64,000 nucleotides of DNA from Peptoniphilus catoniae (lineage in GTDB: Bacteria; Bacillota; Clostridia; Tissierellales; Peptoniphilaceae). The stretch is taken from NCBI RefSeq assembly GCF_901447155.2, contig NZ_LR588419.1, positions 1 to 64,000 on the forward strand, given 5' to 3'. Shown one piece after another: positions 1 through 64,000 of this stretch. Each line of letters begins with the position of its first letter. Position 1 is the first letter of the stretch. The notes beneath the pieces are model-generated. The model worked only from the letters and a program-made list of their open reading frames with translations. It was not told the DNA's origin and did no database searches. The position numbers and the translations under genes are program-made.

Positions 1-127
1 CTCCGCCGTATCTTTTGTTCATTATTAGGGTTATTGCTGCTGTTAGGGTTGTTTTACCGTGGTCTACGTGTCCGATTGTTCCTATGTTTACGTGTGGTTT
101 GGTTCTTTCAAATTTTGCTTTTGCCAT
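1..127 (-). CDS. tuf: Translation elongation factor Tu, N-terminal fragment
   Basis: The reverse strand starts [20 protein letters not shown] and continues through the G1 P-loop [14 protein letters not shown], which is the EF-Tu signature. EF-Tu delivers aminoacyl-tRNA to the ribosome and hydrolyses GTP. A TAGGAGGA ribosome site lies six bases upstream of the ATG. Only about 42 residues are inside the window and the rest lies to the left. The gene immediately upstream on this strand is a MATE transporter rather than fusA, so tuf is not in the usual str-operon order here. Identification is secure from the motif. Confidence 0.97.
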
Positions 128-263
128 GAATTTCCTCCTACAAATCTTATATCTTAGTTAAATTACCTATATGATACAATACAAAGTATTTAAAATCAAC
201 AAGTTCAAGTGATTTCATCTAAATGGTATTATACTACTTTTATTTATTTTTATCTATTTATCC

Positions 264-1601
264 TTAAAGGTTGTCTATAATCTTAAAGGTAAAATTCTTC
301 AGGTAATGTCGGCAATAGATAAATGCGACAAATTCAGATATTGGATAGCACCACCATACCATATTGACATTGCCTGTAAGGGAGAGTAAATAGGCTATAG
401 GTAAAAGCGCACCAACTTGTCTTATAATTGAAGAATTAAGAGATATGACTCCATTGCCCAGGGCCTGGAATGATCCGCTGCTGGCTATATTGTATCCTGC
501 TCCGAAATAGGCAAAGGATATTATTCTTAAAGCTGGCACTCCCACTGCTAAAAGCTTGTCGGAGGCTTTAAATATCATTAAAAGCCTGTCGGGGTATACT
601 TGAAGAATAACAAAGCCTACCAGCATTATTAGGGTTGCAACTTTAAGAGCAAGTTCAACTGTTCTCCTGGCTCTTTCTTTATTTTTCGCTCCGTAATTAT
701 AGGCGACTATAGGTATAGTTGCACTGTTTAGTCCGAAAACCGGAAGAAAGATAAAAGACCTTACCTTAAAGTATGCTCCAAGTGCAACTACAGCAGTTGA
801 AGTAAATTTCCCAAGTATCATATTCATAAAGTAAATAGTCATGGCTGTAACTGCTATTAGAGCAAAGCTTGGAAAACCCACCTTATAAATTTCTTTTATA
901 GTATCCAGGTCCGGTCTGATAGTTTTTATAGTTACATCCTTGTTATAAAAATGATTTATAAAGGCACAGAGGCAAGCACTTAAAATCTGTGCTGTTACTG
1001 TGGCTACAGCAGCTCCGGCTATACCCATTTTAGGAAATCCGAACAGGCCGAAAATTAAAATCGGATCCAGTATTATATTTACCACCATTCCGAAGATTTG
1101 AGTAAACATAGTGTATAAAGTCTTACCTACAGATTGAAAGATTCTTTCTATGGTAAGCTGCATAAAGGCGCCTATAGAAAATATAGTTACTATTGATATG
1201 TATTGAACTCCATACTTAATTATCTCAGGATCGGAGGTTTGGGTTTGAAGATAGATTCTCGGCAAAATCAAACCGAAAGCTAAAAATATTAAGTAGTGAA
1301 TAAAAGCTAAAAGTATTCCGTTTTCAGCGGCAAGATTCGCCTTGTTAAAATTTTTCTCTCCCAAGGATCTGGATAGGAGAGCATTAATACCTACAGCCGT
1401 TCCTACACCTAAGCCGGTCATTATATACTGAACAGGGTATACTAAAGAAACCGCTGCAAAAGCATTTTCACTTATTCTTGAAACAAAATAAGAATCCACA
1501 ATATTATATAAGGCTTGAACCAACATAGATACCATAATTGGAAGAGACATTTCAACAAGCAAAGGTCCTATGTTTTTTGTCCCCATTTTATTTTCTTTCA
1601 T
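264..1601 (-). CDS. MATE family efflux transporter
   Basis: A 445-residue, very hydrophobic protein with the twelve-helix layout of MATE exporters. The start MKENKMGTKNIGPLLVEMSLP matches the usual MATE opening, a G-P-L-L segment before helix 1, and the inverted-repeat half begins near residue 235. These proteins export cationic drugs or metabolites in exchange for Na+ or H+. Length is normal for the family. The start ATG has an AAAGGGA ribosome site. It is followed by tuf with a 136-bp gap and no obvious terminator. The substrate cannot be told from sequence. Confidence 0.9.
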   Translation of the reverse strand: MKENKMGTKNIGPLLVEMSLPIMVSMLVQALYNIVDSYFVSRISENAFAAVSLVYPVQYIMTGLGVGTAVGINALLSRSLGEKNFNKANLAAENGILLAFIHYLIFLAFGLILPRIYLQTQTSDPEIIKYGVQYISIVTIFSIGAFMQLTIERIFQSVGKTLYTMFTQIFGMVVNIILDPILIFGLFGFPKMGIAGAAVATVTAQILSACLCAFINHFYNKDVTIKTIRPDLDTIKEIYKVGFPSFALIAVTAMTIYFMNMILGKFTSTAVVALGAYFKVRSFIFLPVFGLNSATIPIVAYNYGAKNKERARRTVELALKVATLIMLVGFVILQVYPDRLLMIFKASDKLLAVGVPALRIISFAYFGAGYNIASSGSFQALGNGVISLNSSIIRQVGALLPIAYLLSLTGNVNMVWWCYPISEFVAFIYCRHYLKNFTFKIIDNL

Positions 1602-1738
1602 AAATAATCCCTTTCCATAATAAGCTTATAATATTATACTATATATTTGCATATAAAAAACTTTAATAAGAGCCTCTTTAGGCTTATGATATAATTAAAT
1701 TTATTTAAATAATAAAATGCTCAAATTGAGGTGGTAGT

Positions 1739-2425
1739 ATAAAAAATTTAACTGTAAATAAAAAGGTAACCCTGTCTAAAAAAGCCTATGACTTTATTAA
1801 GGAAAAAATAATTTCAGGTGAACTTAAAGACGGAGAAATTATAACCGAAACATCTATAGGAAAAGCTCTTAATATGAGTAGGACTCCTGTAAAGAGCGCT
1901 CTTACAAAATTGGAGCTTGAAAACTTTGTAAAATGCTTTGATGGAATAGGCACCATGGTAACAGGACTTTCCATGAGGGACTTGGAAGATATCTACGAGG
2001 TGAGAGTCAGTTTAGAAGTCCTCGCACTTAAAAAATCTATTGATATTATTAACAGGAAAGATCTTAAGCTTATGAAGCTTGAGCTTTCAGGTATACTTGA
2101 GAGTTATAAAAACGGAAAAGCACCTGATATTGACTACATTAACAGCGTAGATGAAAGGTTTCACAACCTTATAGTAGACAACACACCTAACAAATACGTT
2201 AAGACTCTTATGAATTCTATTAAAAATAAAATTGCCTATTACAGAAGAGAAGCCTACGTACTTACGGACACAGGCAGGGAATCAGCTGACTACCATTATA
2301 GAATTCTTGAAGCCATAGAAGAAAATAATTTTGAACTTGCAAGTAATCTACTTCAAGAGCATATTAATTGGTCCTTTAACATTCTTCTAGGTGCTCTTCC
2401 CAAAATCCAAGGCGTGGGAAAATAG
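1739..2425 (+). CDS. GntR family regulator, FadR subfamily with FCD domain
   Basis: The open frame codes for a winged HTH followed by an FCD ligand-binding domain (from about residue 80) with the expected metal residues: Asp/His in DERFHNLI, His in ADYHYRIL and His in LLQEHINW. The first ATG in frame, at 1874, would cut off most of the winged HTH (KAYDFIKEKIISGEL and ALNMSRTPVKSAL span it). The frame stays open back to a TGA at 1727. A GAGGTGG ribosome site at 1729-1734 sits just before an ATA codon at 1739, which would give 228 residues, the normal family length. So the start is either a rare AUA or an ATG changed to ATA. It has an extended -10 (TGATATAAT, 1688-1695). Neighbouring genes face the other way, so its target is not obvious. 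Confidence 0.82.
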   Translation: MKNLTVNKKVTLSKKAYDFIKEKIISGELKDGEIITETSIGKALNMSRTPVKSALTKLELENFVKCFDGIGTMVTGLSMRDLEDIYEVRVSLEVLALKKSIDIINRKDLKLMKLELSGILESYKNGKAPDIDYINSVDERFHNLIVDNTPNKYVKTLMNSIKNKIAYYRREAYVLTDTGRESADYHYRILEAIEENNFELASNLLQEHINWSFNILLGALPKIQGVGK

Positions 2426-2480
2426 AATTTATAATTTTATTTATAACTGTCTGTATACTTATAAAAAATCAATAAAATAT

Positions 2481-2520
2481 AAAGACCTGAGCTTAACGCT
2501 GTTAAGTCCCAGGTCTTATT
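2481..2520. terminator. Bidirectional intrinsic terminator
   Basis: The outer stem AAGACCTG pairs with CAGGTCTT and an inner stem GCTTAAC pairs with GTTAAG, followed by ATTTTT. It sits between the convergent GntR and cupin genes and can serve both. Confidence 0.85.
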
Positions 2521-2521
2521 T

Positions 2522-3169
2522 TTAATCAATAGCCATAATTAAAAGCATTTTATATTCAGTCTTTGCCCTTACACTGTGGTTAATGTTTTTAGGAAAGACT
2601 ATTTGCCTCCCCGGGCTAAGATCAAAGCTTTTATCACCAACTGTAACAGTAGCCTCTCCCTCAAGGGGGACTACAAGGGCATCACCCGGTGCAGAATGCG
2701 GATTTAAGCCTTCCCCCTTGTCAAATGCCATAAGCATCATTTTTAAATCCTTCCTTGAAAGAATATCAAGATTCGATATAGCTCCCTCTACATAGGAAAC
2801 ATTATCCTTTAAACTTATTGCCTCTCCTTTTGGAATATTTTTCATCTTATCCCCCTTTTTAAATTTAACTGTTATCTCAAGTAAAAAACTTTCCTTTTCA
2901 GAATAAATACCAAATAAGGTCTTTTCAGAACAGTATAAAAGCTCCCCTTCTTTAAGATCTACACTTCCTATTTTTACTCTGCCCTTGAAAAGAAAATAAT
3001 ACTTGTCCTCAAGATAAAGCTCAGCACTTATGTCAGTTCCCTCAGCAAGGCTTAAAAGAACTAAACTACTTTCCGATTTTTCCCTTAAACTCTTTGAAAT
3101 TGTCTGGTGCTTTACTGATGGTATTATATTTTCTATATTGAAGACTTCAGATTTTACAAGATTTCTCAT
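2522..3169 (-). CDS. Two-domain cupin protein
   Basis: A 215-residue soluble protein with two beta-barrel segments. The C-terminal half (about 135-212) has a degenerate cupin motif 1 (NPHSAPGDALVVPLEGEATV) and a clear motif 2 (GRQIVFPKNINHSVRA). The N-terminal half resembles a cupin barrel without clear metal ligands. The AGGAGGG ribosome site fixes the ATG. Proteins of this type bind small ligands or metals, and no enzyme activity can be assigned. It is monocistronic or ends the local minus-strand group, and faces the GntR gene across a shared terminator. Confidence 0.75.
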   Translation of the reverse strand: MRNLVKSEVFNIENIIPSVKHQTISKSLREKSESSLVLLSLAEGTDISAELYLEDKYYFLFKGRVKIGSVDLKEGELLYCSEKTLFGIYSEKESFLLEITVKFKKGDKMKNIPKGEAISLKDNVSYVEGAISNLDILSRKDLKMMLMAFDKGEGLNPHSAPGDALVVPLEGEATVTVGDKSFDLSPGRQIVFPKNINHSVRAKTEYKMLLIMAID

Positions 3170-3256
3170 AAGCCCTCCTTTGCAAAGTTAACTATTTATC
3201 TCAAATTGTTAGGTGAAATTTTTCTGTCAATAAATTTTTACCCTAAATTAAAATAT

Positions 3257-3294
3257 AAAAAACCTCCCTGAATCAGATACTCCAAGGAGGTTCA
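3257..3294 (-). terminator. Intrinsic terminator after the acetyltransferase gene
   Basis: AACCTCC pairs with GGAGGTT around an 18-nt loop, followed by T-rich sequence on the minus strand, directly downstream of the small GNAT gene. Confidence 0.7.
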
Positions 3295-3296
3295 TT

Positions 3297-3572
3297 TTAA
3301 ATGTTCTTTTCAAAAACGTCCTGATACTTTTCATCCTGTAGTTTAGCATAAGCATAGGAGCAAGTCGCTCTTACCTTCTTCTTGTCCTCCCTTGCCCAGT
3401 TAACTAAAGCATCAAGAAGTCTGCCTGCAACACCTTGACCGGTTAGGTTGTCGGAAACTATAGTGTGCTCTATATTTACATAGTCCCCCTTATCTTCGTA
3501 AACCATTTGGGCCTGAGGTGCCTCTTCAATTCTTCCTATATAAAACTTATTAGTGCCGTGTTTAATCTCCAT
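3297..3572 (-). CDS. Small GNAT-type N-acetyltransferase (YjdJ/Gtn-like)
   Basis: A 91-residue single-domain acetyltransferase. The acetyl-CoA loop is seen in SDNLTGQGVAGRLLDALVNWA and the C-terminal strand in RATCSYAYAKL, with a Cys near residue 75. This is the short YjdJ class that has only the core CoA-binding fold. Substrate unknown. AGGAGG lies at a good distance from the ATG and a terminator follows at once, so it is probably transcribed alone. Confidence 0.8.
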   Translation of the reverse strand: MEIKHGTNKFYIGRIEEAPQAQMVYEDKGDYVNIEHTIVSDNLTGQGVAGRLLDALVNWAREDKKKVRATCSYAYAKLQDEKYQDVFEKNI

Positions 3573-3685
3573 AAAAAGCCTCCTTATTCCTCAGTAAAAT
3601 CTCTTTGCCTTATAGAGTATATTGTACATTATTTTACAGGTATAAGTAAATCCCATAATATAAAATTTTTAAAGGCTCTAAAATA

Positions 3686-3715
3686 AAAAAGGCTGTAAGA
3701 AACAGCCTTTTTTTA
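3686..3715 (-). terminator. Intrinsic terminator after nhaC-like gene
   Basis: AAAGGCTGT/ACAGCCTTT stem with a five-base loop and a run of T on the minus strand. It touches the stop codon of the antiporter gene. Confidence 0.88.
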
Positions 3716-5113
3716 AATAAATCCAAGTACTAAATAACCTATAACTGCTATAGCTCCACAAACAAAGGCATAGGGCAGCTGTGTTTTAACGTGGTCTATA
3801 TGGTCTGCAGCTGAGCCTGTTGATGCAAGAATAGTGGTGTCTGATAGAGGTGAACAGTGATCTCCGAAAACTCCTCCTCCGGCTACAGCTCCAAAGCATG
3901 CATAGATTAATGGGGTCAGTTCCCCTCCTGTGTAACTGTAAGCCAGGGGCAAAGCTATAGGCATACATATGGCAAAGGTCCCCCAAGATGAACCTGTTGA
4001 GAAGGATATAATAGCGGCAATTATAAATATTATTGCCGGCAGAAGATGCGGACTTAAAAATCCTTCTGCTATAGAGATTATATAGTCAGCCGTTCCCATT
4101 ACTTTACTTAAACTGTTAACTGAATAAGCGAGAGCAAGAATTGTTACTGCAGGGGTGGCTCCTTTTATACCGTCTCCAACTGATGACATTATTTCCTTTA
4201 AAGGTATACCTTGAATCAACATGGACACTACCATAAAAATCGATACAAATAAAAAGGCTTCCATGGTCTTTGCAGACTTCATTGTTATATAGGTGCTTAT
4301 TGCTATAGTAACAATAAGTAGAACCGGAAGTATAAAGTTTAAAAATACTCTAGGTTTAATACCGCTATAGGCTTTAAGATCTGTAAGCTCCGTACTCATT
4401 AAAGGGTTAGCCCCGTCTCTTAGTAGCTTGCCCTCTTTCATGGCGCGTTCTTCCGCTTTTTTCATAGGCCCAAAATCCTTTATAATACCTGCGGCAATAA
4501 GTCCTACAAAAAGCACTGTGAACCATGAGTATATGTTGTAGGGTATAGCATGAAGGAAAAGTTTCGTGGCGTGAGATTCATCGGCAATAGGTCCTATACC
4601 TATTGCAAGTCCGCTTAAATAAGCTGCCCAACCTGTAATAGGCACCAAAACACTTACAGGTGCCGCACCTGAGTCAGCTATGTAGGAAAGCTTCTCCCTT
4701 GATATTTTTACCTTATCTGAAATAGGTCTCATTACAGTTCCTACAAAAAGAGGGCTGAATGAATCTGAAAAATACACAAAGATACCAAGTATCCAAGCGA
4801 GAATTTGAACTCCCCTTCTGCCGAAATTTTTATTTTCTAAAAGCTTAGTGAAGCCTTGTATGGCTCCCGTTTTTCTAAAAAATGCTACTAAAATTGCAAC
4901 TAAAGTATTAAGCAGCATTACCCAAGAAAAGCTTGTAGTGCCTAAACTTTCCTTTAAGAGAGTTGGAAATCCCATAGGCCCCTGACCTGCAAGAAGGGTC
5001 CCAACTATACAGGCAATTGCCAAGGCAAAAACTGTATCTCTAACTGCAAAGGAAAGAATTATAGCAATTATAGCCGGTACTAATGAAATAATTCCCATAT
5101 TTAAATTTTCCAT
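3713..5113 (-). CDS. Na+/H+ antiporter, NhaC family
   Basis: A 466-residue integral membrane protein with about eleven hydrophobic helices. Family features are the FSDSFSPLFVGTVMRPISD segment near residue 115-135, GAAPVSVLVPITGWAAYLS, and the C-terminal stretch FSTGSSWGTFAICMPIALP plus GGGVFGDHCSPLSDTTILAS with charged and polar residues inside helices. NhaC proteins exchange cytoplasmic Na+ for protons, and some relatives exchange carboxylates or amino acids (malate/lactate, tyrosine/tyramine). It follows the dehydrogenase-like gene by 18 bp, so the two are probably one transcript and the transported compound may be a product or substrate of that enzyme. Confidence 0.88.
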   Translation of the reverse strand: MENLNMGIISLVPAIIAIILSFAVRDTVFALAIACIVGTLLAGQGPMGFPTLLKESLGTTSFSWVMLLNTLVAILVAFFRKTGAIQGFTKLLENKNFGRRGVQILAWILGIFVYFSDSFSPLFVGTVMRPISDKVKISREKLSYIADSGAAPVSVLVPITGWAAYLSGLAIGIGPIADESHATKLFLHAIPYNIYSWFTVLFVGLIAAGIIKDFGPMKKAEERAMKEGKLLRDGANPLMSTELTDLKAYSGIKPRVFLNFILPVLLIVTIAISTYITMKSAKTMEAFLFVSIFMVVSMLIQGIPLKEIMSSVGDGIKGATPAVTILALAYSVNSLSKVMGTADYIISIAEGFLSPHLLPAIIFIIAAIISFSTGSSWGTFAICMPIALPLAYSYTGGELTPLIYACFGAVAGGGVFGDHCSPLSDTTILASTGSAADHIDHVKTQLPYAFVCGAIAVIGYLVLGFI

Positions 5114-5131
5114 GTCTTCCTCCTTTTATTT

Positions 5132-6310
5132 TTAAATTTTTAGATCTTCTTCTTTAATAAAGTTTTTTGACCTGGTAGATGTTGCCCTTGGAGCGGGATC
5201 CAAATCTTCATTTTCTATAGATAGAACCCTTTCAGGCTTTACCCAAGGTTTATTTTGGATAGCTGATGTTTCTTCGTGAGTAAGATAACCCTTGTAGCTT
5301 GTCAAACTTCTTCTTAAAAATCCATCTTTAATACAAGCTTTATTCACGCCGTCTTTTGCAAGGCTTCTTATATGGGGTAATACTGAAGCGGCATATGCAA
5401 TTGATGTGGACTGAGCTATAGCAGAAGGAATATTACTTACACAGTAGTGAACAACTCCCTCTTCAACATACCTTGGATTGTCGAAATGTGTTTCGTGGAA
5501 GGTTTCTATAACTCCATAATCGTTACTTATATCTACTATTACAGAACCCTTTGACATGGATTTAACCATTTGTCTTGTTATCATATATTCCTTATTTTCC
5601 TTAGGCCACTTTACGCAATTAATAACTAAATCCACCTTAGGTAACATTTTTTCAATATTTGCCTTTGAAGATATTTGTGTATTAACCTTGCCGTCATAAA
5701 GTCTTTCAACTTCTCTTAAAGCCGCAAGATTTATATCCATTACTGTAACCCAAGCTCCCATAGTGTGAAGTACCTGTAGGGCGTTCTTGCCTACCATGCC
5801 GCAGCCTATAATAAGAGCCTGTACTCCGGGAGCAGTTGTTAAACCGCTTACAAATTTTCCCTTGCCTCCATTAATGCTAAGCAAGGACTCCAATCCGAAA
5901 AAAGCACCGATTTTACCTGCAGCCTCACAATTTGGAGAACCATATCTATGGGAATCTTCAGCTGTAAAGGCTATAACCTTTTTTTCAAGTAGTGCATCGA
6001 CTTCTTCAGGATGAGCTGCCGGATGGATACAGGTAAATAGAATTTGACCTTCTTTAAGCAAACCATACTCTATTTCTTCAAACTCTTTTACCTTGCAAAC
6101 AAGATCAGCCCTATTATATATATCTTCCATAGTTGCAACTATGTTCGCTCCTGCTTTTTCATATTCTTCATTTTCAAATCCGGCCTTAAGCCCAGCATCT
6201 CTTTCTAATAAAACTTCATTTCCATCTTGAACTAAAGTCTTCACTTCTGATGGGGTAAGTATAACTCTGTACTCTCCGGCTTTAATATCTTTTAATATTC
6301 CTATAACCAT
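5132..6310 (-). CDS. Alanine dehydrogenase family protein (Ald / N5-carboxyethylornithine synthase type)
   Basis: A 392-residue protein of the alanine dehydrogenase/pyridine nucleotide transhydrogenase fold. Catalytic positions known from Ald are present: Arg15 (GEYRVILTP), the Lys in ADLVCKVKE, the His in FTCIHPAAHPEE and the Asp in VIVDISNDYGVIET. The NAD loop is IIGCGMVGKNA near residue 170. The sequence departs from typical Ald in the substrate region and has a C-terminal extension of about 25 residues (DLDPAPRATSTRSKN), so lysine-type opine or N5-carboxyethylornithine chemistry is possible. It reversibly aminates a 2-oxo acid with NADH if it is a true Ald. Paired with the NhaC-type antiporter downstream. 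Confidence 0.82.
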   Translation of the reverse strand: MVIGILKDIKAGEYRVILTPSEVKTLVQDGNEVLLERDAGLKAGFENEEYEKAGANIVATMEDIYNRADLVCKVKEFEEIEYGLLKEGQILFTCIHPAAHPEEVDALLEKKVIAFTAEDSHRYGSPNCEAAGKIGAFFGLESLLSINGGKGKFVSGLTTAPGVQALIIGCGMVGKNALQVLHTMGAWVTVMDINLAALREVERLYDGKVNTQISSKANIEKMLPKVDLVINCVKWPKENKEYMITRQMVKSMSKGSVIVDISNDYGVIETFHETHFDNPRYVEEGVVHYCVSNIPSAIAQSTSIAYAASVLPHIRSLAKDGVNKACIKDGFLRRSLTSYKGYLTHEETSAIQNKPWVKPERVLSIENEDLDPAPRATSTRSKNFIKEEDLKI

Positions 6311-6484
6311 ATGTATATTCCTCCAGATTTTCTTATTGTATTAGCTTATTAGTTTAATATTTTATTATAAAATAGATTTCTTTACAAGACTCTCTCTCCT
6401 TTGAGTAAATAAATATCTCCTTATATTTAATCTAGACTTTTAATATAAATTGATAAACTATATTTCTGCCGTTAAATTTATAAA

Positions 6485-6514
6485 AAAATAAGCGGCTATA
6501 AAGTCGCTTATTTT
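6485..6514 (-). terminator. Intrinsic terminator of the AcnX-TRAP-dehydrogenase operon
   Basis: AATAAGCG/CGCTTATT stem with extra inner pairs and a T tract on the minus strand, just after the D-2-hydroxyacid dehydrogenase gene. Confidence 0.8.
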
Positions 6515-6524
6515 CATTACTTAA

Positions 6525-7496
6525 TTAACAAACAGGATCCCTCGGTTTCTCTCCTCTTATCATAGAAGCTAAGTTTCCTATTGCATATTCCTTTAAGGCT
6601 CTCATTGACTCTACAGATATATATGAGTTGTGAGGAGTAACCATTATACCTTCGCAGGAAAGTAAAGGATTATCTACTGTAGGAGGTTCATTTTTAACAA
6701 CATCAAGAAGTGCTCCTCTTATTTTATTTGACTTAACAGCTTTAATTAAGTCTTCTTCATTTACTACTCTACCTCTTGATGTATTTATTAAGTAGGCAGT
6801 ATCTTTCATATATTTAAAGGCATTTTCACCTATTTTATCCTGATTTGCCTCTATACCTTTTAAATGTATAGTTACTACATCAGCTTGACTAAAGCCTTCT
6901 TCCCAAGATACTTTTTTAGCTCCGTACTTGGCAACTTCTTCAGCAGTTAAAAATTCATCATAGGCAATTACCTTCATGCCTATCGCTTTGGCTTTTTCAT
7001 TTACAACCTTGCCTATAGCTCCAAAACCTACTATAAGTAGAGTCTGCTTGCTGATTCTGTGCTCCATTTTTTTAATAGAGGGTGCTCCCCAAGCATTGTT
7101 TTTAATGTCTTCTTTGATTCTTGATGATCTTCCTGCCAGGTCCTTATTCCAATTATAGATTCCGGCTATTACATAGTCTGCAAGGTCTTCTGCACAATAT
7201 TCCTGAATATTGGTAACATGAATACCCTTTGCCTTACAAGCTTCAATATCTACCTTGTCAAAACCTCCGCCGTAAACCGCAATTCCTTTACAGTTTTCAA
7301 GCTTGTCTATCATTTCCTTATTAATGTCTGCATAAATCTGTGCAAGTATTCCGTCAGCCTTATAGCCGAATTCTTCAAGATCCTTTTTATAATCGTAACC
7401 TGAAAATCTAAGTTCTACTCCTGGAAACTCCTTAGGCAGAAGTTCCTTTTCCAAATCATACTCATTCCATTCTTCATCTATTATCCAAATAAGCAT
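6525..7496 (-). CDS. D-isomer-specific 2-hydroxyacid dehydrogenase
   Basis: A 323-residue NAD(P)-dependent dehydrogenase. The Rossmann loop is LLIVGFGAIGKVVNEKA near residue 158. The catalytic triad of the family is visible: Arg in INTSRGRVVNEEDL, Glu in DVVKNEPP and His in VTPHNSYIS. It should reduce a 2-oxo acid to the D-hydroxy acid or the reverse. Last gene of the operon, 10 bp after dctM and followed by a terminator. Co-transcription with a TRAP importer and aconitase X suggests it acts on the imported compound or its product. The exact substrate is not visible. Confidence 0.9.
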   Translation of the reverse strand: MLIWIIDEEWNEYDLEKELLPKEFPGVELRFSGYDYKKDLEEFGYKADGILAQIYADINKEMIDKLENCKGIAVYGGGFDKVDIEACKAKGIHVTNIQEYCAEDLADYVIAGIYNWNKDLAGRSSRIKEDIKNNAWGAPSIKKMEHRISKQTLLIVGFGAIGKVVNEKAKAIGMKVIAYDEFLTAEEVAKYGAKKVSWEEGFSQADVVTIHLKGIEANQDKIGENAFKYMKDTAYLINTSRGRVVNEEDLIKAVKSNKIRGALLDVVKNEPPTVDNPLLSCEGIMVTPHNSYISVESMRALKEYAIGNLASMIRGEKPRDPVC

Positions 7497-7506
7497 TTTA
7501 TTTACC

Positions 7507-8778
7507 TCACTTTATAAACATCTCAGTAATAGGTCTTACATAGGTTATTAAAAGCAGTACCGCTATAAGGGCAAAAATCATTTTCATAATCTGCTTTGAC
7601 AATTCTTCCATTTTCACTTTGGATATTGCGGAAGCAACGAAAAGATTGATTCCGTAAGGAGGTGTACAGAATCCTATAGCTAAGTTCATAGTCAACATTA
7701 TACCGAAAGTTACCGGATGCATTCCAAACTTCATAACTATAGGAAGAAGTATAGGAGTCAAAATAATAGTAGAAGGTATATTATCCACAAACATTCCTAC
7801 CAACAGTAAGAATAGATTTATAAGAATTAAAATAACTATTTGATTATTACTTACACTGGTTATAGCATTAGCTATCTTTAAAGGTATTTGTTCCATAGTT
7901 AGTAGAGCTGCAAAGGCTGTTGACAAACCTATCATAAAGGTTGTCGCTCCATTTACTACTATGGCATCTTTAAAAGCGTCATAGGCTCCTTTTAAGCTAA
8001 GCTCCTTATATACAAAGACTCCTATTATAAATGAATAAACTACAGATACAACAGCAGCTTCAGTTGGAGTGAACTTCCCGGAATAAATTCCACCTAATAT
8101 TATTACAGGAGAAAGAATAGCAAAGAAAGCTTCCTTAAAAGCTGTCCATATTTCTTTACCACTGGATCTTGTTTCTCTACCTTTATAGCCATGTTGTTTT
8201 GAATAAATGTAGCATACTAAAATAAGAGCCAGACCCATTAAAACACCAGGTAAAAATCCTGCAGTAAACAAATCTGTAATAGATGTTCCTGAAACTACTC
8301 CATAAATTACAAAGGGAACACTTGGTGGAATTATAACTCCTATAGTTCCTGCAGCAGCGGTTAGGGCTGCGGAAAAGCCTTTATTGTATCCGTGATTTAC
8401 CATTTCAGGAATCATAAAAGCTCCTACTGCAGATACAGTAGCAACAGCTGAACCTGATATAGCTGCAAAAAACATACAAACAACTACTGTAACCATACCT
8501 AAGCCACCGGTTACGTGTCCAATTATACTCTCAAAGAAATCTACCAATCTTTTAGCTATGCCGCCACTACTCATTAAATTACCTGCCAACATAAAAAACG
8601 GTATCGCCAAAAGTGGAAAAGAGTCTACTCCGGCAATTGCATTTTGAGCAATCATAAGGGTAGGCATAGTTGTGTACTTTAACATTGTGACTAAAGTTGC
8701 AATACCTATGGCATATCCTATAGGGACACTTGCCATTAGAAGAACAAAAAATATTCCGAATAATACTAAAGATTCCAT
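7507..8778 (-). CDS. dctM: TRAP transporter large permease (DctM)
   Basis: A 423-residue membrane protein with about twelve helices and the DctM signatures ISGSAVATVSAVGAFMIPEM and TIGVIIPPSVPFVIYG. It is the Na+-driven translocation subunit of a TRAP system. Frame is open upstream to 8823, but the ATG at 8778 with an AAGGAGGG site and the usual MESLVLFGIFFVLL opening is the better start. It lies 10 bp after dctQ. Confidence 0.93.
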   Translation of the reverse strand: MESLVLFGIFFVLLMASVPIGYAIGIATLVTMLKYTTMPTLMIAQNAIAGVDSFPLLAIPFFMLAGNLMSSGGIAKRLVDFFESIIGHVTGGLGMVTVVVCMFFAAISGSAVATVSAVGAFMIPEMVNHGYNKGFSAALTAAAGTIGVIIPPSVPFVIYGVVSGTSITDLFTAGFLPGVLMGLALILVCYIYSKQHGYKGRETRSSGKEIWTAFKEAFFAILSPVIILGGIYSGKFTPTEAAVVSVVYSFIIGVFVYKELSLKGAYDAFKDAIVVNGATTFMIGLSTAFAALLTMEQIPLKIANAITSVSNNQIVILILINLFLLLVGMFVDNIPSTIILTPILLPIVMKFGMHPVTFGIMLTMNLAIGFCTPPYGINLFVASAISKVKMEELSKQIMKMIFALIAVLLLITYVRPITEMFIK

Positions 8779-8788
8779 ACTACCCTCC

Positions 8789-9343
8789 TTATTTAGCAGA
8801 CTCTTTAATGTCTTTATTATCATCTAAGTTAAGCTTGTAATCTCCCTTAAGACCTTCATTAGTCTTTTCCTTTTTATAAAAAATTTGATCATATATATTT
8901 ATAAGCAATCTTATACTTAAAATTAAACTGCTTACAGCAAGGGCTGCATAAACATGTATTAAAGGAATTCTCATTCCGGAAGACAAGGCATTTCTTGCAT
9001 TCATGGACTGAAGTAATTTAAATCCTTCAACTACAAGAAACAGATTAAAAGCTAACCAAATTAAATCTACAATCAGTCTTATTACTCTATGGGCTTTTTC
9101 AGACTTAAATACATTATAAATAAGATCCACTTTTATATGCTGATCATATCTAAAAGCAATACTTACACCCATCCATATCTGCCAAATAAAAATATATCTT
9201 GAAAGCTCCTCTGACCATGAAATAGATGCATTAAAAATAGAACGCATTACAATTTGAAAAAACACCAACAACACATTAAAGGCAAGACTTGCTATTAAAA
9301 TTTTTTCTTCTATGTCATTGTATTTTTCTAATAACTTTCTCAT
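8789..9343 (-). CDS. dctQ: TRAP transporter small permease (DctQ)
   Basis: A 184-residue protein with four hydrophobic helices and the typical DctQ segment SWSEELSRYIFIWQIWMG around residues 42-59, which precedes helix 2. It pairs with DctM in the membrane. The C-terminal 30 residues are charged and cytoplasmic. It sits between dctP and dctM, with a strong stem-loop in the short gap after dctP. Confidence 0.93.
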   Translation of the reverse strand: MRKLLEKYNDIEEKILIASLAFNVLLVFFQIVMRSIFNASISWSEELSRYIFIWQIWMGVSIAFRYDQHIKVDLIYNVFKSEKAHRVIRLIVDLIWLAFNLFLVVEGFKLLQSMNARNALSSGMRIPLIHVYAALAVSSLILSIRLLINIYDQIFYKKEKTNEGLKGDYKLNLDDNKDIKESAK

Positions 9344-9357
9344 TGTCTTCTCCTTTT

Positions 9358-9388
9358 AATAAATAGGCGACTTAGTCGCCTATTTATT
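9358..9388 (-). promoter_or_regulatory. Perfect stem-loop between dctP and dctQ
   Basis: Two exact 14-base arms (AATAAATAGGCGAC and its complement) with a three-base loop. It overlaps the dctP stop codon. On the minus strand it is followed by AAAAGGAGAAGA, the dctQ ribosome site, not a U-run. It most likely protects dctP mRNA or weakens read-through, giving more binding protein than permease. Confidence 0.8.
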
Positions 9389-10445
9389 ATTTATTGTATT
9401 CTTCACACATGTTAAATAAATCTTCTCCGAATTGTTTATGATACTTATCATACATAGGTTGAACTGCATCTCTAAAAGCTTGCTTTTGTTCAGGAGAAAG
9501 TATATTTGTTTCAAGTCCGCCTTCAGTCTTTAAATTTTCTATAGCCTTACCATTGGCTTCAAGTTCCATTTTTCTTTGAGTATCAACATAATTCTTGCCT
9601 TCTTCTGTAATAATAGTTTTTTGTTCATCAGTTAATGAATTAAATTTATTTGCATTCATAATGAAAGCTAAGAAATTATGAACGTGTTCATCAATAGTTT
9701 GATACTTTTGAACTTCGTAAAACTTATTTGCAAAAGTTAGTGAAGGTGGATTTTCTTGTGCTTCAACAGTGCCTTGTTGCAAACCTGTATATAGTTCAGT
9801 AAAGCTCATCGGGGTAGGATTTGCTCCAAGAGTTTTATAGAAGTCTATAAATATAGGACTTTCCATAACTCTCATTTTAACTCCCTTTAAGTCTTCAGGC
9901 TTTTCTATAGGTCCTGTATTTGTAGTTGTAGATCTAGGTCCATTATAGCTGTAGCCTAGGTTGTGGATTCCGTTTTCTTCAAGCTTAGCATTGAAATATT
10001 CTCCAACCTTTCCATCAAGTGCCGCAAAAGCTGCATCTGAAGATTTAAATAAGTAAGGCATATCCAAAATTCCGAATTCTTCAGAATAAGTTGTAAGTAC
10101 TGATGTTGCAGGTAGAGCCGCATCAAGAGTTCCCATTGCTACGGATTCTGTTATTTGAACGTCTCCTCCTAAAGCACCGTTAGGATAGATTTCAATCGTC
10201 AAGCTTCCCTTTGATCTTTCTTCAACATTTTTCTTGAACTCAAGAAGAGCTTGGTGAGTTGATCTGTCTTCAGGTTCAACGTGTCCTATTTTAATAACTA
10301 CTGAATCTCCTGTTGCTTGAGTTGTTTCTTGAGTTTCTGCATTTTTTCCATTTTCCTGTGCCTTGTTTTCTCCACCTTTATTTCCACCGCAAGCAGTTAA
10401 AACAAATGTCAGAGCAAGTACAAGTAGTAAAAGTTTTTTCTTCAT
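9387..10445 (-). CDS. dctP: TRAP transporter substrate-binding lipoprotein (DctP)
   Basis: A 352-residue lipoprotein. The signal sequence ends in a lipobox (VLTACGG), followed by a Ser/Thr/Asn/Glu-rich linker and the DctP fold starting VVIKIGHVEPEDRSTHQALLEFKK. The conserved carboxylate-binding Arg is in KGVKMRVMESPIF. The DctP family mostly binds organic acids. First of the transporter genes, 20 bp after the small AcnX subunit gene. The match with AcnX suggests the ligand is a hydroxylated carboxylic or imino acid. Confidence 0.92.
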   Translation of the reverse strand: MKKKLLLLVLALTFVLTACGGNKGGENKAQENGKNAETQETTQATGDSVVIKIGHVEPEDRSTHQALLEFKKNVEERSKGSLTIEIYPNGALGGDVQITESVAMGTLDAALPATSVLTTYSEEFGILDMPYLFKSSDAAFAALDGKVGEYFNAKLEENGIHNLGYSYNGPRSTTTNTGPIEKPEDLKGVKMRVMESPIFIDFYKTLGANPTPMSFTELYTGLQQGTVEAQENPPSLTFANKFYEVQKYQTIDEHVHNFLAFIMNANKFNSLTDEQKTIITEEGKNYVDTQRKMELEANGKAIENLKTEGGLETNILSPEQKQAFRDAVQPMYDKYHKQFGEDLFNMCEEYNK

Positions 10446-10465
10446 AAATTTCCTCCAAAATATTT

Positions 10466-10870
10466 TTATAGAATAGTTATTTCTTCATTTGTTGCGTCTA
10501 ATCTTATCTTATCTCCGTCTTTTACAGTTTCATAAAATTCCGGATCAACTTTATCTACCATAGGCACTTCAAAGATTATGGCACTTGATACTAAAACAGT
10601 TTCAGGGTGCTCAACTATCATGCCTGCAGGTTGATTGTTTCTCTTCATTAATTGGAAAAGTCCATCGGCTTGTACTACGCTGCTTCCCTTACCGCTAGGG
10701 AATGCTAAAATTTTATTTGCTATCACCTTTCCTTCAAGGTCATGTGCCTTTTCAAGTACTGTTCCCGTTTCAGGATCTATTAGATAAAACATAATGTCAT
10801 CTTTTGAAAAAATAACCTCAGCTTCTACTGATCCCTCAGATATTTTATGACATTTAAACAATTTACTCAT
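10466..10870 (-). CDS. Aconitase X swivel-domain subunit (DUF126)
   Basis: A 134-residue protein, the small half of two-subunit aconitase X. The swivel motif LAFPSGKGSSVVQADGLFQL at about 68-87 carries the active-site Ser. The frame is open upstream to 10963 but MSKLFKCHKISEG with GGAGGTAAAATA before the ATG is the true start. Its ATG shares one base with the TAA of the large subunit, so translation is coupled. The two subunits together form the dehydratase. Confidence 0.92.
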   Translation of the reverse strand: MSKLFKCHKISEGSVEAEVIFSKDDIMFYLIDPETGTVLEKAHDLEGKVIANKILAFPSGKGSSVVQADGLFQLMKRNNQPAGMIVEHPETVLVSSAIIFEVPMVDKVDPEFYETVKDGDKIRLDATNEEITIL

Positions 10871-12075
10871 TATTTTACCTCCCCTGTAACTGCAGCTTCT
10901 ATACAAGTATCCAAGTCTCTTATAACGAAGTTGATTCCTCTTCTTTGAGGATAGTAGGCACATTTAGGAGATTCAGTTAAACCTATTTTACCCTTTAAGA
11001 ATTTCCAACAAGGTTGGTCAGGGCAAGTACTTGGTATTATATGTGCTCCAAGTCCTTCAAGTTCTTCGTCTATTCCCATCAGCTCAGCCATATGTTTAAC
11101 GTGTGATGATGTTAAAATATACATTTCTTTCTTAAGCTTTCTGCCTTGAAGTCTTTCATGAATGTGCTTGCATTCGTTTAAAGTGAAATGTGGACAACCG
11201 AACATTACAAAATCAATTTCTCTGTTTCCTTCAAGAGATATTTCTTTTAATACCTCTTCAAAGTCTTCATTTGTAATTGTTACTTTTCTTTCAGGTTCCT
11301 TTCCTCCAAATGCAGTTTCAAGATCCGGAGCTTCAGGTGTAACACCAACTATATGATACATATCATAAGCTCCTGATGTGTTAAGCTGTGCTCCTAAATT
11401 TCTAAAAGCTTCAGGGCTTATGTGTTTAGGTAGACCTGTAAATACAGGAATTCCGTGACCTATTTTTTTGCCGCACATACCAAGCATGTGGTAGCAATAA
11501 TCATTGTCCATATCAGCCTGTACATCTACAAGAATAGTTCCCTTTCTGTTCTCATCAAATAGAAGACCATATTCCGGAACATAACCTGTAATAGAAGCAA
11601 ACAAAGCTGAGTTTGCACCTTCCCTGTTAGTCCTTGCACCCCATACCGCATTTGCATAAGGAGTGGCACTTGATTCAGAATAAGCAACTACCTCTCCGAA
11701 ATTCGGAACGTTTGTATCTATGTAAGGAGTACAGTTATAACTTAAAACAGCTCCAAGCTTCTTATAAGCATTGTGAGTTCTTTCCATCATTTTATAATCT
11801 TCTTCACTTACAAGGCCCTTTGCTTCAAAATAAGGTAGGCACCAACCTGGATTTACTGTAGGTGCAATTCTGCACTTAGCCCCCATGTCAACCATTTTTT
11901 CAGCAAGCCACAAGTCAGCGTCTTGATTACTTAAAGCTACGTGAGCTCTTGTAATTGGAACCATCCTCTCAGCTCCAAAAGATTCTCCTACTGCAACTTG
12001 AACCTTCATTGCAAGTTGTGCACCCGGACCATACTTTCCATCAAGCAGGTCCTGTTGATCTTTAGTTAATTTCAT
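10870..12075 (-). CDS. Aconitase X catalytic subunit (DUF521)
   Basis: A 401-residue protein of the AcnX large-subunit family. Recognisable segments are GPGAQLAMKVQVAVGESFGA, IAPTVNPGWCLPYFE, LSYNCTPY, MFGCPHFTLNECKHI and PSTCPDQPCW, which supply several Cys for an iron-sulfur cluster. Known bacterial AcnX enzymes dehydrate cis-3-hydroxy-L-proline, and an archaeal form dehydrates phosphomevalonate. First gene of the operon, followed by the small subunit and a TRAP transporter. That setting favours a catabolic dehydratase acting on an imported compound. The substrate is inferred, not shown. Confidence 0.92.
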   Translation of the reverse strand: MKLTKDQQDLLDGKYGPGAQLAMKVQVAVGESFGAERMVPITRAHVALSNQDADLWLAEKMVDMGAKCRIAPTVNPGWCLPYFEAKGLVSEEDYKMMERTHNAYKKLGAVLSYNCTPYIDTNVPNFGEVVAYSESSATPYANAVWGARTNREGANSALFASITGYVPEYGLLFDENRKGTILVDVQADMDNDYCYHMLGMCGKKIGHGIPVFTGLPKHISPEAFRNLGAQLNTSGAYDMYHIVGVTPEAPDLETAFGGKEPERKVTITNEDFEEVLKEISLEGNREIDFVMFGCPHFTLNECKHIHERLQGRKLKKEMYILTSSHVKHMAELMGIDEELEGLGAHIIPSTCPDQPCWKFLKGKIGLTESPKCAYYPQRRGINFVIRDLDTCIEAAVTGEVK

Positions 12076-12132
12076 AAACCAGTCTCCTTTCCTTAGGTAA
12101 ACATTTACAAGTTTAGTTCTTTATGTACTAGA

Positions 12133-12161
12133 AGTATACATCTCTTTATCTTTTAAGTCAA
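12133..12161 (-). promoter_or_regulatory. Sigma-A promoter of the AcnX-TRAP operon
   Basis: On the minus strand TTGACT (12161-12156), a 17-bp spacer and TATACT (12138-12133). The -10 lies in an imperfect inverted repeat (TGTACTA-GAA-GTATACA on the plus strand, 12124-12140) that could be a GntR-type operator. Confidence 0.75.
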
Positions 12162-12484
12162 TCATTTATAGGTTGAAACTTATTTATATTTTTTTAAAAA
12201 TATTTCTATAAATCTATGGTGTTTTATAGCAAACTCCACTATTTTAGTAGATATTTGTATTTTTCTTGTAACGGCTATAAATTTATTTTAAAGATAGCTT
12301 TACTACTATTATTAATTTTTAAATTCTATGTAAAATAAATATATCGGTTTTGAAATCGTTATCTTTTTTTCTTGTTCTTATTAATTTTTCTATACCTTTT
12401 CTTCCAAAAAAGTTATTAAATAAAAGTAGTAGAAGATTTGTTAACATAACTAAGAATTATTTAAAGGTCTCGTAAAAATTCATC
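12162..12484. other. AT-rich intergenic stretch with no recognised feature
   Basis: Roughly 320 bases of AT-rich sequence between the AcnX promoter and the tRNA promoter. No frame of useful length with a ribosome site, and no convincing hairpin or repeat was found. Confidence 0.5.
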
Positions 12485-12513
12485 TTGAGCAAGCTTAATT
12501 AATATGCTATACT
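12485..12513 (+). promoter_or_regulatory. Promoter of tRNA-Thr
   Basis: TTGAGC (12485-12490), exact 17-bp spacer, TATACT (12508-12513). Transcription would begin near 12520, about 20 nt ahead of the mature tRNA. Confidence 0.8.
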
Positions 12514-12540
12514 GATATGCGTTCACAGGTTTAAGGATAT

Positions 12541-12616
12541 GCTATCGTAGCTCAGTAGGTAGAGCACTACATTGGTAATGTAGAGGTCGCGGGTTCAAAT
12601 CCCGCCGTTAGCTCCA
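12541..12616 (+). tRNA. tRNA-Thr (anticodon GGT), CCA encoded
   Basis: A full cloverleaf reads directly: acceptor GCTATCG/CGTTAGC, D stem GCTC/GAGC, anticodon stem CTACA/TGTAG around TTGGTAA (anticodon GGT), variable AGGTC, T stem GCGGG/CCCGC with loop TTCAAAT, then discriminator T and CCA. It decodes ACC and ACT. The acceptor stem has one T-T mismatch at pair 5-68, which is unusual. All other stems pair fully. Confidence 0.95.
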
Positions 12617-12696
12617 TTTTAAAATGTGGTGACAGGTGGTAACTGGTGTCTGTAGTTTACAGATAGGTTACACCTTATACAAATAAAAAATAATTT

Positions 12697-12724
12697 AAAG
12701 GCACTTATCTAAGTGTCTTTTTTA
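12697..12724 (+). terminator. Terminator after tRNA-Thr
   Basis: AAAGGCACTT/AAGTGTCTTT stem with loop ATCT and a T run (TTTTTTATTT). Confidence 0.8.
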
Positions 12725-12788
12725 TTTAATAAATCTCTCATATTTCTTTCACAAAATCTGGGTATAATTTGTTTAGGAGGTTGATATT

Positions 12789-14780
12789 ATGAAAAAAATT
12801 ATTTCTCTTTTACTTATCCTTACACTACTTATACCAAGTGGTTGCATGGCTGAAGCTTCCACTAAAACAATTGCCAGTGAGGAAAAAAGCGAAGAAGTTT
12901 TACGCCTAAAAAAATTATTTAATATAGGCGATTATAAAAATTTTGATTTTTCTTCTTATACCAACGAAAATAAAAAGGTACTTTCTTATCAATGGTCAGA
13001 TACAGGATCCAGTTTAAATATTGAAACTGATAGTGAAGGTAATATTTTAAGCTACTCAAAGTACGAAGATTCCGAAAATACTTCAGGTATTAATCTAAAG
13101 GATAAAAAAGAAATTCAAAAAAAGGCTGATGACTTTATTAAAAAAATAGCTCCGGATGTTTCTACTACATATAGGCCTGAAGATGTTTCAATTTATTTAG
13201 GCTCAAAGTCCGCAGATGTAACTTATTACAGATATGTAAATGACATTAAAGTAAGAAGCGACTATATAAGTGTAAGTGTTAATCTATCCAATGGTGAAAT
13301 AGAAAGATTTTATACAACAGAAAACTTTACGGATTTTCCCGACTCAAAGTTTCCTGATCCAAGTAAGGCTATAGCTAAAGAAGAGGCCTTTAATAAGATC
13401 TTCCACGAAAATCCTATGTATTTAACCTACTATATGAATCCAAGCTTTTATAACAAAACCCCGTCCTACTTCCCGGCTTACACTCAACTTAAGAAAAACG
13501 ACCTGTTAGATGCAATTTCAGGAGATTTTATTGATTTCAACGAAGACATTATTGCCTATAAAAAAGAAGAAGAAGCCAAGGATGCCGCTGCAGCTGAAGG
13601 TGAAGGAGGAATTTCTTTATCAGAAGTTGAAATGTCAGAGCTTAATACTGTTAAAGGTCTTAAAACTTTAGACGAGGTCAAAAAGTATTTATCTGATAAT
13701 TTTGATTTGCAAAAATATGAGCTTAAATCAACTTCTCTTAATAAGTATTCCGAAGATAAGTATGCTTATGCTTTTTACTATCAGAACAAAAAATCAAGTA
13801 TTAATATAGCTGTTGATGCTGAAAATCTTGAGCTTATAAATTACAATAATTATTTTGACGGATCTGGAAAGAAAGCTAACCTAAGCTCTGAAAAAGCGAT
13901 TAAAGCTGCTGATGAATTTATTAAAAAATATAATTCTTCAAAGGATATTGATAAAACTAATCCCATTGTGTCTTCAAGTCCTTACTCAACTCAGGTAACC
14001 TATTACCGTCAAAAGGATAATCACTATATAGTTAAAAATGGAATTGAAATAAGTATAGATAACAAAACAGGTAAGGTTACTGAATATGTTCTTTCCTTAG
14101 ACGATTTGGAATTTAAACCTATTGGCGATGTAATATCAGAGCAAGAAGCCAAAAAAATAGCCATGGATAATATAAGCTTGTCCTATGCTTATGTAAACAA
14201 TGAAGTTAGACTTGTCTATGATTTTGACTATGATCTTATTATTAGAGCTAATGACGGAAAACTTGTTGGTAGTGGAGGTAAAGTCTTTGGAGATTCAGAT
14301 ATTGTTTATGAAGACTTGGATAAGTCAAGCTACAAGGATGAGCTGGAGTATTTGACCTCCCTAGGTATAGGTCTGCCTAAGTCATCTAAGGTAAGTGATC
14401 CTGTTACAGTTATGGATTATGTATATCTTTTAAGCCTTATAGAAAGCCCTATGGTTTATGAAAAAGATTTTATAGCCTCACATTTAGACTACTGGATTTT
14501 TGAAGACCTTAACGATGACGACATTGAAAAGAGTCTTACTAGAAAAGATGCAGTAAAGTGGATAATGAACTCTATGAATTATAAAGGTATCAAGGACTTA
14601 AAGGATGTTTTTGACAGCTCCATATTTACAGACTACAAGTCCATACCTAAAGACTATAGAGCTTATTACGCTTTAGCTAAAGCATATTCCATTTATGACT
14701 TTAAAGATGCTTCTCCTAATAAAACCCTAACCTTGGAAGAAGCCCTACACCTAATTTATAACTATGTCAATGCCAGATAA
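12789..14780 (+). CDS. Exported YcdB/YcdC-repeat protein with degenerate SLH-like C terminus
   Basis: A 663-residue secreted protein. Residues 1-23 form a signal peptide; the Cys in IPSGCMAEAS could be lipidated, but Pro at -3 makes it a poor lipobox. Two PepSY-like YcdB/YcdC units follow (about 35-215 and 285-455): each has a VTYYR strand (VTYYRYVNDIKVRSDYISV; VTYYRQKDNHYIVKNGIEI) and a following glycine turn. The last 150 residues resemble weakened SLH modules (FTDYKSIPKDYRAYYALAKA). An acidic linker rich in Glu and Ala lies at about 257-275. This type is found at the surface of Gram-positive bacteria and no enzymatic role is known. AGGAGG precedes the ATG. Confidence 0.75.
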   Translation: MKKIISLLLILTLLIPSGCMAEASTKTIASEEKSEEVLRLKKLFNIGDYKNFDFSSYTNENKKVLSYQWSDTGSSLNIETDSEGNILSYSKYEDSENTSGINLKDKKEIQKKADDFIKKIAPDVSTTYRPEDVSIYLGSKSADVTYYRYVNDIKVRSDYISVSVNLSNGEIERFYTTENFTDFPDSKFPDPSKAIAKEEAFNKIFHENPMYLTYYMNPSFYNKTPSYFPAYTQLKKNDLLDAISGDFIDFNEDIIAYKKEEEAKDAAAAEGEGGISLSEVEMSELNTVKGLKTLDEVKKYLSDNFDLQKYELKSTSLNKYSEDKYAYAFYYQNKKSSINIAVDAENLELINYNNYFDGSGKKANLSSEKAIKAADEFIKKYNSSKDIDKTNPIVSSSPYSTQVTYYRQKDNHYIVKNGIEISIDNKTGKVTEYVLSLDDLEFKPIGDVISEQEAKKIAMDNISLSYAYVNNEVRLVYDFDYDLIIRANDGKLVGSGGKVFGDSDIVYEDLDKSSYKDELEYLTSLGIGLPKSSKVSDPVTVMDYVYLLSLIESPMVYEKDFIASHLDYWIFEDLNDDDIEKSLTRKDAVKWIMNSMNYKGIKDLKDVFDSSIFTDYKSIPKDYRAYYALAKAYSIYDFKDASPNKTLTLEEALHLIYNYVNAR

Positions 14781-14827
14781 AAATATATAATTAGCCTATC
14801 TCTTAGGCAAGATAATGTAATATGTTT

Positions 14828-14872
14828 AAAAAATAGATGTGAGCTCTTATTGAGATTGCATCTATTTTTATA
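14828..14872 (+). terminator. Intrinsic terminator
   Basis: AAAAATAGATG pairs with CATCTATTTTT, with an inner CTC/GAG pair, followed by ATATTTT. It lies 50 bases after the YcdB-like gene. Confidence 0.8.
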
Positions 14873-15018
14873 TTTTAAATTTAAAATATCTTTTCCTCTT
14901 AAAGAGATTAATCGAAAATTTAAAAGATAACTGTTATAATTTTAAGTGTATACTAGTAAATTTAATTGTTTTTAATAGGTTTAAATCTAAAATCAAAAAT
15001 AAAATCCGAGGTGTAACT

Positions 15019-16020
15019 ATGCCTTTACAAATTGTTAGAAATGATATTACAAAAATGAAAGTTGATGCTATTGTTAATGCCGCCAACAATTCTCTTTTAG
15101 GAGGAGGCGGAGTAGATGGAGCTATTCATAGTGCGGCAGGTCCCGATTTACTGGAAGAGTGCAGAAGGCTTAATGGCTGCAAAACCGGAGATGCCAAAAT
15201 AACTAAGGCTTATTGCCTACCCTGTTCCTACGTTATTCACACAGTGGGTCCACGTTGGCAAGGTGGAGGGTATAATGAAGAAAAGCTACTTGAGTCATGT
15301 TACATAAACTCTCTTAACTTGGCAAAGAAATATAAATGTGAATCAGTTGCCTTTCCCCTGATTTCTTCAGGTGTCTATAGATACCCTAAGGACCAGGCTC
15401 TTAAGGTTGCCATTAACACTATTAGTGACTTCCTCCTTGAAAATGATATGACCGTCTATATAGTTATCTTCGATAAAAAATCATATCAAATAAGCGAAAA
15501 GCTTTTTTCTGATATTAAGGCCTACATAGATGATAAGTATGTAAAGGATTATGAGGATACAAAAAATGAATATAGACGCGATCTTCAAATACTTGAAGAA
15601 TATACCTTTTCTTCAGAAGCTAAGCTTTTAGATACAGGCGAAAAAAAGTCCGGCTCTTTAGAGAATGCTCTTGACCAAATAGACGAAAGCTTTTCGCAAA
15701 TGCTTCTTAGAAAAATTGATGAGCTGGGAATGACTGATGCCCAATGTTACAAAAAAGCAAATATAGATAGAAAGCTTTTTTCAAAAATTCGCTCCAACAA
15801 ATTTTATAAACCATCTAAGGCGACTGTTTTAGCCTTTGCCCTTGCTTTGGAACTTCCCCTTGATGAAATGGAGGACATGCTTATGAAAGCGGGCTTTGCC
15901 TTCTCCCCTTCAAGTAAGTTTGATATTATTGTGCAATATTTTGTAGAACAGGGAAATTATAAGGTCTACGAAATCAATGAGGCTCTTTTTGCCTTTGATC
16001 AAAATCTAATAGGTGGATAA
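15019..16020 (+). CDS. Macrodomain protein with C-terminal HTH-like domain
   Basis: A 333-residue two-domain protein. Residues 1-170 are a macrodomain: NAANNSLLGGGGVDGAIHSAAG is the ADP-ribose-binding loop and IHTVGPRW plus FPLISSGVYRYP the second loop, as in O-acetyl-ADP-ribose deacetylases of the MacroD type. After a charged linker, residues 225-325 form a helical domain like XRE HTH regulators (DAQCYKKANIDRKLFSKIRSNK; KPSKATVLAFALALELPLDEMEDML). The family removes ADP-ribose from proteins or nucleic acids or deacetylates O-acetyl-ADP-ribose. The added HTH domain suggests DNA or protein recruitment. A VWA gene follows in the same direction. Confidence 0.88.
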   Translation: MPLQIVRNDITKMKVDAIVNAANNSLLGGGGVDGAIHSAAGPDLLEECRRLNGCKTGDAKITKAYCLPCSYVIHTVGPRWQGGGYNEEKLLESCYINSLNLAKKYKCESVAFPLISSGVYRYPKDQALKVAINTISDFLLENDMTVYIVIFDKKSYQISEKLFSDIKAYIDDKYVKDYEDTKNEYRRDLQILEEYTFSSEAKLLDTGEKKSGSLENALDQIDESFSQMLLRKIDELGMTDAQCYKKANIDRKLFSKIRSNKFYKPSKATVLAFALALELPLDEMEDMLMKAGFAFSPSSKFDIIVQYFVEQGNYKVYEINEALFAFDQNLIGG

Positions 16021-16078
16021 TATATAAAATATGTCGCTTTTAATGCGACCACTTCATAAAATGAAAATATTATACTCT

Positions 16079-16119
16079 AGCTGTAAGGTAAGAAAACTCT
16101 TACAGCTACTTTTATTTTA
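16079..16119 (+). promoter_or_regulatory. Terminator-like hairpin between macrodomain and VWA genes
   Basis: AGCTGTAAG (16079-16087) pairs perfectly with CTTACAGCT (16099-16107), followed by ACTTTTATTTTAT and then directly by the VWA ribosome site. A TATACT hexamer lies just before it. It may end the macrodomain transcript, or act as an attenuator for the VWA gene. Confidence 0.7.
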
Positions 16120-16133
16120 TGGAGGAGATTTAT

Positions 16134-16793
16134 ATGAAAAAAAATTTAACAGAAATAGTTTTTATTCTTGACTGCAGCGGTTCCATGGCCGGACTTGAAG
16201 GTGATACTATAGGCGGATTTAATGCTATGATTAATAAACAGAAAAAGGCGAAAGGGGAAGCATTAATCTCAACAGTGCTCTTTAATAATGTAAGTAGAGT
16301 CCTCCATGACCGATTAGACTTAAAAGATATTCGCCCTATGACAGAGGCAGACTACACAGTTGGAGGTTGTACCGCCCTAGTTGATGCCATTGGCCTTTCC
16401 ATTAGGCACATAGGAAATATTCATAAATATGCCCGTCCTGAGGATGTACCCCAGCATACTATCTTTGTTATTACAACAGACGGTATGGAAAATGCCAGTC
16501 ATTACTACAATATAAATCAAGTTAGGCAAATAATCGAAAGACAGAAACAAAGATATAACTGGGAATTTCTTTTCCTAGGGGCCAATATTGACGCCTTGGA
16601 AACTGCAAAAAGCTTCGGAATAAATGAAGACCGTGCAGCTAACTACAACTGCGACAGTGAAGGTACAGCTCTAAATTATGAAGTCCTAAGCGATGCTATC
16701 AGCTCCCTTCGCTCTAATGCACCTTTAAGGAATAAATGGAAAAGTCGAATTGATGAAGATTTTAAAAACCGCAGACCTGATAATAAAAAATAA
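16134..16793 (+). CDS. von Willebrand factor A domain protein (TerY-like)
   Basis: A 219-residue cytoplasmic VWA protein. The metal-ion-dependent adhesion site is complete: DCSGS near residue 12, Thr in GGCTALVDAI and Asp in FVITTDGMENAS. No signal peptide or membrane helix is seen. An ATG at 16119 in the same frame overlaps the GGAGGAG ribosome site, so the ATG at 16134 is preferred. Proteins of this size in Firmicutes and in tellurite-resistance TerY clusters bind Mg2+ and protein partners. It follows the macrodomain gene by about 110 bp with a hairpin between. Confidence 0.88.
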   Translation: MKKNLTEIVFILDCSGSMAGLEGDTIGGFNAMINKQKKAKGEALISTVLFNNVSRVLHDRLDLKDIRPMTEADYTVGGCTALVDAIGLSIRHIGNIHKYARPEDVPQHTIFVITTDGMENASHYYNINQVRQIIERQKQRYNWEFLFLGANIDALETAKSFGINEDRAANYNCDSEGTALNYEVLSDAISSLRSNAPLRNKWKSRIDEDFKNRRPDNKK

Positions 16794-16800
16794 ACATTTA

Positions 16801-16830
16801 AAAAGCCGGAGAATAACAACTCCGGCTTTT
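16801..16830. terminator. Bidirectional intrinsic terminator
   Basis: AAAAGCCGGAG and CTCCGGCTTTT form a perfect 11-bp stem around AATAACAA. It separates the VWA gene from the convergent aminotransferase gene. Confidence 0.93.
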
Positions 16831-16896
16831 ATAATAAAAACTTGCTCTATATATTGACTTAGGTCATATTAAGTTTTATTTAGACTTTAAAATATT

Positions 16897-18084
16897 TTAT
16901 CCTCTAAGGTCCTTTAATGCCTTATCAAGTCTGTCAAGGGATTCTTTTATAGTTGATTTAGGTGCTGCAAGGTTTATTCTTTCAAAGCCTGAGCCTTCCT
17001 TTCCAAAAATATACCCCTCGTCTAAAAACAAGCCCGCCTTATTTTTCATAAAGTCTTCAAGCTTTTCATTACTCATTCCCAAGCTGTTAAAGTCAACCCA
17101 TTGAAGGTAGGTTCCTTCCAATAGTGGTGCTTTAATATCAGGATGCTTGCTTTCAAAAAAGTCTTTTACAAGCTTTTGGTTTTCATCTATTACATCCAGG
17201 CATTTATCAAACCAGTCTTCACATTCATTATAGGCTATTTCACAAGCCTTATAGCCCAGAGCCGTGCAAGTGGATATACTCATAGCCTCAAGAGAATCCG
17301 TTAATTTTTCTCTAAGGTCCTTATTTTTAACAATAACATTGCTAAGCATCATGCCGGCAAGGTTAAAGGTCTTTGAAGGTGCCGTAAAGGTTATTGTTTT
17401 TTCTGCAACCTTATCATTTATAGTTTGAAAAACTGTGTGCTTATGTCCCTTATAAACAAAGTCCATATGGATTTCATCGCAAAGCATAATTAAATTATTT
17501 TTTTCAACTATTTGGGCAATTTTTTCAAGCTCTTCTTTTTCCCAAACTCTTCCTACAGGATTATGGGGTGAACAGAAGAGTAGTATTTTGTTTTCTTCCT
17601 TTGATGCAAGCTCTTCTAAAAGTTCAAAATCTATTTCATATCTTTCTTTTTTTATAAGTGGACATCTGACAAGCTTTCTATTTTGCAGTTCAATAGCCGA
17701 GAAAAATGGATAGTAAACCGGCGGCATAACTATAACTCCGTCTCCCTTGTTGCTGAACTTATTTATAGCTGCATAAATGGCCGGGACAACTCCCGGAGTA
17801 TTAATTATCCACTCTCTTTTTACATCAAAATCATGTCTTCTCTTCATCCAGGATATTAGAGCTTCAAAGAAAGGGTCATTAGCCTCAGTGTATCCTAAAA
17901 CATTTTGATCTAAATATTCCTTTAAACCTTCCCTAATTTCTGGAGCAATGGGAAATTCCATGTCAGCTACTGAAAGAGGTACTACCTCACCGGTAGAAAG
18001 CTCAGGTCTTTTTTTCACCATTCTGTCCCATTTAGGGGATCCCTTTCCCACTCTGTTTAATTTGCTTTCAAAATCGTATCTCAT
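16897..18084 (-). CDS. patB: PLP-dependent C-S lyase/aminotransferase (MalY/PatB)
   Basis: A 395-residue class I/II aminotransferase-fold protein of the MalY/PatB group. The PLP lysine is in TAPSKTFNLAGMMLSN, the PLP-binding Asp/Tyr region is MLCDEIHMDF, and the phosphate/substrate Arg is near the end (GFERINLAAPKSTI). PatB enzymes cleave the C-S bond of cystathionine or cysteine conjugates, giving pyruvate, ammonia and a thiol. The frame continues upstream to 18111, but MRYDFESKLNR with AGGAGGAAAA before the ATG is the family start. It follows the gamma-glutamyltransferase gene by 8 bp, which suggests joint handling of glutathione- or gamma-glutamyl-cysteine conjugates. Confidence 0.88.
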   Translation of the reverse strand: MRYDFESKLNRVGKGSPKWDRMVKKRPELSTGEVVPLSVADMEFPIAPEIREGLKEYLDQNVLGYTEANDPFFEALISWMKRRHDFDVKREWIINTPGVVPAIYAAINKFSNKGDGVIVMPPVYYPFFSAIELQNRKLVRCPLIKKERYEIDFELLEELASKEENKILLFCSPHNPVGRVWEKEELEKIAQIVEKNNLIMLCDEIHMDFVYKGHKHTVFQTINDKVAEKTITFTAPSKTFNLAGMMLSNVIVKNKDLREKLTDSLEAMSISTCTALGYKACEIAYNECEDWFDKCLDVIDENQKLVKDFFESKHPDIKAPLLEGTYLQWVDFNSLGMSNEKLEDFMKNKAGLFLDEGYIFGKEGSGFERINLAAPKSTIKESLDRLDKALKDLRG

Positions 18085-18092
18085 TTTTCCTC

Positions 18093-19706
18093 CTATATTC
18101 CAAGGACGCATCCGTCAGTTCTCGGTTCCGTTCCTCCAAGGTATACTCCCTTTTCTCTTAATATTATTTGTCCTCTACCCATGTCTGTTCTATCTGATAC
18201 AAGATCTATTTCGTGTTCTCTTTTCTTTAAGTCTTTAACTATATTGGATTCATAATCTTCTTCAATTTCCACCTTTTTGCCCTTTATCCATTGCCATCTT
18301 GGAGCATCTAAAGCTGCCTGTGGATTAAGTCCATCATCTATCATTCTTATAAGAACCTGAAGATGACCTTGAGGCTGCATAAAGCCTCCCATAACTCCAA
18401 AAGGTCCCAAGGCTTTGCCATCTTGAGTTAAAAATCCCGGAATAATTGTATGATAGGGTCTGGTGCCTCCTACTAATCCGTTTGGTCTTGTGTCGTCAAA
18501 GTCAAAATTGTGTGCCCTGTTATTTAGAGATATGCCTGTTTTTTCAACTACAACTCCACTACCGAATCCCATATAATTTGACTGTATAAAAGAGATCATG
18601 TTTTCGTCCTTATCTGCTGCTGCCAAATAAATTGTAGATCCTTCACCAGGGGTACCGACTTTAGGGTCAAGTGCCTTTTCTTCAAGTTGATTTTTCCTTA
18701 ATGTTAAATAGTCCTCCTTTAGAAGCTCTCTAAAATGAGGTCTCATTCTTTCCGGTTCGGCTACATATTCCTTTGCATCTACATAGGCACTTTTTAAGGC
18801 TTCTATAGCATAATGGGTCTTTTCCTCTTCAGTCATATGGGAAAAGTCAAATTTATTAAGAATCTTAAGAGCCATTAAAACTGTTATCCCATGTCCGTTG
18901 GGAGGGAGTTCCCAAACATCTATACCTCTGTAATTTACAGATAAGGGTTCTACCCACTCAGGTTTATAGGAAGAAAGGTCCTCTGTAGTTAAAAGTCCTC
19001 CTTTTTCCCTTACATAATCAGATATTGCCTTTGCAAGCTTGCCCCTATAAAAGGACTCTCCATTAGTTTTTACTATTTCCCTTAGACTTTCAGCTAGGTC
19101 TTTAAGTTTTACAACCTCTCCTGAATATGGTGCCCTGCCATTTATAGTAAAGGTGTCAAAAAAGCCCTTATAGGCAGGATCATCTTTAAATTTAGAATAC
19201 TTTTCCACTTGAGCTTTCCAAAGCTGACTTATAGTAGGACTTACAGGATAACCTTCTTCAGCAAGCTTTATAGCAGGAGCCGCTATTTCTTCAAGACTGA
19301 GTTTGCCGAATCTTTCATGTAAGCTTATCCAACCGCCTACAGCTCCCGGTACATCTACAGATAAGGGACCTGTTTGAGGGATAGAATTATATCCCAGATC
19401 CTTTAGCTTTTGCATTTTTAGGTCTACAGGAGCAGGTCCACTGGCATTAAGTCCATAAAGCTTTCCATCCATGGACACTATGGCAAAGGCATCTGATCCC
19501 AAACCATTACCTGTAGGTTCAACTACAACATGAACCATTGCCATTGCAAGGGCTGCATCTACACAGTTGCCCCCGGCCTTCATTATGTCCGTTCCCGCTA
19601 TAGTTGCATAGGTGTTTGATGAGGCTGCCATAGCTGATTTGCCATATACCACCGTCCTTCTACTTTTATAGGGATAAAAAATATTGTCCGTTTTCAAAAT
19701 AAACAT
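18093..19706 (-). CDS. Gamma-glutamyltransferase family protein (YwrD-like)
   Basis: A 537-residue Ntn-hydrolase-fold protein of the GGT family. The autocleavage/nucleophile Thr is in GEGSTIYLAAADKD, the next motif is QSNYMGFGSGVVVEKTGISL, and the glycine-rich MGGFMQPQGH is conserved. There is no signal peptide, so it should be cytoplasmic, unlike classical secreted GGT. The family hydrolyses or transfers gamma-glutamyl groups. The ATG at 19706 has the AAAGG directly against it. A TTG at 19697 has better spacing and may be the real start. Operon with the downstream C-S lyase gene. Confidence 0.88.
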   Translation of the reverse strand: MFILKTDNIFYPYKSRRTVVYGKSAMAASSNTYATIAGTDIMKAGGNCVDAALAMAMVHVVVEPTGNGLGSDAFAIVSMDGKLYGLNASGPAPVDLKMQKLKDLGYNSIPQTGPLSVDVPGAVGGWISLHERFGKLSLEEIAAPAIKLAEEGYPVSPTISQLWKAQVEKYSKFKDDPAYKGFFDTFTINGRAPYSGEVVKLKDLAESLREIVKTNGESFYRGKLAKAISDYVREKGGLLTTEDLSSYKPEWVEPLSVNYRGIDVWELPPNGHGITVLMALKILNKFDFSHMTEEEKTHYAIEALKSAYVDAKEYVAEPERMRPHFRELLKEDYLTLRKNQLEEKALDPKVGTPGEGSTIYLAAADKDENMISFIQSNYMGFGSGVVVEKTGISLNNRAHNFDFDDTRPNGLVGGTRPYHTIIPGFLTQDGKALGPFGVMGGFMQPQGHLQVLIRMIDDGLNPQAALDAPRWQWIKGKKVEIEEDYESNIVKDLKKREHEIDLVSDRTDMGRGQIILREKGVYLGGTEPRTDGCVLGI

Positions 19707-19790
19707 CCTTTCTTGATATCTATATTTTCCTGTATTATAGTTAAATTATCCGACAAACTTAACTTATAATCAACTTTTAAAGGAGTTTTT

Positions 19791-20303
19791 ATGAAATATA
19801 TTAAAAAATATGTATCTCCTATAGGAGACCTTTTATTAATAAGCGACGGCGAAGGTCTTTGCGGTTTATACTTTATAGGAGAAAAATACTTGGACAAAAA
19901 CCTTAAGGTCCATGAAAAAGATCTTAAAATTTTTAAGGATACTTTTAACTGGTTGGACCTTTATTTTAAGGGGCAAGAACCTCCTTTTATACCTAAGCTT
20001 AATCTTATAGGAAGCGATTTTAGAAAATCCGTTTGGGAAATTCTTTTAACTATTCCCTATGGACAAACTACCAGCTACAAAAATATTGCCCACATTATTG
20101 CAGAAAAAAGATCAATGGATAAAATGTCTCCTCAAGCTGTAGGAGGAGCTGTAGGACATAATCCCATATCAATTATAGTGCCCTGTCATAGAGTTGTAGG
20201 TGCAAATGGAAATCTTACAGGCTATGCTGCTGGCCTTGATAAAAAAATCGCACTTTTAAAACTTGAAGGTCTTAATATGTCAAAATTTTCTTATCCGAAA
20301 TAA
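19791..20303 (+). CDS. ogt: Methylated-DNA--protein-cysteine methyltransferase
   Basis: A 170-residue DNA repair protein. The alkyl-acceptor motif PCHRVVGANGNLTGYAGG-type is present as IIVPCHRVVGANGNLTGYAA, and the helix-turn-helix with the Arg finger is FRKSVWEILLTIPYGQTTSY. It transfers a methyl group from O6-methylguanine to its own Cys. Divergent from the GGT gene. AGGAG precedes the ATG. Single-gene unit or leads into the symporter gene 90 bp on, although that gene has its own promoter. Confidence 0.95.
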   Translation: MKYIKKYVSPIGDLLLISDGEGLCGLYFIGEKYLDKNLKVHEKDLKIFKDTFNWLDLYFKGQEPPFIPKLNLIGSDFRKSVWEILLTIPYGQTTSYKNIAHIIAEKRSMDKMSPQAVGGAVGHNPISIIVPCHRVVGANGNLTGYAAGLDKKIALLKLEGLNMSKFSYPK

Positions 20304-20359
20304 TTTATTAATCTTTATCAATTACTTAATCTTTTAGTTTTTAATTTTCTAATCTAATG

Positions 20360-20368
20360 TGGTATAAT
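20360..20368 (+). promoter_or_regulatory. Extended -10 promoter of the AGCS symporter gene
   Basis: TGGTATAAT is an extended -10 element. The -35 region is weak. The start codon lies 27 bp downstream behind an AAGGAGG site. Confidence 0.6.
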
Positions 20369-20394
20369 CTCTATCTATATAAGGAGGGATTATT

Positions 20395-21798
20395 TTGCTT
20401 GATAATTTAACTGCTTTATTAAAAAGTATGAATGGAATTCTTTGGGGAGCTCCCCTTATGATTTTATTAGTGGGCTTTGGTCTTACTTCTACTATATATT
20501 TAAGGTTTCCCCAATTTACAAGACTAGGCTACGGATTTAAAGAAACCTTCGGCAAGGCACTGTCCAAAGATAAGACTGAGGAAGGTTCTATGTCTTCATT
20601 TCAAGCTTTATCCACAGCTATAGCTGCCCAGGTAGGTACCGGAAATATAGGTGGCGTTGCAGGAGCTATAGTATCAGGAGGTCCCGGGGCGGTTTTTTGG
20701 ATGTGGATTACAGCAATACTCGGTATGTCAACTATATCCGTCGAAGCAATTTTGGCACAAAAGTACAGAGAAATAAGAGATGGTCAGTATGTAGGAGGAC
20801 CGGCCTTTTATATAAGCAAGGGCTTAAAAAACAGAGGACTTTCAAGTCTGGGCTACTTCCTAGCAGGAGCCTTTTCAATTCTTATAATCCTGGCCTTAGG
20901 CTTTATCGGCAATATGGTTCAGTCCAATTCCATATCCTCTGCCTTGGCTGAAGCCTTTAACCTACCTGAACTTTTTGTTGGTATAGCTATTGCACTTACT
21001 GCAGCCTTTATTTTTATAGGAGGCATTAAACGTATAGGATCATTTGCTGAAAGAGTCGTTCCCCTAATGGCACTTATTTACATAATCGGTTCAATTGTCG
21101 TTCTTGTTAAGTTTAACAATATGATAGTGCCGGTATTTAAGGCTATATTTGAATCCGCCTTTTCAGCTAAAGCCGTTTTAGGTGGAGCTGTAGGTGTATC
21201 AGTTAAAACTGCAATTAGATATGGTGTAGCAAGGGGTCTTTTCTCCAACGAAGCCGGTATGGGTTCCACCCCTAACTCCCATGCAGTTGCAAATGTCTAC
21301 CATCCTGTAATTCAAGGTTGTGTTGCTATGATAGGAGTATTTATAGACACTATCCTTGTATGTACAGCAACCTCCCTTGTAGTTCTTGCTACAGATGCCC
21401 ACAACAGCGGTAAGGAAGGGGTAATGATTACTATGGAAGCTTTTAGACGTGCCTTTGGGGATACCGGAGCAAAGTTTCTTGCCATAGCCTTAGTATTTTT
21501 TGCCTTTACAACTATTATCGGCTGGTACTACTTTGGTGAATCCAATACTAAGTACCTTTTTAAATCAAAATCAGCTATAAGGGTTTATCAGGCTATTGCC
21601 CTTTGCTTTATGGTCTTAGGTTCTGTGCAAAAAGTTAATTTTGTTTGGGAGCTTACAGACTTATTTAACGGTCTAATGGTTATCCCTAATATAATTGGTC
21701 TTTTTATCCTACTTAATGAAGCTAAGGATATGTATAGGGACTTTGACCTTCAAGTAAGATCAGGAGAAAAGTTAAGCTACAAGTATAAACATTTATAA
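20395..21798 (+). CDS. Sodium:alanine/glycine symporter (AGCS family)
   Basis: A 467-residue membrane protein with about eleven helices. Family signatures are STAIAAQVGTGNIGGVAGAIVSGG-type at about residues 78-100 and ARGLFSNEAGMGSTPN near 284. It carries alanine or glycine into the cell with Na+. Start is TTG, fixed by the AAGGAGG site seven bases upstream. Its Na+ coupling fits the Na+-pumping Nqr and NhaC genes elsewhere in the window. Confidence 0.93.
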   Translation: MLDNLTALLKSMNGILWGAPLMILLVGFGLTSTIYLRFPQFTRLGYGFKETFGKALSKDKTEEGSMSSFQALSTAIAAQVGTGNIGGVAGAIVSGGPGAVFWMWITAILGMSTISVEAILAQKYREIRDGQYVGGPAFYISKGLKNRGLSSLGYFLAGAFSILIILALGFIGNMVQSNSISSALAEAFNLPELFVGIAIALTAAFIFIGGIKRIGSFAERVVPLMALIYIIGSIVVLVKFNNMIVPVFKAIFESAFSAKAVLGGAVGVSVKTAIRYGVARGLFSNEAGMGSTPNSHAVANVYHPVIQGCVAMIGVFIDTILVCTATSLVVLATDAHNSGKEGVMITMEAFRRAFGDTGAKFLAIALVFFAFTTIIGWYYFGESNTKYLFKSKSAIRVYQAIALCFMVLGSVQKVNFVWELTDLFNGLMVIPNIIGLFILLNEAKDMYRDFDLQVRSGEKLSYKYKHL

Positions 21799-21840
21799 TT
21801 TTTGGTCTATCTATAACTGAAGCTTTATAAAAAACAATAA

Positions 21841-21886
21841 AAAACTCTCTCGCCAAATCATTTTAGATTGACGGGAGAGTTTTGTT
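21841..21886. terminator. Bidirectional intrinsic terminator
   Basis: AAAACTCTCTCG pairs with CGGGAGAGTTTT (one G-T pair), plus inner CAAATC/GATTG pairing. It lies between the convergent symporter and epimerase genes. Confidence 0.88.
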
Positions 21887-21920
21887 TAATTAAGATATTA
21901 ATTTACATTAAAATATCGAT

Positions 21921-22988
21921 TTAAAAGTCTATTTCAAGTCCAAGACCCGGTGCTTCTGATAGAGTAATGATTCCGCCCTCTTGAGTGAATCCTCCTTTTA
22001 TTCCCGGAAGCTCTTCAACCATTCTGTAACTATCAAGGTCAGCATACTCGATATTTTTCTTTGCTGCTGCAAGGGCAGCTCCAGCTGCTATACCTACTCT
22101 TGTTTCACTCATGCAGCCTATCATACACTTTAGACCTGCCGCTTCTGCAACTGCATTTATTTGCAATGCAGGGAAAAGTCCTCCGGCCTTCATTAATTTT
22201 ATATTAATAATATCAGTAGCCTCTTCCTTAACGGCTCTTATTGCATCCTTAGGACCATGAACTGATTCATCCATCATAAGCTCTTGACTAATATGATCCT
22301 TAACAAATTTAAGTCCTGTAAAATCCCAATAAGGTAAAGGTTGCTCTATTTCATCTACGTGATACTTTTCCATTTTTTTCATTACATTTACAGCTTGCTT
22401 CTTATCATAGCCTTGGTTGGCATCAAGTCTAAGACTTATACCGTCACCTACAGCCTCTCTGATTTTAGCTATAGCTTCAAGGTCATCCTCTTGGTTAATT
22501 CCGATTTTTATTTTTAAAATTTTAAAACCTTCATCTACATATTTTTTAGCAAGCTTTGCCATTTCATCCGGAGTGTCTATTCCAATAGTCATATCAGATT
22601 TTACTTGATTAGAATTGCCTCCAAGAAGTTTATAAACAGGTAGTCCTGCCTTTTTGCCCAGTATATCGTAAAGTGCAAAGTCTATAGCTGCCTTGCCTGC
22701 AGACTTACCTACTATATGTCTATCCATTTTTCTGTGGATTCTTTCTATAGCAAGAGGGTCTTCTCCTATTAAAATAGGTTTAATACCTTCCAAGAATACC
22801 TCTATATCTCCTATACAATCTCCGGTAACAGGTTCAAAGGGGCTGGCTTCACCATAACCTACTATTCCCTCATCTGTTGTTACCTTAACTAAAAGAGATT
22901 CAGTTTTTGATTCATCTCTTAAAGCAATTTTAAATTTTACCTTAGCTACAGGGCTTAAAATGGTCCACGCAATATCAACTATTTTCAT
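21921..22988 (-). CDS. Dipeptide epimerase (L-Ala-D/L-Glu epimerase type), enolase superfamily
   Basis: A 355-residue mandelate-racemase/muconate-lactonizing-type enzyme. The catalytic Lys pair is in FKILKIKIG, metal ligands are in LRLDANQGY, DEIEQPL and MMDESVH, the second Lys in INIKLMKAGG, and the DxD motif typical of Ala-Glu epimerases in EYADLDSYR. Such enzymes convert L-Ala-D-Glu from murein into L-Ala-L-Glu. The ATG at 22988 with AGAGGTG is preferred over an upstream in-frame start at 23018. It is the last gene of an oligopeptide transporter operon, which supports a role in cell-wall peptide salvage. Confidence 0.88.
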   Translation of the reverse strand: MKIVDIAWTILSPVAKVKFKIALRDESKTESLLVKVTTDEGIVGYGEASPFEPVTGDCIGDIEVFLEGIKPILIGEDPLAIERIHRKMDRHIVGKSAGKAAIDFALYDILGKKAGLPVYKLLGGNSNQVKSDMTIGIDTPDEMAKLAKKYVDEGFKILKIKIGINQEDDLEAIAKIREAVGDGISLRLDANQGYDKKQAVNVMKKMEKYHVDEIEQPLPYWDFTGLKFVKDHISQELMMDESVHGPKDAIRAVKEEATDIINIKLMKAGGLFPALQINAVAEAAGLKCMIGCMSETRVGIAAGAALAAAKKNIEYADLDSYRMVEELPGIKGGFTQEGGIITLSEAPGLGLEIDF

Positions 22989-22998
22989 TTTACACCTC

Positions 22999-24369
22999 TT
23001 AAATTTCAACTTCTTCAATATCTACTACAACTTGATTTGTAACATAATCTTCTTCACTTAACCTTTGGTCTTCATACTCTATTTCTCCATCTTGATTATC
23101 ATAAGGATCTCTCCTTAAATAATTAAGTTGAGGATTAAAGTCATATTGGAAGCTTGATGTTGCAGGCATTCTGAAAGGCTCTAGATTTCCGAAATAGAAG
23201 TTCCATCTTTCTTCAGCACCTTCTCTGTAAGCAGCTCCACCAAAAGAACAGTCAGCAAAAAGCCAACCGAAAGGTTCAATATAAAATTGTGCCCAGTCAT
23301 GGTTGCCTATGGATTTAGCATTGGCATATAGGCCTGCCTGCCATCTTGCAGGGATCTTTGCTATACGACACATGGTTATAAATAAAAGAGCCTGAATACC
23401 GCAGTCTCCCTTTAGAGAGCTTGCACCATAGGTGGGTATATTGGTTATTGAAAAATATGGCCTTACAAAGGAGTACATAACCTTACTTGTTATAAAATCA
23501 TATATTTTTCTAGCCTTTATAAGAGGATTCTTTTCATCCCCCAAAACTTCCTCAGTAAGTTCCCTTAAATAAGGATTAAAAACTATATGAGGAGGAAACT
23601 CTTCAGTATAGAAGTTAGGTTGGAAATTACTTACCTCTTCCGGTTTAGGATCTTTATAAGCTACATGGTTTATAAACTCATAGTCCACATAGAACTCGTC
23701 GTCTTCCTTATAGTCTTCCTCAAAATACACTGTTCTTAAAGGACTGTAAGGACCTGAAATAGATTTAGGTTCATGGGAAGTAGAAAGAATCTTAAAATTC
23801 TTAACCTGAGAATATTCTATAGGTATAGGAATATGTACTCTGATTTTTTTGCCGGGTCTTTCTGCTTCCTTCTTAAGCTTTATAGAAGCTTTTATTCTGA
23901 TTTTATAGGCTAGGTCACCCTTTGATTTCATCTTGGCAATTACTTCATTAAGCATATCAAAGTTGCCTTCCTTGTCCATAAGATCCTTTTTATCTATAAC
24001 TCTTTTTGCCAATTCAGGTACTGTCTTTACAAGATTTGCCACCATATCATCTTTGAAATGAACTTCCCCGTTTATATAGTACCAATCTATTGAATCTAAA
24101 TCTCTAAGCTCCTCAAGCTCCTCTTCCTTAAAATCTTCGAAAGATTCTTGAAGAATTTTAAGGGCTTCTTCATAATTATAGGGATAACTTTTCGGAATTA
24201 TATCAATAATATACTTTTCAAGCTCTAGCCTTTGTTTTAAAGCATTGGGAATATCTTTTTTAAGTCTTAAGTCTATTACTCTCTTAAGTCTGTCAAAATC
24301 TCCATAAGCTTTTAACTTTGCAAGGTCTTCCGGTAAATCAACTTCCAAATATTTTAAATTTTCATTCAT
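22999..24369 (-). CDS. Transglutaminase-like cysteine peptidase-fold protein
   Basis: A 456-residue soluble protein. The transglutaminase core lies at about 280-400 with a full Cys-His-Asp triad: Cys in LKGDCGIQALLFI, His in GNHDWAQFY and Asp in WLFADCSFGG. The first 250 residues are helical and beta-rich with no recognised domain. No signal peptide, so it is cytoplasmic. The fold includes peptidases that cleave peptide or isopeptide bonds. Position between an opp transporter and a dipeptide epimerase suggests it processes imported (murein) peptides. Starts at an ATG behind AGGAGG, 9 bp after oppF. Confidence 0.8.
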   Translation of the reverse strand: MNENLKYLEVDLPEDLAKLKAYGDFDRLKRVIDLRLKKDIPNALKQRLELEKYIIDIIPKSYPYNYEEALKILQESFEDFKEEELEELRDLDSIDWYYINGEVHFKDDMVANLVKTVPELAKRVIDKKDLMDKEGNFDMLNEVIAKMKSKGDLAYKIRIKASIKLKKEAERPGKKIRVHIPIPIEYSQVKNFKILSTSHEPKSISGPYSPLRTVYFEEDYKEDDEFYVDYEFINHVAYKDPKPEEVSNFQPNFYTEEFPPHIVFNPYLRELTEEVLGDEKNPLIKARKIYDFITSKVMYSFVRPYFSITNIPTYGASSLKGDCGIQALLFITMCRIAKIPARWQAGLYANAKSIGNHDWAQFYIEPFGWLFADCSFGGAAYREGAEERWNFYFGNLEPFRMPATSSFQYDFNPQLNYLRRDPYDNQDGEIEYEDQRLSEEDYVTNQVVVDIEEVEI

Positions 24370-24378
24370 TTTAGCCTC

Positions 24379-25356
24379 CTAGAGTCTTTGTGGATAGTTA
24401 CATGCAACATAATGATCCTTTGCTATCTCTTTAAGAACCGGCTTTTCTAAAAGACAGTCTCCTTTCACAATTGGACACCTTGAAGCAAAAGGACAACCCT
24501 TAGGTTGATCTATAGCACTTGGTATATCCCCTTTTAATTGAGCTTTTAAAGGCTCACTTTCAAAGTCTATATTGGGTATTGATGCTAAAAGAGCCTTTGT
24601 ATAAGGGTGGGCACTATGAAAGTAAAGTTCGTCTTTATCAGCAAGTTCCATTAAATATCCTAAATACATTACAGCAACTCTGTCTGATATATGATAAATT
24701 ACATTAAGGTTGTGAGATATAAAGGCATAGGTTAAATTGGATTTTTCCTGCAAATCCATAAGCAGATTTATAATTTGTGACTGAATAGATACGTCAAGAG
24801 CCGATACAGGTTCGTCGCAAACCATAAATTTAGGTGTAAGAGCAAGGGCTCTGGCTATTCCTATTCTTTGTCTTTGACCTCCTGAAAATTCGTGAGGATA
24901 CCTTCTTACATAAATAGTATCCAAGCCGCAAAGCTTCATAAGCTCCTTAACTCTTTCAGTTCTTTCTTTTTTTGAATAAAGGTTTTGATATTCAAAGGGT
25001 TCAGCTATTATGTCTCCTACAGTCATTCTCGGGTCTAAGGAAGAATAGGGATCCTGAAAAATTATTTGCAGATCCTTTCTATAAGGCTTCATTTCCTTTT
25101 CGCTTAAATTTGAAATGTCCTTGTCTTCATATATTATTTTACCTTGACTGGGCTGGGTAAGTCTTATCATAAGTCTTCCCAGTGTAGTCTTTCCACAACC
25201 GGACTCGCCTACTATTCCTAAGGTTTCTCCTTGATAAATATTAAGACTTACTTTATTTACCGCATGGACATAGGTTTTTTCTTCCCCAATCTTCTTTCCC
25301 TTAACAGCAAATCTTTTTACAACATCTTCAAGTCTAAGAAGGGCTTTATTTTCCAT
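24379..25356 (-). CDS. oppF: Oligopeptide ABC transporter ATP-binding protein OppF
   Basis: A 325-residue ABC ATPase. Walker A is GESGCGKTT, signature HEFSGGQRQRIGIARAL, Walker B FMVCDEPVSALD, and the C-terminal Opp/Dpp extension has the Cys-rich CPFASRCPIVKGDCL that can hold an iron-sulfur cluster. It energises peptide uptake with OppD. The ATG at 25356 with GGGAGGAAG is chosen over the in-frame upstream start at 25380. It overlaps the end of oppD by 11 bases. Confidence 0.95.
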   Translation of the reverse strand: MENKALLRLEDVVKRFAVKGKKIGEEKTYVHAVNKVSLNIYQGETLGIVGESGCGKTTLGRLMIRLTQPSQGKIIYEDKDISNLSEKEMKPYRKDLQIIFQDPYSSLDPRMTVGDIIAEPFEYQNLYSKKERTERVKELMKLCGLDTIYVRRYPHEFSGGQRQRIGIARALALTPKFMVCDEPVSALDVSIQSQIINLLMDLQEKSNLTYAFISHNLNVIYHISDRVAVMYLGYLMELADKDELYFHSAHPYTKALLASIPNIDFESEPLKAQLKGDIPSAIDQPKGCPFASRCPIVKGDCLLEKPVLKEIAKDHYVACNYPQRL

Positions 25357-26347
25357 TATTTTCTTCCTCCCTTCCCTCATTTGAATAAAGGAAGCAACGA
25401 ACTTCCCTACCTTCCTTTGTTTTTACAAGCTCAGGCCTTTTTATCTTGCAAATATCCATGCATTTGTGACATCTTGGATGAAATAGGCATCCCTCAGGCC
25501 TGTTACTTAATGAAGGCACCATACCTTCAATTACAGTTAATCTCTCTTCATTTTTATTGACTGTCGGTATAGATTCTAAAAGAGCTTGGGTATAGGGATG
25601 AAGAGGTTTCATAAATAAATCCTTTGCAGAACTGTATTCCATTTCCTTACCTGCATACATTACCATTACATTGTCACTTACTTGAGCCACTACCCCCAAG
25701 TCGTGGGTAATCATAATTACCGAAGTATTAAGATCCTTCTTCAGTTTATTAATAAGCTCCAAAATCTGTGCCTGTATAGTTACATCAAGGGCTGTAGTAG
25801 GCTCATCACATATTAAAAGAGAAGGGTTGCAACATAAGGCTATTGCTATCATGGCACGTTGCCTCATTCCTCCTGAAAGTTGATGTGGATAATCATCTAT
25901 TCTTTTTTCGGGATTAGCTATACCTACTTTTCTAAGCATATCTATAGCTTTTTCCCTTGCCTCTTTTTTATTAAGTTTTTGGTGAATTCTAAGGCTTTCC
26001 ATAATTTGATAGCCTATTGTTAACACGGGATTTAAGGCTGTCATAGGCTCCTGAAAAATCATAGCCACCTTATCTCCCCTAATATTTTGCATCTCTTCCT
26101 TTGATTTATTCAGTATAGATTCATTATCGAGTATAATTTCTCCACTTACAATTTTACCCGGAGGACTTTGAACCAGTCTCATAATAGATAGGGCGGTAAC
26201 ACTTTTACCACTTCCTGATTCTCCGACTATGCCGAGAGTTTCACCTTTATTAAGTGAAAAGCTTACATCGTCAAGAGCATAAACAACGCCCTCTGTAGTA
26301 TAAAAATAAGTGCTTAGATTTTTCACTTCTAATAGTTTGTCTTTCAC
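25346..26347 (-). CDS. oppD: Oligopeptide ABC transporter ATP-binding protein OppD
   Basis: A 333-residue ABC ATPase. Walker A GESGSGKSV, signature HQLSGGMRQRAMIAIAL, Walker B LLICDEPTTALD. The OppD/DppD C-terminal extension carries CLFHPRCHKCMDICK. The first codon is GTG, set by TAGGAGAG upstream. Partner of OppF. Confidence 0.95.
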   Translation of the reverse strand: MKDKLLEVKNLSTYFYTTEGVVYALDDVSFSLNKGETLGIVGESGSGKSVTALSIMRLVQSPPGKIVSGEIILDNESILNKSKEEMQNIRGDKVAMIFQEPMTALNPVLTIGYQIMESLRIHQKLNKKEAREKAIDMLRKVGIANPEKRIDDYPHQLSGGMRQRAMIAIALCCNPSLLICDEPTTALDVTIQAQILELINKLKKDLNTSVIMITHDLGVVAQVSDNVMVMYAGKEMEYSSAKDLFMKPLHPYTQALLESIPTVNKNEERLTVIEGMVPSLSNRPEGCLFHPRCHKCMDICKIKRPELVKTKEGREVRCFLYSNEGREEENNGK

Positions 26348-26362
26348 GTTAACTCTCCTAGC

Positions 26363-27235
26363 TTATAAATTCTTAAGTTTAGGATCAAGGGCATCCCTTA
26401 AAGCATCTCCTAAAAGGTTAAAGGCAAGTACGGTAAGCACTAAGGCAATTCCCGGATAAATAGCATAGCCGGGATTGACTCTTAAATAAGTACGAGCCAC
26501 ACTTATCATTTGACCCCAACTTGATTCCGGCGGTTGAACTCCAAGACCTAAAAAGCTAAGACTTGCTTCATACATAATATCTGCCGGTATCTCCATAGTT
26601 ATAATTACTATAATTGTAGACAAACAGTTGGGAATCATATGTTTTAAAATTATTTGTATATTGCTTCCACCACTTGCTTTAGCAGCCTCAACATATTCGT
26701 TTTCTTTAAGCTGCATTACCTGAGACCTTATAACTCTGGCGACACTTGTCCATCCTACAAATCCTATAGCCATAAATACATTTATGACCCCTGTCCCCAA
26801 AACAAACATAATTACTATTGCAAATAAAATTTGAGGAAAAGAAGCAAATACCTCTATAATTCTTGATATTACCGAGTCAACTTTACCTCCGTAATAACCG
26901 GCTATAGCGCCCATTATTACTCCTATAGTTACAGCTATACCTTCAGCCACCAAACCTACACTTAAAGAGACCCTTGACCCGTAAATAATACGTGAAAAAA
27001 TATCCCTTCCGAATTCATCGGTGCCTAGCAGGTGTTCACTGCAGGGGCCTAAATTAATACTGCTTGTATCTTGATAGGATTGGTCATATGGAGCTATAAA
27101 TGGAGCAAAAACTGCAACAATTATAAGAAGAATTATAAAAATTAAGCAAACTATTGCGATTTTATCTCTTTTTATTTTATTAAATGCATCTGCATAAAAG
27201 CTGGTGAACTTTACATCTTTATTTATTTCTCCCAT
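26363..27235 (-). CDS. oppC: Oligopeptide ABC transporter permease OppC
   Basis: A 290-residue permease with the Opp/DppC N-terminal cytoplasmic segment, first helix, then HLLGTDEFGRDIFSRIIYGSR and the EAA loop EAAKASGGSNIQIILKHMIPN. About six helices. It forms the channel with OppB. Spacing to oppB is one base. Confidence 0.95.
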   Translation of the reverse strand: MGEINKDVKFTSFYADAFNKIKRDKIAIVCLIFIILLIIVAVFAPFIAPYDQSYQDTSSINLGPCSEHLLGTDEFGRDIFSRIIYGSRVSLSVGLVAEGIAVTIGVIMGAIAGYYGGKVDSVISRIIEVFASFPQILFAIVIMFVLGTGVINVFMAIGFVGWTSVARVIRSQVMQLKENEYVEAAKASGGSNIQIILKHMIPNCLSTIIVIITMEIPADIMYEASLSFLGLGVQPPESSWGQMISVARTYLRVNPGYAIYPGIALVLTVLAFNLLGDALRDALDPKLKNL

Positions 27236-27236
27236 A

Positions 27237-28166
27237 TTACTCTCCTGTCGATACTCTGACTCTAGGGTCTATAAAACCATAAGCCAAGTCTATAATAAGG
27301 TTTGCAATTACGAAGACCACCGCTATATAAACGGTACATCCCTGAATTACAGGTATATCTCTTTTCATAATACCTTCTACAAGTAGGGTTCCTATACCGT
27401 TAATGGCAAAAACAGTTTCAACAAGTACTGATCCTCCAAGTATACTCTTAATTAGAGTTCCCATATAAGTAAGTATTGGGATTGCAGCATTTTTAAGTCC
27501 ATGAATAAGAACTATTTTCCTTTCTCTAACTCCCTTTGCTCTGGCAGTTCTTATATAGTCCTGATTAAGGGCATCAAGCATATTTGTTCTTGTAAGTCTT
27601 GCTATAGAAGCACCGTATATAACTCCCAAAGAAATTGTAGGAAGTATATATGACCCCGGCGTATTGATACCTGATATAGGTAAAAGTTTAAGTTTAAGTC
27701 CGAAAACAAGTTGCAGAATCATTGCCAGAAAGAAAGACGGCATAGCCATACCCAAAGTGGATATAAGCATAATTATCCTGTCTAATATCTTCCCCCTGAA
27801 AACTGCTGCCAATAGCCCCATAACAAGGCCGAAAATTATAGAAAACACTAAAACAAATAGAGCAAGAGTTCCGGTAACTTTAAAACCTCTTGCCATTAAA
27901 GTTTTAATAGGAAGTTTTTGAAAATATGATTGCCCAAAATCTCCCTTTACAGCATTTTTTACAAATCTTATATACTGCTTAGGATAGGAGTCATTAAGAC
28001 CCATTTGCTCTCTAATACGCTCTATAGTGTCAGCATCCGCCTTTTTTTCCATCATAACTGCAACAGGATCTCCAGGCGCAACATTTACCATTATAAAGGT
28101 TAAAAGAGTAACACCTATTAAAACTATAATAGTTTGTAATAGTCTGTTTATTGCATATCTACTCAA
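27237..28166 (-). CDS. oppB: Oligopeptide ABC transporter permease OppB
   Basis: A 309-residue permease with six helices. It starts MSRYAINRLLQTIIVLIGV, typical of OppB/DppB, and contains the EAA loop in YIRTARAKGVRERKIVLIHGLKN. It lies 77 bp after oppA, with a perfect palindrome between. Confidence 0.95.
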   Translation of the reverse strand: MSRYAINRLLQTIIVLIGVTLLTFIMVNVAPGDPVAVMMEKKADADTIERIREQMGLNDSYPKQYIRFVKNAVKGDFGQSYFQKLPIKTLMARGFKVTGTLALFVLVFSIIFGLVMGLLAAVFRGKILDRIIMLISTLGMAMPSFFLAMILQLVFGLKLKLLPISGINTPGSYILPTISLGVIYGASIARLTRTNMLDALNQDYIRTARAKGVRERKIVLIHGLKNAAIPILTYMGTLIKSILGGSVLVETVFAINGIGTLLVEGIMKRDIPVIQGCTVYIAVVFVIANLIIDLAYGFIDPRVRVSTGE

Positions 28167-28196
28167 AATAACACCTCTGCATTAAATGTGATTTTA

Positions 28197-28227
28197 AATT
28201 ATACCCCGAGAGTCTCGGGGTATAATT
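28197..28227 (-). promoter_or_regulatory. 31-base near-perfect palindrome between oppA and oppB
   Basis: Arms of 15 bases (AATTATACCCCGAGA and its complement) around a central G. On the minus strand it follows the oppA stop and has no long U-run after it. Likely an mRNA-stabilising stem that keeps oppA message above oppBCDF. Confidence 0.8.
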
Positions 28228-28243
28228 ATTGTTTATTTTATTT

Positions 28244-29848
28244 TTACATTGACTTGTCGGCATTACCGAAGTTAATCATTGAGTCTATATAACTTACTCC
28301 TGATACCTTTGGTGATTGAAGATAATAGAATACCGGGTTATATAAAGGTACTACTGCGGTTTTGTCCTCAACAAGCATTTTTTCAAGTTTTTCATATATA
28401 GGCTTTCTTTGTTCTTCAGGAATTGATCTACCTTCAGTCATAAGTGCATCTGACTCAGGATCGTTCCAGTTAGATGAGAATAATTGAGATCCGTCTGAGA
28501 AGTAGAAAGTATATGTGAAGTTATCCGGATCCGGCATATCCTTATACCAAGTTAAAATAGGACATTGTACCTTTCCTGATTTACGAATATCTACATAAGT
28601 TGCTTGGTCTACTAAATTGATTTTTAAATTTATGTTGGACTTTTTAAGTTGCTCTTGAAGTACTACAACTATATCTGCAGCTTCATCCTTTTCAACTACA
28701 TAGGTTTCAAGGTCGATTCCGTTAGGAAAGCCCGCTTCTGCAAGAAGAGCTTTAGCCTTTTCAGGATCATAGTTATTTGCTTCTCTATCTTCAGGGTGTC
28801 CCATAATTCCAGGAGGAATTACACTGTTTGCAGGAGTTCCATTTCCTTTTAGATAGCTATCAACTATACTTTGTTTGTCAATTGCATAGGATATTGCCTT
28901 ACGAACAGTTGCATTGTCAAGAGGCGGCATGTTTACGTTAAGGTTAAGTGCTATAATACCCATTAAATCGACTCTTACAAGTTGATCCTTATACTCATTA
29001 GTTTTATAAGGTTCAACCATTTTAGTTTCCATTTTTACCAAGTCAAGATTGCCTGCTTCATATTCCATGGTGCTGGTGTTTGGATCCATATTGTAAATGT
29101 ACAAGTCATCAATTTTTGCAGGTTCACCATGATAATCTTCAAATTTTTTAGCGTGCATATAATCTTTTCCTACAAACTCTTCAAGTTTATAAGGACCTGT
29201 TCCTATAAAGGTATCAATGCCCCACTTATCCCCTGCTTTTTCACAAGCATCCTTAGGATAAATCATCATTTGTTCACAGGACAGTACACTTAAAAACGGT
29301 GCATAAGGCATTTCAAGAGTAATGGTGAAATTATAATCATCAATAGCCTTAAATCCTGCCAAGGTATCAGCCTTACCTTCAAGCATATCCTTTGCTCCAA
29401 GAATCATATCACAAAGCCAGGTATTTAAGTTTTGAGTTGCAGGATCAAAAATCCTGTTAAGAGTAAATTCTACGTCCTTAGTTGTAAGCTCTGTTCCGTC
29501 ATGAAACTTAATTCCCTTTTGAAGCTTAAAATTATAAGTAACTCCATCTTCAGTTGTAGGCATTTCTTCCAACAATACCGGTTTAAGCTCATACTTATCA
29601 TTATAAGCAAGAAGCGGTTCACAAATGCTCTTTGCTGGTAGGATTACATCTGTAGTAGTATATTTATGTACGTCAAGTGAGTCCATATCAGGAAACTGCG
29701 CTGCAAATTTTAAAACCTTAGGCTCCCCTGAGGCTGCTTCTCCTCCGCCTGAGTTTGCGCTGTTGCCGGATTCCTTACTTCCACATGAAGAAAGAAGAAG
29801 TAAAGCTACCATTAACACTAATATCTTCTTAAAGTTTTTTCTTACCAT
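28244..29848 (-). CDS. oppA: Oligopeptide-binding lipoprotein OppA-like
   Basis: A 534-residue extracytoplasmic binding protein of family 5. Signal sequence with lipobox LLLLSSCGS, a Gly/Ser-rich linker, then the mature domain beginning LKFAAQFPDMDSLDVHKYTT. The family segment YNFKLQKGIKFHDGTELTTKDVEFTLNRI is at about 105-133. First gene of the opp operon with its own strong promoter. Ligand inferred to be peptides, possibly murein peptides from the linked epimerase. Confidence 0.93.
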   Translation of the reverse strand: MVRKNFKKILVLMVALLLLSSCGSKESGNSANSGGGEAASGEPKVLKFAAQFPDMDSLDVHKYTTTDVILPAKSICEPLLAYNDKYELKPVLLEEMPTTEDGVTYNFKLQKGIKFHDGTELTTKDVEFTLNRIFDPATQNLNTWLCDMILGAKDMLEGKADTLAGFKAIDDYNFTITLEMPYAPFLSVLSCEQMMIYPKDACEKAGDKWGIDTFIGTGPYKLEEFVGKDYMHAKKFEDYHGEPAKIDDLYIYNMDPNTSTMEYEAGNLDLVKMETKMVEPYKTNEYKDQLVRVDLMGIIALNLNVNMPPLDNATVRKAISYAIDKQSIVDSYLKGNGTPANSVIPPGIMGHPEDREANNYDPEKAKALLAEAGFPNGIDLETYVVEKDEAADIVVVLQEQLKKSNINLKINLVDQATYVDIRKSGKVQCPILTWYKDMPDPDNFTYTFYFSDGSQLFSSNWNDPESDALMTEGRSIPEEQRKPIYEKLEKMLVEDKTAVVPLYNPVFYYLQSPKVSGVSYIDSMINFGNADKSM

Positions 29849-29900
29849 AACAATCCTCCTTTAATTAAATGTCTATATACTTTATTAAAGCATTTTATAA

Positions 29901-29929
29901 ATTATATAGATTTAATAAATTTCTGTCAA
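29901..29929 (-). promoter_or_regulatory. Consensus sigma-A promoter of the opp operon
   Basis: TTGACA (29929-29924), exact 17-bp spacer and TATAAT (29906-29901) on the minus strand. Both hexamers match consensus, implying strong expression. Confidence 0.9.
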
Positions 29930-30112
29930 TACCCTGCAAATGGCTAAGGCTTCTAAAAGGTCTTTAAACTGGCTTAAACATCTACTAATTACTTATGTAT
30001 CATATAAATAAGTCCCTACAAGATATTTTAAAAGATATTTAACTAAGCTTTATTGACAAAATATTTAATCTATTTGTACCCCGTCTTTTTCCCTTTAATC
30101 TTATAAATTAAA

Positions 30113-30140
30113 AAAAGTAGTAAGAATTCTTACTACTTTA
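30113..30140 (-). terminator. Intrinsic terminator after the XRE membrane regulator
   Basis: A perfect palindrome with AAAGTAGTAAGAA arms, followed on the minus strand by a run of seven T. The tract from 29930 to 30112 between it and the opp promoter shows nothing recognisable. Confidence 0.88.
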
Positions 30141-30151
30141 TCCAACGGAAT

Positions 30152-31141
30152 TTATTTTAATCTTAACATGTTAATTATTGAAATCATAGCCACATAGGTT
30201 ACTCCCGCTATAGGCCAAACTATCCAAGTTATTTCCCATCTGAAGCTGATAAAACTCCAGCTTATATAAATTATCAATGCTATTGCCCAGTAAACCTTAG
30301 TAAAGGCTTCATTCTTTCTATCTTCTATCTTTCTCGTTCTGGTATAGTCACCTTCCTCTAAAAGAACATCATAGCCTCCCTTTCTTACAAGAACATTTAT
30401 AATCATGTAGACACCAAGGGCAACAAGTACAAATAAGAAGGCAATACTTAAATTTTCATAGGCCTCATTTAAACCGAAGCCTTCCGTTAAAATTATAGGT
30501 ATGGAACTTAGAACACAAAGGCTTACTCCTAAGGGAAGAACCTTTTTATAAACCGCCATGAATTTTTCTTTTTTGCTTTCTACTATTCCGTCTACCCCGT
30601 AATCTTTTGACAGATAATCATATTTAAGATAATCATACTTTGATATATTGACTCCTGTACTTATAAAAGTAAAAACTGCAATAGCCACCATTAAAATCAA
30701 AATCGATACTCCAATTGCTCCTGCCATGTCTTCAGTCATTGATATCTTTTTATAATTAGATAGACCGGTAAGCACTAATACTATTATAGGAGACAAAATA
30801 CAAAGAGCCACACCTAAAGCAAGTCTTCTTGCCGCATCTTCAACTGCATCTAAATAATTGTTTGCCTCATTAAGACTTAAATTAGTTAACTTAACGTCTT
30901 CATAGCTTTCACCTTCATCAGGTAGATTTAAAGAATCCTCCTCAAGCTCATCCTTTAAAAGGTAGTCCGTACTTACTCCGAAAACTTTAGCTAAGGCTAT
31001 TATTCTATCAAGATCAGGAATAGAAGTACCTCCCTCCCACTTTGATATAGATTGCCTCGATACATTAAGCTTCATTGCAAGCTCCTCTTGAGACCAGTTG
31101 TTTTCTTTTCTGTTTTTTAATATTTTTTCTCCAAGTATCAT
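30152..31141 (-). CDS. XRE-family HTH regulator with membrane domain
   Basis: A 329-residue protein. Residues 1-64 are a Cro/C1-type HTH (NWSQEELAMKLNVSRQSISK, then LAKVFGVSTDYLL). Residues 100-329 hold about six hydrophobic helices. This arrangement is common in Firmicutes for regulators that sense membrane or cell-envelope state, and the sensed signal is unknown. It has its own terminator, and a perfect 13-base palindrome upstream that may be its operator. Confidence 0.88.
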   Translation of the reverse strand: MILGEKILKNRKENNWSQEELAMKLNVSRQSISKWEGGTSIPDLDRIIALAKVFGVSTDYLLKDELEEDSLNLPDEGESYEDVKLTNLSLNEANNYLDAVEDAARRLALGVALCILSPIIVLVLTGLSNYKKISMTEDMAGAIGVSILILMVAIAVFTFISTGVNISKYDYLKYDYLSKDYGVDGIVESKKEKFMAVYKKVLPLGVSLCVLSSIPIILTEGFGLNEAYENLSIAFLFVLVALGVYMIINVLVRKGGYDVLLEEGDYTRTRKIEDRKNEAFTKVYWAIALIIYISWSFISFRWEITWIVWPIAGVTYVAMISIINMLRLK

Positions 31142-31222
31142 CTATCTGCTTCCTTTCTGTTAGTTTTGACTAAAGCTTAGCAAATAGTCCTCTTGCACTC
31201 CAGCAATCAGACTTTAAATCTT

Positions 31223-31237
31223 GTCAACTGACAGTTG
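31223..31237. promoter_or_regulatory. Palindrome upstream of the XRE gene, probable operator
   Basis: CAACTG-A-CAGTTG (31225-31237) is a perfect dyad and overlaps a minus-strand TTGACA. Position 85 bp before the regulator gene fits an autoregulatory site. Confidence 0.5.
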
Positions 31238-31340
31238 CTTTTGTGATAAAAATCTTATTACAGACTATCTATCTAAATTATATCAAGAAGTCCCTTTACT
31301 CTTTGTAAAATAAAATATATAAATACCCGGATTATAAAAG

Positions 31341-32225
31341 CTACCTGTATTTTTTTCTCATTTTAAGAGGAGTTATACCCTTAATCTCCTTAAAGACCTT
31401 AATAAAATATGATTGAGAATTAAATCCTACTTTATAGGGAATTTCAGTAATATTTAAATCTGTATTAAAAATCAGCTCCACCGCTTCGTTTATTCTGTAG
31501 TTTATAATATATTTAAAAACTCCTTCTCCAAAATTTTTCTTAAAAAGTCTTGAGCACTCACTTCTTGAAAGCCCAATTTCATCAGCTAGGTCTCGAAGAG
31601 TTATTTTATCCTTATAATTATCCTCCACATACTTGACTATTTTTCTAAGTCTGCCGTTAGTTAATGAGTCCGGAGTTAGAGAGCTCTTATCAATAGTCTC
31701 TAAAATTTTTAATTGCCTATATAAAATCTCATATAGTTTTGACACTATTAAGAGTTCAAAAAAGTCGTCCCTTATAAAACTCAATCTATAAATATTTTCC
31801 AAAAGGTCTATAATTTCGGGGCTTTTTTCTCTATTTAAGATGCAGGCGGGTATGGCGGACTTAAATCCCATAGGCTCAATAAATTTTTTATATATGTAAT
31901 CGTCCTTATCAACTGTCATAATATAAGGGCTAAAGGCAATGTATATATATTTTGAATTGTCCACTAAAGACTCTGACCTGTGAATTTGGTTGGTATTTAT
32001 AAAAATACCTTCTCCCTCATTTATATAATACTTCTCTCCTGCCACCTCAAAGGCAAAGCTTCCCCCTGTAACAAGACTGAATTGAAAATCATTGTGATAG
32101 TGGTAGTTAATATGATTAAAGATTTTTTCCTTAAAAGAATTTTCCACAATTGTAACTGGAAATCCACCGGCAAGTCGAGGGAGAAATTCTATTATATCTT
32201 CAGGCTGTTTTAAAAGTTTTTCCAT
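31341..32225 (-). CDS. AraC family transcriptional regulator
   Basis: A 294-residue regulator. An N-terminal cupin sensor (HYHYHNDFQFSLVTGGSFAFEV, about 43-64) is followed by two AraC HTH units at about 195-292 (ITLRDLADEIGLSRSECSRLFKKN and ITEIPYKVGFNSQSYFIKVF). The ATG at 32225 behind GAGGT is preferred to an in-frame TTG at 32237. It sits directly downstream of the deacetylase operon on the same strand, but separated from it by a terminator. It probably regulates a neighbouring sugar or amino-acid related operon. Confidence 0.9.
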   Translation of the reverse strand: MEKLLKQPEDIIEFLPRLAGGFPVTIVENSFKEKIFNHINYHYHNDFQFSLVTGGSFAFEVAGEKYYINEGEGIFINTNQIHRSESLVDNSKYIYIAFSPYIMTVDKDDYIYKKFIEPMGFKSAIPACILNREKSPEIIDLLENIYRLSFIRDDFFELLIVSKLYEILYRQLKILETIDKSSLTPDSLTNGRLRKIVKYVEDNYKDKITLRDLADEIGLSRSECSRLFKKNFGEGVFKYIINYRINEAVELIFNTDLNITEIPYKVGFNSQSYFIKVFKEIKGITPLKMRKKYR

Positions 32226-32299
32226 AGGATACCTCAATATATTTACATAAATAATACTATTTATTTATATCATAGCTTATTATTTATTGTTATTATACC

Positions 32300-32329
32300 T
32301 AATAATAGGTGATCTTATACCTATTATTA
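32300..32329. promoter_or_regulatory. Perfect 11-bp inverted repeat upstream of the AraC gene
   Basis: TAATAATAGGT, an 8-base spacer, then ACCTATTATTA. A third partial copy (TTATACCT) lies just to the left. It is placed 75-105 bp before the regulator start and may be its operator. Confidence 0.55.
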
Positions 32330-32363
32330 TTAAATACTTAATATATCTTAACACAATATAAAT

Positions 32364-32426
32364 AAAAAATCTCGATGCCGATATCCCTTGTCCCCCTTGG
32401 AGTATTAAGCTCGAGATTTTTATTTT
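32364..32426 (-). terminator. Terminator of the T-box/transporter/deacetylase operon
   Basis: AAAAATCTCGA pairs with TCGAGATTTTT across a 35-base loop with some inner pairing (CCCTTG/CCTTGG is not paired). The T-rich side faces the minus-strand operon. Confidence 0.7.
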
Positions 32427-33251
32427 TTATTTATTAATAAAGTCATAAATTTCCTTGCCTTTAGCAAAGAAGGTATCGCCAAGTTCATTTACATAGTCTA
32501 AAAATTCTTCCAACACTCCTATTCTCCCAGGACTTCCCATAGTCTGAGGGTCAATTTGCAAAACGTAAAGCAGTCCTCTTTTGTGATAGCCCAGATACTC
32601 ATCTTTCCAGTTTGATAGCATTGATGTATAGTTGGAAATCCTACCTTGACCTTTTGGAAAGGCGGGTCTGTAGTTAAAAGCTAAATAGATAAAATCACTT
32701 ATTGCCCACTGAATGGGAAGCTGTAAAATCTTTTTGCCCTCTCCTAAATCCATAAAATATGGCCTGTCATCATCATGTAGGTCACTTGAATAAACCATTC
32801 CCAAATCTCTGACTATTCTTAGTGTGTCCATAGTTAAATCTCCTTCAGGTGCCCTAAAGCCGACAGGTTTTTGTCCGCAGCTCTCCTCTATAAGCTTAAC
32901 CGCCTTTGAAAGTCTTTCGTATTGCTCCTCATAGGAATAATGAGATAGGTTTTCATGTTCATAGCCATGGCAGGATATTTCATGACCACAAGAAGCAATT
33001 GTTTTTATTGATTCAGGATACTTTTCCGCCACCTTTCCGGGAACAAAAAAGCTTGCCTTTATTTTATAGTCATCAAATACCTTCAGCAACCTGTCAAGGC
33101 CGTGAGTCATGCCGTATATTCCCATGGATAGGGTTTTAGGCATATCCTTTGCTTTTTTATCAAGGCCCAGCCAAAAATACTCGGCGTCAAGGTTTACACT
33201 TATCATTGTTGCACTTTTCTTATTATTCGGCCACAATATTTCTGATCCCAT
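32427..33251 (-). CDS. NodB-domain (polysaccharide deacetylase-like) protein, copy 2
   Basis: A 274-residue soluble protein with the NodB (CE4-like) fold of the HpPgdA/PuuE type. Metal residues are Asp in MISVNLDAEYFW and the two His in GHEISCHGYEHENL. The later motif GFRAPEGDLTMDTL also matches. No signal peptide, so it acts in the cytoplasm on a small N-acyl or ureide substrate rather than on cell wall. ATG at 33251 lies one base after the previous stop (TAATATG), so translation is coupled. It is a paralogue of the gene before it. Confidence 0.85.
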   Translation of the reverse strand: MGSEILWPNNKKSATMISVNLDAEYFWLGLDKKAKDMPKTLSMGIYGMTHGLDRLLKVFDDYKIKASFFVPGKVAEKYPESIKTIASCGHEISCHGYEHENLSHYSYEEQYERLSKAVKLIEESCGQKPVGFRAPEGDLTMDTLRIVRDLGMVYSSDLHDDDRPYFMDLGEGKKILQLPIQWAISDFIYLAFNYRPAFPKGQGRISNYTSMLSNWKDEYLGYHKRGLLYVLQIDPQTMGSPGRIGVLEEFLDYVNELGDTFFAKGKEIYDFINK

Positions 33252-33252
33252 A

Positions 33253-34107
33253 TTAATCAACCTCCATTGGATAAGTTTTTCTCCACCAGTCTGAAATTTC
33301 CTTACCTGTTGCTATCCAAATATCTCCCTTTTCCTTAGCAGTTTTTAATATTTCTTCAAGAATCATTATTCTGCCTGGAGATCCTGATACCTGAGGATGC
33401 ATTAAAGGAACCATGCATAAGCCGAATCTGTTGTAGCCCTTAAGCTCTCTTAAATAATTGTCCTGCATATTTTTATAGGATGATATCCTATCCTGACCTG
33501 CCGGCTCTGCAGGATACATACTGTAAGCCATACCTACATAGTCGTCCATTTCCCACTTGGATGGTATTTCTATAAGATCTGTAGTCTTACCATTAATCTT
33601 AGTATAGTAAGGCTTGTCGTCTCCTCTCATGGAGCTTGAGTACTTAAACCCTTCTCTTATAAGAATCTCAGGAGTGTTGTTTGCCCAATCTCCTGAGGGT
33701 GTTCTAAAGCCTGAAGGTTTTCTTCCTATTATGTTGTAAAAGGTGTCCTGAGCTCTTTCTATTATTTCTATCTGTTCAGCTTCGGTTTTTTCAACAAATC
33801 TCTCATGGTCATATCCATGATTACCTATTTCATGTCCCAAAGAATCAATTTTTTTAACCATATCCGGATTTGCCTTTGCCACCTGTCCGGGTATGTAAAA
33901 GGTGCCCTTTACCTGATACTTGTCTAAAACCTCCAAAATATATCCTACGCCTCTTTTAGGGCCATAGGCTCCTATTGATATGGCCTTTAATATTTTATCC
34001 GAATTTTTCAAATCTGAACTCATATTGTACCAAATAGACTTGCCGTCTACGTCAAAGGTAAGCATTAACGCTGACCTGTATCCCTTCGGCCATAGTATTT
34101 TTTCCAT
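33253..34107 (-). CDS. NodB-domain (polysaccharide deacetylase-like) protein, copy 1
   Basis: A 284-residue protein of the same family as the next gene, starting with the identical ILWP segment. The metal site is Asp in MLTFDVDGKSIW and His in GHEIGNHGYDHERF, and the second motif is GFRTPSGDWANNTPE. Cytoplasmic by absence of a signal. Family members include cofactor-independent allantoinase (PuuE) and peptidoglycan deacetylase-like enzymes. The two copies differ in the first motif (DVDG versus LDAE), so they may form a heteromer or have different substrates. It follows the amino-acid ABC ATPase gene by 8 bp. Confidence 0.87.
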   Translation of the reverse strand: MEKILWPKGYRSALMLTFDVDGKSIWYNMSSDLKNSDKILKAISIGAYGPKRGVGYILEVLDKYQVKGTFYIPGQVAKANPDMVKKIDSLGHEIGNHGYDHERFVEKTEAEQIEIIERAQDTFYNIIGRKPSGFRTPSGDWANNTPEILIREGFKYSSSMRGDDKPYYTKINGKTTDLIEIPSKWEMDDYVGMAYSMYPAEPAGQDRISSYKNMQDNYLRELKGYNRFGLCMVPLMHPQVSGSPGRIMILEEILKTAKEKGDIWIATGKEISDWWRKTYPMEVD

Positions 34108-34115
34108 AAAACCTC

Positions 34116-34838
34116 CTATAATACCTTTTCCAAAAATGCCTTGGCTCTGTCTGACTTAGGTGAACTGAAAAATACATCAGGAGGCGCATCTTCTACAAGG
34201 ACTCCTCCATCTAAAAATACTATTCTATCAGCAAGCTCTCTTGCAAAACCCATTTCGTGAGTTACAAGAACCATAGTAAGTCCCATATTAACCAAGTCCT
34301 TAATTACATTTAAAACCTCTTTAACCATTTCAGGATCAAGAGCCGATGTAGGTTCATCAAGTAGAAGCGCATTCGGTTCCATGGCAAGGGCCCTTGCAAT
34401 AGCAACACGTTGCTTTTGACCTCCTGATAAGGTTGTGGGATAACTGTCCACCTTATCTGATAGACCTACCATATCAAGAAGCTTAAGAGATTTATCCCTG
34501 GCTTCTTTTTCATCCATCTTTTTAACCTCCCTAGGTGCATAGGTCATGTTCTCTATTACCTTCATGTGAGGAAAGAGATTAAAATGTTGAAAAACCATGC
34601 CGACCTTCTGTCTGATTTTCATAATATCGGTTTGTTTATCTAAAATATCCTCACCGTCAATAAGGATACTTCCGCTGTCAGGTAGCTCAAGCAAATTTAT
34701 ACACCTTAAAAGAGTTGACTTACCTGAGCCTGACGGACCGATAATAGCTACAGTTTCACCATCTTTAATTTTTAAATCTATGCCTTTTAACACCTGGTTG
34801 TTTCCAAATGATTTACACAGTTTGCTTATTTCTATCAC
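34116..34838 (-). CDS. Polar amino-acid ABC transporter ATP-binding protein
   Basis: A 240-residue ABC ATPase of the HisP/GlnQ class. Walker A GPSGSGKST, Q-loop VFQHFNLFPHM, signature TLSGGQKQRVAIARAL, Walker B LLLDEPTSALDPE. The frame runs upstream to 34859, but a GTG at 34838 giving MIEISKLCKSFG, behind AAAGGATGG, is the natural start. It overlaps the permease gene by 26 bases. Confidence 0.94.
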   Translation of the reverse strand: MIEISKLCKSFGNNQVLKGIDLKIKDGETVAIIGPSGSGKSTLLRCINLLELPDSGSILIDGEDILDKQTDIMKIRQKVGMVFQHFNLFPHMKVIENMTYAPREVKKMDEKEARDKSLKLLDMVGLSDKVDSYPTTLSGGQKQRVAIARALAMEPNALLLDEPTSALDPEMVKEVLNVIKDLVNMGLTMVLVTHEMGFARELADRIVFLDGGVLVEDAPPDVFFSSPKSDRAKAFLEKVL

Positions 34839-35484
34839 TTTTATTAACCATCCTTTCAAGTTGACCGGCTAAAAGGGATATACCCGTAACTAAAATATAG
34901 TAAAAGACAGCCGATATTAAAAGAGGCTCAAAGGCCTTATAGGTTGCATTCATTACCATTTGTCCGGTTCTTAAAATATCCACCAAACCTATAGTTGACA
35001 CAAGAGAAGTATTTTTTAACAAATTAATACTTTCATTTACAAGACTTGGCAAAATACTTTTCATAGCTTGGGGAAAAATAATATCCTTCATCATTTTATA
35101 GTAAGGTATAGCCAAAGACTCGGCAGCCTCCCATTGACCTTCATCTACCGCCATTATTCCTCCTCTTAAGTTTTCGGACAAAAAGGCGGCACTGTTTAAG
35201 GCAAAGGTCAAAACTCCGGCCTGCATAGAAGTAATTTTATAGTTGAAAAGTTGAGGTATGCCGAAGTAGGCTATCATTATTTGAACCAGCAAAGGAACCC
35301 CTCTGAATATTGAAGTATATACTTTGGCAAAGCCGTTAAAAAATTTATTATTTGAAATTTTACACAAGGTTAAAGGAATGGCTATTATAAATCCCAAGAG
35401 TAAAGATAGCAAGGTTGCAAGTAAGGTTACTCCTATAGATCTGTAATATAAGGGTAGATATTGCGTCATTGATGAAAAATCCAT
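34813..35484 (-). CDS. Polar amino-acid ABC transporter permease
   Basis: A 223-residue permease with five helices in the HisMQ/GlnP fold. The EAA loop reads EAAESLAIPYYKMMKDIIFPQAM. Only one permease gene is present, so it should act as a homodimer. It lies between the binding protein and ATPase genes and is under the same T-box leader. Confidence 0.94.
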   Translation of the reverse strand: MDFSSMTQYLPLYYRSIGVTLLATLLSLLLGFIIAIPLTLCKISNNKFFNGFAKVYTSIFRGVPLLVQIMIAYFGIPQLFNYKITSMQAGVLTFALNSAAFLSENLRGGIMAVDEGQWEAAESLAIPYYKMMKDIIFPQAMKSILPSLVNESINLLKNTSLVSTIGLVDILRTGQMVMNATYKAFEPLLISAVFYYILVTGISLLAGQLERMVNKSDRNKQTV

Positions 35485-35535
35485 TTAGCTTCTCCTTTCT
35501 TTAAGAAAAACTTACGAGAATATATTAGTTAAACC

Positions 35536-36402
35536 CTAGTCACCTATATAAGCTTCTCCCAACCACTTAATAATTATTTCCTCCATTGTTCCGTTGTCAA
35601 TAAGAGTCTTGATTTCTTTATTAAACTCTCCTACAAGCTCTGATCCCTTAGGAAAGGCTATGGCAAATTCAGGAGCTACACCTTCGTTAAGATCACTGTC
35701 TATAGGGAGCATAAATCCATCAAGCTCCGGATACTCTTCCAAAAATCCTCCAACTAAGGAACCGTCAGTTACCATTGCGTCAGTTCTTCCTGAAAGAAGC
35801 TCCTGAAGTACGGCAGGTTGACCATCAAAGGTTGTAACCTTTGCTCCTTCAATTTTTCTTGCAAGGTCCTCATAGGAGGTTCCTACTGAGCAGGAAATAG
35901 TCTTTCCCTTTAAATCATCAACAGATTTAAGACCTGAGTCCTTTTGTACTAAAAATCCTTCTCTTGAATACATATATCCGTCTGAAAAGTCCACGTTTTT
36001 AGCACGTTCATCTGTTGCAGTCATACCTGATACAACCATGTCTGCTCTGTTTGCTTGTAGGGAGCCTATAAGACCGTTAAAACTCATATTTAAAACTTCA
36101 TAGGTAAAGCCCATATCTTCAGCCATTTTATCTATAAGGTCTATATCAAGTCCCTCATAATACTCTTTTCCATTTTCGTCAATTGCTACAGTTTCAAAAT
36201 TCTTAAAGGAAGCGCTCATGGCAATTATAAAGTGTTTGCCTGAAAAGACCTTGTCCCCATTGTCACTTGCTTCTGAGCTTGTACTTGTATTTGCGTTTGT
36301 CTTATTATCTGCTTTATTTGTTTCTCCTTCGTTTTTTCCTCCACAGGCTGTTATGCCTACCATTAGTAATAAAATCGTTAATATACTTATAATCTTTTTC
36401 AT
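35536..36402 (-). CDS. Polar amino-acid-binding lipoprotein (SBP family 3)
   Basis: A 288-residue family 3 binding protein. Lipobox VGITACGG near residue 20, low-complexity Asn/Thr/Ser linker, then KHFIIAMSASFKNFE and the family motifs GLDIDLIDKMAEDMGF, GSLQANRADMVVSGMTATDERAKNVDFS and GTSYEDLA. The motif with Arg in TATDERAK binds the amino-acid carboxylate. The frame continues upstream to 36468 but MKKIISILTILL with AGGGAGGAC is the real start. The arginine-type T-box just before it suggests the ligand is arginine or an arginine derivative. Confidence 0.93.
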   Translation of the reverse strand: MKKIISILTILLLMVGITACGGKNEGETNKADNKTNANTSTSSEASDNGDKVFSGKHFIIAMSASFKNFETVAIDENGKEYYEGLDIDLIDKMAEDMGFTYEVLNMSFNGLIGSLQANRADMVVSGMTATDERAKNVDFSDGYMYSREGFLVQKDSGLKSVDDLKGKTISCSVGTSYEDLARKIEGAKVTTFDGQPAVLQELLSGRTDAMVTDGSLVGGFLEEYPELDGFMLPIDSDLNEGVAPEFAIAFPKGSELVGEFNKEIKTLIDNGTMEEIIIKWLGEAYIGD

Positions 36403-36419
36403 AATGTCCTCCCTAATAA

Positions 36420-36655
36420 AAAAAATCGCCTCTAAACAGAGGCGAAAATATCCACGGTACCACTCCAATTAATCACTAGGTGATTATCTCAAAACAAGTT
36501 AACGCATGTTAAACGTGAATCGATACTCAAGGCTTCTTTTTGTCGATTCATTCTCCAAGGCTCTCTTTCATTTTCCAGGCACCTGTTGACTTTCACCTTC
36601 CACAACTCTCTATAAAGGGTCCTAAGAAAAATACTTTTCCTCTTCAAAGAATATT
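36420..36655 (-). ncRNA. T-box leader, probable arginine specifier
   Basis: On the minus strand, the T-box core (TTGGAGTGGTACCGTGG, 36468-36452) is followed by the terminator TCGCCTCT/AGAGGCGA and T7 (36445-36418). Stem I shows AGTA and GAA loop-E elements and the AGAGAG/GGTGAA segments; stem III is GAATCGA/TCGATTC (36549-36517). Reading the codon after the GAA of the specifier loop gives AGA (36566-36564), arginine. The UGGN bulge reads UGGA, which would need a tRNA discriminator U. That is not typical of tRNA-Arg, so the amino-acid call is tentative. It controls the amino-acid transporter operon by read-through when the tRNA is uncharged. Confidence 0.9.
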
Positions 36656-36661
36656 TCGATA

Positions 36662-36690
36662 ATAATATAATATACCTGCTTATTTGTCAA
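36662..36690 (-). promoter_or_regulatory. Promoter of the T-box operon
   Basis: TTGACA (36690-36685), 17-bp spacer, TATTAT (36667-36662) on the minus strand. It lies immediately after the stop codon of the racemase gene. Confidence 0.85.
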
Positions 36691-36698
36691 CTAATATA

Positions 36699-37376
36699 TT
36701 AATATTTTTTCCCGGGATAGGGATAAGATATTTTGCTGTGACTGAGCTTCTCTTTTACAAGCATCTCCAGGGTAAGGACCATGGTAAAACCCGGATCCAC
36801 TACAGGAAGTCCGCACTCTCTTGAAAGGTCTTTGCCCATACCTGTCCAAGATAGACATCCTAATATAACTACCTGGGCTCCTTTGGCCTTTAAATCCATA
36901 ATTTTATCCTTAAGTTCAATTTTTATATCCTTCTTGCCTTCAACTGCCGCAATTGAATGAAGCCTATTTGAAAATCCCAAGGATCTTATAAAACTTCCCT
37001 TTGATGGAATACGCAAGGGGTCAGTTGTTATTAATGAGAAATTGTATCCCAACTGACAAGCTAAGCTAAGAGAGCTTTGTGCTCCTCCTACTACAGGTAT
37101 TGTCAATGCTTCCCTTAAAGCTATTATACCCGGATCGCTGAAGCAATATAGACCCAGTCCGTCATAACCTTCTTCCTCAGCTTTTTTCCCTAATTGTAAA
37201 ATTTCTCCTGTTGCTATTGCAACATCATAGTCCGAATCTATGTAAACCTTTGTCTTTGTGGGGCAGGTCATGGAAATTTTCGTATCATTTCTTGTAACCT
37301 GTCCAAGTAAGTCTTCTCTTTCTTTTAGTTCCTTATTGCTTAAACCATAGTCCGGGTTAATTATTTTTAATTTCAT
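36699..37376 (-). CDS. Asp/Glu/hydantoin racemase family protein
   Basis: A 225-residue protein. The two catalytic Cys are visible: LGLYCFSDPGIIALRE (hydantoin racemase-type xCFxDPG) and VVILGCLSWTGMG. The family includes hydantoin racemase and allantoin racemase (HpxA). It should invert a stereocentre by a two-base Cys-Cys mechanism. It lies upstream of, and in the same direction as, the T-box transporter and NodB operon, with no terminator other than the T-box itself between. A role in hydantoin or ureide use with the NodB proteins is a reasonable but unproven guess. Confidence 0.85.
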   Translation of the reverse strand: MKLKIINPDYGLSNKELKEREDLLGQVTRNDTKISMTCPTKTKVYIDSDYDVAIATGEILQLGKKAEEEGYDGLGLYCFSDPGIIALREALTIPVVGGAQSSLSLACQLGYNFSLITTDPLRIPSKGSFIRSLGFSNRLHSIAAVEGKKDIKIELKDKIMDLKAKGAQVVILGCLSWTGMGKDLSRECGLPVVDPGFTMVLTLEMLVKEKLSHSKISYPYPGKKY

Positions 37377-37514
37377 TTAATCATAAGTCCTTATTTTTAT
37401 ATCATCTTAGCTACTAAGTTACTTATTATACTAAACTATTATCTACAATTTTAATACTATAATTATTTTGTATAATCATACAATAAGCTTATTGTTTATA
37501 GTAGAATGTAGTTT

Positions 37515-37580
37515 AAGGATAATATTTATTAATCCTTTCCGAAATATTATTTACAGTTAACCGGCAATAGAGTCGGTTAA
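37515..37580 (+). promoter_or_regulatory. Two hairpins in the nqr leader
   Basis: AAGGAT/ATCCTT (37515-37520 with 37532-37537) and TTAACCG/CGGTTAA (37557-37563 with 37574-37580). No U-run follows either, so they are not clear terminators. They may mark a structured 5' leader of the nqr operon. Confidence 0.4.
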
Positions 37581-37620
37581 TTAAGTAAAAATAATTACTA
37601 TATTGTTAGGCGGTGAAAAA

Positions 37621-38598
37621 ATGTTTTCGGCTTATAAAAAATATTTTTTAAAACAGAAGATGATGAGATCTGTTATGCTTGCCCTTTTACCTATAATTAT
37701 ATTTTCAGTATATAATTTCGGTTGGAAAGCCTTGGCCCTTTTGGTATTTAATATTTTTGTTGCCCTTATAGTTGAATTTATATGTGAAAAGAACCTATAC
37801 AAAAAAAATAAAATATCTGAAGCTGCTATAATAACGGCATCTCTGTACACAATGACCCTTCCTGTAAGTATACCCTTCTGGATGTCGGGTCTTGGAATTG
37901 CCTTTGGACTTTTTTTCGGTAAGGAGGTCTTTGGGGGCTTCGGCAAAAATGTATTTAACCCCGCTCTTGTAGGTAGAGTTTTCATTTATGTCAACTTCCC
38001 GGTTCCTCTTACTATTCACTGGAATGAAGCTGCAAAGGGACTAAGCTCTTTTACCCGCTGGGTAAATCCTGCTATAGATGCAGTCTCTACTGCAACACCT
38101 ATGCTGGCATTTAAAAATGCAGGAGAAACCGGCAACCTGTTTAATCTTTTTTTAGGTAATATTCCCGGAGCAATAGGAGAAACCTCCAAGCTTCTTATTA
38201 TTTTAGCTGCTATTTATCTGATTTGGAAAAAAGTCGCTTCAAAGGAAATTATCCTATCAACAGTTATAGGTTTTCTAGTAACGAGTTTATTCTTTAATCT
38301 TATAGGTGCAAAGTCAGTTCCTAATCCTCTTTTCGGGTTAATGACTGGAGGTTTTCTATTTGGAGCTGTATTTATGGCAACAGATCCCATATCCGCACCT
38401 AAAACCAATGAAGCAAAAATTTTCTATGGTCTTATTATAGGAATGGTGGCAGTTATTATAAGAGGATTTGCTCTTTTCTCAGAGGGTATGATGTTTGCGG
38501 TGCTTATAGGAAATATCTTCGCTCCAATTATGGACTATGTAGTTCGCAGCAGAAAAAAATCAAAAAAATTAAAAAAACAAGAGGAGGCTGCTAAATGA
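37621..38598 (+). CDS. nqrB: Na+-translocating NADH:quinone oxidoreductase subunit B (NqrB/RnfD family)
   Basis: A 325-residue membrane protein with about ten helices. The flavin-attachment motif is STATPML (family consensus SGATPL), where the Thr carries FMN. The segment FNPALVGRVFIYVNFP and ATDPISAPKT are typical of NqrB and RnfD. At 325 residues it is shorter than classical NqrB (about 410) and nearer RnfD. The neighbours (NqrF rather than RnfB/C) decide the name. Start is ATG behind AGGCGGTGA; an in-frame TTG at 37603 is less likely. First gene of the operon, with no nqrA before it. Confidence 0.88.
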   Translation: MFSAYKKYFLKQKMMRSVMLALLPIIIFSVYNFGWKALALLVFNIFVALIVEFICEKNLYKKNKISEAAIITASLYTMTLPVSIPFWMSGLGIAFGLFFGKEVFGGFGKNVFNPALVGRVFIYVNFPVPLTIHWNEAAKGLSSFTRWVNPAIDAVSTATPMLAFKNAGETGNLFNLFLGNIPGAIGETSKLLIILAAIYLIWKKVASKEIILSTVIGFLVTSLFFNLIGAKSVPNPLFGLMTGGFLFGAVFMATDPISAPKTNEAKIFYGLIIGMVAVIIRGFALFSEGMMFAVLIGNIFAPIMDYVVRSRKKSKKLKKQEEAAK

Positions 38599-39200
38599 AA
38601 AAAAATTCAATTGCTTATTCCCTTGTCTTTATGCTTATACTATCCGGTCTTTTAATATTTGTTTTAGCCTTTCTTAATAAGATTACCAAACCTATAGTGG
38701 ATTTCAACTCTGAAATAGAGCTTAAAAGCAAGATACTTTATATATTTAATGTGCCTGTGGATTCCCAGGAGCCTGAAAAAATTAATCAAGCTTTTTCAGA
38801 CAGGGTTGAAGAAAAAGATTATAAGGGAACAAAATATTATGTTTTAAAGGAAGCTGGAGAGGAAAAGGCTTATGCCGTTCCATTTACAGGTCCGGGACTT
38901 TGGGGAACTATTAGCGGTTATATAGGCGTTGATAAAGATTTTACCAAGGTCTTAGGTGTAGACTTTACAGAGCAAAGCGAAACTCCCGGTCTTGGAGGAA
39001 GAATATCTGAGCTTCCCTACAAGGAGCAGTATAGAGATATAGACATATCAGACTCCGAAGAAAATGAATTTATAATTAACAAACCCGCCCCGGGAGGCAA
39101 CATAGATGCCATTGCCGGTGCAACTCAAACCTCAAATTTTGTTACCGACATGATTAATAAGGATTTAAAAGCCTTTATTGAAGAAGGAGGTGCCAAGTAG
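38595..39200 (+). CDS. nqrC: Na+-NQR subunit C (NqrC/RnfG family)
   Basis: A 201-residue protein with one N-terminal membrane helix and an extracytoplasmic FMN-binding domain. The covalent FMN site is IDAIAGATQTSNFV, where the second Thr takes FMN from ApbE. TPGLGGRI is the conserved loop before it. It passes electrons across the membrane face of the complex. Overlaps nqrB by four bases (ATGA). Confidence 0.93.
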   Translation: MKKNSIAYSLVFMLILSGLLIFVLAFLNKITKPIVDFNSEIELKSKILYIFNVPVDSQEPEKINQAFSDRVEEKDYKGTKYYVLKEAGEEKAYAVPFTGPGLWGTISGYIGVDKDFTKVLGVDFTEQSETPGLGGRISELPYKEQYRDIDISDSEENEFIINKPAPGGNIDAIAGATQTSNFVTDMINKDLKAFIEEGGAK

Positions 39201-39821
39201 ATGAAAAATTTTAATAAAATTCTAAAGAAAGGTATTATTTCAGATAACCCGGTTCTTATTCAGGTAATTGGAATTTGCTCGGCTCTTGCTGTAACAAACC
39301 TTGCCATGAACTCATTGATAATGGGGCTGGCTCTTACCTTTACAACGGCACTGTCCTCATTTATAATTTCAAGTCTTAAGGACCTTACTCCCAAGCATAT
39401 AAGAATGGTTGCCCAAGTTTTTATAATTTCATTTTTTGTAATTATAGTAGACCTGTTCCTAAAGGCCTATATGCATGATATGAGTAAAACCTTAGGACCC
39501 TATGTAGGTCTTATAATTACCAACTGTATTATTATGGGTAGAGCTGAAGCCTATGCTATATCAAACAAACCTCTTGACTCTTTGGTAGATGGTTTTGCTG
39601 CAGGTATAGGATATACTCTTGTTCTTTTATCTATAGCTATAATAAGAGAGCTTTTAGGATTTGGAACTATATTCGGTCTTAAGGTTATGCCTGAAGGTTT
39701 TGTTAAGTGGACTCTTATGGTAATGCCTCCGGGAGCTTTCTTTATACTTCCAATAATTATGTGGCTGGCCCACAATGCCCTTAATAAGAAATCAACAGGT
39801 AAAGAAGGGGGGAGAAAGTAA
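39201..39821 (+). CDS. nqrD: Na+-NQR subunit D (NqrD/RnfE family)
   Basis: A 206-residue six-helix membrane subunit. It has the iron-binding NqrD/RnfE segment LGPYVGLIITNCIIMGRAEA, with the Cys of the intramembrane iron-sulfur site. Starts directly after the nqrC stop. Confidence 0.94.
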   Translation: MKNFNKILKKGIISDNPVLIQVIGICSALAVTNLAMNSLIMGLALTFTTALSSFIISSLKDLTPKHIRMVAQVFIISFFVIIVDLFLKAYMHDMSKTLGPYVGLIITNCIIMGRAEAYAISNKPLDSLVDGFAAGIGYTLVLLSIAIIRELLGFGTIFGLKVMPEGFVKWTLMVMPPGAFFILPIIMWLAHNALNKKSTGKEGGRK

Positions 39822-40405
39822 TGTCAGTACATCCTCTAGTAATATTTTTTGCATCAATTTTTACAAGTAACATGATCTTTTCCAATTTCTTAGGAATGTG
39901 TTCCTTTATTGCCGTAAGTAAAGAAATCGAAACGGCAACAGGACTTGGTATAGCAGTTACTTTCGTTTTAACAATTACTACAGTTTTAAATTACTTCGTA
40001 TATAAACTGTTAATTCATTTCGGTCTTGAATATTTAAGGTTTATAGTTTTCATTATAGTAATTGCCGCCTTTGTTCAAATACTTGAAATGGTAATAGAAA
40101 GATACTTTGAAAATCTTTATTACGCACTTGGAATCTTTTTGCCCCTTATAACTGTAAACTGTGCCATCTTAGGTGTTTCACTTTTTATGGTTATTAGAGA
40201 TTACAACTTTATGCAGTCCCTTTTCTTCGGTTTCGGATCAGGACTGGGTTGGGCACTTGCCATTATTTCCATGGCGGGTATAAGATCAAGAATTAACGAG
40301 AACAACTTACCTGAAGGTCTTAGAGGTGCACCTATTACTCTTATTATAACCGGAATTATGGCACTTGCCTTTATGGGCTTTTCAGGAATAGTTTCCATTT
40401 CCTAG
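39821..40405 (+). CDS. nqrE: Na+-NQR subunit E (NqrE/RnfA family)
   Basis: A 194-residue six-helix protein homologous and inverted relative to NqrD. Conserved parts are NMIFSNFLGMCSFIAVSK and LGIFLPLITVNCAILG, which bring two Cys to the intramembrane iron site. It shares one base with the nqrD stop (TAATG). Confidence 0.94.
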   Translation: MSVHPLVIFFASIFTSNMIFSNFLGMCSFIAVSKEIETATGLGIAVTFVLTITTVLNYFVYKLLIHFGLEYLRFIVFIIVIAAFVQILEMVIERYFENLYYALGIFLPLITVNCAILGVSLFMVIRDYNFMQSLFFGFGSGLGWALAIISMAGIRSRINENNLPEGLRGAPITLIITGIMALAFMGFSGIVSIS

Positions 40406-40413
40406 GTGATAAT

Positions 40414-41529
40414 ATGAATGAACTATTAACTACAACCTTAGTTATAACTGCCATTTCCGTAGTCCTCGCTTTAATACTTACCTTAGCAAATAAGTATCTG
40501 GCAGATTACGGCAAGGTTAAAATAACTATAAACAAAGAAAAAGAATATGAAGTTGACGGCGGAAGCAGTCTTTTAAGTTCTCTGGTTGGTCAAGGGATTT
40601 TTATACCCTCAGCCTGTGGAGGTAAAGGATCATGCGGCTATTGTAAAGTAAAAGTTCTTAATGGAGCTGGACCTGTCCTTGCTACGGAAAAGCCCTGGCT
40701 AAGCAAGGAGGAATTAAATGACAAGGTTCGTTTGTCCTGTCAGGTTAAGGTTAGAAACGACATTGAAATACAAATCCCTGAAGAGCTTTTTAATGTTAGA
40801 GAGTATGAAACAACTCTTGTAAAGAGAGATTTAGTTACTGATAAAATTGCCCATGTAAGATTTGAGCTGCCTGAAGGTGAAACAATTAATTTTAAACCCG
40901 GACAATTTATGCAAATAAAGGCTCCAGAATATGCCGGCACAGATGAATTTGAAGGCAATGATGAGGAAGTCTTTAGAGCCTACTCCATAGCTTCATCAAT
41001 TAAAGATACCAAGCATGTGGAATTTTTAATAGGCTATGAAAAGGGTGCCTGCTCCACCTACATTCACAAGGTATTAAAGGAAGGGGACAAGGTTATGATT
41101 AACGGTCCCTATGGAGATTTCTACTACCATGACGATGATGCAGATACAATTCTTTTAGTTGCGGCAGGTACAGGCTTTGCGCCTATAAGATCCATCCTCT
41201 ATCACATGAGAGATCAGGATATTAAAAAGAAAACAAGATTTTTCTTCGGAGCAAGAACTCCGGCAGACCTACCCCTTGTTGATGAGATGGAACAATTTGA
41301 AAAGGATTTAGCAGACTTTAAATTTATACCTACCTTGTCAAGGACCAAGCCTGAACATCACTGGGAGGGAGATACAGGACACGTTGACGACTCCATAGAC
41401 AAGTATGTTGACGGTGAAGGTAAATATTCCTGCTACCTTTGCGGTAACCCAAAAATGATAGCATCAATTGTTGAAGCACTTCACAAGAAAAATATACCTG
41501 ATGACAGAATCTTCTTTGACGAATTTTAA
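40414..41529 (+). CDS. nqrF: Na+-NQR subunit F, NADH dehydrogenase
   Basis: A 371-residue protein with an N-terminal membrane helix, a 2Fe-2S ferredoxin domain (ACGGKGSCGYC at about 69-79, fourth Cys in VRLSCQVKV), an FAD domain (FRAYSIAS, RxYS motif) and an NAD domain (AAGTGFAPIRSI, then CYLCGNPKMI). NADH reduces FAD and electrons go to the cluster and then to NqrC. NqrF is unique to NQR, not RNF, which fixes the complex type. Length is a little short of the 407 residues seen in Vibrio. Confidence 0.95.
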   Translation: MNELLTTTLVITAISVVLALILTLANKYLADYGKVKITINKEKEYEVDGGSSLLSSLVGQGIFIPSACGGKGSCGYCKVKVLNGAGPVLATEKPWLSKEELNDKVRLSCQVKVRNDIEIQIPEELFNVREYETTLVKRDLVTDKIAHVRFELPEGETINFKPGQFMQIKAPEYAGTDEFEGNDEEVFRAYSIASSIKDTKHVEFLIGYEKGACSTYIHKVLKEGDKVMINGPYGDFYYHDDDADTILLVAAGTGFAPIRSILYHMRDQDIKKKTRFFFGARTPADLPLVDEMEQFEKDLADFKFIPTLSRTKPEHHWEGDTGHVDDSIDKYVDGEGKYSCYLCGNPKMIASIVEALHKKNIPDDRIFFDEF

Positions 41530-41542
41530 AAATCAGACAAGA

Positions 41543-41577
41543 TAAAACCTCGACTTTTTATAAGCCGAGGTTTTTTA
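41543..41577. terminator. Bidirectional intrinsic terminator
   Basis: AACCTCG and CGAGGTT stem with a T run on both sides. It separates nqrF from the convergent metal-transporter operon. Confidence 0.87.
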
Positions 41578-41586
41578 TTAGAAAAT

Positions 41587-42381
41587 TTAATTTTTCTTTT
41601 TAAGTATTAAAATCGCCATTAGGGTAACAAGTCCTATCATCACTATGGTGCCTCCGGGCTTTAAGCCTAAGTAAAAGGATGCGACAAGTCCCGCCACAGT
41701 AAAGACAAGTCCAAAAAGTGAACTTAATACTAAGGTTTTAAAATAGCCAAGCTCAAAGGCCATGGCACAGCTTACCGGTACAACTAAAAGGGAGGATACA
41801 ATTAATACCCCTACAGTTTTTGCCGATATAGATATAGTTACAGCAATAAGGATCATAAATATTAAATTTACCCTATCAACATTTATCCCGGAAAGCCTTG
41901 CAGATGTTTCGTCAAAGCTTATGTGACACAGGTCCTTATAATAAATAATAAAAAGTATAAAAATCAAAAGGGCTGCTATAGAGATTAAATAAAACTCCGA
42001 GTCTGGTGCTGCTATAATTGAACCGAATAAAAAAGATTCAAAATTTGCAGCCTTTGTTACAAATCCCGAAAGCATAGATGCGAAACCTATACCGAAGCTC
42101 ATAACTATAGCAACTGAAATCTCTCCATAAGAAGGGAACTTCTTTCTTATAAATTCAAGGAGAATGGCTGCTACAATACACATAACTATAGCGCCAAGAG
42201 TTTCTGAAAAACCGAAGAGCAAACCTAAAAGCACCCCTGATAAGCTTACATGGGACAAGGCATCTCCAATTACGGATATTTTTTTATTTACCACTACAAG
42301 ACCCATCATGGGTATTAAAATCCCAAGTAAAAATCCTATTATTAATGCTCTATTCATATAGCTGTAAGAAAATATACTCAT
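41587..42381 (-). CDS. znuB: Metal ABC transporter permease (ZnuB-like)
   Basis: A 264-residue membrane protein with about eight helices in the ABC-3 (ZnuB/MntB) family. The typical start is FMQRALIIGFLLGILIPMMG-like and the conserved loop is GDALSHVSLSGVLLG. It moves Zn2+ or Mn2+. It overlaps znuC by four bases. Confidence 0.92.
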   Translation of the reverse strand: MSIFSYSYMNRALIIGFLLGILIPMMGLVVVNKKISVIGDALSHVSLSGVLLGLLFGFSETLGAIVMCIVAAILLEFIRKKFPSYGEISVAIVMSFGIGFASMLSGFVTKAANFESFLFGSIIAAPDSEFYLISIAALLIFILFIIYYKDLCHISFDETSARLSGINVDRVNLIFMILIAVTISISAKTVGVLIVSSLLVVPVSCAMAFELGYFKTLVLSSLFGLVFTVAGLVASFYLGLKPGGTIVMIGLVTLMAILILKKKN

Positions 42382-43031
42382 GGTCTTTCCCTCAAATTCA
42401 ACTTTTTATCTTCTAAAAGATAAATTGATTCTGCGTAATTTTTAATGTCATCATCATGACTTATTATAAGTATGCTGATTTTATGATACTTGTTTAAATG
42501 TTCCAAAAGATGGTAAAGGTCACGCCTTCCTTCTCTATCTATTCCGTTTGAAGGTTCATCCATAACTATAAGCTTAGGATGAGAAGCGAGGGCTTTTGCT
42601 ATTAAGACCCTTTGTCTTTGCCCTCCTGAGAGTTTATAATAAATAGTATTTTTATAAGCCTCCATTCCCACTTGTGATAAAGCATTTAGAATTCTTTCGT
42701 CTTTTTCTTCTCTTCCCTTAAAAAGTCCCCTTGTCTTTATACTAAAACCCACAAGCTCTCCACAGGTTATGGGAAAATTATAGGAGGACCCAAGTCCTAA
42801 TTGCGGAACATAAGACAAGTCCATATATCCCCTATTAAGGTTTAACTTCACCTGACCTGACTCAGGTTTAAGCTCTCCTAAAATCAATTTAACAAGAGTT
42901 GATTTTCCGGCCCCGTTGTCTCCGAAAATAACTGCAAACTCTCCTTCTTCTATATTTAAATTTATTGAATCTAAAATCTTATCTCTCCCATAGCTAAAGG
43001 AAAGATTTTTTACTTCAAGAATGTTTTTCAC
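42378..43031 (-). CDS. znuC: Metal ABC transporter ATP-binding protein (ZnuC-like)
   Basis: A 217-residue ATPase. Walker A GDNGAGKST, signature KLSGGQRQRVLIAKAL, Walker B LIVMDEPSNGID. Overlaps the start of znuB and the end of znuA by four bases each, so all three are translated as one unit. Confidence 0.93.
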   Translation of the reverse strand: MKNILEVKNLSFSYGRDKILDSINLNIEEGEFAVIFGDNGAGKSTLVKLILGELKPESGQVKLNLNRGYMDLSYVPQLGLGSSYNFPITCGELVGFSIKTRGLFKGREEKDERILNALSQVGMEAYKNTIYYKLSGGQRQRVLIAKALASHPKLIVMDEPSNGIDREGRRDLYHLLEHLNKYHKISILIISHDDDIKNYAESIYLLEDKKLNLRERP

Positions 43032-43987
43032 TTAAAAGCCTCTAATAAATTAGATAAGTTTTTTTCCATTACTGATATATAATCTTCTCCACTGTCAAGC
43101 TCCTCTTGAGAGAGTCCTTCTATAGGATTTAAGACTAAGGTCTTGGCTCCTGTTTCAGCAGCAATGGTATCAGATACCTTTGTATCTAAAAGCTCTTCAG
43201 TAAAAATAACCTTTATATTATTTTCCTTAACAAAATCTACAATTTCAGCCATGGTTTTTGCATCAGGCTCTCCCTCTGCATTAATGCCGGATATACCTAA
43301 TTGCTCAAGTCCGTACCTTCTACATAGGTAGCCGAAGGCTTCATGACTTACAACTATTTTTCCACCCTTATAGTCCTTTAATTCCTCTTGATATTTTTTG
43401 TCAAGCTCTTCAAGCTTAGCCTTGTAGGTATTAAAGTTTTCTTCATAAAAATCCCCGTTGTCAGGATCAATTTCCACTACTGCATTTTTAATGTTTTCCA
43501 TTTCTATTATGGCATTTTCAGGGTCAAGCCAGGTGTGTGGATCATAGGCTCCATGATGGTGCTCTTCCTCTTCTTCTTCATGGTCGTGGTCTTCATCTTC
43601 ATGATTGTCCGCCTTTATAAGGTCAACTCCTCTACTTGCTTCTACAGCTACAAGGTCTTTATTGTCTATGGCACCTATAATTTTATCTGCAAAGCTTTCA
43701 AGACCCGCTCCATTGTAGACAAATATATCCGCATTTTCCATGCCCTTTAAAACATTTGTATCAAGTTCATAGTCGTGAGGCTCTTGACCTACAGGGACTA
43801 TTAATTCTACATTAAACTTATCTCCTACTATTTTTTTTGTAAAATCGTAAACAGGGTAAACTGACGTATATATAGTTTTCTTATCACTGCCTGTTTCACC
43901 TTGTCCCTCTTGTATAGTAGCTTGCTTTTTTCCGCAGCCTGTGAAAACTAACAGCGTGGCTAATAATATTATTGTAATTTTTTTCAT
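43028..43987 (-). CDS. znuA: Metal-binding lipoprotein (ZnuA-like)
   Basis: A 319-residue cluster A-I binding protein with lipobox VFTGCGK. Metal ligands are His in PVGQEPHDYEL, His in AYDPHTWLDP, His in VSHEAFGYL and Glu/Asp near LDTKVSDTIA. A His- and Glu-rich loop (DHDHEEEEEEHHHG, about 130-145) before the second ligand is typical for zinc importers. That loop favours Zn2+ over Mn2+. A promoter (TTTACA, 17 bp, TATAAA) precedes it. Confidence 0.93.
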   Translation of the reverse strand: MKKITIILLATLLVFTGCGKKQATIQEGQGETGSDKKTIYTSVYPVYDFTKKIVGDKFNVELIVPVGQEPHDYELDTNVLKGMENADIFVYNGAGLESFADKIIGAIDNKDLVAVEASRGVDLIKADNHEDEDHDHEEEEEEHHHGAYDPHTWLDPENAIIEMENIKNAVVEIDPDNGDFYEENFNTYKAKLEELDKKYQEELKDYKGGKIVVSHEAFGYLCRRYGLEQLGISGINAEGEPDAKTMAEIVDFVKENNIKVIFTEELLDTKVSDTIAAETGAKTLVLNPIEGLSQEELDSGEDYISVMEKNLSNLLEAFK

Positions 43988-44038
43988 TCTTTCCTCCTGG
44001 TGTAAAATTTTATTTTGTCCTACAACCTACAATAAAAA

Positions 44039-44067
44039 TTTATACCAAAGAGAAAAGTCCTTGTAAA
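44039..44067 (-). promoter_or_regulatory. Promoter of the znuACB operon
   Basis: On the minus strand TTTACA (44067-44062), 17-bp spacer and TATAAA (44044-44039). No clear Zur-type operator was recognised. Confidence 0.6.
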
Positions 44068-44117
44068 GGCTTTATTGCATGAAATTTGCTTCATATTTAG
44101 CCATTTACGTCTGTTAA

Positions 44118-44173
44118 ATAAAAATAAGCACTTACCTTTAAGGCCCTTAACCTTAAATAGTAGGTGCTTATTC
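44118..44173 (-). terminator. Long intrinsic terminator
   Basis: AATAAGCAC pairs with GTGCTTATT, with inner TTTAAGG/CCTTAAA pairs. A T run (TTTTTATTT) follows on the minus strand, downstream of the flavin reductase gene. Confidence 0.85.
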
Positions 44174-44182
44174 CAAAGTATT

Positions 44183-44695
44183 TTATTTTTTAAGTACCTT
44201 CACTATTCGTCCTATATACATGGTGTGAAAGTCCTTTTCAGGATAATTTTCTTTAATTATACCTTTGTCTACAAAACCCTCTTCTAAAATAGGAGCGGCA
44301 TAAAGCTTCCTGCAAATAAAAACAAGCTCCGCCTCTTTAAAATAAAAAGTTCCTTCGTCAAACTCAGGACTTAGTCCTGATAGCTTTATTTTGTCTTCAT
44401 CTCTACCTGAGTGGGATCCTAAATAGGCAAGGGATTTTTTATAGTCCTTGGAGAAAAAGGACAAGGTGAAAAATTCCTCCCTATCTAAAAACTTCTTAGT
44501 GTATCTTGAAGGTCTTATATAAATACTTACTGCAGGTAGAGAATCGGTCCAGATAGCTCCCATTTGACCCCAACTTGCCGTCATAGTATTATATCCCTTA
44601 TCTTTATTTCCGGCACTTACAAGCATCCAATCCTTTCCTATAAGGGTCATTGGATTAAAACTTAATTCTTCATAAGATATTTCCTTAAAAGACAT
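44183..44695 (-). CDS. Flavin reductase domain protein
   Basis: A 170-residue flavoprotein of the flavin-reductase-like FMN-binding split-barrel family. The segment LVSAGNKDKGYNTMTASWGQMG at about 26-47 is the FMN-phosphate binding loop (NxMTASWG). The ending HTMYIGRIVKVLK is also typical. Members reduce or bind FMN. The physiological role is not clear. AGGAGG site and own terminator. Confidence 0.85.
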   Translation of the reverse strand: MSFKEISYEELSFNPMTLIGKDWMLVSAGNKDKGYNTMTASWGQMGAIWTDSLPAVSIYIRPSRYTKKFLDREEFFTLSFFSKDYKKSLAYLGSHSGRDEDKIKLSGLSPEFDEGTFYFKEAELVFICRKLYAAPILEEGFVDKGIIKENYPEKDFHTMYIGRIVKVLKK

Positions 44696-44714
44696 AATTA
44701 CCTCCTGAAATTTT

Positions 44715-45449
44715 TTAAGACAAAGCTTTTTTTCTTAAACCTCTACCTACATAATATACAGCTAAAAGTCCCAAGTTATAAACTCCCAAAACTATTAAAA
44801 AGTATAAAGGATAAGGCAATTTTAAAAATAAATCTTCCATTATGGGACTTCTCTCCAAGTAAGCATAGTTGGCATCAAAGAATATATTTGTCAGCTTACT
44901 TATAAGTAAAACCCCATTTGCAAATTTAAAAATAAAAGGCAAATCTCTCCTGTCAAAGTCATAGTCTTCCACAAAAATAAAAATTAGAGCCGTCCAAAAA
45001 ATCAAAAAATGAGTTGCAAAAAAATTTATGTACATAGCATGAGGAAATCTATAGTGATAAAGATCGGGAGCAAGCATAGGTAATATTCCTCCTATCAGAC
45101 CCCAATAGACTGTCATAGCTCTAAACTTTTTTGAATTTAATGCTATAGCTATAAACCCTGTATAAAGAGAGGCCCTACAGGTGTATAAAGGAAAGGCCTC
45201 TTTAAAATCCCTTGGCATTATAGCTAAATGAAAGTATAAAAAGGCAGCCTGATCTAAAATTATTCCCACTAGAATAATATATTTAAGTAAACTGTAAAGC
45301 TTTTGATTTTTTTTGATTTTATCCCTGTAAAGGTAAATTAAAATCCCGGGGATAATCATAAGGACCAGCATAAAAATATGCACCTTGCCAAAGGCTTTAA
45401 ATTTAAAATTATCTTCTTTCTTTCTAAAGAAAAACTCCCAAAAATCCAT
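44715..45449 (-). CDS. YwaF/TIGR02206 family membrane protein
   Basis: A 244-residue protein with seven hydrophobic helices. Family marks are FGKVHIFMLVLMIIPG at the start, the helix LYFHLAIMPRDFKEAFPLYTC and the loop GGILPMLAPDLYHYRFPH. Function unknown. It is followed by the flavin reductase gene at 19 bp and probably shares its transcript. Confidence 0.8.
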   Translation of the reverse strand: MDFWEFFFRKKEDNFKFKAFGKVHIFMLVLMIIPGILIYLYRDKIKKNQKLYSLLKYIILVGIILDQAAFLYFHLAIMPRDFKEAFPLYTCRASLYTGFIAIALNSKKFRAMTVYWGLIGGILPMLAPDLYHYRFPHAMYINFFATHFLIFWTALIFIFVEDYDFDRRDLPFIFKFANGVLLISKLTNIFFDANYAYLERSPIMEDLFLKLPYPLYFLIVLGVYNLGLLAVYYVGRGLRKKALS

Positions 45450-45697
45450 AGCAGCTCCTTTTTATTGCCTAATTTTTATATTTATACTTAACTGAAAAAA
45501 TAAATCTTTTCCCAAAATCCTATTTACTTAAAGTTAAGGACAAGAAACTACTTAAAATCCTTTCTTGTACTCTATTTATCTTATTCTTAATACTATACAA
45601 CTAAGGAGATTAAATTAACCACCGAATTTTATTATAACTGTTTGGGTAGCTATTAGTTAGATGTTTTAATTTTATTTTATACCATAAGGAGGTATTT

Positions 45698-46153
45698 ATG
45701 TTTATAAAGGTTGGAGATAAGGCTCCAGGTTTCGACTTAGTAGATCAAAATGCAAATCACATTAAATTGGAGGACTTAAAGGGCAAAAAGGTTTTACTTT
45801 CCTGGCATCCTCTTGCCTTTACCGCAGTGTGTACAGATCAAATGAGGGACCTTGAAAGAAACTATAAAACTTTTGAAGAAAACAATGTTGTGGCTTTAGG
45901 TCTAAGCGTTGACCCTCAACCTGCCAAAAAGGTTTGGGCCTCTTCAATAGGCCTTAGTGATTTAAGTATTCTTTCAGACTTTAAGCCCCTAGGCGAAGTA
46001 TCGAAAGCCTATGGAGTTTTTAGAGAAGAGTCTGGTGCATCTGAAAGGGCAAATGTGCTTATAGATGAAAAGGGAATTGTTATTTGGGCAAAGGACTATG
46101 ACCCTAAAAAATTACCGGATATAAATGAAGTCCTTGAAGAAATAAAAAAATAA
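45698..46153 (+). CDS. Peroxiredoxin (thiol peroxidase, AhpC/TSA family)
   Basis: A 151-residue peroxiredoxin. The peroxidatic Cys is in LSWHPLAFTAVCTDQMRDL (near residue 45). This is the only Cys in the protein, so it must use an outside thiol for recycling (1-Cys mechanism, similar to AhpE). It reduces hydroperoxides. Stands alone behind AAGGAGG. Confidence 0.92.
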   Translation: MFIKVGDKAPGFDLVDQNANHIKLEDLKGKKVLLSWHPLAFTAVCTDQMRDLERNYKTFEENNVVALGLSVDPQPAKKVWASSIGLSDLSILSDFKPLGEVSKAYGVFREESGASERANVLIDEKGIVIWAKDYDPKKLPDINEVLEEIKK

Positions 46154-46162
46154 ATTTTAAGG

Positions 46163-46221
46163 CTAGCGGCCTTTAACTGTTTTTTTAATATCCTCTATCG
46201 GAATGTAGAGGATATTTTTTA
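46163..46221 (+). terminator. Two stem-loops ending the peroxiredoxin gene
   Basis: A first GC-rich hairpin (TTAAGGC/GGCCTTTAA, 46157-46175) with TTTTTTT nearby, then a strong one, AATATCCTCTA/TAGAGGATATT (46187-46216) with TTTTT. Confidence 0.8.
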
Positions 46222-46326
46222 TTAAAGCCTTTAATAAATATATAATTTGAAATTTTAAACAGCTCCACGACAAATAGTCTTTTAAAAATTATTTTGATTT
46301 ATTAAGTTTTTAAATTTTTAACTCCA

Positions 46327-46354
46327 TTGACAAGTTATAATCCTGTGATAGAAT
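46327..46354 (+). promoter_or_regulatory. Promoter of the CDF exporter gene
   Basis: TTGACA (46327-46332), 16-bp spacer, TAGAAT (46349-46354). The start codon lies about 60 bases downstream. Confidence 0.75.
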
Positions 46355-46415
46355 GTAGTTTATGTTTATCAATTAGCGCGTATTATTGATAATAATATTC
46401 AAAGGAGAGATAATA

Positions 46416-47330
46416 TTGGAAAATAGAAATCAAGATTTAAAAGAAGGTATAATCCTTTCCATGTGGACCTTTGCTATAAACTTTGGTCTTGGACTTATAA
46501 AGGTAATAGCAGGACTTATAGGATCTTCAAGTGCCATGATGGCTGACGGAATGCACTCATTTTCAGATTGTGTTACTACTGTTGCCGTAATATTCGGTCT
46601 TAAAATTTCAGCCAAAGATGCAGATAAGGGACACCCTTATGGCCATGAGAAATTTGAACTTGTCTTTGCAAAAGTATTAAGTGTTATTTTATTTGCAACA
46701 GCTTTAAAAATAGGCTATGACGCAGTTTCAGTTATAAAAAATAATTCATATTCAGTTCCTGGACTTCTTCCCCTTGGAGCTGCTTTAGTTTCAATTTTAA
46801 CTAAGGAGATAATGTATAGAGTAACTATTAAAAAAGCTCGTAAAATTAAATCCGTATCTATGGAAGCTGACGCTTGGCACCACCGTTCAGATGCCCTTTC
46901 ATCTGTAGGCGCCTTTTTCGGTATTATGGGAGCAAGATTAGGTTTCCCTATTCTTGACCCTATAACAGGTATACTTGTTTCTCTTATAGTTATGAAGGTT
47001 GGAATTGATCTTTATATGCAAAGTGTCAACGGTCTTGTAGATGAGTCTGCAGGAGATGAGGTTGAAAAGGAAATTGTAAAACTTGCATCTTCAGTACCCG
47101 GGGTTGTTAGTGTGGCAAATCTTAGAACAAGAACTTTCGGTTCAGCAGTTTATGCAGATATAGCTGTAAGAGTTGACGGAGATATAAGCGTTACTGAAGG
47201 ACATGATATATCTACACAGGTTCATAACAAGGTTGAACATAACATGAACAACATAAAACATATTATGATTCACATTGAACCTGCCGATGAAAAACATACT
47301 TCAAAAATAACAAATGAAAGTTTTTCTTAG
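46416..47330 (+). CDS. Cation diffusion facilitator (CDF) metal exporter
   Basis: A 304-residue CDF protein with six helices (about 15-215) and a C-terminal cytoplasmic domain. The metal sites are seen: HSFSDCVTT-type in MADGMHSFSDCVTT, HPYGHEKFE, and the second His/Asp pair AWHHRSDALSSVG. Probably exports Zn2+, Fe2+, Mn2+ or Cd2+. The start codon is TTG behind AAAGGAGAG. Another TTG 30 bases upstream lies before the ribosome site and is rejected. Confidence 0.92.
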   Translation: MENRNQDLKEGIILSMWTFAINFGLGLIKVIAGLIGSSSAMMADGMHSFSDCVTTVAVIFGLKISAKDADKGHPYGHEKFELVFAKVLSVILFATALKIGYDAVSVIKNNSYSVPGLLPLGAALVSILTKEIMYRVTIKKARKIKSVSMEADAWHHRSDALSSVGAFFGIMGARLGFPILDPITGILVSLIVMKVGIDLYMQSVNGLVDESAGDEVEKEIVKLASSVPGVVSVANLRTRTFGSAVYADIAVRVDGDISVTEGHDISTQVHNKVEHNMNNIKHIMIHIEPADEKHTSKITNESFS

Positions 47331-47390
47331 AAGTATATTCTAATTAATTTTAGAATATTTATAATTTAATAGATTTTTAAGTCTGAAATT

Positions 47391-47446
47391 AAAAAAAGCG
47401 GCTGCAATTTTGAAAATCACTTCGAAATTGCAACCGCTTTTTTTAT
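47391..47446. terminator. Bidirectional intrinsic terminator
   Basis: AAAAAAAGCGG...GCAATTT pairs with AAATTGC...CCGCTTTTTTT around a short loop. It serves the CDF and DUF1361 genes. Confidence 0.9.
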
Positions 47447-47466
47447 TATAAAATTTTAAATATTAA

Positions 47467-48117
47467 CTATTCGGACTTAAGATTTGCAAAAAGCAAAATT
47501 ATAAAAAAATGAATGCCTGCAAAGGTAGCAATAAGATAGTAGTCATTTATACTTATATCTTCCATAACCTTGGTAACAATTTCTACAAGCTTAAATACAT
47601 CCCAAGAGTTAAATCTTAAAAACCTTCCTATATAAAGGGCAACTCCCGTAATTAAAGACATAAGAACCAAAATTATAAGCTCGGCAAACTTGTAGCCATA
47701 GCATTTAATGGTCTTAAGTATATTTATAAAGGTTTCAAAGGCAAGAACCATTGAAAGAGTAATCATCCCTGTATCAACTGCAAGCTTAATCCAGTTTAAA
47801 TAGTTCATATTGTAGGAAACCTTGCCGGCGGATTTAATTACATAATAGTTGGCCGTGTTTATATGTATAAAGTCAGTAAACATATAGATACAATTCGGAT
47901 AAAAGGCAAGGGTGGCTAAAAAACTTAAAATAGTTATAAGAACGCTCTTTTTTATCTTTGCAAAATTTGAAAGAATATAAGCTACAAAGCTTAAGCCTCC
48001 ATTATAAATAAGGTAGTATCTGTTTAAGTTAAAGTAAACTATTATTCCACTTAGGCCTATATAGAAAATTATATAAATTATTATTTTTTTTAAATTTTTT
48101 ACAGATGAATTGTTCAT
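47467..48117 (-). CDS. DUF1361 family membrane protein
   Basis: A 216-residue integral membrane protein with about seven helices. DUF1361 features are AFYPNCIYMFTDFIHI in a loop and VALYIGRFLRFNSWDVF near the end. The family has no known function. In this family the RFxRWNSWD motif is nearly invariant and is kept here. The ATG at 48117 follows GGAGATTTT; the open frame goes on to 48147 without a ribosome site. Confidence 0.85.
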   Translation of the reverse strand: MNNSSVKNLKKIIIYIIFYIGLSGIIVYFNLNRYYLIYNGGLSFVAYILSNFAKIKKSVLITILSFLATLAFYPNCIYMFTDFIHINTANYYVIKSAGKVSYNMNYLNWIKLAVDTGMITLSMVLAFETFINILKTIKCYGYKFAELIILVLMSLITGVALYIGRFLRFNSWDVFKLVEIVTKVMEDISINDYYLIATFAGIHFFIILLFANLKSE

Positions 48118-48181
48118 AAAATCTCCTCTCTTGTATTTTAAAAGCAAGAAAGCCTTTAGTCAACAAAATTTAAGAGCCCGA

Positions 48182-50065
48182 CTAATCGGACTCTTCAAAT
48201 CCTCCTGTATATAATTTGTAGTAAACTCCCTTTTGCCTTAGAAGATCTTCATGATCTCCTCTTTCTATTATCCTACCCTTTGACAAAACGATTATGGCAT
48301 CTGCATTTTTTACTGTAGAAAGTCTATGGGCAATAACAAAGGTAGTTCTTCCCTTCATAACCTGGTCCATAGATTCCTGAACCAGCCTTTCAGTACGAGA
48401 GTCTATACTTGATGTTGCCTCGTCAAGTATAAGCACCGGCGGGTCATAAATCTCCGCCCTTGATATTGATAAAAGTTGAGCCTGACCTTGGGATATGTCT
48501 AAGTTGCTACCAGATATTTCAGTTTCATAGCCTTGAGGCAAAATTCTTATAAAGTCATCAGCCTGACACTTTTTAGCAGATTCTATAATTGTCCTTTCAT
48601 CTACCTCTCCCTTACCATAGGCAAGGTTATAATTAATCGTTCCGGAAAATAAATTGGTATCCTGTAAAACTACACCTAAGGATCTTCTTAAATCATACTT
48701 TTTTATATCCCTAATGTCTATTCCGTCATAGCTTATAGTGCCTGAATCTATTTCATAAAACCTGTTAATTAAATTTGTAATAGTCGTCTTTCCGGCACCT
48801 GTTTCTCCAACAAGGGCAATTTTTTGTCCGGGCTTTGCATAAAGGGAGATATTATTAAGAACCATATTTTTACCGTCATAGGAAAAGGAAACATTATCGA
48901 ACCTTATATCTCCTTTAAGCTCCGTTAAGCTGTTATCCTTAGAATTTTTCCAGGCAAAGAGACCCTTGTCTTCATCGCATTCCACTAAATCTCCATTAAT
49001 CCTGCAAGCTCTTGTCAAGGTAACAAAGCCTTCATCGCCTTCAGATTCTTCATTAAGCATTTCAAAAATACGAATACATCCTCCAAGGGCACTTGCCACT
49101 TGATTCATTTGTTGAGATATATTTCTTATGGGACCTCCAAAGTTTTTAGAAAGCTGAAGAAAGGATGCAATGGTACCTACAGTTATGCCGAACATATTAT
49201 TTATTGCAAGAAGTCCTCCCACTATTGCCAAAAAAGCATATTGCATATTGCCTATATTAAAAACTATAGGTATTAAAAACAAGGAGTATCTGTTAGCCAA
49301 GGTAGTGTTTTTGGCAAGCTCATTGTTTATTTTTTTAAAGTCCTTAATTGTATCCTCTTCATGTGAGAAAACCTTAATAACTTTTTGTCCGTCTATTGTT
49401 TCTTCAACAAAGCCGTTCTGCTTTCCCAAGGATGTCTGAAGCTTTAAATAGTACTCGGAAGATTTACCCCCTACTGTATTTAAGGTATAGAGTAAAATCG
49501 CCATAGACACTACTACTACAAGAAATAAAACAGGAGAAGCTATTATCATAGCAACAACTACAGCAATTATAATTACCAAAGATGAAAGCAAACTTGGAAA
49601 AGTATTGGACATTAACTGCTGCAGGGTATTTATATCATTGGTATAAATACTCATAATATCTCCATGAGACCTTCTGTCAAAATAGGAAATAGGAAGAGTC
49701 TGCATGTGAGTAAAAATTCTCGTTCTTAAATCCTTTAAGATGTTTTCTGATATATCCACCATCATTCTTGAATAGACTATAGATGCTGCTACTCCACTTA
49801 AATAAATAAAACCGAACTTTATTAAAAGATTTATAAGGGGTCTATAATCAGCTACAGCCTGAGTCATCATTGGAGTGATGTGATCGTCAATAAGTATTTT
49901 TAAAAATATGGATGGTAAAATTCCTACAAAGCCTGACCAAATAACTAAGACTATTATTAGGATAAACTTGAAGCCTGACTCCTTAAAAAACAAATCTAAT
50001 ATTTTTTTAATGGCCTTTCGATTTTCAGGAGATGTGATTTTTGCCTTATTTTTATTTTTGCTCAT
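48182..50065 (-). CDS. Heterodimeric ABC exporter subunit B
   Basis: A 627-residue exporter with an N-terminal membrane domain (about 30-330) and a C-terminal ATPase. Walker A is GETGAGKTT, the signature is SGSNLDISQGQAQLLSISRA and Walker B VLILDEATSSIDS. The signature is degenerate (ISQGQ rather than LSGGQ), but Glu after Walker B is present, so this half keeps the catalytic Glu. An extra 35-residue insertion with Cys (about 355-390, TRACRINGDLVECDEDK) lies before the ATPase. It starts inside the end of the partner gene, with AAGGAGGAG as ribosome site. Likely a drug or lipid exporter. Confidence 0.9.
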   Translation of the reverse strand: MSKNKNKAKITSPENRKAIKKILDLFFKESGFKFILIIVLVIWSGFVGILPSIFLKILIDDHITPMMTQAVADYRPLINLLIKFGFIYLSGVAASIVYSRMMVDISENILKDLRTRIFTHMQTLPISYFDRRSHGDIMSIYTNDINTLQQLMSNTFPSLLSSLVIIIAVVVAMIIASPVLFLVVVVSMAILLYTLNTVGGKSSEYYLKLQTSLGKQNGFVEETIDGQKVIKVFSHEEDTIKDFKKINNELAKNTTLANRYSLFLIPIVFNIGNMQYAFLAIVGGLLAINNMFGITVGTIASFLQLSKNFGGPIRNISQQMNQVASALGGCIRIFEMLNEESEGDEGFVTLTRACRINGDLVECDEDKGLFAWKNSKDNSLTELKGDIRFDNVSFSYDGKNMVLNNISLYAKPGQKIALVGETGAGKTTITNLINRFYEIDSGTISYDGIDIRDIKKYDLRRSLGVVLQDTNLFSGTINYNLAYGKGEVDERTIIESAKKCQADDFIRILPQGYETEISGSNLDISQGQAQLLSISRAEIYDPPVLILDEATSSIDSRTERLVQESMDQVMKGRTTFVIAHRLSTVKNADAIIVLSKGRIIERGDHEDLLRQKGVYYKLYTGGFEESD

Positions 50066-51791
50066 CAAAATCTCCTCCTTCTCTTTGGGTTTCATTAATA
50101 TCCTTATAAATTGCGCTGATTCTTAAAAGCTCATCATGACTTCCTATATCGACTATCTCTCCCTTATCCATTACAATAATATAATCACAGTCCTTAATGG
50201 ACTTTATCCTTTGAGATATAATGATTCTTGTCATATCAGGCCTATCTTTATTAAGAGCCTTTATTATGTTGCCTTCAGTTTGAGTATCAAGGGCTGATGT
50301 AGAGTCATCTAAAATCAATATTTTAGGATTCTTTAAAAGGGCTCTGGCAATACAAAGCCTTTGCCTCTGTCCACCTGAAAAGTTTGTACCTCCCCTTTCA
50401 ACATGGGTATCATAAGCTTCTTTATTTTCCATTATAAAGCTGTCGGCTTGGGCTATCTTAGCAACCTCCCTAACCCTTTCAAGGGAAGCCTCCTTATCTC
50501 CCCAGCGAAGGTTTTCTATAACACTTCCTGTAAAAAGTTGATTTTTTTGTAAAACTACCGCTACTTGGTCCCTAAGGGCTTTTAAATTATACTCCCTTAC
50601 ATTAATTCCTCCTACCTTAACTTCACCTGAAAAGCTGTCGTAAAGTCTTGGAATAAGATTTACAAGAGATGTTTTTCCTGAACCTGTAGGGCCTATAATA
50701 CCAACCTTGTCTCCGGACTTTATCCTAAGATTGATATTTTCCAAAACACACTTGTCCTTCTTATGAGCATAAGAAAAGCTTACCTTGTCAAATTCTATTT
50801 CACCATTTTCAACTGTTTTGATTCCCTTTAAATTTAAGTCCATGGAAGGTTTATGATTTAAGACTTCAACTATACGATCCACACTGTTTTTTGAAATTAC
50901 AATTTGAATAAGAACAAAGGACAGCATCATTAAGGAAATTTGAATTTGTATGGCGTAGGTAATCATACTTAAAAGCTGGCCTGTCATTAAGGTATCCTGT
51001 AGAATAAACCTGGTGCCCAACCAAGCTATAATAAGTGTAATAAGGTACATGCAAAGCTGCATAAGAGGATTGGCAAGTGCCATAAGCTTAGATGCCCTTA
51101 CATTGTATTTATATAGGTTATAAGAAACCTCGTTAAACTTATCCACTTCATGATCCATTTTGTTAAAGCTTTTAACAACTCTTATAGCTGAAAGGTTTTC
51201 TGAAACCTGTGTATTTAATTTATCTATTGTTTCAAAAATAATTTTAAAAATCGGACTTACCTGAGAAAAAATATAAAATATTCCAAGACCTATAATAGGA
51301 AAAATAATTACATAATTTACTGCCAAGTCCGGTTGAATTTTAAGAGCCATAAACATGGCGAAGACTATCATAAGAGGTGCCCTTATGGCAAGCCTTGTAC
51401 TCATTTGAAAGGCGACTTGTACGTTTTGCACATCAGTAGACATTCTTGTCATTAAGCTTCCAGTTGAAAACTTTTCAATGTCTTCAAAGGCAAAGTCTTG
51501 AATTTTTTCGTAAATGGCAAGTCTTAAATTTTTTGCAAAACCTGCAGAGGCCTTTGTTGCAAAATAACCTGATGCAATTCCCGTTGCCAGTGCTACAAGA
51601 ACTGCAAGAACAAGTAAAACTCCTATTTTTATAACATCACTTTGAGAAGATAATTTTATTCCTCTATCTATAATTAAACTCATAAGATAAGGTATAAGTA
51701 TATCCATAAAAACTTCTATAACTACAAATAAAGGCGACGCCAAAGCGTACTTTTTATATTCCTTTACATAAGATAAAATTTTTTTAATCAT
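50052..51791 (-). CDS. Heterodimeric ABC exporter subunit A
   Basis: A 579-residue exporter half with six helices (about 15-300) and an ATPase. Walker A GPTGSGKTS, signature GGTNFSGGQRQRLCIARAL (canonical), and Walker B ILILDDSTSALDT has Asp instead of the catalytic Glu. That is the standard asymmetry of heterodimeric exporters such as BmrCD or TM287/288. Overlaps the partner gene by 14 bases. Confidence 0.92.
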   Translation of the reverse strand: MIKKILSYVKEYKKYALASPLFVVIEVFMDILIPYLMSLIIDRGIKLSSQSDVIKIGVLLVLAVLVALATGIASGYFATKASAGFAKNLRLAIYEKIQDFAFEDIEKFSTGSLMTRMSTDVQNVQVAFQMSTRLAIRAPLMIVFAMFMALKIQPDLAVNYVIIFPIIGLGIFYIFSQVSPIFKIIFETIDKLNTQVSENLSAIRVVKSFNKMDHEVDKFNEVSYNLYKYNVRASKLMALANPLMQLCMYLITLIIAWLGTRFILQDTLMTGQLLSMITYAIQIQISLMMLSFVLIQIVISKNSVDRIVEVLNHKPSMDLNLKGIKTVENGEIEFDKVSFSYAHKKDKCVLENINLRIKSGDKVGIIGPTGSGKTSLVNLIPRLYDSFSGEVKVGGINVREYNLKALRDQVAVVLQKNQLFTGSVIENLRWGDKEASLERVREVAKIAQADSFIMENKEAYDTHVERGGTNFSGGQRQRLCIARALLKNPKILILDDSTSALDTQTEGNIIKALNKDRPDMTRIIISQRIKSIKDCDYIIVMDKGEIVDIGSHDELLRISAIYKDINETQREGGDFDEQK

Positions 51792-51889
51792 AGCCCACCC
51801 TGTTTATTAATGATAATATGTTTATAATGAGTATAATTATATCACTAAGAAAAGTTTTATTCAGAAACTCGAAACAACAAGGAGATGCA

Positions 51890-52405
51890 ATGGAAAGATT
51901 TATTTTAGATACTATAGCCAAATCAACAAACATCGTTTTTAATAACTTTGCAATAGCCTTACACCTTTTAGGCACAGCCGGCATTGCCTTTGTAGTACTT
52001 GGACTTATTCTTATTATTAAAAAGGAAACAAGGCCTATGGGTTTTCATATAATACTTTCATTAATCCTTTGCCTGGTATTTGGAAATATAATTTTAAAAC
52101 CTTCCCTTGCAAGAACAAGACCCTTTATTAAATATAAAAAACCTATTTTAATAAGTCCTCCCAAGGATTATTCCTTTCCCTCAGGACATACCTATGCATC
52201 CTTTGCAACGGCTTTTTCAATTAGAAGCTACAATAAAAGCTTTTCAAATTTTATGCTTATACTGGCATCACTTTTTGCCTTTTCAAGACTCTACCTTTAT
52301 GTGCACTACCCTACAGATATTTTAGGAGGTATAGTCCTCGGCTATATATGCTCAAAGCTTTCCGAAAAGATTATAAAAAAGTTTTTTAGTAAGAAAAGCT
52401 TCTAA
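51890..52405 (+). CDS. PAP2-family phosphatase
   Basis: A 171-residue membrane phosphatase with all three motifs: KPSLARTRPF, FPSGHTYASF and SRLYLYVHYPTDILGG. It probably dephosphorylates undecaprenyl diphosphate or phosphatidylglycerol phosphate. The frame is open from 51818 but the ATG at 51890 behind AAGGAGATG is the natural start. Divergent from the ABC exporter operon. Confidence 0.92.
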   Translation: MERFILDTIAKSTNIVFNNFAIALHLLGTAGIAFVVLGLILIIKKETRPMGFHIILSLILCLVFGNIILKPSLARTRPFIKYKKPILISPPKDYSFPSGHTYASFATAFSIRSYNKSFSNFMLILASLFAFSRLYLYVHYPTDILGGIVLGYICSKLSEKIIKKFFSKKSF

Positions 52406-52423
52406 CTATATTCTTACTTTAAG

Positions 52424-52446
52424 TTTACATAAATTTTACATTTACA
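52424..52446 (+). promoter_or_regulatory. Pho-box-like direct repeats before ppx-ppk1
   Basis: TTTACA occurs at 52424, 52435 and 52441. The first two are 11 bp apart, as in PhoP/PhoB sites with TTAACA-type hexamers at one helical turn. The position just upstream of polyphosphate genes fits phosphate control. AT-rich sequence makes chance copies possible. Confidence 0.45.
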
Positions 52447-52475
52447 TGATATAAATTATAGGACAGGAGGATTCC

Positions 52476-53396
52476 ATGGAAGGCAACAAAATGTACGGAG
52501 TTATAGATATAGGCTCAAACACTGTTAGGTTTAATATATACAAGGACAATAAAAACAAGTATAGGGTTGTATCAGGCAAAAAAACTTTTGCCGGTTTAAG
52601 CTCCTATGTAGAAGATAATCTAATGACAGAAGCGGGTATAAATAAAGTTATCAAGATCCTTAACAAGTTTAAAAAAACTATTTCAGATCTTAATATTAAG
52701 GAATACTATATTTTCGCCACTGCTGCAATTAGAAATGTAGACAATTCAACTGATGTTCTTAGTCGAATTAGAGAAGAAACGGGACTTGATGTTACTCTTC
52801 TTAGTGGAAAAATGGAAGGATTTTGTGATTTTTTAGGTCTTAGTATAGATATTGACATTGAAGAAGGATATATAATTGATATAGGCGGTGGCTCCACAGA
52901 AATAATTTTAGTAAATCAATCTGAATACGTGGACTCTGTAAGTATACCTGAGGGTTCCCTATCCTTATTTAAAAAATATGTATCCGGAGTTATTCCCACT
53001 ATGGAAAACTATTACGAAATTGAATCTCACATTACCAAGCTCCTTAAAGACTATCCCATACCTATGGTTAAAACAGTTAACCTTTACGGAATAGGGGGAA
53101 CTGTTCGTGCAACAGGTAATATATCCCAGGAATTTTTTAGTAAATACACAAACAGGCACATTAACCTAAATGAAGTGGACGAACTTATAGTAAGATTTAT
53201 TAAAAATGATCCTAGGCTTTTAAGAACCACCCTACAGGTAACTCCTGAACGTATTCACACACAGGTTCCCGGTATGATTATTTTAAAAAGAGTTATGAGA
53301 ATGTTTAATATAGGAGAAATTGACATATCTAAAAACGGAGTTAAGGAAGGTTACCTTTACTTAAAACAAAAGGAGATAAAGGATAATGGATTTTAG
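52476..53396 (+). CDS. ppx: Exopolyphosphatase (Ppx/GppA family)
   Basis: A 306-residue member of the ASKHA fold. N-terminal phosphate loop MYGVIDIGSNTVRF and second loop YIIDIGGGSTEIILV near residue 130. ATAAIRNVDNS carries the conserved Arg. It hydrolyses the ends of polyphosphate (or guanosine pentaphosphate). It is a short form, lacking the C-terminal HD domain of E. coli Ppx. It overlaps ppk1 by 11 bases. Confidence 0.92.
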   Translation: MEGNKMYGVIDIGSNTVRFNIYKDNKNKYRVVSGKKTFAGLSSYVEDNLMTEAGINKVIKILNKFKKTISDLNIKEYYIFATAAIRNVDNSTDVLSRIREETGLDVTLLSGKMEGFCDFLGLSIDIDIEEGYIIDIGGGSTEIILVNQSEYVDSVSIPEGSLSLFKKYVSGVIPTMENYYEIESHITKLLKDYPIPMVKTVNLYGIGGTVRATGNISQEFFSKYTNRHINLNEVDELIVRFIKNDPRLLRTTLQVTPERIHTQVPGMIILKRVMRMFNIGEIDISKNGVKEGYLYLKQKEIKDNGF

Positions 53397-55488
53397 TTAC
53401 ACCCAAAATAGAGAGCTCTCATGGATAAACTTTAACAAGAGAGTAATGGAGGAGGCCCTTGGAGAATCAGTGCCCCTATTTGAAAAACTTAATTTCCTAA
53501 AAATATTCTGTTCCAATTTAGACGAGTTCTTTATGATTAGAGTCGGAGGTCTAACAGATCTAAGTCTACTTAAAGATCAACAGACTGATAACAAAAGTGG
53601 ACTTACAGCATCAGAGCAACTTCAAATTATTTTTAATTCCATGGAGGATCTATACAAGAAAAAGGACAAGGTCTTTGAAACTGTTGAAGCTGAATTTAGA
53701 AAAGACGGTATCTATAATTTATCTACCGAAGAACTTACTAAGGCTCAAAGAAAAGCTGTTTATAAATATTTTAAAGACTACATAATGCCTGTCCTCTCCC
53801 CTTTAACCATAGGTATACAAAGGCCCTTCCCCTTTTTGGAAAACGGCTGCGAATATCTTATTCTTGAAATGGAAAAAAACGGAGAAACAAAATACGGCAT
53901 AATGGCACTGCCTAACATCCTGCCTAAAATAATAAAGCTTACATCATCTACCGGCTATCCCTTTATAAGAACATCAAAGGTTATTTATGAGTATGCTGAG
54001 GAATGCTACCCCAAATCTCAAATAACCGCCAAAACAATAATAAGGGTTACGAGAAATGCCGACCTTTCCGCAGATGATGAAATTTCTTATGACGAAGTGG
54101 ACTACAGGTCCCATATGAAAAAAATCCTTAAAAAAAGAAAAAGACTTCAGGCTGTAAGAGTCGAAGTAAATGAAAAAGCCAAGGATTCCTTCGAGACCCT
54201 TCTATGTAAAGAATTAAACATATCGGCAAATCAAATTATTCAAAGCGATGCTCCCCTTTCCATGGACTATGTAAGTGAACTTAGGGACTATCTAAGTGAT
54301 GAATTTATAAATCAAAATTCCTACAACAATTACCTTCCCAAGCTTGGAGAAAAATTCGGATTTACCGGAGATCTTATAGACAAGCTTAGAAAAAAAGACT
54401 ACCTTTTAAGCTACCCCTACGACAGTATGGAATCCTTCCTTAAACTAATAGAACAGGCCTCAACTGATGACAGAGTTGTAAGTATAAAAATTACCATTTA
54501 TAGACTTGCTAAAAACTCAAGACTTGTAAACTCCCTTTGCAGAGCTGCGGAAAACGGCAAGGAGGTCCTTGTTATTATGGAGCTTAGAGCAAGATTTGAT
54601 GAGCAAAGTAACCTTGACTACTCAAAACAGCTTTTCGATTCAGGTTGCAACATAATCTACGGAATGGCAGGCTACAAGGTCCATTCTAAAATCTGCCTAA
54701 TCACCCTAAAGGATGAAATAGGTTGGAGCTACATAACCCAAATAGGTACAGGCAACTACAACGAGATAACTGCAAGAGGCTATTCCGACTTGTGCCTTAT
54801 GACATCAAACTTTGAAATTGGAAAGGATGCAGTGAGATTTTTTAAAAATCTTTCAACGGGAAATCTTGACGGAAAGTACAAGTACCTTCTTCAATCGCCT
54901 TCCACTTTAAAATCATCGCTGCTTTTAGCAATGGATGAGGAGATTCAAAAAGGTCCTGATGGCTTTATCTTCTTTAAAATGAATTCATTAACAGACAGGG
55001 ACTTTATAGATAAGCTACAAGAAGCCTCCATGGCAGGAGTAAAGGTTCAGCTTATTGTAAGAGGAATTTGCTGTCTGCTTCCGGGAATAGAGGGCAAGAC
55101 GGAAAACATAGAAGCAAGGTCAATTGTAGGAAGATTTTTGGAACATGCAAGGGTCTATGTTCTCGGTAAAAATAATCCCAAGGTCTATATAGGTTCTGCA
55201 GACCTTATGACTAGAAACACCGAGCATAGAGTGGAACTCCTTTGCCCCATTCTTGATGACAAGATAAAAGATAGAATACTTAAATTTATGGACATACAAT
55301 TCTCAGACAATATAAAAGGCAGAAGGTTCGGTTCAGATGGAAATTTATACAAGATTATTGATGACAAAGCTAAAATAAGCTCACAAAACTATTTTATGGA
55401 AGAGGAATACAAATTAGAAGAAAGTAAGCCTGAAAAACAAAGCATCCTAAAGTCAATCGTATCAGTCTTTAAAAAACTCTTTAAGTAA
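53386..55488 (+). CDS. ppk1: Polyphosphate kinase 1
   Basis: A 700-residue PPK1. The N-terminal domain starts YTQNRELSWINFNKRVMEEA. The two phospholipase-D-like catalytic halves show the autophosphorylated His in AGYKVHSKICLI and the second in RFLEHARVYVLG. The Mg2+/ATP region GTGNYNEITARGYSDLCLMT is present. Makes polyphosphate from ATP, reversibly. Translation is coupled to ppx, so synthesis and breakdown are controlled together. Confidence 0.96.
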   Translation: MDFSYTQNRELSWINFNKRVMEEALGESVPLFEKLNFLKIFCSNLDEFFMIRVGGLTDLSLLKDQQTDNKSGLTASEQLQIIFNSMEDLYKKKDKVFETVEAEFRKDGIYNLSTEELTKAQRKAVYKYFKDYIMPVLSPLTIGIQRPFPFLENGCEYLILEMEKNGETKYGIMALPNILPKIIKLTSSTGYPFIRTSKVIYEYAEECYPKSQITAKTIIRVTRNADLSADDEISYDEVDYRSHMKKILKKRKRLQAVRVEVNEKAKDSFETLLCKELNISANQIIQSDAPLSMDYVSELRDYLSDEFINQNSYNNYLPKLGEKFGFTGDLIDKLRKKDYLLSYPYDSMESFLKLIEQASTDDRVVSIKITIYRLAKNSRLVNSLCRAAENGKEVLVIMELRARFDEQSNLDYSKQLFDSGCNIIYGMAGYKVHSKICLITLKDEIGWSYITQIGTGNYNEITARGYSDLCLMTSNFEIGKDAVRFFKNLSTGNLDGKYKYLLQSPSTLKSSLLLAMDEEIQKGPDGFIFFKMNSLTDRDFIDKLQEASMAGVKVQLIVRGICCLLPGIEGKTENIEARSIVGRFLEHARVYVLGKNNPKVYIGSADLMTRNTEHRVELLCPILDDKIKDRILKFMDIQFSDNIKGRRFGSDGNLYKIIDDKAKISSQNYFMEEEYKLEESKPEKQSILKSIVSVFKKLFK

Positions 55489-55489
55489 T

Positions 55490-55530
55490 AAAAAAAATCG
55501 GTAGCGATAAAAAACTACCGGTTTTTTTTA
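55490..55530. terminator. Bidirectional intrinsic terminator
   Basis: AAAAATCGGTAG and CTACCGGTTTTT form the stem, with a T run after it. It overlaps the tadA stop codon and separates it from ppk1. Confidence 0.88.
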
Positions 55531-55970
55531 TCCCTTAGGTCGGAAAAAAAATCAGAAATTAAATTAGAGCACTCCTTTTCCATAAGACCGAAAACACACT
55601 GGCAGGTGTGATTAAAATTATAATCCAGTAAATTTATCTTGGAGCCGCAGCAACCGAATCTTTCATTTCTTGCACCTATATAAACCTTGTTTATTCTAAA
55701 ATTTAAAATAGCACCGGCACACATGGCACAAGGCTCCAGAGTAACATACATATCACACATATCAAGCCTGTAGCTTCCCATAGCTCTTGCAGCATCCCTT
55801 AAAGCAACTATCTCCGCATGAAGAGAAGCATCTTTTTCAAACTCCTTTTTATTGAAACCTCTGCCTATTATCTCCTTGTCCTTAACAATTACACAGCCTA
55901 CAGGTATATCACCATTTTTATAGGAGATGGTTGCAAGTCTAAGGGCCTCCTTCATATAGATATCTTCCAT
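55515..55970 (-). CDS. tadA: tRNA adenosine(34) deaminase TadA
   Basis: A 151-residue zinc deaminase. The zinc and catalytic motifs are DASLHAEIVALRDA and LEPCAMCAGAIL. It converts A34 to inosine in tRNA-Arg(ACG). The start MEDIYMKEALRLA behind GGTGA is preferred to an in-frame ATG 18 bases upstream. A single gene. Confidence 0.94.
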   Translation of the reverse strand: MEDIYMKEALRLATISYKNGDIPVGCVIVKDKEIIGRGFNKKEFEKDASLHAEIVALRDAARAMGSYRLDMCDMYVTLEPCAMCAGAILNFRINKVYIGARNERFGCCGSKINLLDYNFNHTCQCVFGLMEKECSNLISDFFSDLRDKKNR

Positions 55971-56080
55971 AAAAATCACCATCTTCATACTAACATAAAA
56001 ATAAAATAAAAAATTTAAAAAATTTTTTATAAAAATGTTTTAAAAAACTTTTATAGGGTATTACTTTAATACCAAAGAAT

Positions 56081-56101
56081 TATAATAAATTTCTTTGGTG
56101 G
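56081..56101 (+). promoter_or_regulatory. Likely promoter region of the structured RNA
   Basis: TATAAT occurs at 56090-56095, inside a palindrome with arms ACCAAAGAA and TTCTTTGGT. The -35 region is AT-rich with no clear match, so the promoter is weak evidence. Transcription from it would start at about GGTGGGACC, just before the closing helix. Confidence 0.45.
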
Positions 56102-56716
56102 GACCTTGACAAATCCATCCGATATTTTGTCGTCACCAGGACGTTAATATAGATGTAAGATACCTACATTCATTTAAGTATTCCATCATCTATTTTAAAC
56201 TTATAATTTTAAAATCTCCGTAACTTAAGAGTTGGGTTCGGGTTCAGGTTTTATAACGTTAAGTTTAAAAAATATCAGAAAATGTATTAGAAAAGGTTTA
56301 GGTTTATCTCTAAGTAAGTTAGTTAAGGGTTATGTCCCTAATTAGTATGTTTGCTTATAGAAGATAAGTTTGTATTCCCGTTTAAATATTTAAGATAGGT
56401 TTATATAATATTTAAACAACTAGAAGTATTAAAATCAATTGATCTCCTTTCGATTAAAGAATGTTTCCCGACAATTAACGAAGAGCAAGTGATTGTTAGA
56501 GGAAATTCCATTAAATTTAAATAAATTATGAGATGAATCCTTTAGTTGACAATTGATTAAACAGTCAGGTCGGTAAGGTTAACCGATTAAATGATAATTT
56601 TTATGAATAGAAGGTTGATAGAGTAGTGATTGAACCAAAAGATTTTTGTCGGATGGATTTGTTTAAGATCTAAAAAGATAGTGGCATTTATTAAATAAAT
56701 ACACTATCTTTTTTTA
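56099..56716 (+). ncRNA. Large structured non-coding RNA candidate
   Basis: About 600 bases with no protein frame. ACAAATCCATCCGA at 56109-56122 pairs exactly with TCGGATGGATTTGT at 56649-56662, a 14-bp terminal helix enclosing about 525 nt. Local hairpins inside: CGTC/GACG (56131), ATGTA/TACAT, AACTTAA/TTAAGTT (56222 with 56261), AGGG/CCCT, CTTA/TAAG, GTTTAAATATT/AATATTTAAAC (56380 with 56407), TCGGT/ACCGA (56570), and possible longer pairs (TCGGG/CCCGA). A terminator follows. The size and closed architecture resemble ROOL-class RNAs. This is not confirmed by alignment. OLE RNA is less likely because no isoprenoid genes are linked. Confidence 0.75.
56671..56716 (+). terminator. Terminator of the structured RNA
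   Basis: AAAAAGATAGTG pairs with CACTATCTTTTT, with an inner ATTTATT/AATAAAT stem, followed by T7. Starts nine bases after the closing helix. Confidence 0.9.
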
Positions 56717-56951
56717 TGTCCTTATTCTTATATCATTATCTCCCTTGTTTTTTAATTAAATTTCTTACAAATTCTTTTAAGCTAATCCAAATCATTTATA
56801 AAAAATCTTATTTTCTTTCGATTTTTATTAATTTATTCATGTTAAAAGGTTAAACGACAAAAAATTCTTCATGCAATTAAAAATTAAAAGTTTATTAACT
56901 ATAAACCTTATACAGATTAAGTATGATATTATATTCCAAGGAGGAGATTTA
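56717..56951. other. AT-rich leader of the stalk-domain gene
   Basis: No frame with a ribosome site and no strong hairpin. A TATAAT-like ATTATA is seen near 56927. Presumed promoter and 5' leader of the next gene. Confidence 0.4.
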
Positions 56952-57968
56952 ATGAAAAGAAAAATTTCGCTATTATTAGTATTTATTTTGCTTCTTGCAA
57001 TACCTGTAAATGTATTTGCAAAGCGTCACGAAAACAGAGACATTAAAATATGGATTAACGACAGATATATAATGAGTGACGTTCACCCTTATATTAAAAA
57101 CAACAGAACCTTCGTACCCTTGAGATTCGTTTCAGAAGAGCTTGGATACAAGGTTACCTGGGAGGGAAAAAGCAGAAGTGTAATTGTAGAGGATGGATCA
57201 AACAAACTTATTTTTAAGGTAGGCTCAGCCAAGGTAAATGTAAATGGAAATTTTGAAACAATTGATGCACCTGTAGGCCTAAGAGATGACAGAACCTTTG
57301 TACCCCTAAGATTTATCTCTGAAAGAATGGGTGGATCAGTAGGCTACGATGTAACTAACAAGGTTGCACTAATAGGAAATGTAGATGACTATATACCTGA
57401 TGCTTACTATGAAATTAAATACTATGAAGGTAATAATCAACCTATAATCTTAAACTTTACAGTTAACTTTTACACTATGGAAATAAAAGATAGTTCAGGT
57501 AAAACTATTCAGTTTAACGATGACAGAGAAGTTGTAACTTATTTGGAAAAAAATCCACAAGCAGCGCCTGAAAGTACAAATAATGTACCTACAGATAAAC
57601 AACTTAAAGACCAATACTATGTTTCCCCTGAGTATCAAGATCCTTTTGTAGGTTCCTGGTATGGTAGAACAAAGACTATAGGCACTAATGAATACTATGA
57701 CGCCTATGCCTATATTGAAAGCACAGGTAAGGGCAAGTATACTATAAGGCATAGATCCATTAAGTCTAACGGATCTGAACTTGTAACTGAATCAAATGCT
57801 TTTATAAATGAAGACGGAAACTTTGAAGTGGAAGCATCCCATGCAACCACCTTGGCAACAGGAGACTTTAGTTATAGCTGGTACCATGTCCATGAAGAAT
57901 ATATATTTGACGGAGTGGGATATATGTATGAAAGCTCAGACCCTCTAAGAAACCTAACTAAATATTAA
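56952..57968 (+). CDS. Secreted stalk-domain (copper amine oxidase N-like) protein
   Basis: A 338-residue secreted protein with a signal peptide of about 25 residues (cleavage near VFA-KR). Two copper-amine-oxidase N-terminal modules sit at about 35-75 and 80-128, each with the RTFVPLRFxSE motif. The remaining 200 residues are unrecognised beta-rich sequence. Proteins of this type are found attached to the cell surface in anaerobic Firmicutes. The frame is open from 56871, but ATG at 56952 behind AAGGAGGAG starts the signal peptide. Followed by a strong terminator. Confidence 0.85.
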   Translation: MKRKISLLLVFILLLAIPVNVFAKRHENRDIKIWINDRYIMSDVHPYIKNNRTFVPLRFVSEELGYKVTWEGKSRSVIVEDGSNKLIFKVGSAKVNVNGNFETIDAPVGLRDDRTFVPLRFISERMGGSVGYDVTNKVALIGNVDDYIPDAYYEIKYYEGNNQPIILNFTVNFYTMEIKDSSGKTIQFNDDREVVTYLEKNPQAAPESTNNVPTDKQLKDQYYVSPEYQDPFVGSWYGRTKTIGTNEYYDAYAYIESTGKGKYTIRHRSIKSNGSELVTESNAFINEDGNFEVEASHATTLATGDFSYSWYHVHEEYIFDGVGYMYESSDPLRNLTKY

Positions 57969-57979
57969 AAAACAAATAA

Positions 57980-58018
57980 AGATCCCCGGATTGAATTATA
58001 AATCCGGGGCTTTCTTTA
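57980..58018 (+). terminator. Intrinsic terminator
   Basis: CCCCGGATT pairs with AATCCGGGG around a short loop, followed by CTTTCTTTATTTAT. Confidence 0.9.
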
Positions 58019-58122
58019 TTTATACCAGCTTTAAAACTTTTGATACCTTTAAGTCGCCTAAGTCTTATATAAAATTTAAAATTAATTTATATGTAAAGTT
58101 TCTTTCAATTTCTAAAAAATCG

Positions 58123-58151
58123 TTGACCCTAAAAATTTTTAATACTATGCT
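58123..58151 (+). promoter_or_regulatory. Promoter of the sortase gene
   Basis: TTGACC (58123-58128), 17-bp spacer, TATGCT (58146-58151). It leaves a leader of about 120 nt, and no other feature was seen in 58019-58281. Confidence 0.6.
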
Positions 58152-58281
58152 TCTATATAAGTATAAATTATTGCCTTATAATAATTTAAGAACATCATTG
58201 TAAAACAAGCTTTTATATACAAGAAGGATAGTTGAATTAACAGGTCTTATTTGTAAATACATAAGATACAAGGAGAAGAGA

Positions 58282-59013
58282 ATGAAAGGAAAAATTATAT
58301 CCATTATAAGATTAATTTTAATAGTGGTCTTGGCTATAAGCCTTTATAAAATTTATAACTACTATCAGGCCGGCAAAGAATATGAAAAAAGTATTGCAGA
58401 AGTTCAAGAACAACTTTATACACAGGAAGAACAATCCTCAGGCTACACCATTAACGAGGATGAAATAGCAAGGGGAAGAATTGCCGACCTTAAATCAGCC
58501 TATCCCTTTGTTGTAGCTTGGATAAAAATTCCCCATACAAGTATAGACTACCCCGTAGTAAAGACAAAGGACAACGACTTCTTTTTAACCCACAACTACA
58601 AGGGAGAATATAATCCCTTCGGTGCCATATATATGGACTTCAGAAATAACGAGCTTTTCACCGACCAAAACACAATACTCTATGGACACAACGTAATTAG
58701 GGGAGGCAACTTTAGAGACCTTCACCTTTATGAAAAAGAAGGATTTTTTGAAAAATCTCCTTATATAGAAATCTTAACAACAGAAGGCTACAAAAAATAT
58801 CAAATATTTGCCGCCTATATAGCAGGGCCCTTGGACAAGTTCAGAAGTCCAAGCTATAGCCCTGAGGAGGCTGAGGACTTAAAGGCATATATAAAAGAAA
58901 GAAATATTTTATCAGCTGACCTTCCTGAGGACTTTAAAGATGTTATAACCCTTCAAACCTGTTCGCCGAACAATAAACGTCTTGTCATTCAAGGAGTAAA
59001 AATAGAAGATTAA
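58282..59013 (+). CDS. srtB: Class B sortase
   Basis: A 243-residue transpeptidase anchored by one N-terminal helix (residues 7-25). Catalytic residues are His in TILYGHNVIRGG, Cys in ITLQTCSPN and Arg in NKRLVIQGVK. The TLxTC motif and the length mark class B. It cuts a sorting motif and links the protein to peptidoglycan. No substrate with a C-terminal sorting signal is seen in the window. The neighbouring SLH protein uses a different anchoring route. Confidence 0.93.
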   Translation: MKGKIISIIRLILIVVLAISLYKIYNYYQAGKEYEKSIAEVQEQLYTQEEQSSGYTINEDEIARGRIADLKSAYPFVVAWIKIPHTSIDYPVVKTKDNDFFLTHNYKGEYNPFGAIYMDFRNNELFTDQNTILYGHNVIRGGNFRDLHLYEKEGFFEKSPYIEILTTEGYKKYQIFAAYIAGPLDKFRSPSYSPEEAEDLKAYIKERNILSADLPEDFKDVITLQTCSPNNKRLVIQGVKIED

Positions 59014-59046
59014 AGGCAAATAAGAACAAAATACAAATAATAATAT

Positions 59047-59090
59047 ACATCCTCCTAACTGAAAATAACAGTAAGAGGATGTTTTTTTGG
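59047..59090 (+). terminator. Intrinsic terminator after srtB
   Basis: CATCCTC pairs with GAGGATG, with inner ACTG/CAGT pairs, then T7. Confidence 0.85.
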
Positions 59091-59164
59091 AATATAGAAT
59101 TTTATAAGATTAGAGAGTATAATGAAGTTGAATTTGTTAAATAAAACACACGAGGAGATGTTCT

Positions 59165-61981
59165 ATGAAAAAGAAACTATTTGCAATTATGTTAATCTTT
59201 GTTTTTGTCTTTTCCTTTAAGGCGCAAGTTTTTGCAGAAACTTTACCTACAGATGAAAAGGAAGAAACAAAAGAAGTAAAAACTTTAATGGTAAATGAAA
59301 AAGAAGAAGCAAGAACTTTAATGGAGGACGAAAAACTTTTAAGAGCACCATCTTTAGAAAAAACTTTCATTTTGACAGAACTTGATAAGGCCACAAATAC
59401 AGAAACAGAAATTGGTCAGTATGACACTTTGTTTAAAGCCATGGAAGCGCTTTCTAAAAGGGATCGAAATAATAAAGACTATGTATTAACTTTGACAAAA
59501 GATTATATAGACTTTAATGTAGAGGGTACATATAATGTTCAAAATGTTAATTTGACTGTAAAATCCGACGATAACGGTCCTCATACTCTTAAAGCATCTT
59601 TTTATAACCCTGCGTCACAAAGGCAAGGATACGCTTTTTTATTTAGCGACACTTCCAATATAAAATTTGAAAATATTACTCTAGATGGAGAAGGAAAGTC
59701 TCCTTTTATATCTACCACCAGATCTCATTATGATCAAATGTCTTACCCTACTGTAACTTTGGGAAATGGCACCCTTGTACAAAATTTTGTTGCAGTAACA
59801 GATGGAGGAGCAGAATTTAATTCTCCAATTGAAATTGACGGCAAGCTTATAATTGAGGATGGTGCAACTATAAAGGACAACACCAATAATAAAAGTGGTA
59901 AAGGGATAATTTACTGCACTAGAGGAGAAATTGAAATTAATGGCGGAACTTTTGAAAATAATGAATCTTCTAATTATGGCGGACTTATTATGGCCTTTAG
60001 TGACGTTAAAGTTACAATTAATGGCGGTGAATTTGTAGGCAATAAAGCAAAAAATGGAGGAGTTATATACTCAAACGGAGAATTAAATATTAACGGCGGT
60101 AATTTTGTAAACAACCAAGCAAGTTATGTAGGTGGAGTTGTACATGCCGGAGCAAAAGCACAAGTCAAAATAAAAAATGCAAACTTTGCAAACAACTCTG
60201 GTAATTTTGGCGGAGCAATTTATACAAGTAATTCAAAAAATGTAATAATTGAAGACTGTGATTTTAATTCCAATGTATCAGGATTTGGAGCAATTTATTT
60301 TAACGGTGGCTCCAATGAGTCAATAAAAAACTCAAGATTTAATAATAATTTCGCATTTAAGATAGGTAGTGCTATATACAATCGCAATAGCGATGTTAAG
60401 GTCGAAAATTCAGAATTTAAAAATAATGGAGAAATTACTGACTCCGGTAAAACATACACTTGCGTACATGGCGGAGCGATAGCAGTAGAAAAATTAAATA
60501 ATGATAATACAAAGCTAACTGTAAAAGCTTCTACTTTTGAGGGTAATAAAGCAGAAAAAGATGGAGGAGCAATTCACACAAGTGACAGCAAATATGAACC
60601 TGTAATTGATCCCAATACCGACTATAAAACCCTTGATATTGACGGAGATACAGTTTTTAAAAACAACAGTGCTTCAGGTTATTTCAATCCCCCTGAAAAC
60701 ATAAGTGAACTTGCAAATATAAAATTTAAAGAATCATCTTTTAAAGGAACGGATAAAGTTAAACCAGATCATATACTTAATAATTACGATATTAATTACA
60801 AAGCAAATATAGTTGTAACCTATAATCCAAACAATGGAGATAAGGTCTATGAAGACAAATTAAAAGGCAATGACATTAGCCAATATGTAATTAAATCAGA
60901 TAAAGATGTAAACTTTACAAATAATGCTAAACTTTTAGGATGGTCAAGGGATAAAAACGCTACTGAACCTGAATACAAAGTTGGAGATAAGGTTGATTTA
61001 AACAGCAACTTATATCTATATGCCGTTTGGGAAAAAAGTGTAGTTGTAACCTATGATCCCAACAACGGAGATAAAGTATATGAGGATAAATTAGAAGGCG
61101 GTAATATTAGCCAATATGTAATTAAATCAGATAAAGATGTAAACTTTACAAGTAATGCTAAGCTTTTAGGATGGTCAAGGGATAAAAACGCTACTGAACC
61201 TGAATACAAAGTTGGAGATAAGGTTGATTTAAACAGCAACCTATACCTATATGCCCTTTGGGCAAAAAAAGAAGTGCCTACACCCCAACCAAGGCCAGCT
61301 ATTGAAGTCGGCACACTTATAAGACCCCTTGAACAAAAAGTTGAACCTAATGTAGAAACTCATATAGCCTACATTAAAGGTTATCCCGACAACACTGTAA
61401 GACCTGAAGGAAGCATTACAAGAGCAGAGGCTGTTACGATGCTGGTAAGGCTTAAAGGCTACCCACTTATAGAGGCAAGGGAAATCTTTAAGGATGTAGA
61501 AAAAGATAAATGGTACTCACCCTATATAGATGCTGCTTACAGACAAGGTATTCTAGAAGAAAAAGAAGGAGAGCTATTTAGACCTGATGAAAATATTACA
61601 AGAGGAGAGCTCGCACAGCTAATAAGCCACATAGACAAAAAAAGTGATGCAAAGGCCCCCTTCACCGACATAGAAGGTTACAAATACAAGGATGCCATAG
61701 ACCAAAGCTACGGTAACAAAAGAATAATGGGATATCCGGACAACAGCTTCAGACCAAATGCTCAAATAACAAGAGCAGAAACTGCGGCGATGCTTAACAG
61801 GCTCTTTGACAGATCAGTAAAGGAAGAAGGGCTTAGAAATGTAGCTACAGATGGATTCAAAGACCTAAAGGATAAAAGCTACTGGGCATATTATGAGATT
61901 ATCGAAGCGTCCTACACTCACAACTATATAAGACTAAATCAAAATACCATAGAAGAATTATGGAAGACAATAATAAAATAA
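59165..61981 (+). CDS. Large S-layer-homology surface protein with beta-helix and InlB repeats
   Basis: A 938-residue exported protein. Signal peptide to about residue 25 (KAQVFA). A charged segment follows, then a right-handed beta-helix at about 90-500 with repeats of the PMP type (GGAIYTSN, GGVVHAGA, NGGxF/NGGxI). Two InlB B-repeats (550-625 and 627-702, each about 77 residues and nearly identical). Three SLH modules (729-935: YIKGYPDNTVRPEGSITRAE, ...IMGYPDNSFRPNAQITRAE) bind secondary cell-wall polymers. It is a surface adhesin or shield. It has AGGAGATG before the ATG. Confidence 0.92.
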   Translation: MKKKLFAIMLIFVFVFSFKAQVFAETLPTDEKEETKEVKTLMVNEKEEARTLMEDEKLLRAPSLEKTFILTELDKATNTETEIGQYDTLFKAMEALSKRDRNNKDYVLTLTKDYIDFNVEGTYNVQNVNLTVKSDDNGPHTLKASFYNPASQRQGYAFLFSDTSNIKFENITLDGEGKSPFISTTRSHYDQMSYPTVTLGNGTLVQNFVAVTDGGAEFNSPIEIDGKLIIEDGATIKDNTNNKSGKGIIYCTRGEIEINGGTFENNESSNYGGLIMAFSDVKVTINGGEFVGNKAKNGGVIYSNGELNINGGNFVNNQASYVGGVVHAGAKAQVKIKNANFANNSGNFGGAIYTSNSKNVIIEDCDFNSNVSGFGAIYFNGGSNESIKNSRFNNNFAFKIGSAIYNRNSDVKVENSEFKNNGEITDSGKTYTCVHGGAIAVEKLNNDNTKLTVKASTFEGNKAEKDGGAIHTSDSKYEPVIDPNTDYKTLDIDGDTVFKNNSASGYFNPPENISELANIKFKESSFKGTDKVKPDHILNNYDINYKANIVVTYNPNNGDKVYEDKLKGNDISQYVIKSDKDVNFTNNAKLLGWSRDKNATEPEYKVGDKVDLNSNLYLYAVWEKSVVVTYDPNNGDKVYEDKLEGGNISQYVIKSDKDVNFTSNAKLLGWSRDKNATEPEYKVGDKVDLNSNLYLYALWAKKEVPTPQPRPAIEVGTLIRPLEQKVEPNVETHIAYIKGYPDNTVRPEGSITRAEAVTMLVRLKGYPLIEAREIFKDVEKDKWYSPYIDAAYRQGILEEKEGELFRPDENITRGELAQLISHIDKKSDAKAPFTDIEGYKYKDAIDQSYGNKRIMGYPDNSFRPNAQITRAETAAMLNRLFDRSVKEEGLRNVATDGFKDLKDKSYWAYYEIIEASYTHNYIRLNQNTIEELWKTIIK
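60811..61265 (+). repeat. Tandem 231-bp coding repeat, two copies
   Basis: Copy 1 starts at 60811 and copy 2 at 61042 (period 231 bp). The last 150 bases of the two copies differ at only a few positions, so the duplication is recent or kept alike by gene conversion. Confidence 0.9.
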
Positions 61982-61982
61982 A

Positions 61983-62016
61983 TAAAAAAATCGCTCTTAA
62001 ATGAGCGATTTTTTTA
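61983..62016. terminator. Bidirectional intrinsic terminator
   Basis: AAAAAAATCGCTC and GAGCGATTTTTTT with loop TTAAAT. Serves the SLH gene and the convergent transporter operon. Confidence 0.93.
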
Positions 62017-62084
62017 TTTATTATTAACTTATTTAATTAAAAGCTTTAATAATTCAGACCTAAATAATCTTAAATACTTTTAGC

Positions 62085-62618
62085 CTATAAATCTCTACTA
62101 AGGTCCTCTTCCTTATCATAGCTAACCTCAATTGAGTCGGCATTTATAAAAATTCTTAAAGACGTCCAGTATTCTTCCCAAGTAATAAAGCCTTCAATTT
62201 GAAAGAACCTATAGCCTTGACTATAATAGAGCCAATTTATAGATGCATTTTTAATAATACCGAATTTGCTTTTTAAGCCCCGGGATGTATAGGCGTGATA
62301 GAGTCCATTTAAATCTGTAGAAATGGCATCTAACTCAACAATTTCTTTACCCTTAAACTTAGAGAACTCATCCTCTTTATAAAGCAGTAAGGAAGATGAA
62401 TCATAATCAACCCCCTTAAAGGAAAGCTCAACATTAGAAATCATACCTTTAACCTCCATGTTTTCATTAAGCAAATAACCTCTGTCAAGCTTAAATACAA
62501 GCTCCCTTCTTTGAGGAGGAAGACAAATTTCTACTATATTCTCATCATGAAAATCAAAGGGAAAAATTTTATTCTTTTTTAAATCCAGGTAAATAATATC
62601 GCCTCCCTTTAAAGCCAA
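62085..62618 (-). CDS. Unrecognised protein in a transporter operon
   Basis: A 177-residue soluble, beta-rich protein, acidic near the end. No known motif is recognised. It has no signal peptide or membrane helix, and no conserved Cys or His cluster. It follows the ABC ATPase gene by nine bases, so it is co-transcribed with the SsuBC/TauBC-like transporter. It is the last gene of the operon, before the terminator. Confidence 0.7.
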   Translation of the reverse strand: MALKGGDIIYLDLKKNKIFPFDFHDENIVEICLPPQRRELVFKLDRGYLLNENMEVKGMISNVELSFKGVDYDSSSLLLYKEDEFSKFKGKEIVELDAISTDLNGLYHAYTSRGLKSKFGIIKNASINWLYYSQGYRFFQIEGFITWEEYWTSLRIFINADSIEVSYDKEEDLSRDL

Positions 62619-62627
62619 TAAGTCTTA

Positions 62628-63257
62628 CTATAAATTATCCGTCTCTTTTTCTAAAATCAAATTTTTTAACTCCCTTTCCAGGATTTCTTGAAGATTGTTA
62701 TAGCTTGTTCTATAAGTTGCCTTTATAGACAAGGGTGGTCCGTCAACTAGAATAATTTCATCACAAAGGTCTATTGCAGATTTTATATCGTGACTTACCA
62801 TAATAAGCTCTTCCCTTTTGCTGATAAGGTTCTTTATAAGCTCCTTTCTACCTTCATCAAGTCCCTGAAAGGGTTCATCTAATACCAAGATCCCGGGGCA
62901 AGCTAAAGCTCTTGCAAGACAAACTCTCTGACACATTCCCCCTGAAAGCTCTTTAGGTCTTTTGTCCTTGTCATTTTCCAAATCCATAATCTTTAACCAC
63001 TTTATAGCCTTATCTTTTCCCATAACCATGGCCAGGTTTTCTTCTGCTGACAACCAAGGTATAAGCCTTGGCTCTTGAAAGACCATTGAAGCCTTTATTT
63101 TTTCAACCTGTCCCTCTGCTTTTTCCAAGCCGCAAAGAATTCTTAACAGGGTTGTTTTTCCTGCGCCTGATGGTCCTAAAATCCCTAAACCTTTTGCATC
63201 GGTTTTATAAGTGAAGTCTTTTAAAATTCCTTTAAAGTTTACGTGACTTAATTCCAA
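62628..63257 (-). CDS. Nitrate/sulfonate-type ABC transporter ATP-binding protein
   Basis: A 209-residue ATPase, short for its class. Walker A GPSGAGKTT, Q-loop MVFQEPRLIPWLSAEENL, signature ELSGGMCQRVCLARALA, Walker B ILVLDEPFQGLDE. The RLIPWLSA segment after the Q-loop marks the SsuB/TauB/NrtC class. The frame runs to 63281, but a TTG at 63257 giving MELSHVNFKG is preferred. It overlaps the permease by 26 bases. Confidence 0.9.
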   Translation of the reverse strand: MELSHVNFKGILKDFTYKTDAKGLGILGPSGAGKTTLLRILCGLEKAEGQVEKIKASMVFQEPRLIPWLSAEENLAMVMGKDKAIKWLKIMDLENDKDKRPKELSGGMCQRVCLARALACPGILVLDEPFQGLDEGRKELIKNLISKREELIMVSHDIKSAIDLCDEIILVDGPPLSIKATYRTSYNNLQEILERELKNLILEKETDNL

Positions 63258-63960
63258 CTTGCACCAACCTTTCCATGGCAAAGCTTAAAAGGACTAAAAG
63301 CAGAGTCCAGGCAAAAAGATCTGCCGTTTCCAAATAAGTTTTACTCTCCATAATCTTTCGTCCTATAGAAAAGGGACTGAAGCTAAGAACCTCTGCTGCA
63401 ACTCCTGCTTTAAAGGCAAGACCTGTAGCCTGTCTTAGGGCGGTGGACAGATGTTTTATAGCCCAGGGCAAATCATAATTTATAAATCTTTTAGAAGGCT
63501 TGATTTCAAAAACTTCCATCATTTCTAAAAGTTTTTTATCTCTTGATATAACTGAAGCTTCTGTCGCCGTCCAAAATATAGGCATGGCCATTAAAAAGCT
63601 AATGAGAATAGGCAAAAAATTTGAATTAAGCCACAAGAGTGCCAGCATTATAAAGCTTACTACAGGCACACTTTTAAGCATAGTAAGCCAAGGGTTTAAA
63701 AGCTGTCCGGCCTTTGGAGAAAAGCCTGTTAAAAACCCTAAGGGTAATCCCACAGCCAAGGCAAGAAAAAGTGCAAAAGCAACTCTAATACTTGATACTA
63801 CTAAAATTATATAGCTTTCCCTTGATGCCAGTATATTAAAAAGAGCTGCCAGGGTCTTAATAGGCCCCGGCAGATACAAATCATTTCCTACTATTAAAGA
63901 AATCAGTCCCCAAATGGGAATGCAAAAAAACCATGCTAGAGGTTCACTAATTCGCTTCAT
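63232..63960 (-). CDS. Nitrate/sulfonate-type ABC transporter permease
   Basis: A 242-residue permease with about six helices. The family loop (TGFSPKAGQLLNPWLTMLKSVP, then EAA-type EMMEVFEIKPSKRFINYDLP) is of the SsuC/TauC type. The start at ATG 63960 lies inside the end of the upstream binding-protein gene. An in-frame GTG at 63987 is also possible. Confidence 0.9.
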   Translation of the reverse strand: MKRISEPLAWFFCIPIWGLISLIVGNDLYLPGPIKTLAALFNILASRESYIILVVSSIRVAFALFLALAVGLPLGFLTGFSPKAGQLLNPWLTMLKSVPVVSFIMLALLWLNSNFLPILISFLMAMPIFWTATEASVISRDKKLLEMMEVFEIKPSKRFINYDLPWAIKHLSTALRQATGLAFKAGVAAEVLSFSPFSIGRKIMESKTYLETADLFAWTLLLVLLSFAMERLVQVGIKSRKL

Positions 63961-64000
63961 AAAAATCATCTTCCGGTAAAGCTCCACCTATTGCCTTGGG
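63947..64000 (-). CDS. ABC substrate-binding protein, C-terminal end
   Basis: The reverse strand reads PKAIGGALPEDDFYEAN followed by a stop, 18 codons from the window edge. A segment like this (xxIGGxxPDDxFY) closes NMT1/TauA-type binding proteins, which fits the two following transporter genes. The rest lies to the right of the window. It overlaps the permease start by 14 bases. Confidence 0.75.
   Translation of the reverse strand, partial: PKAIGGALPEDDFYEAN

Follow-up and report, generated by a model that had tools for sequence, protein, structure and literature searches.

ROOL members have in common an elaborate, pseudoknot-containing secondary structure and form an RNA-only octameric cage. 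In type I toxin-antitoxin systems, a hydrophobic, membrane-acting toxin peptide is combined with an antisense RNA antitoxin. ROOL is reported to occur in a phage or prophage setting, often near tRNAs (PMC12286853). Long-distance pairing of 5' and 3' ends is described as silencing small toxin mRNAs such as that of AapA3, in which the Shine-Dalgarno (SD) sequence is masked (PMC6733600). Staphylococcus RNAIII is 514 nt long and contains an ORF, translation of which is influenced by the 3' end of the RNA (PMC8383071). For the leader MgtL, an early EPDP motif causes ribosome drop-off, and dependence on EttA seems to require at least paired acidic residues (PMC11282234).

The locus analyzed here lies in a window (the whole analyzed stretch of 64,000 nt of Peptoniphilus catoniae DNA), in a gap bordered on the left by a tadA-like deaminase gene (positions 55515 to 55988, minus strand) and on the right by a gene of the copper-amine-oxidase-N type (from 56946, plus strand). 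A preliminary description had placed a stand-alone, purely noncoding structured RNA gene in this gap, either a divergent relative of ROOL or a new class. Comparative evidence at the sequence level indicates that the RNA gene is real. It would be a stand-alone gene, about 640 nt long in the window, of an RNA family that our searches found in just two families of the order to which Peptoniphilus belongs. The RNA family appears to be undescribed; its members come from Peptoniphilus-group anaerobes and share a conserved micro-ORF. The suggestion of a new class fits; the purely noncoding character does not hold (see below), whereas relatives and covariation support a structured RNA that stands alone, with a long-range helix and its own terminator.

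A resemblance to ROOL is not borne out. Rfam 15 (cmscan) found nothing relevant in the gap, where no family reached its cutoff and ROOL, GOLLD, and OLE gave no match even up to an E value of 10; nor was there a relevant Rfam match in the 14 regions scanned of the 20 fetched from relatives. The Peptoniphilus RNA shares with ROOL, GOLLD, and OLE the closed ends and a length of several hundred nucleotides, but it differs from them in the lack of an Rfam match, in the presence of an ORF, and in an interior that is variable, C-poor, and mostly unconserved and does not look ornate. The identified nearest neighbors are chromosomal, housekeeping-type genes, unlike the phage or prophage setting of ROOL, and one scan of a viral collection returned no true copy among 21 pattern matches: none combines a frame of 11 to 18 codons with the closing helix (P1), and the 14-codon frame of L221 is the end of a longer open frame. 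We therefore rejected a phage origin. A divergent 6S RNA or tmRNA was likewise rejected, since neither family has a match in the gap and both RNAs are found above their cutoffs elsewhere in the genome of the window. The literature covered, which included few of the subscription journals, contained no account (judged by title for Peptoniphilus) of such an RNA in Peptoniphilus, Peptoniphilaceae, Tissierellales, or Anaerococcus and, on the peptide motif MIEPK, unrelated matter only. Elsewhere in the window there are a T-box leader (36435 to 36656, minus strand, 115 bits) and a tRNA (12541 to 12613).

At the center of the analysis are helix P1 and the reading frame that overlaps it. As the preliminary description had stated, ACAAATCCATCCGA (56109 to 56122) and TCGGATGGATTTGT (56649 to 56662) are exact reverse complements, 540 bases apart. 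They form the core of P1, whose putative 5' arm spans 56101 to 56124 and whose 3' arm spans 56647 to 56671, both on the plus strand. The predicted duplex extends to -30.6 kcal/mol; when the upstream sequence was dinucleotide-shuffled, none of 50 shuffles matched this value (mean, -16.8 kcal/mol). The accompanying claim that the gap holds no credible coding frame is contradicted by a 15-codon ORF, VIEPKDFCRMDLFKI, at 56626 to 56673 of the plus strand (GTG start; TAA stop at 56671 to 56673), which contains the 3' arm of P1 from codon 8 on and whose N terminus is conserved in 72 copies. One strand of P1 thus seems to carry the second half of the coding sequence for a mini-protein of 15 codons, the first residue of which is presumably fMet. 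An SD-like sequence, AGGTTGA, precedes the start codon at 56612 to 56618 of the same strand. A gap labeled noncoding can therefore conceal a micro-gene within a structural helix.

Of 101 genomes in a DNA search, three from the same genus had strong matches, as did, at a different site, two from another genus; 46 of the 101 genomes were listed at E values up to 0.01, the rest of the matches being mostly short and chance-like, with one true copy (G011). An alignment of six sequences shows conserved ends flanking a variable middle. A pattern of the 3' end, with up to three mismatches free in place, matched once each in 25 of 130 genomes of the family, and its reversed control in none. R1, a model that uses sequence alone and was built from the 3'-terminal 66 nt of 19 sequences, gave further matches in the Peptoniphilus family and in a second family; 17 of the 20 regions fetched contain a copy, and three (L149, L156, and L157) are false matches; L149 and L157 were among the minority of R1 matches outside families f1 and f4 (E values of 0.01 or less) that were fetched. 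A simplified pattern, with third codon positions free and one mismatch allowed in any place, was found in 45 of 249 genomes of the order, which we take to be Tissierellales, and in 18 of its 92 genera (reversed control, zero). In a search of the class, 11 of 391 genomes matched, nine of them in the order and two (of 372, with one mismatch) outside it, and the reversed pattern matched in three genomes. Together with L138 and L228, 40 further regions picked by eye from the R1 matches made up 42 loci, 19 of which yielded 20 more copies and 19 of which were empty; two were dropped because of poor SD energies and no clear P1 at the usual place (G105 and G153), and two long frames were set aside (G125c and G112). 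The working set thus comprises 72 copies, a lower bound, from 64 genomes; their 23 genera belong to two families of a single order. It excludes C589, one of three G147 matches. Among named records, the motif occurs in 45, of which 22 are Peptoniphilus, Anaerosphaera, or a Tissierellia assembly; we judged the other 23 to be chance matches by organism, frame, and weak pairing of the arms.

P1 differs widely in sequence among lineages, and its pairing is retained. It could be fitted in 51 of 52 copies, the sole exception lying at a contig end, and in these 51 the partner of the ORF (from about codon 8) is a site 181 to 744 nt upstream, near the promoter. Counted on predicted duplexes, each of the first 14 pairs shows at least four standard pair types. 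Among 33 representatives, the duplex with the cognate arm averages -27.1 kcal/mol, versus -13.9 kcal/mol in 1,056 pairings with foreign arms, and of 1,650 upstream shuffles, 14 are as good as the real sequence. When 32 representatives were folded at full length, P1 had a median predicted probability of 0.96. Several results were counted against the helix: just 21 of the 33 representatives pair best with their cognate arm, which the arms of one to eight other copies equal or beat in the rest; in eight of the 33, the duplex is equaled by one or more of 50 shuffles; 20 of 800 shuffles are as good as P1 in the 20 R1 copies; P1 is weak in G023 (-13.5) and G139 (-15.9); and its predicted probability is below 0.5 in two of the 32 folds (G007 and G050a). 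The position of P1 relative to the ORF is nearly fixed. By an automatic definition, its start falls at nucleotides 22 to 24 of the ORF in 41 of the 51 pattern copies, with 10 outside this range, and in the 20 R1 copies, which were picked from matches of the sequence model without using the helix, it starts at nucleotides 21 to 26 in 16 and elsewhere in four. A pattern with a free gap of 1 to 16 nt gave a 7-nt gap in 34 of 38 matches; the four with other spacing include a true copy (G125, gap of 6 nt) and a false one (G203, which is L157). Relative to the first base of the stop codon, the last paired base of P1 ranges from 4 nt downstream to 20 nt upstream, with a median of 0 (51 copies).

The ORF is conserved along with the helix. 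In each of the first 25 copies, the 3' end is a short frame with a stop just before the terminator, and over the whole set the ORF has 11 to 18 codons with a MIEPK-type N terminus and a variable remainder. The anti-SD energy has a median of -6.6 before the starts, versus -0.9 further upstream (52 copies), and is -4 or lower at 46 of 52 starts, versus 18 of 155 upstream controls. Among 66 distinct ORFs, the start is GTG in 54, ATG in 11, and TTG in one; codon 2 is Ile in 55; codon 3 is always Glu (GAA in 61 and GAG in 5), and codon 4 is always Pro (CCA in 44, CCT in 21, and CCG in one), with synonymous variation only. Codon 5 is Lys in 64 of the 66, always AAA and never AAG, so that part of the conservation may be at the RNA level. 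Codon 9 is Trp in 45 of the 66, largely because GUUGG pairs with CCAAC. Since the patterns and the collecting scripts demanded most of the MIEPK nucleotides, the conservation of the amino acids is in part imposed by selection of the copies; a pattern that ignores the SD sequence also matches all 52 copies except G048. The start codon is uncertain in 32 of 52 copies, in which another in-frame start exists upstream, and there is none in the other 20. Stop codons of all three kinds occur, and in every one of the 72 copies the stop lies at most 10 nt from the terminator stem.

The remaining parts of the RNA were delimited by comparison with these relatives. A putative promoter lies at 56036 to 56064 of the plus strand, with a -35-like TGTTTT (56036 to 56041), a 17-nt spacer, and a -10-like TATTAC (56059 to 56064), in place of which several relatives have TATAAT in the alignment; a promoter scan gave 4 promoter-like sites versus 9.0 expected. 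The TATAAT at 56081 to 56086, previously proposed as the promoter, instead sits in the loop of a predicted 5' hairpin, ACCAAAGAA...TTCTTTGGT (56071 to 56099, plus strand), at the estimated 5' end of the RNA. Transcription is estimated from the sequence to start near 56071, and like hairpins are seen in the other five sequences of the six-sequence alignment. At the other end, the candidate intrinsic terminator (56672 to 56715, plus strand) agrees with the preliminary description: a hairpin with a 12-bp stem (56672 to 56683 with 56702 to 56713) begins inside the stop codon and is followed by T's. A terminator scan did not list it, and the call rests on the stem, the T run, and the relatives; similar hairpins could be fitted in all 52 copies examined first as well as in 20 further ones, with the stem starting -9 to +1 nt from the ORF end in the former and -10 to -1 nt in the latter.

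Between these ends, the structure is modest. Both the stretch delimited in the preliminary description (z, -3.8) and the stretch from the estimated start (z, -8.3) fold more stably than each of 20 shuffles, whereas the interior domain alone (56131 to 56610, plus strand) has a z of -1.8, with three of 100 shuffles folding as well. In 51 copies, the interior ranges from 126 to 687 nt, with mean composition A 0.40, C 0.08, G 0.17, and T 0.34, and its sequence is mostly unconserved between genera. Of 51 interiors, 25 contain the loop motif TTA(A)GAGT, versus 8% of mononucleotide shuffles, a comparison that ignores relatedness. The copy in the window is a putative hairpin with an (A)AGAGUU loop, AACTT[AAGAGTT]GGGTT (56222 to 56238, plus strand), whose stem is interrupted further out by two nonstandard pairs. 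In a script-based count over 13 Peptoniphilaceae copies, chosen for long stems from the 25 with the motif, eight of nine stem pairs show at least two standard pair types, and the only two nonstandard pairs are those of the window; the stem has only 3 to 5 bp in other copies of the motif. The word GGACGTTAATATAGATGT at 56139 to 56156, or GGCGTTTATATAGATGT, follows just after the 5' arm of P1 and is similar in several Peptoniphilaceae copies.

Neighboring genes vary between lineages. Among 52 copies, an ArsC-like gene on the left (12 copies) goes with an FprA-like gene on the right (nine), and a FeoC-like gene on the left (nine) goes with a nicotinate phosphoribosyltransferase gene on the right (10); a tadA-like gene lies next to seven, and an EngB-like gene next to three, plus others; the ArsC, FeoC-like, phosphoribosyltransferase, and deaminase genes were assigned by Pfam, and those for FprA and EngB are presumed, by recognition. 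Because the neighbors are not constant, the RNA gene appears to stand alone. No conserved partner gene that would hint at a function was found in the neighborhoods of the 52 copies, which was counted as an adverse point. A same-strand nicotinate phosphoribosyltransferase gene follows L142, L143, L148, L139, L140, L147, L152, L153, L155, and L200, in both families, and this site is possibly ancestral.

Comparison of the copies shows P1, the ORF, the SD sequence, and the terminator in a near-fixed geometry. We propose, as a serious possibility that falls somewhat short of probable, that the RNA is a small structured one whose ring closure and micro-ORF translation are mutually exclusive, i.e., a translation-gated switch. 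P1 would join the 5' and 3' ends of the RNA, and its 3' strand would double as the last part of the MIEPK micro-ORF. A ribosome would load on the SD sequence and start codon, both outside P1, and read the first codons. With a standard ribosome footprint, the leading edge arrives at P1 after about three codons; because roughly 22 nt of the ORF precede P1, the edge would meet the helix during the joining of MIE-P. If the ribosome continued, P1 would be unwound and the ring opened, and if translation were slow, paused, or absent, P1 would remain shut. Because they use the same nucleotides, a translating ribosome and P1 would exclude each other; we infer this exclusion, as well as transcription and translation. 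A translated, open form and an untranslated, closed form with different fates would allow the RNA to report on translation, and what the two forms do is a guess on our part. In some copies, P1 ends on its outer side as much as 20 nt ahead of the stop codon, which was counted against a translation-gated reading. Nucleotides that both pair and encode, in a nearly fixed geometry, would permit a clean test of translation as the input of a free-standing switch.

The conserved MIEPK probably acts in the ribosome at an early step and not as a free peptide; when the ribosome meets P1, the peptide made so far would be just its conserved portion, which favors a nascent-chain role. A more specific version, possible but on the doubtful side, is a ribosome-operated lock, in which the nascent MIEPK peptide and a helix about 22 nt into the ORF would together hold or release an early ribosome, whose passage would open the ring. 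If true, the lock would represent a class of RNA switch with translation itself as input, free of any downstream gene. The micro-ORF resembles an MgtL-type leader in its N-terminal acidic residue and proline and in being a short ORF tied to RNA refolding, but it has one acidic residue, and no downstream gene is controlled in general. Since at least paired acidic residues seem to be needed in the EttA/MgtL case (PMC11282234), the lone E-P(-K) would be at best a weak pause that may need P1, and MgtL-type ribosome destabilization as the whole story is weakened.

Rather unlikely, in our estimation, is that the peptide is the product, the locus being a tightly controlled gene for a micro-protein or signal peptide whose translation is held low by P1 and the long 5' region, in the manner of a type I toxin, until processing or some trigger. 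The MIEPK start is retained through synonymous changes, with SD sequence and stop, and the hok and aapA mRNAs are likewise short transcripts with a tiny ORF and a 5' end paired to the 3' region, as predicted here; such pairing is known to silence toxin mRNAs. However, conservation concerns mainly the first five residues (apart from the Trp codon), and the rest varies with P1. By inspection, the peptides (11 to 18 residues, with a charged start) are short and polar, without a membrane segment, and thus not hydrophobic-looking. P1 begins at about nucleotide 22 and covers the end of the ORF, leaving out the SD sequence and start, unlike the masked SD sequence reported for AapA3 (PMC6733600); the SD region has mean unpaired probabilities of 0.22 to 0.78 in 32 folds.

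Unlikely, too, is a trans-acting, dual-function RNA of the RNAIII sort, whose interior would pair with mRNAs or bind a protein and whose micro-ORF would be a second output. By description, RNAIII and other dual-function RNAs are similar in having a few hundred nucleotides, structure, and a tiny ORF, and the sequence evidence here points to a tiny ORF within a structured RNA; the C-poor interior, the conserved (A)AGAGUU-loop hairpin, the 5' hairpin, and the terminator would suit such a role, and in RNAIII the 3' end affects translation of the ORF (PMC8383071). The Peptoniphilus ORF, in contrast, lies at the 3' end, within the closing helix, and the interior that would have to act in trans is largely unconserved between genera and of widely different length. 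Very improbable is a purely noncoding RNA with a conserved motif that happens to read as an ORF: the invariable AAA wherever codon 5 is Lys, the pairing that explains GUUGG, and a copy in which Trp is changed to Gly with the helix kept (G165) speak for it, but the variation at ORF nucleotides 9 and 12 is synonymous, the start may be GTG, ATG, or TTG, an SD match is usual, and all three kinds of stop codon keep their place by the terminator stem. A cis-acting leader or attenuator of the downstream gene is scarcely credible: a same-strand nicotinate phosphoribosyltransferase gene lies downstream in 10 of 52 copies, from both families, and the stop codon touches the terminator, so that a ribosome there could hinder it, but the next gene is often on the opposite strand (including nine of cluster 2 and five of cluster 5), and its identity changes.

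Some genera have two or three copies per genome (L197, at about 3492 and 4677; L196; L228; and L245 to L247), and some of these copies are 1 to 2 kb apart. Examples are G050, in which two copies flank a gene that presumably encodes a NUDIX protein, by recognition, and G125; G033, G146, and G058 each have a second, different copy. One of the loci fetched for the Peptoniphilus RNA, L158, also contains a fluoride riboswitch match (3516 to 3582, plus strand).
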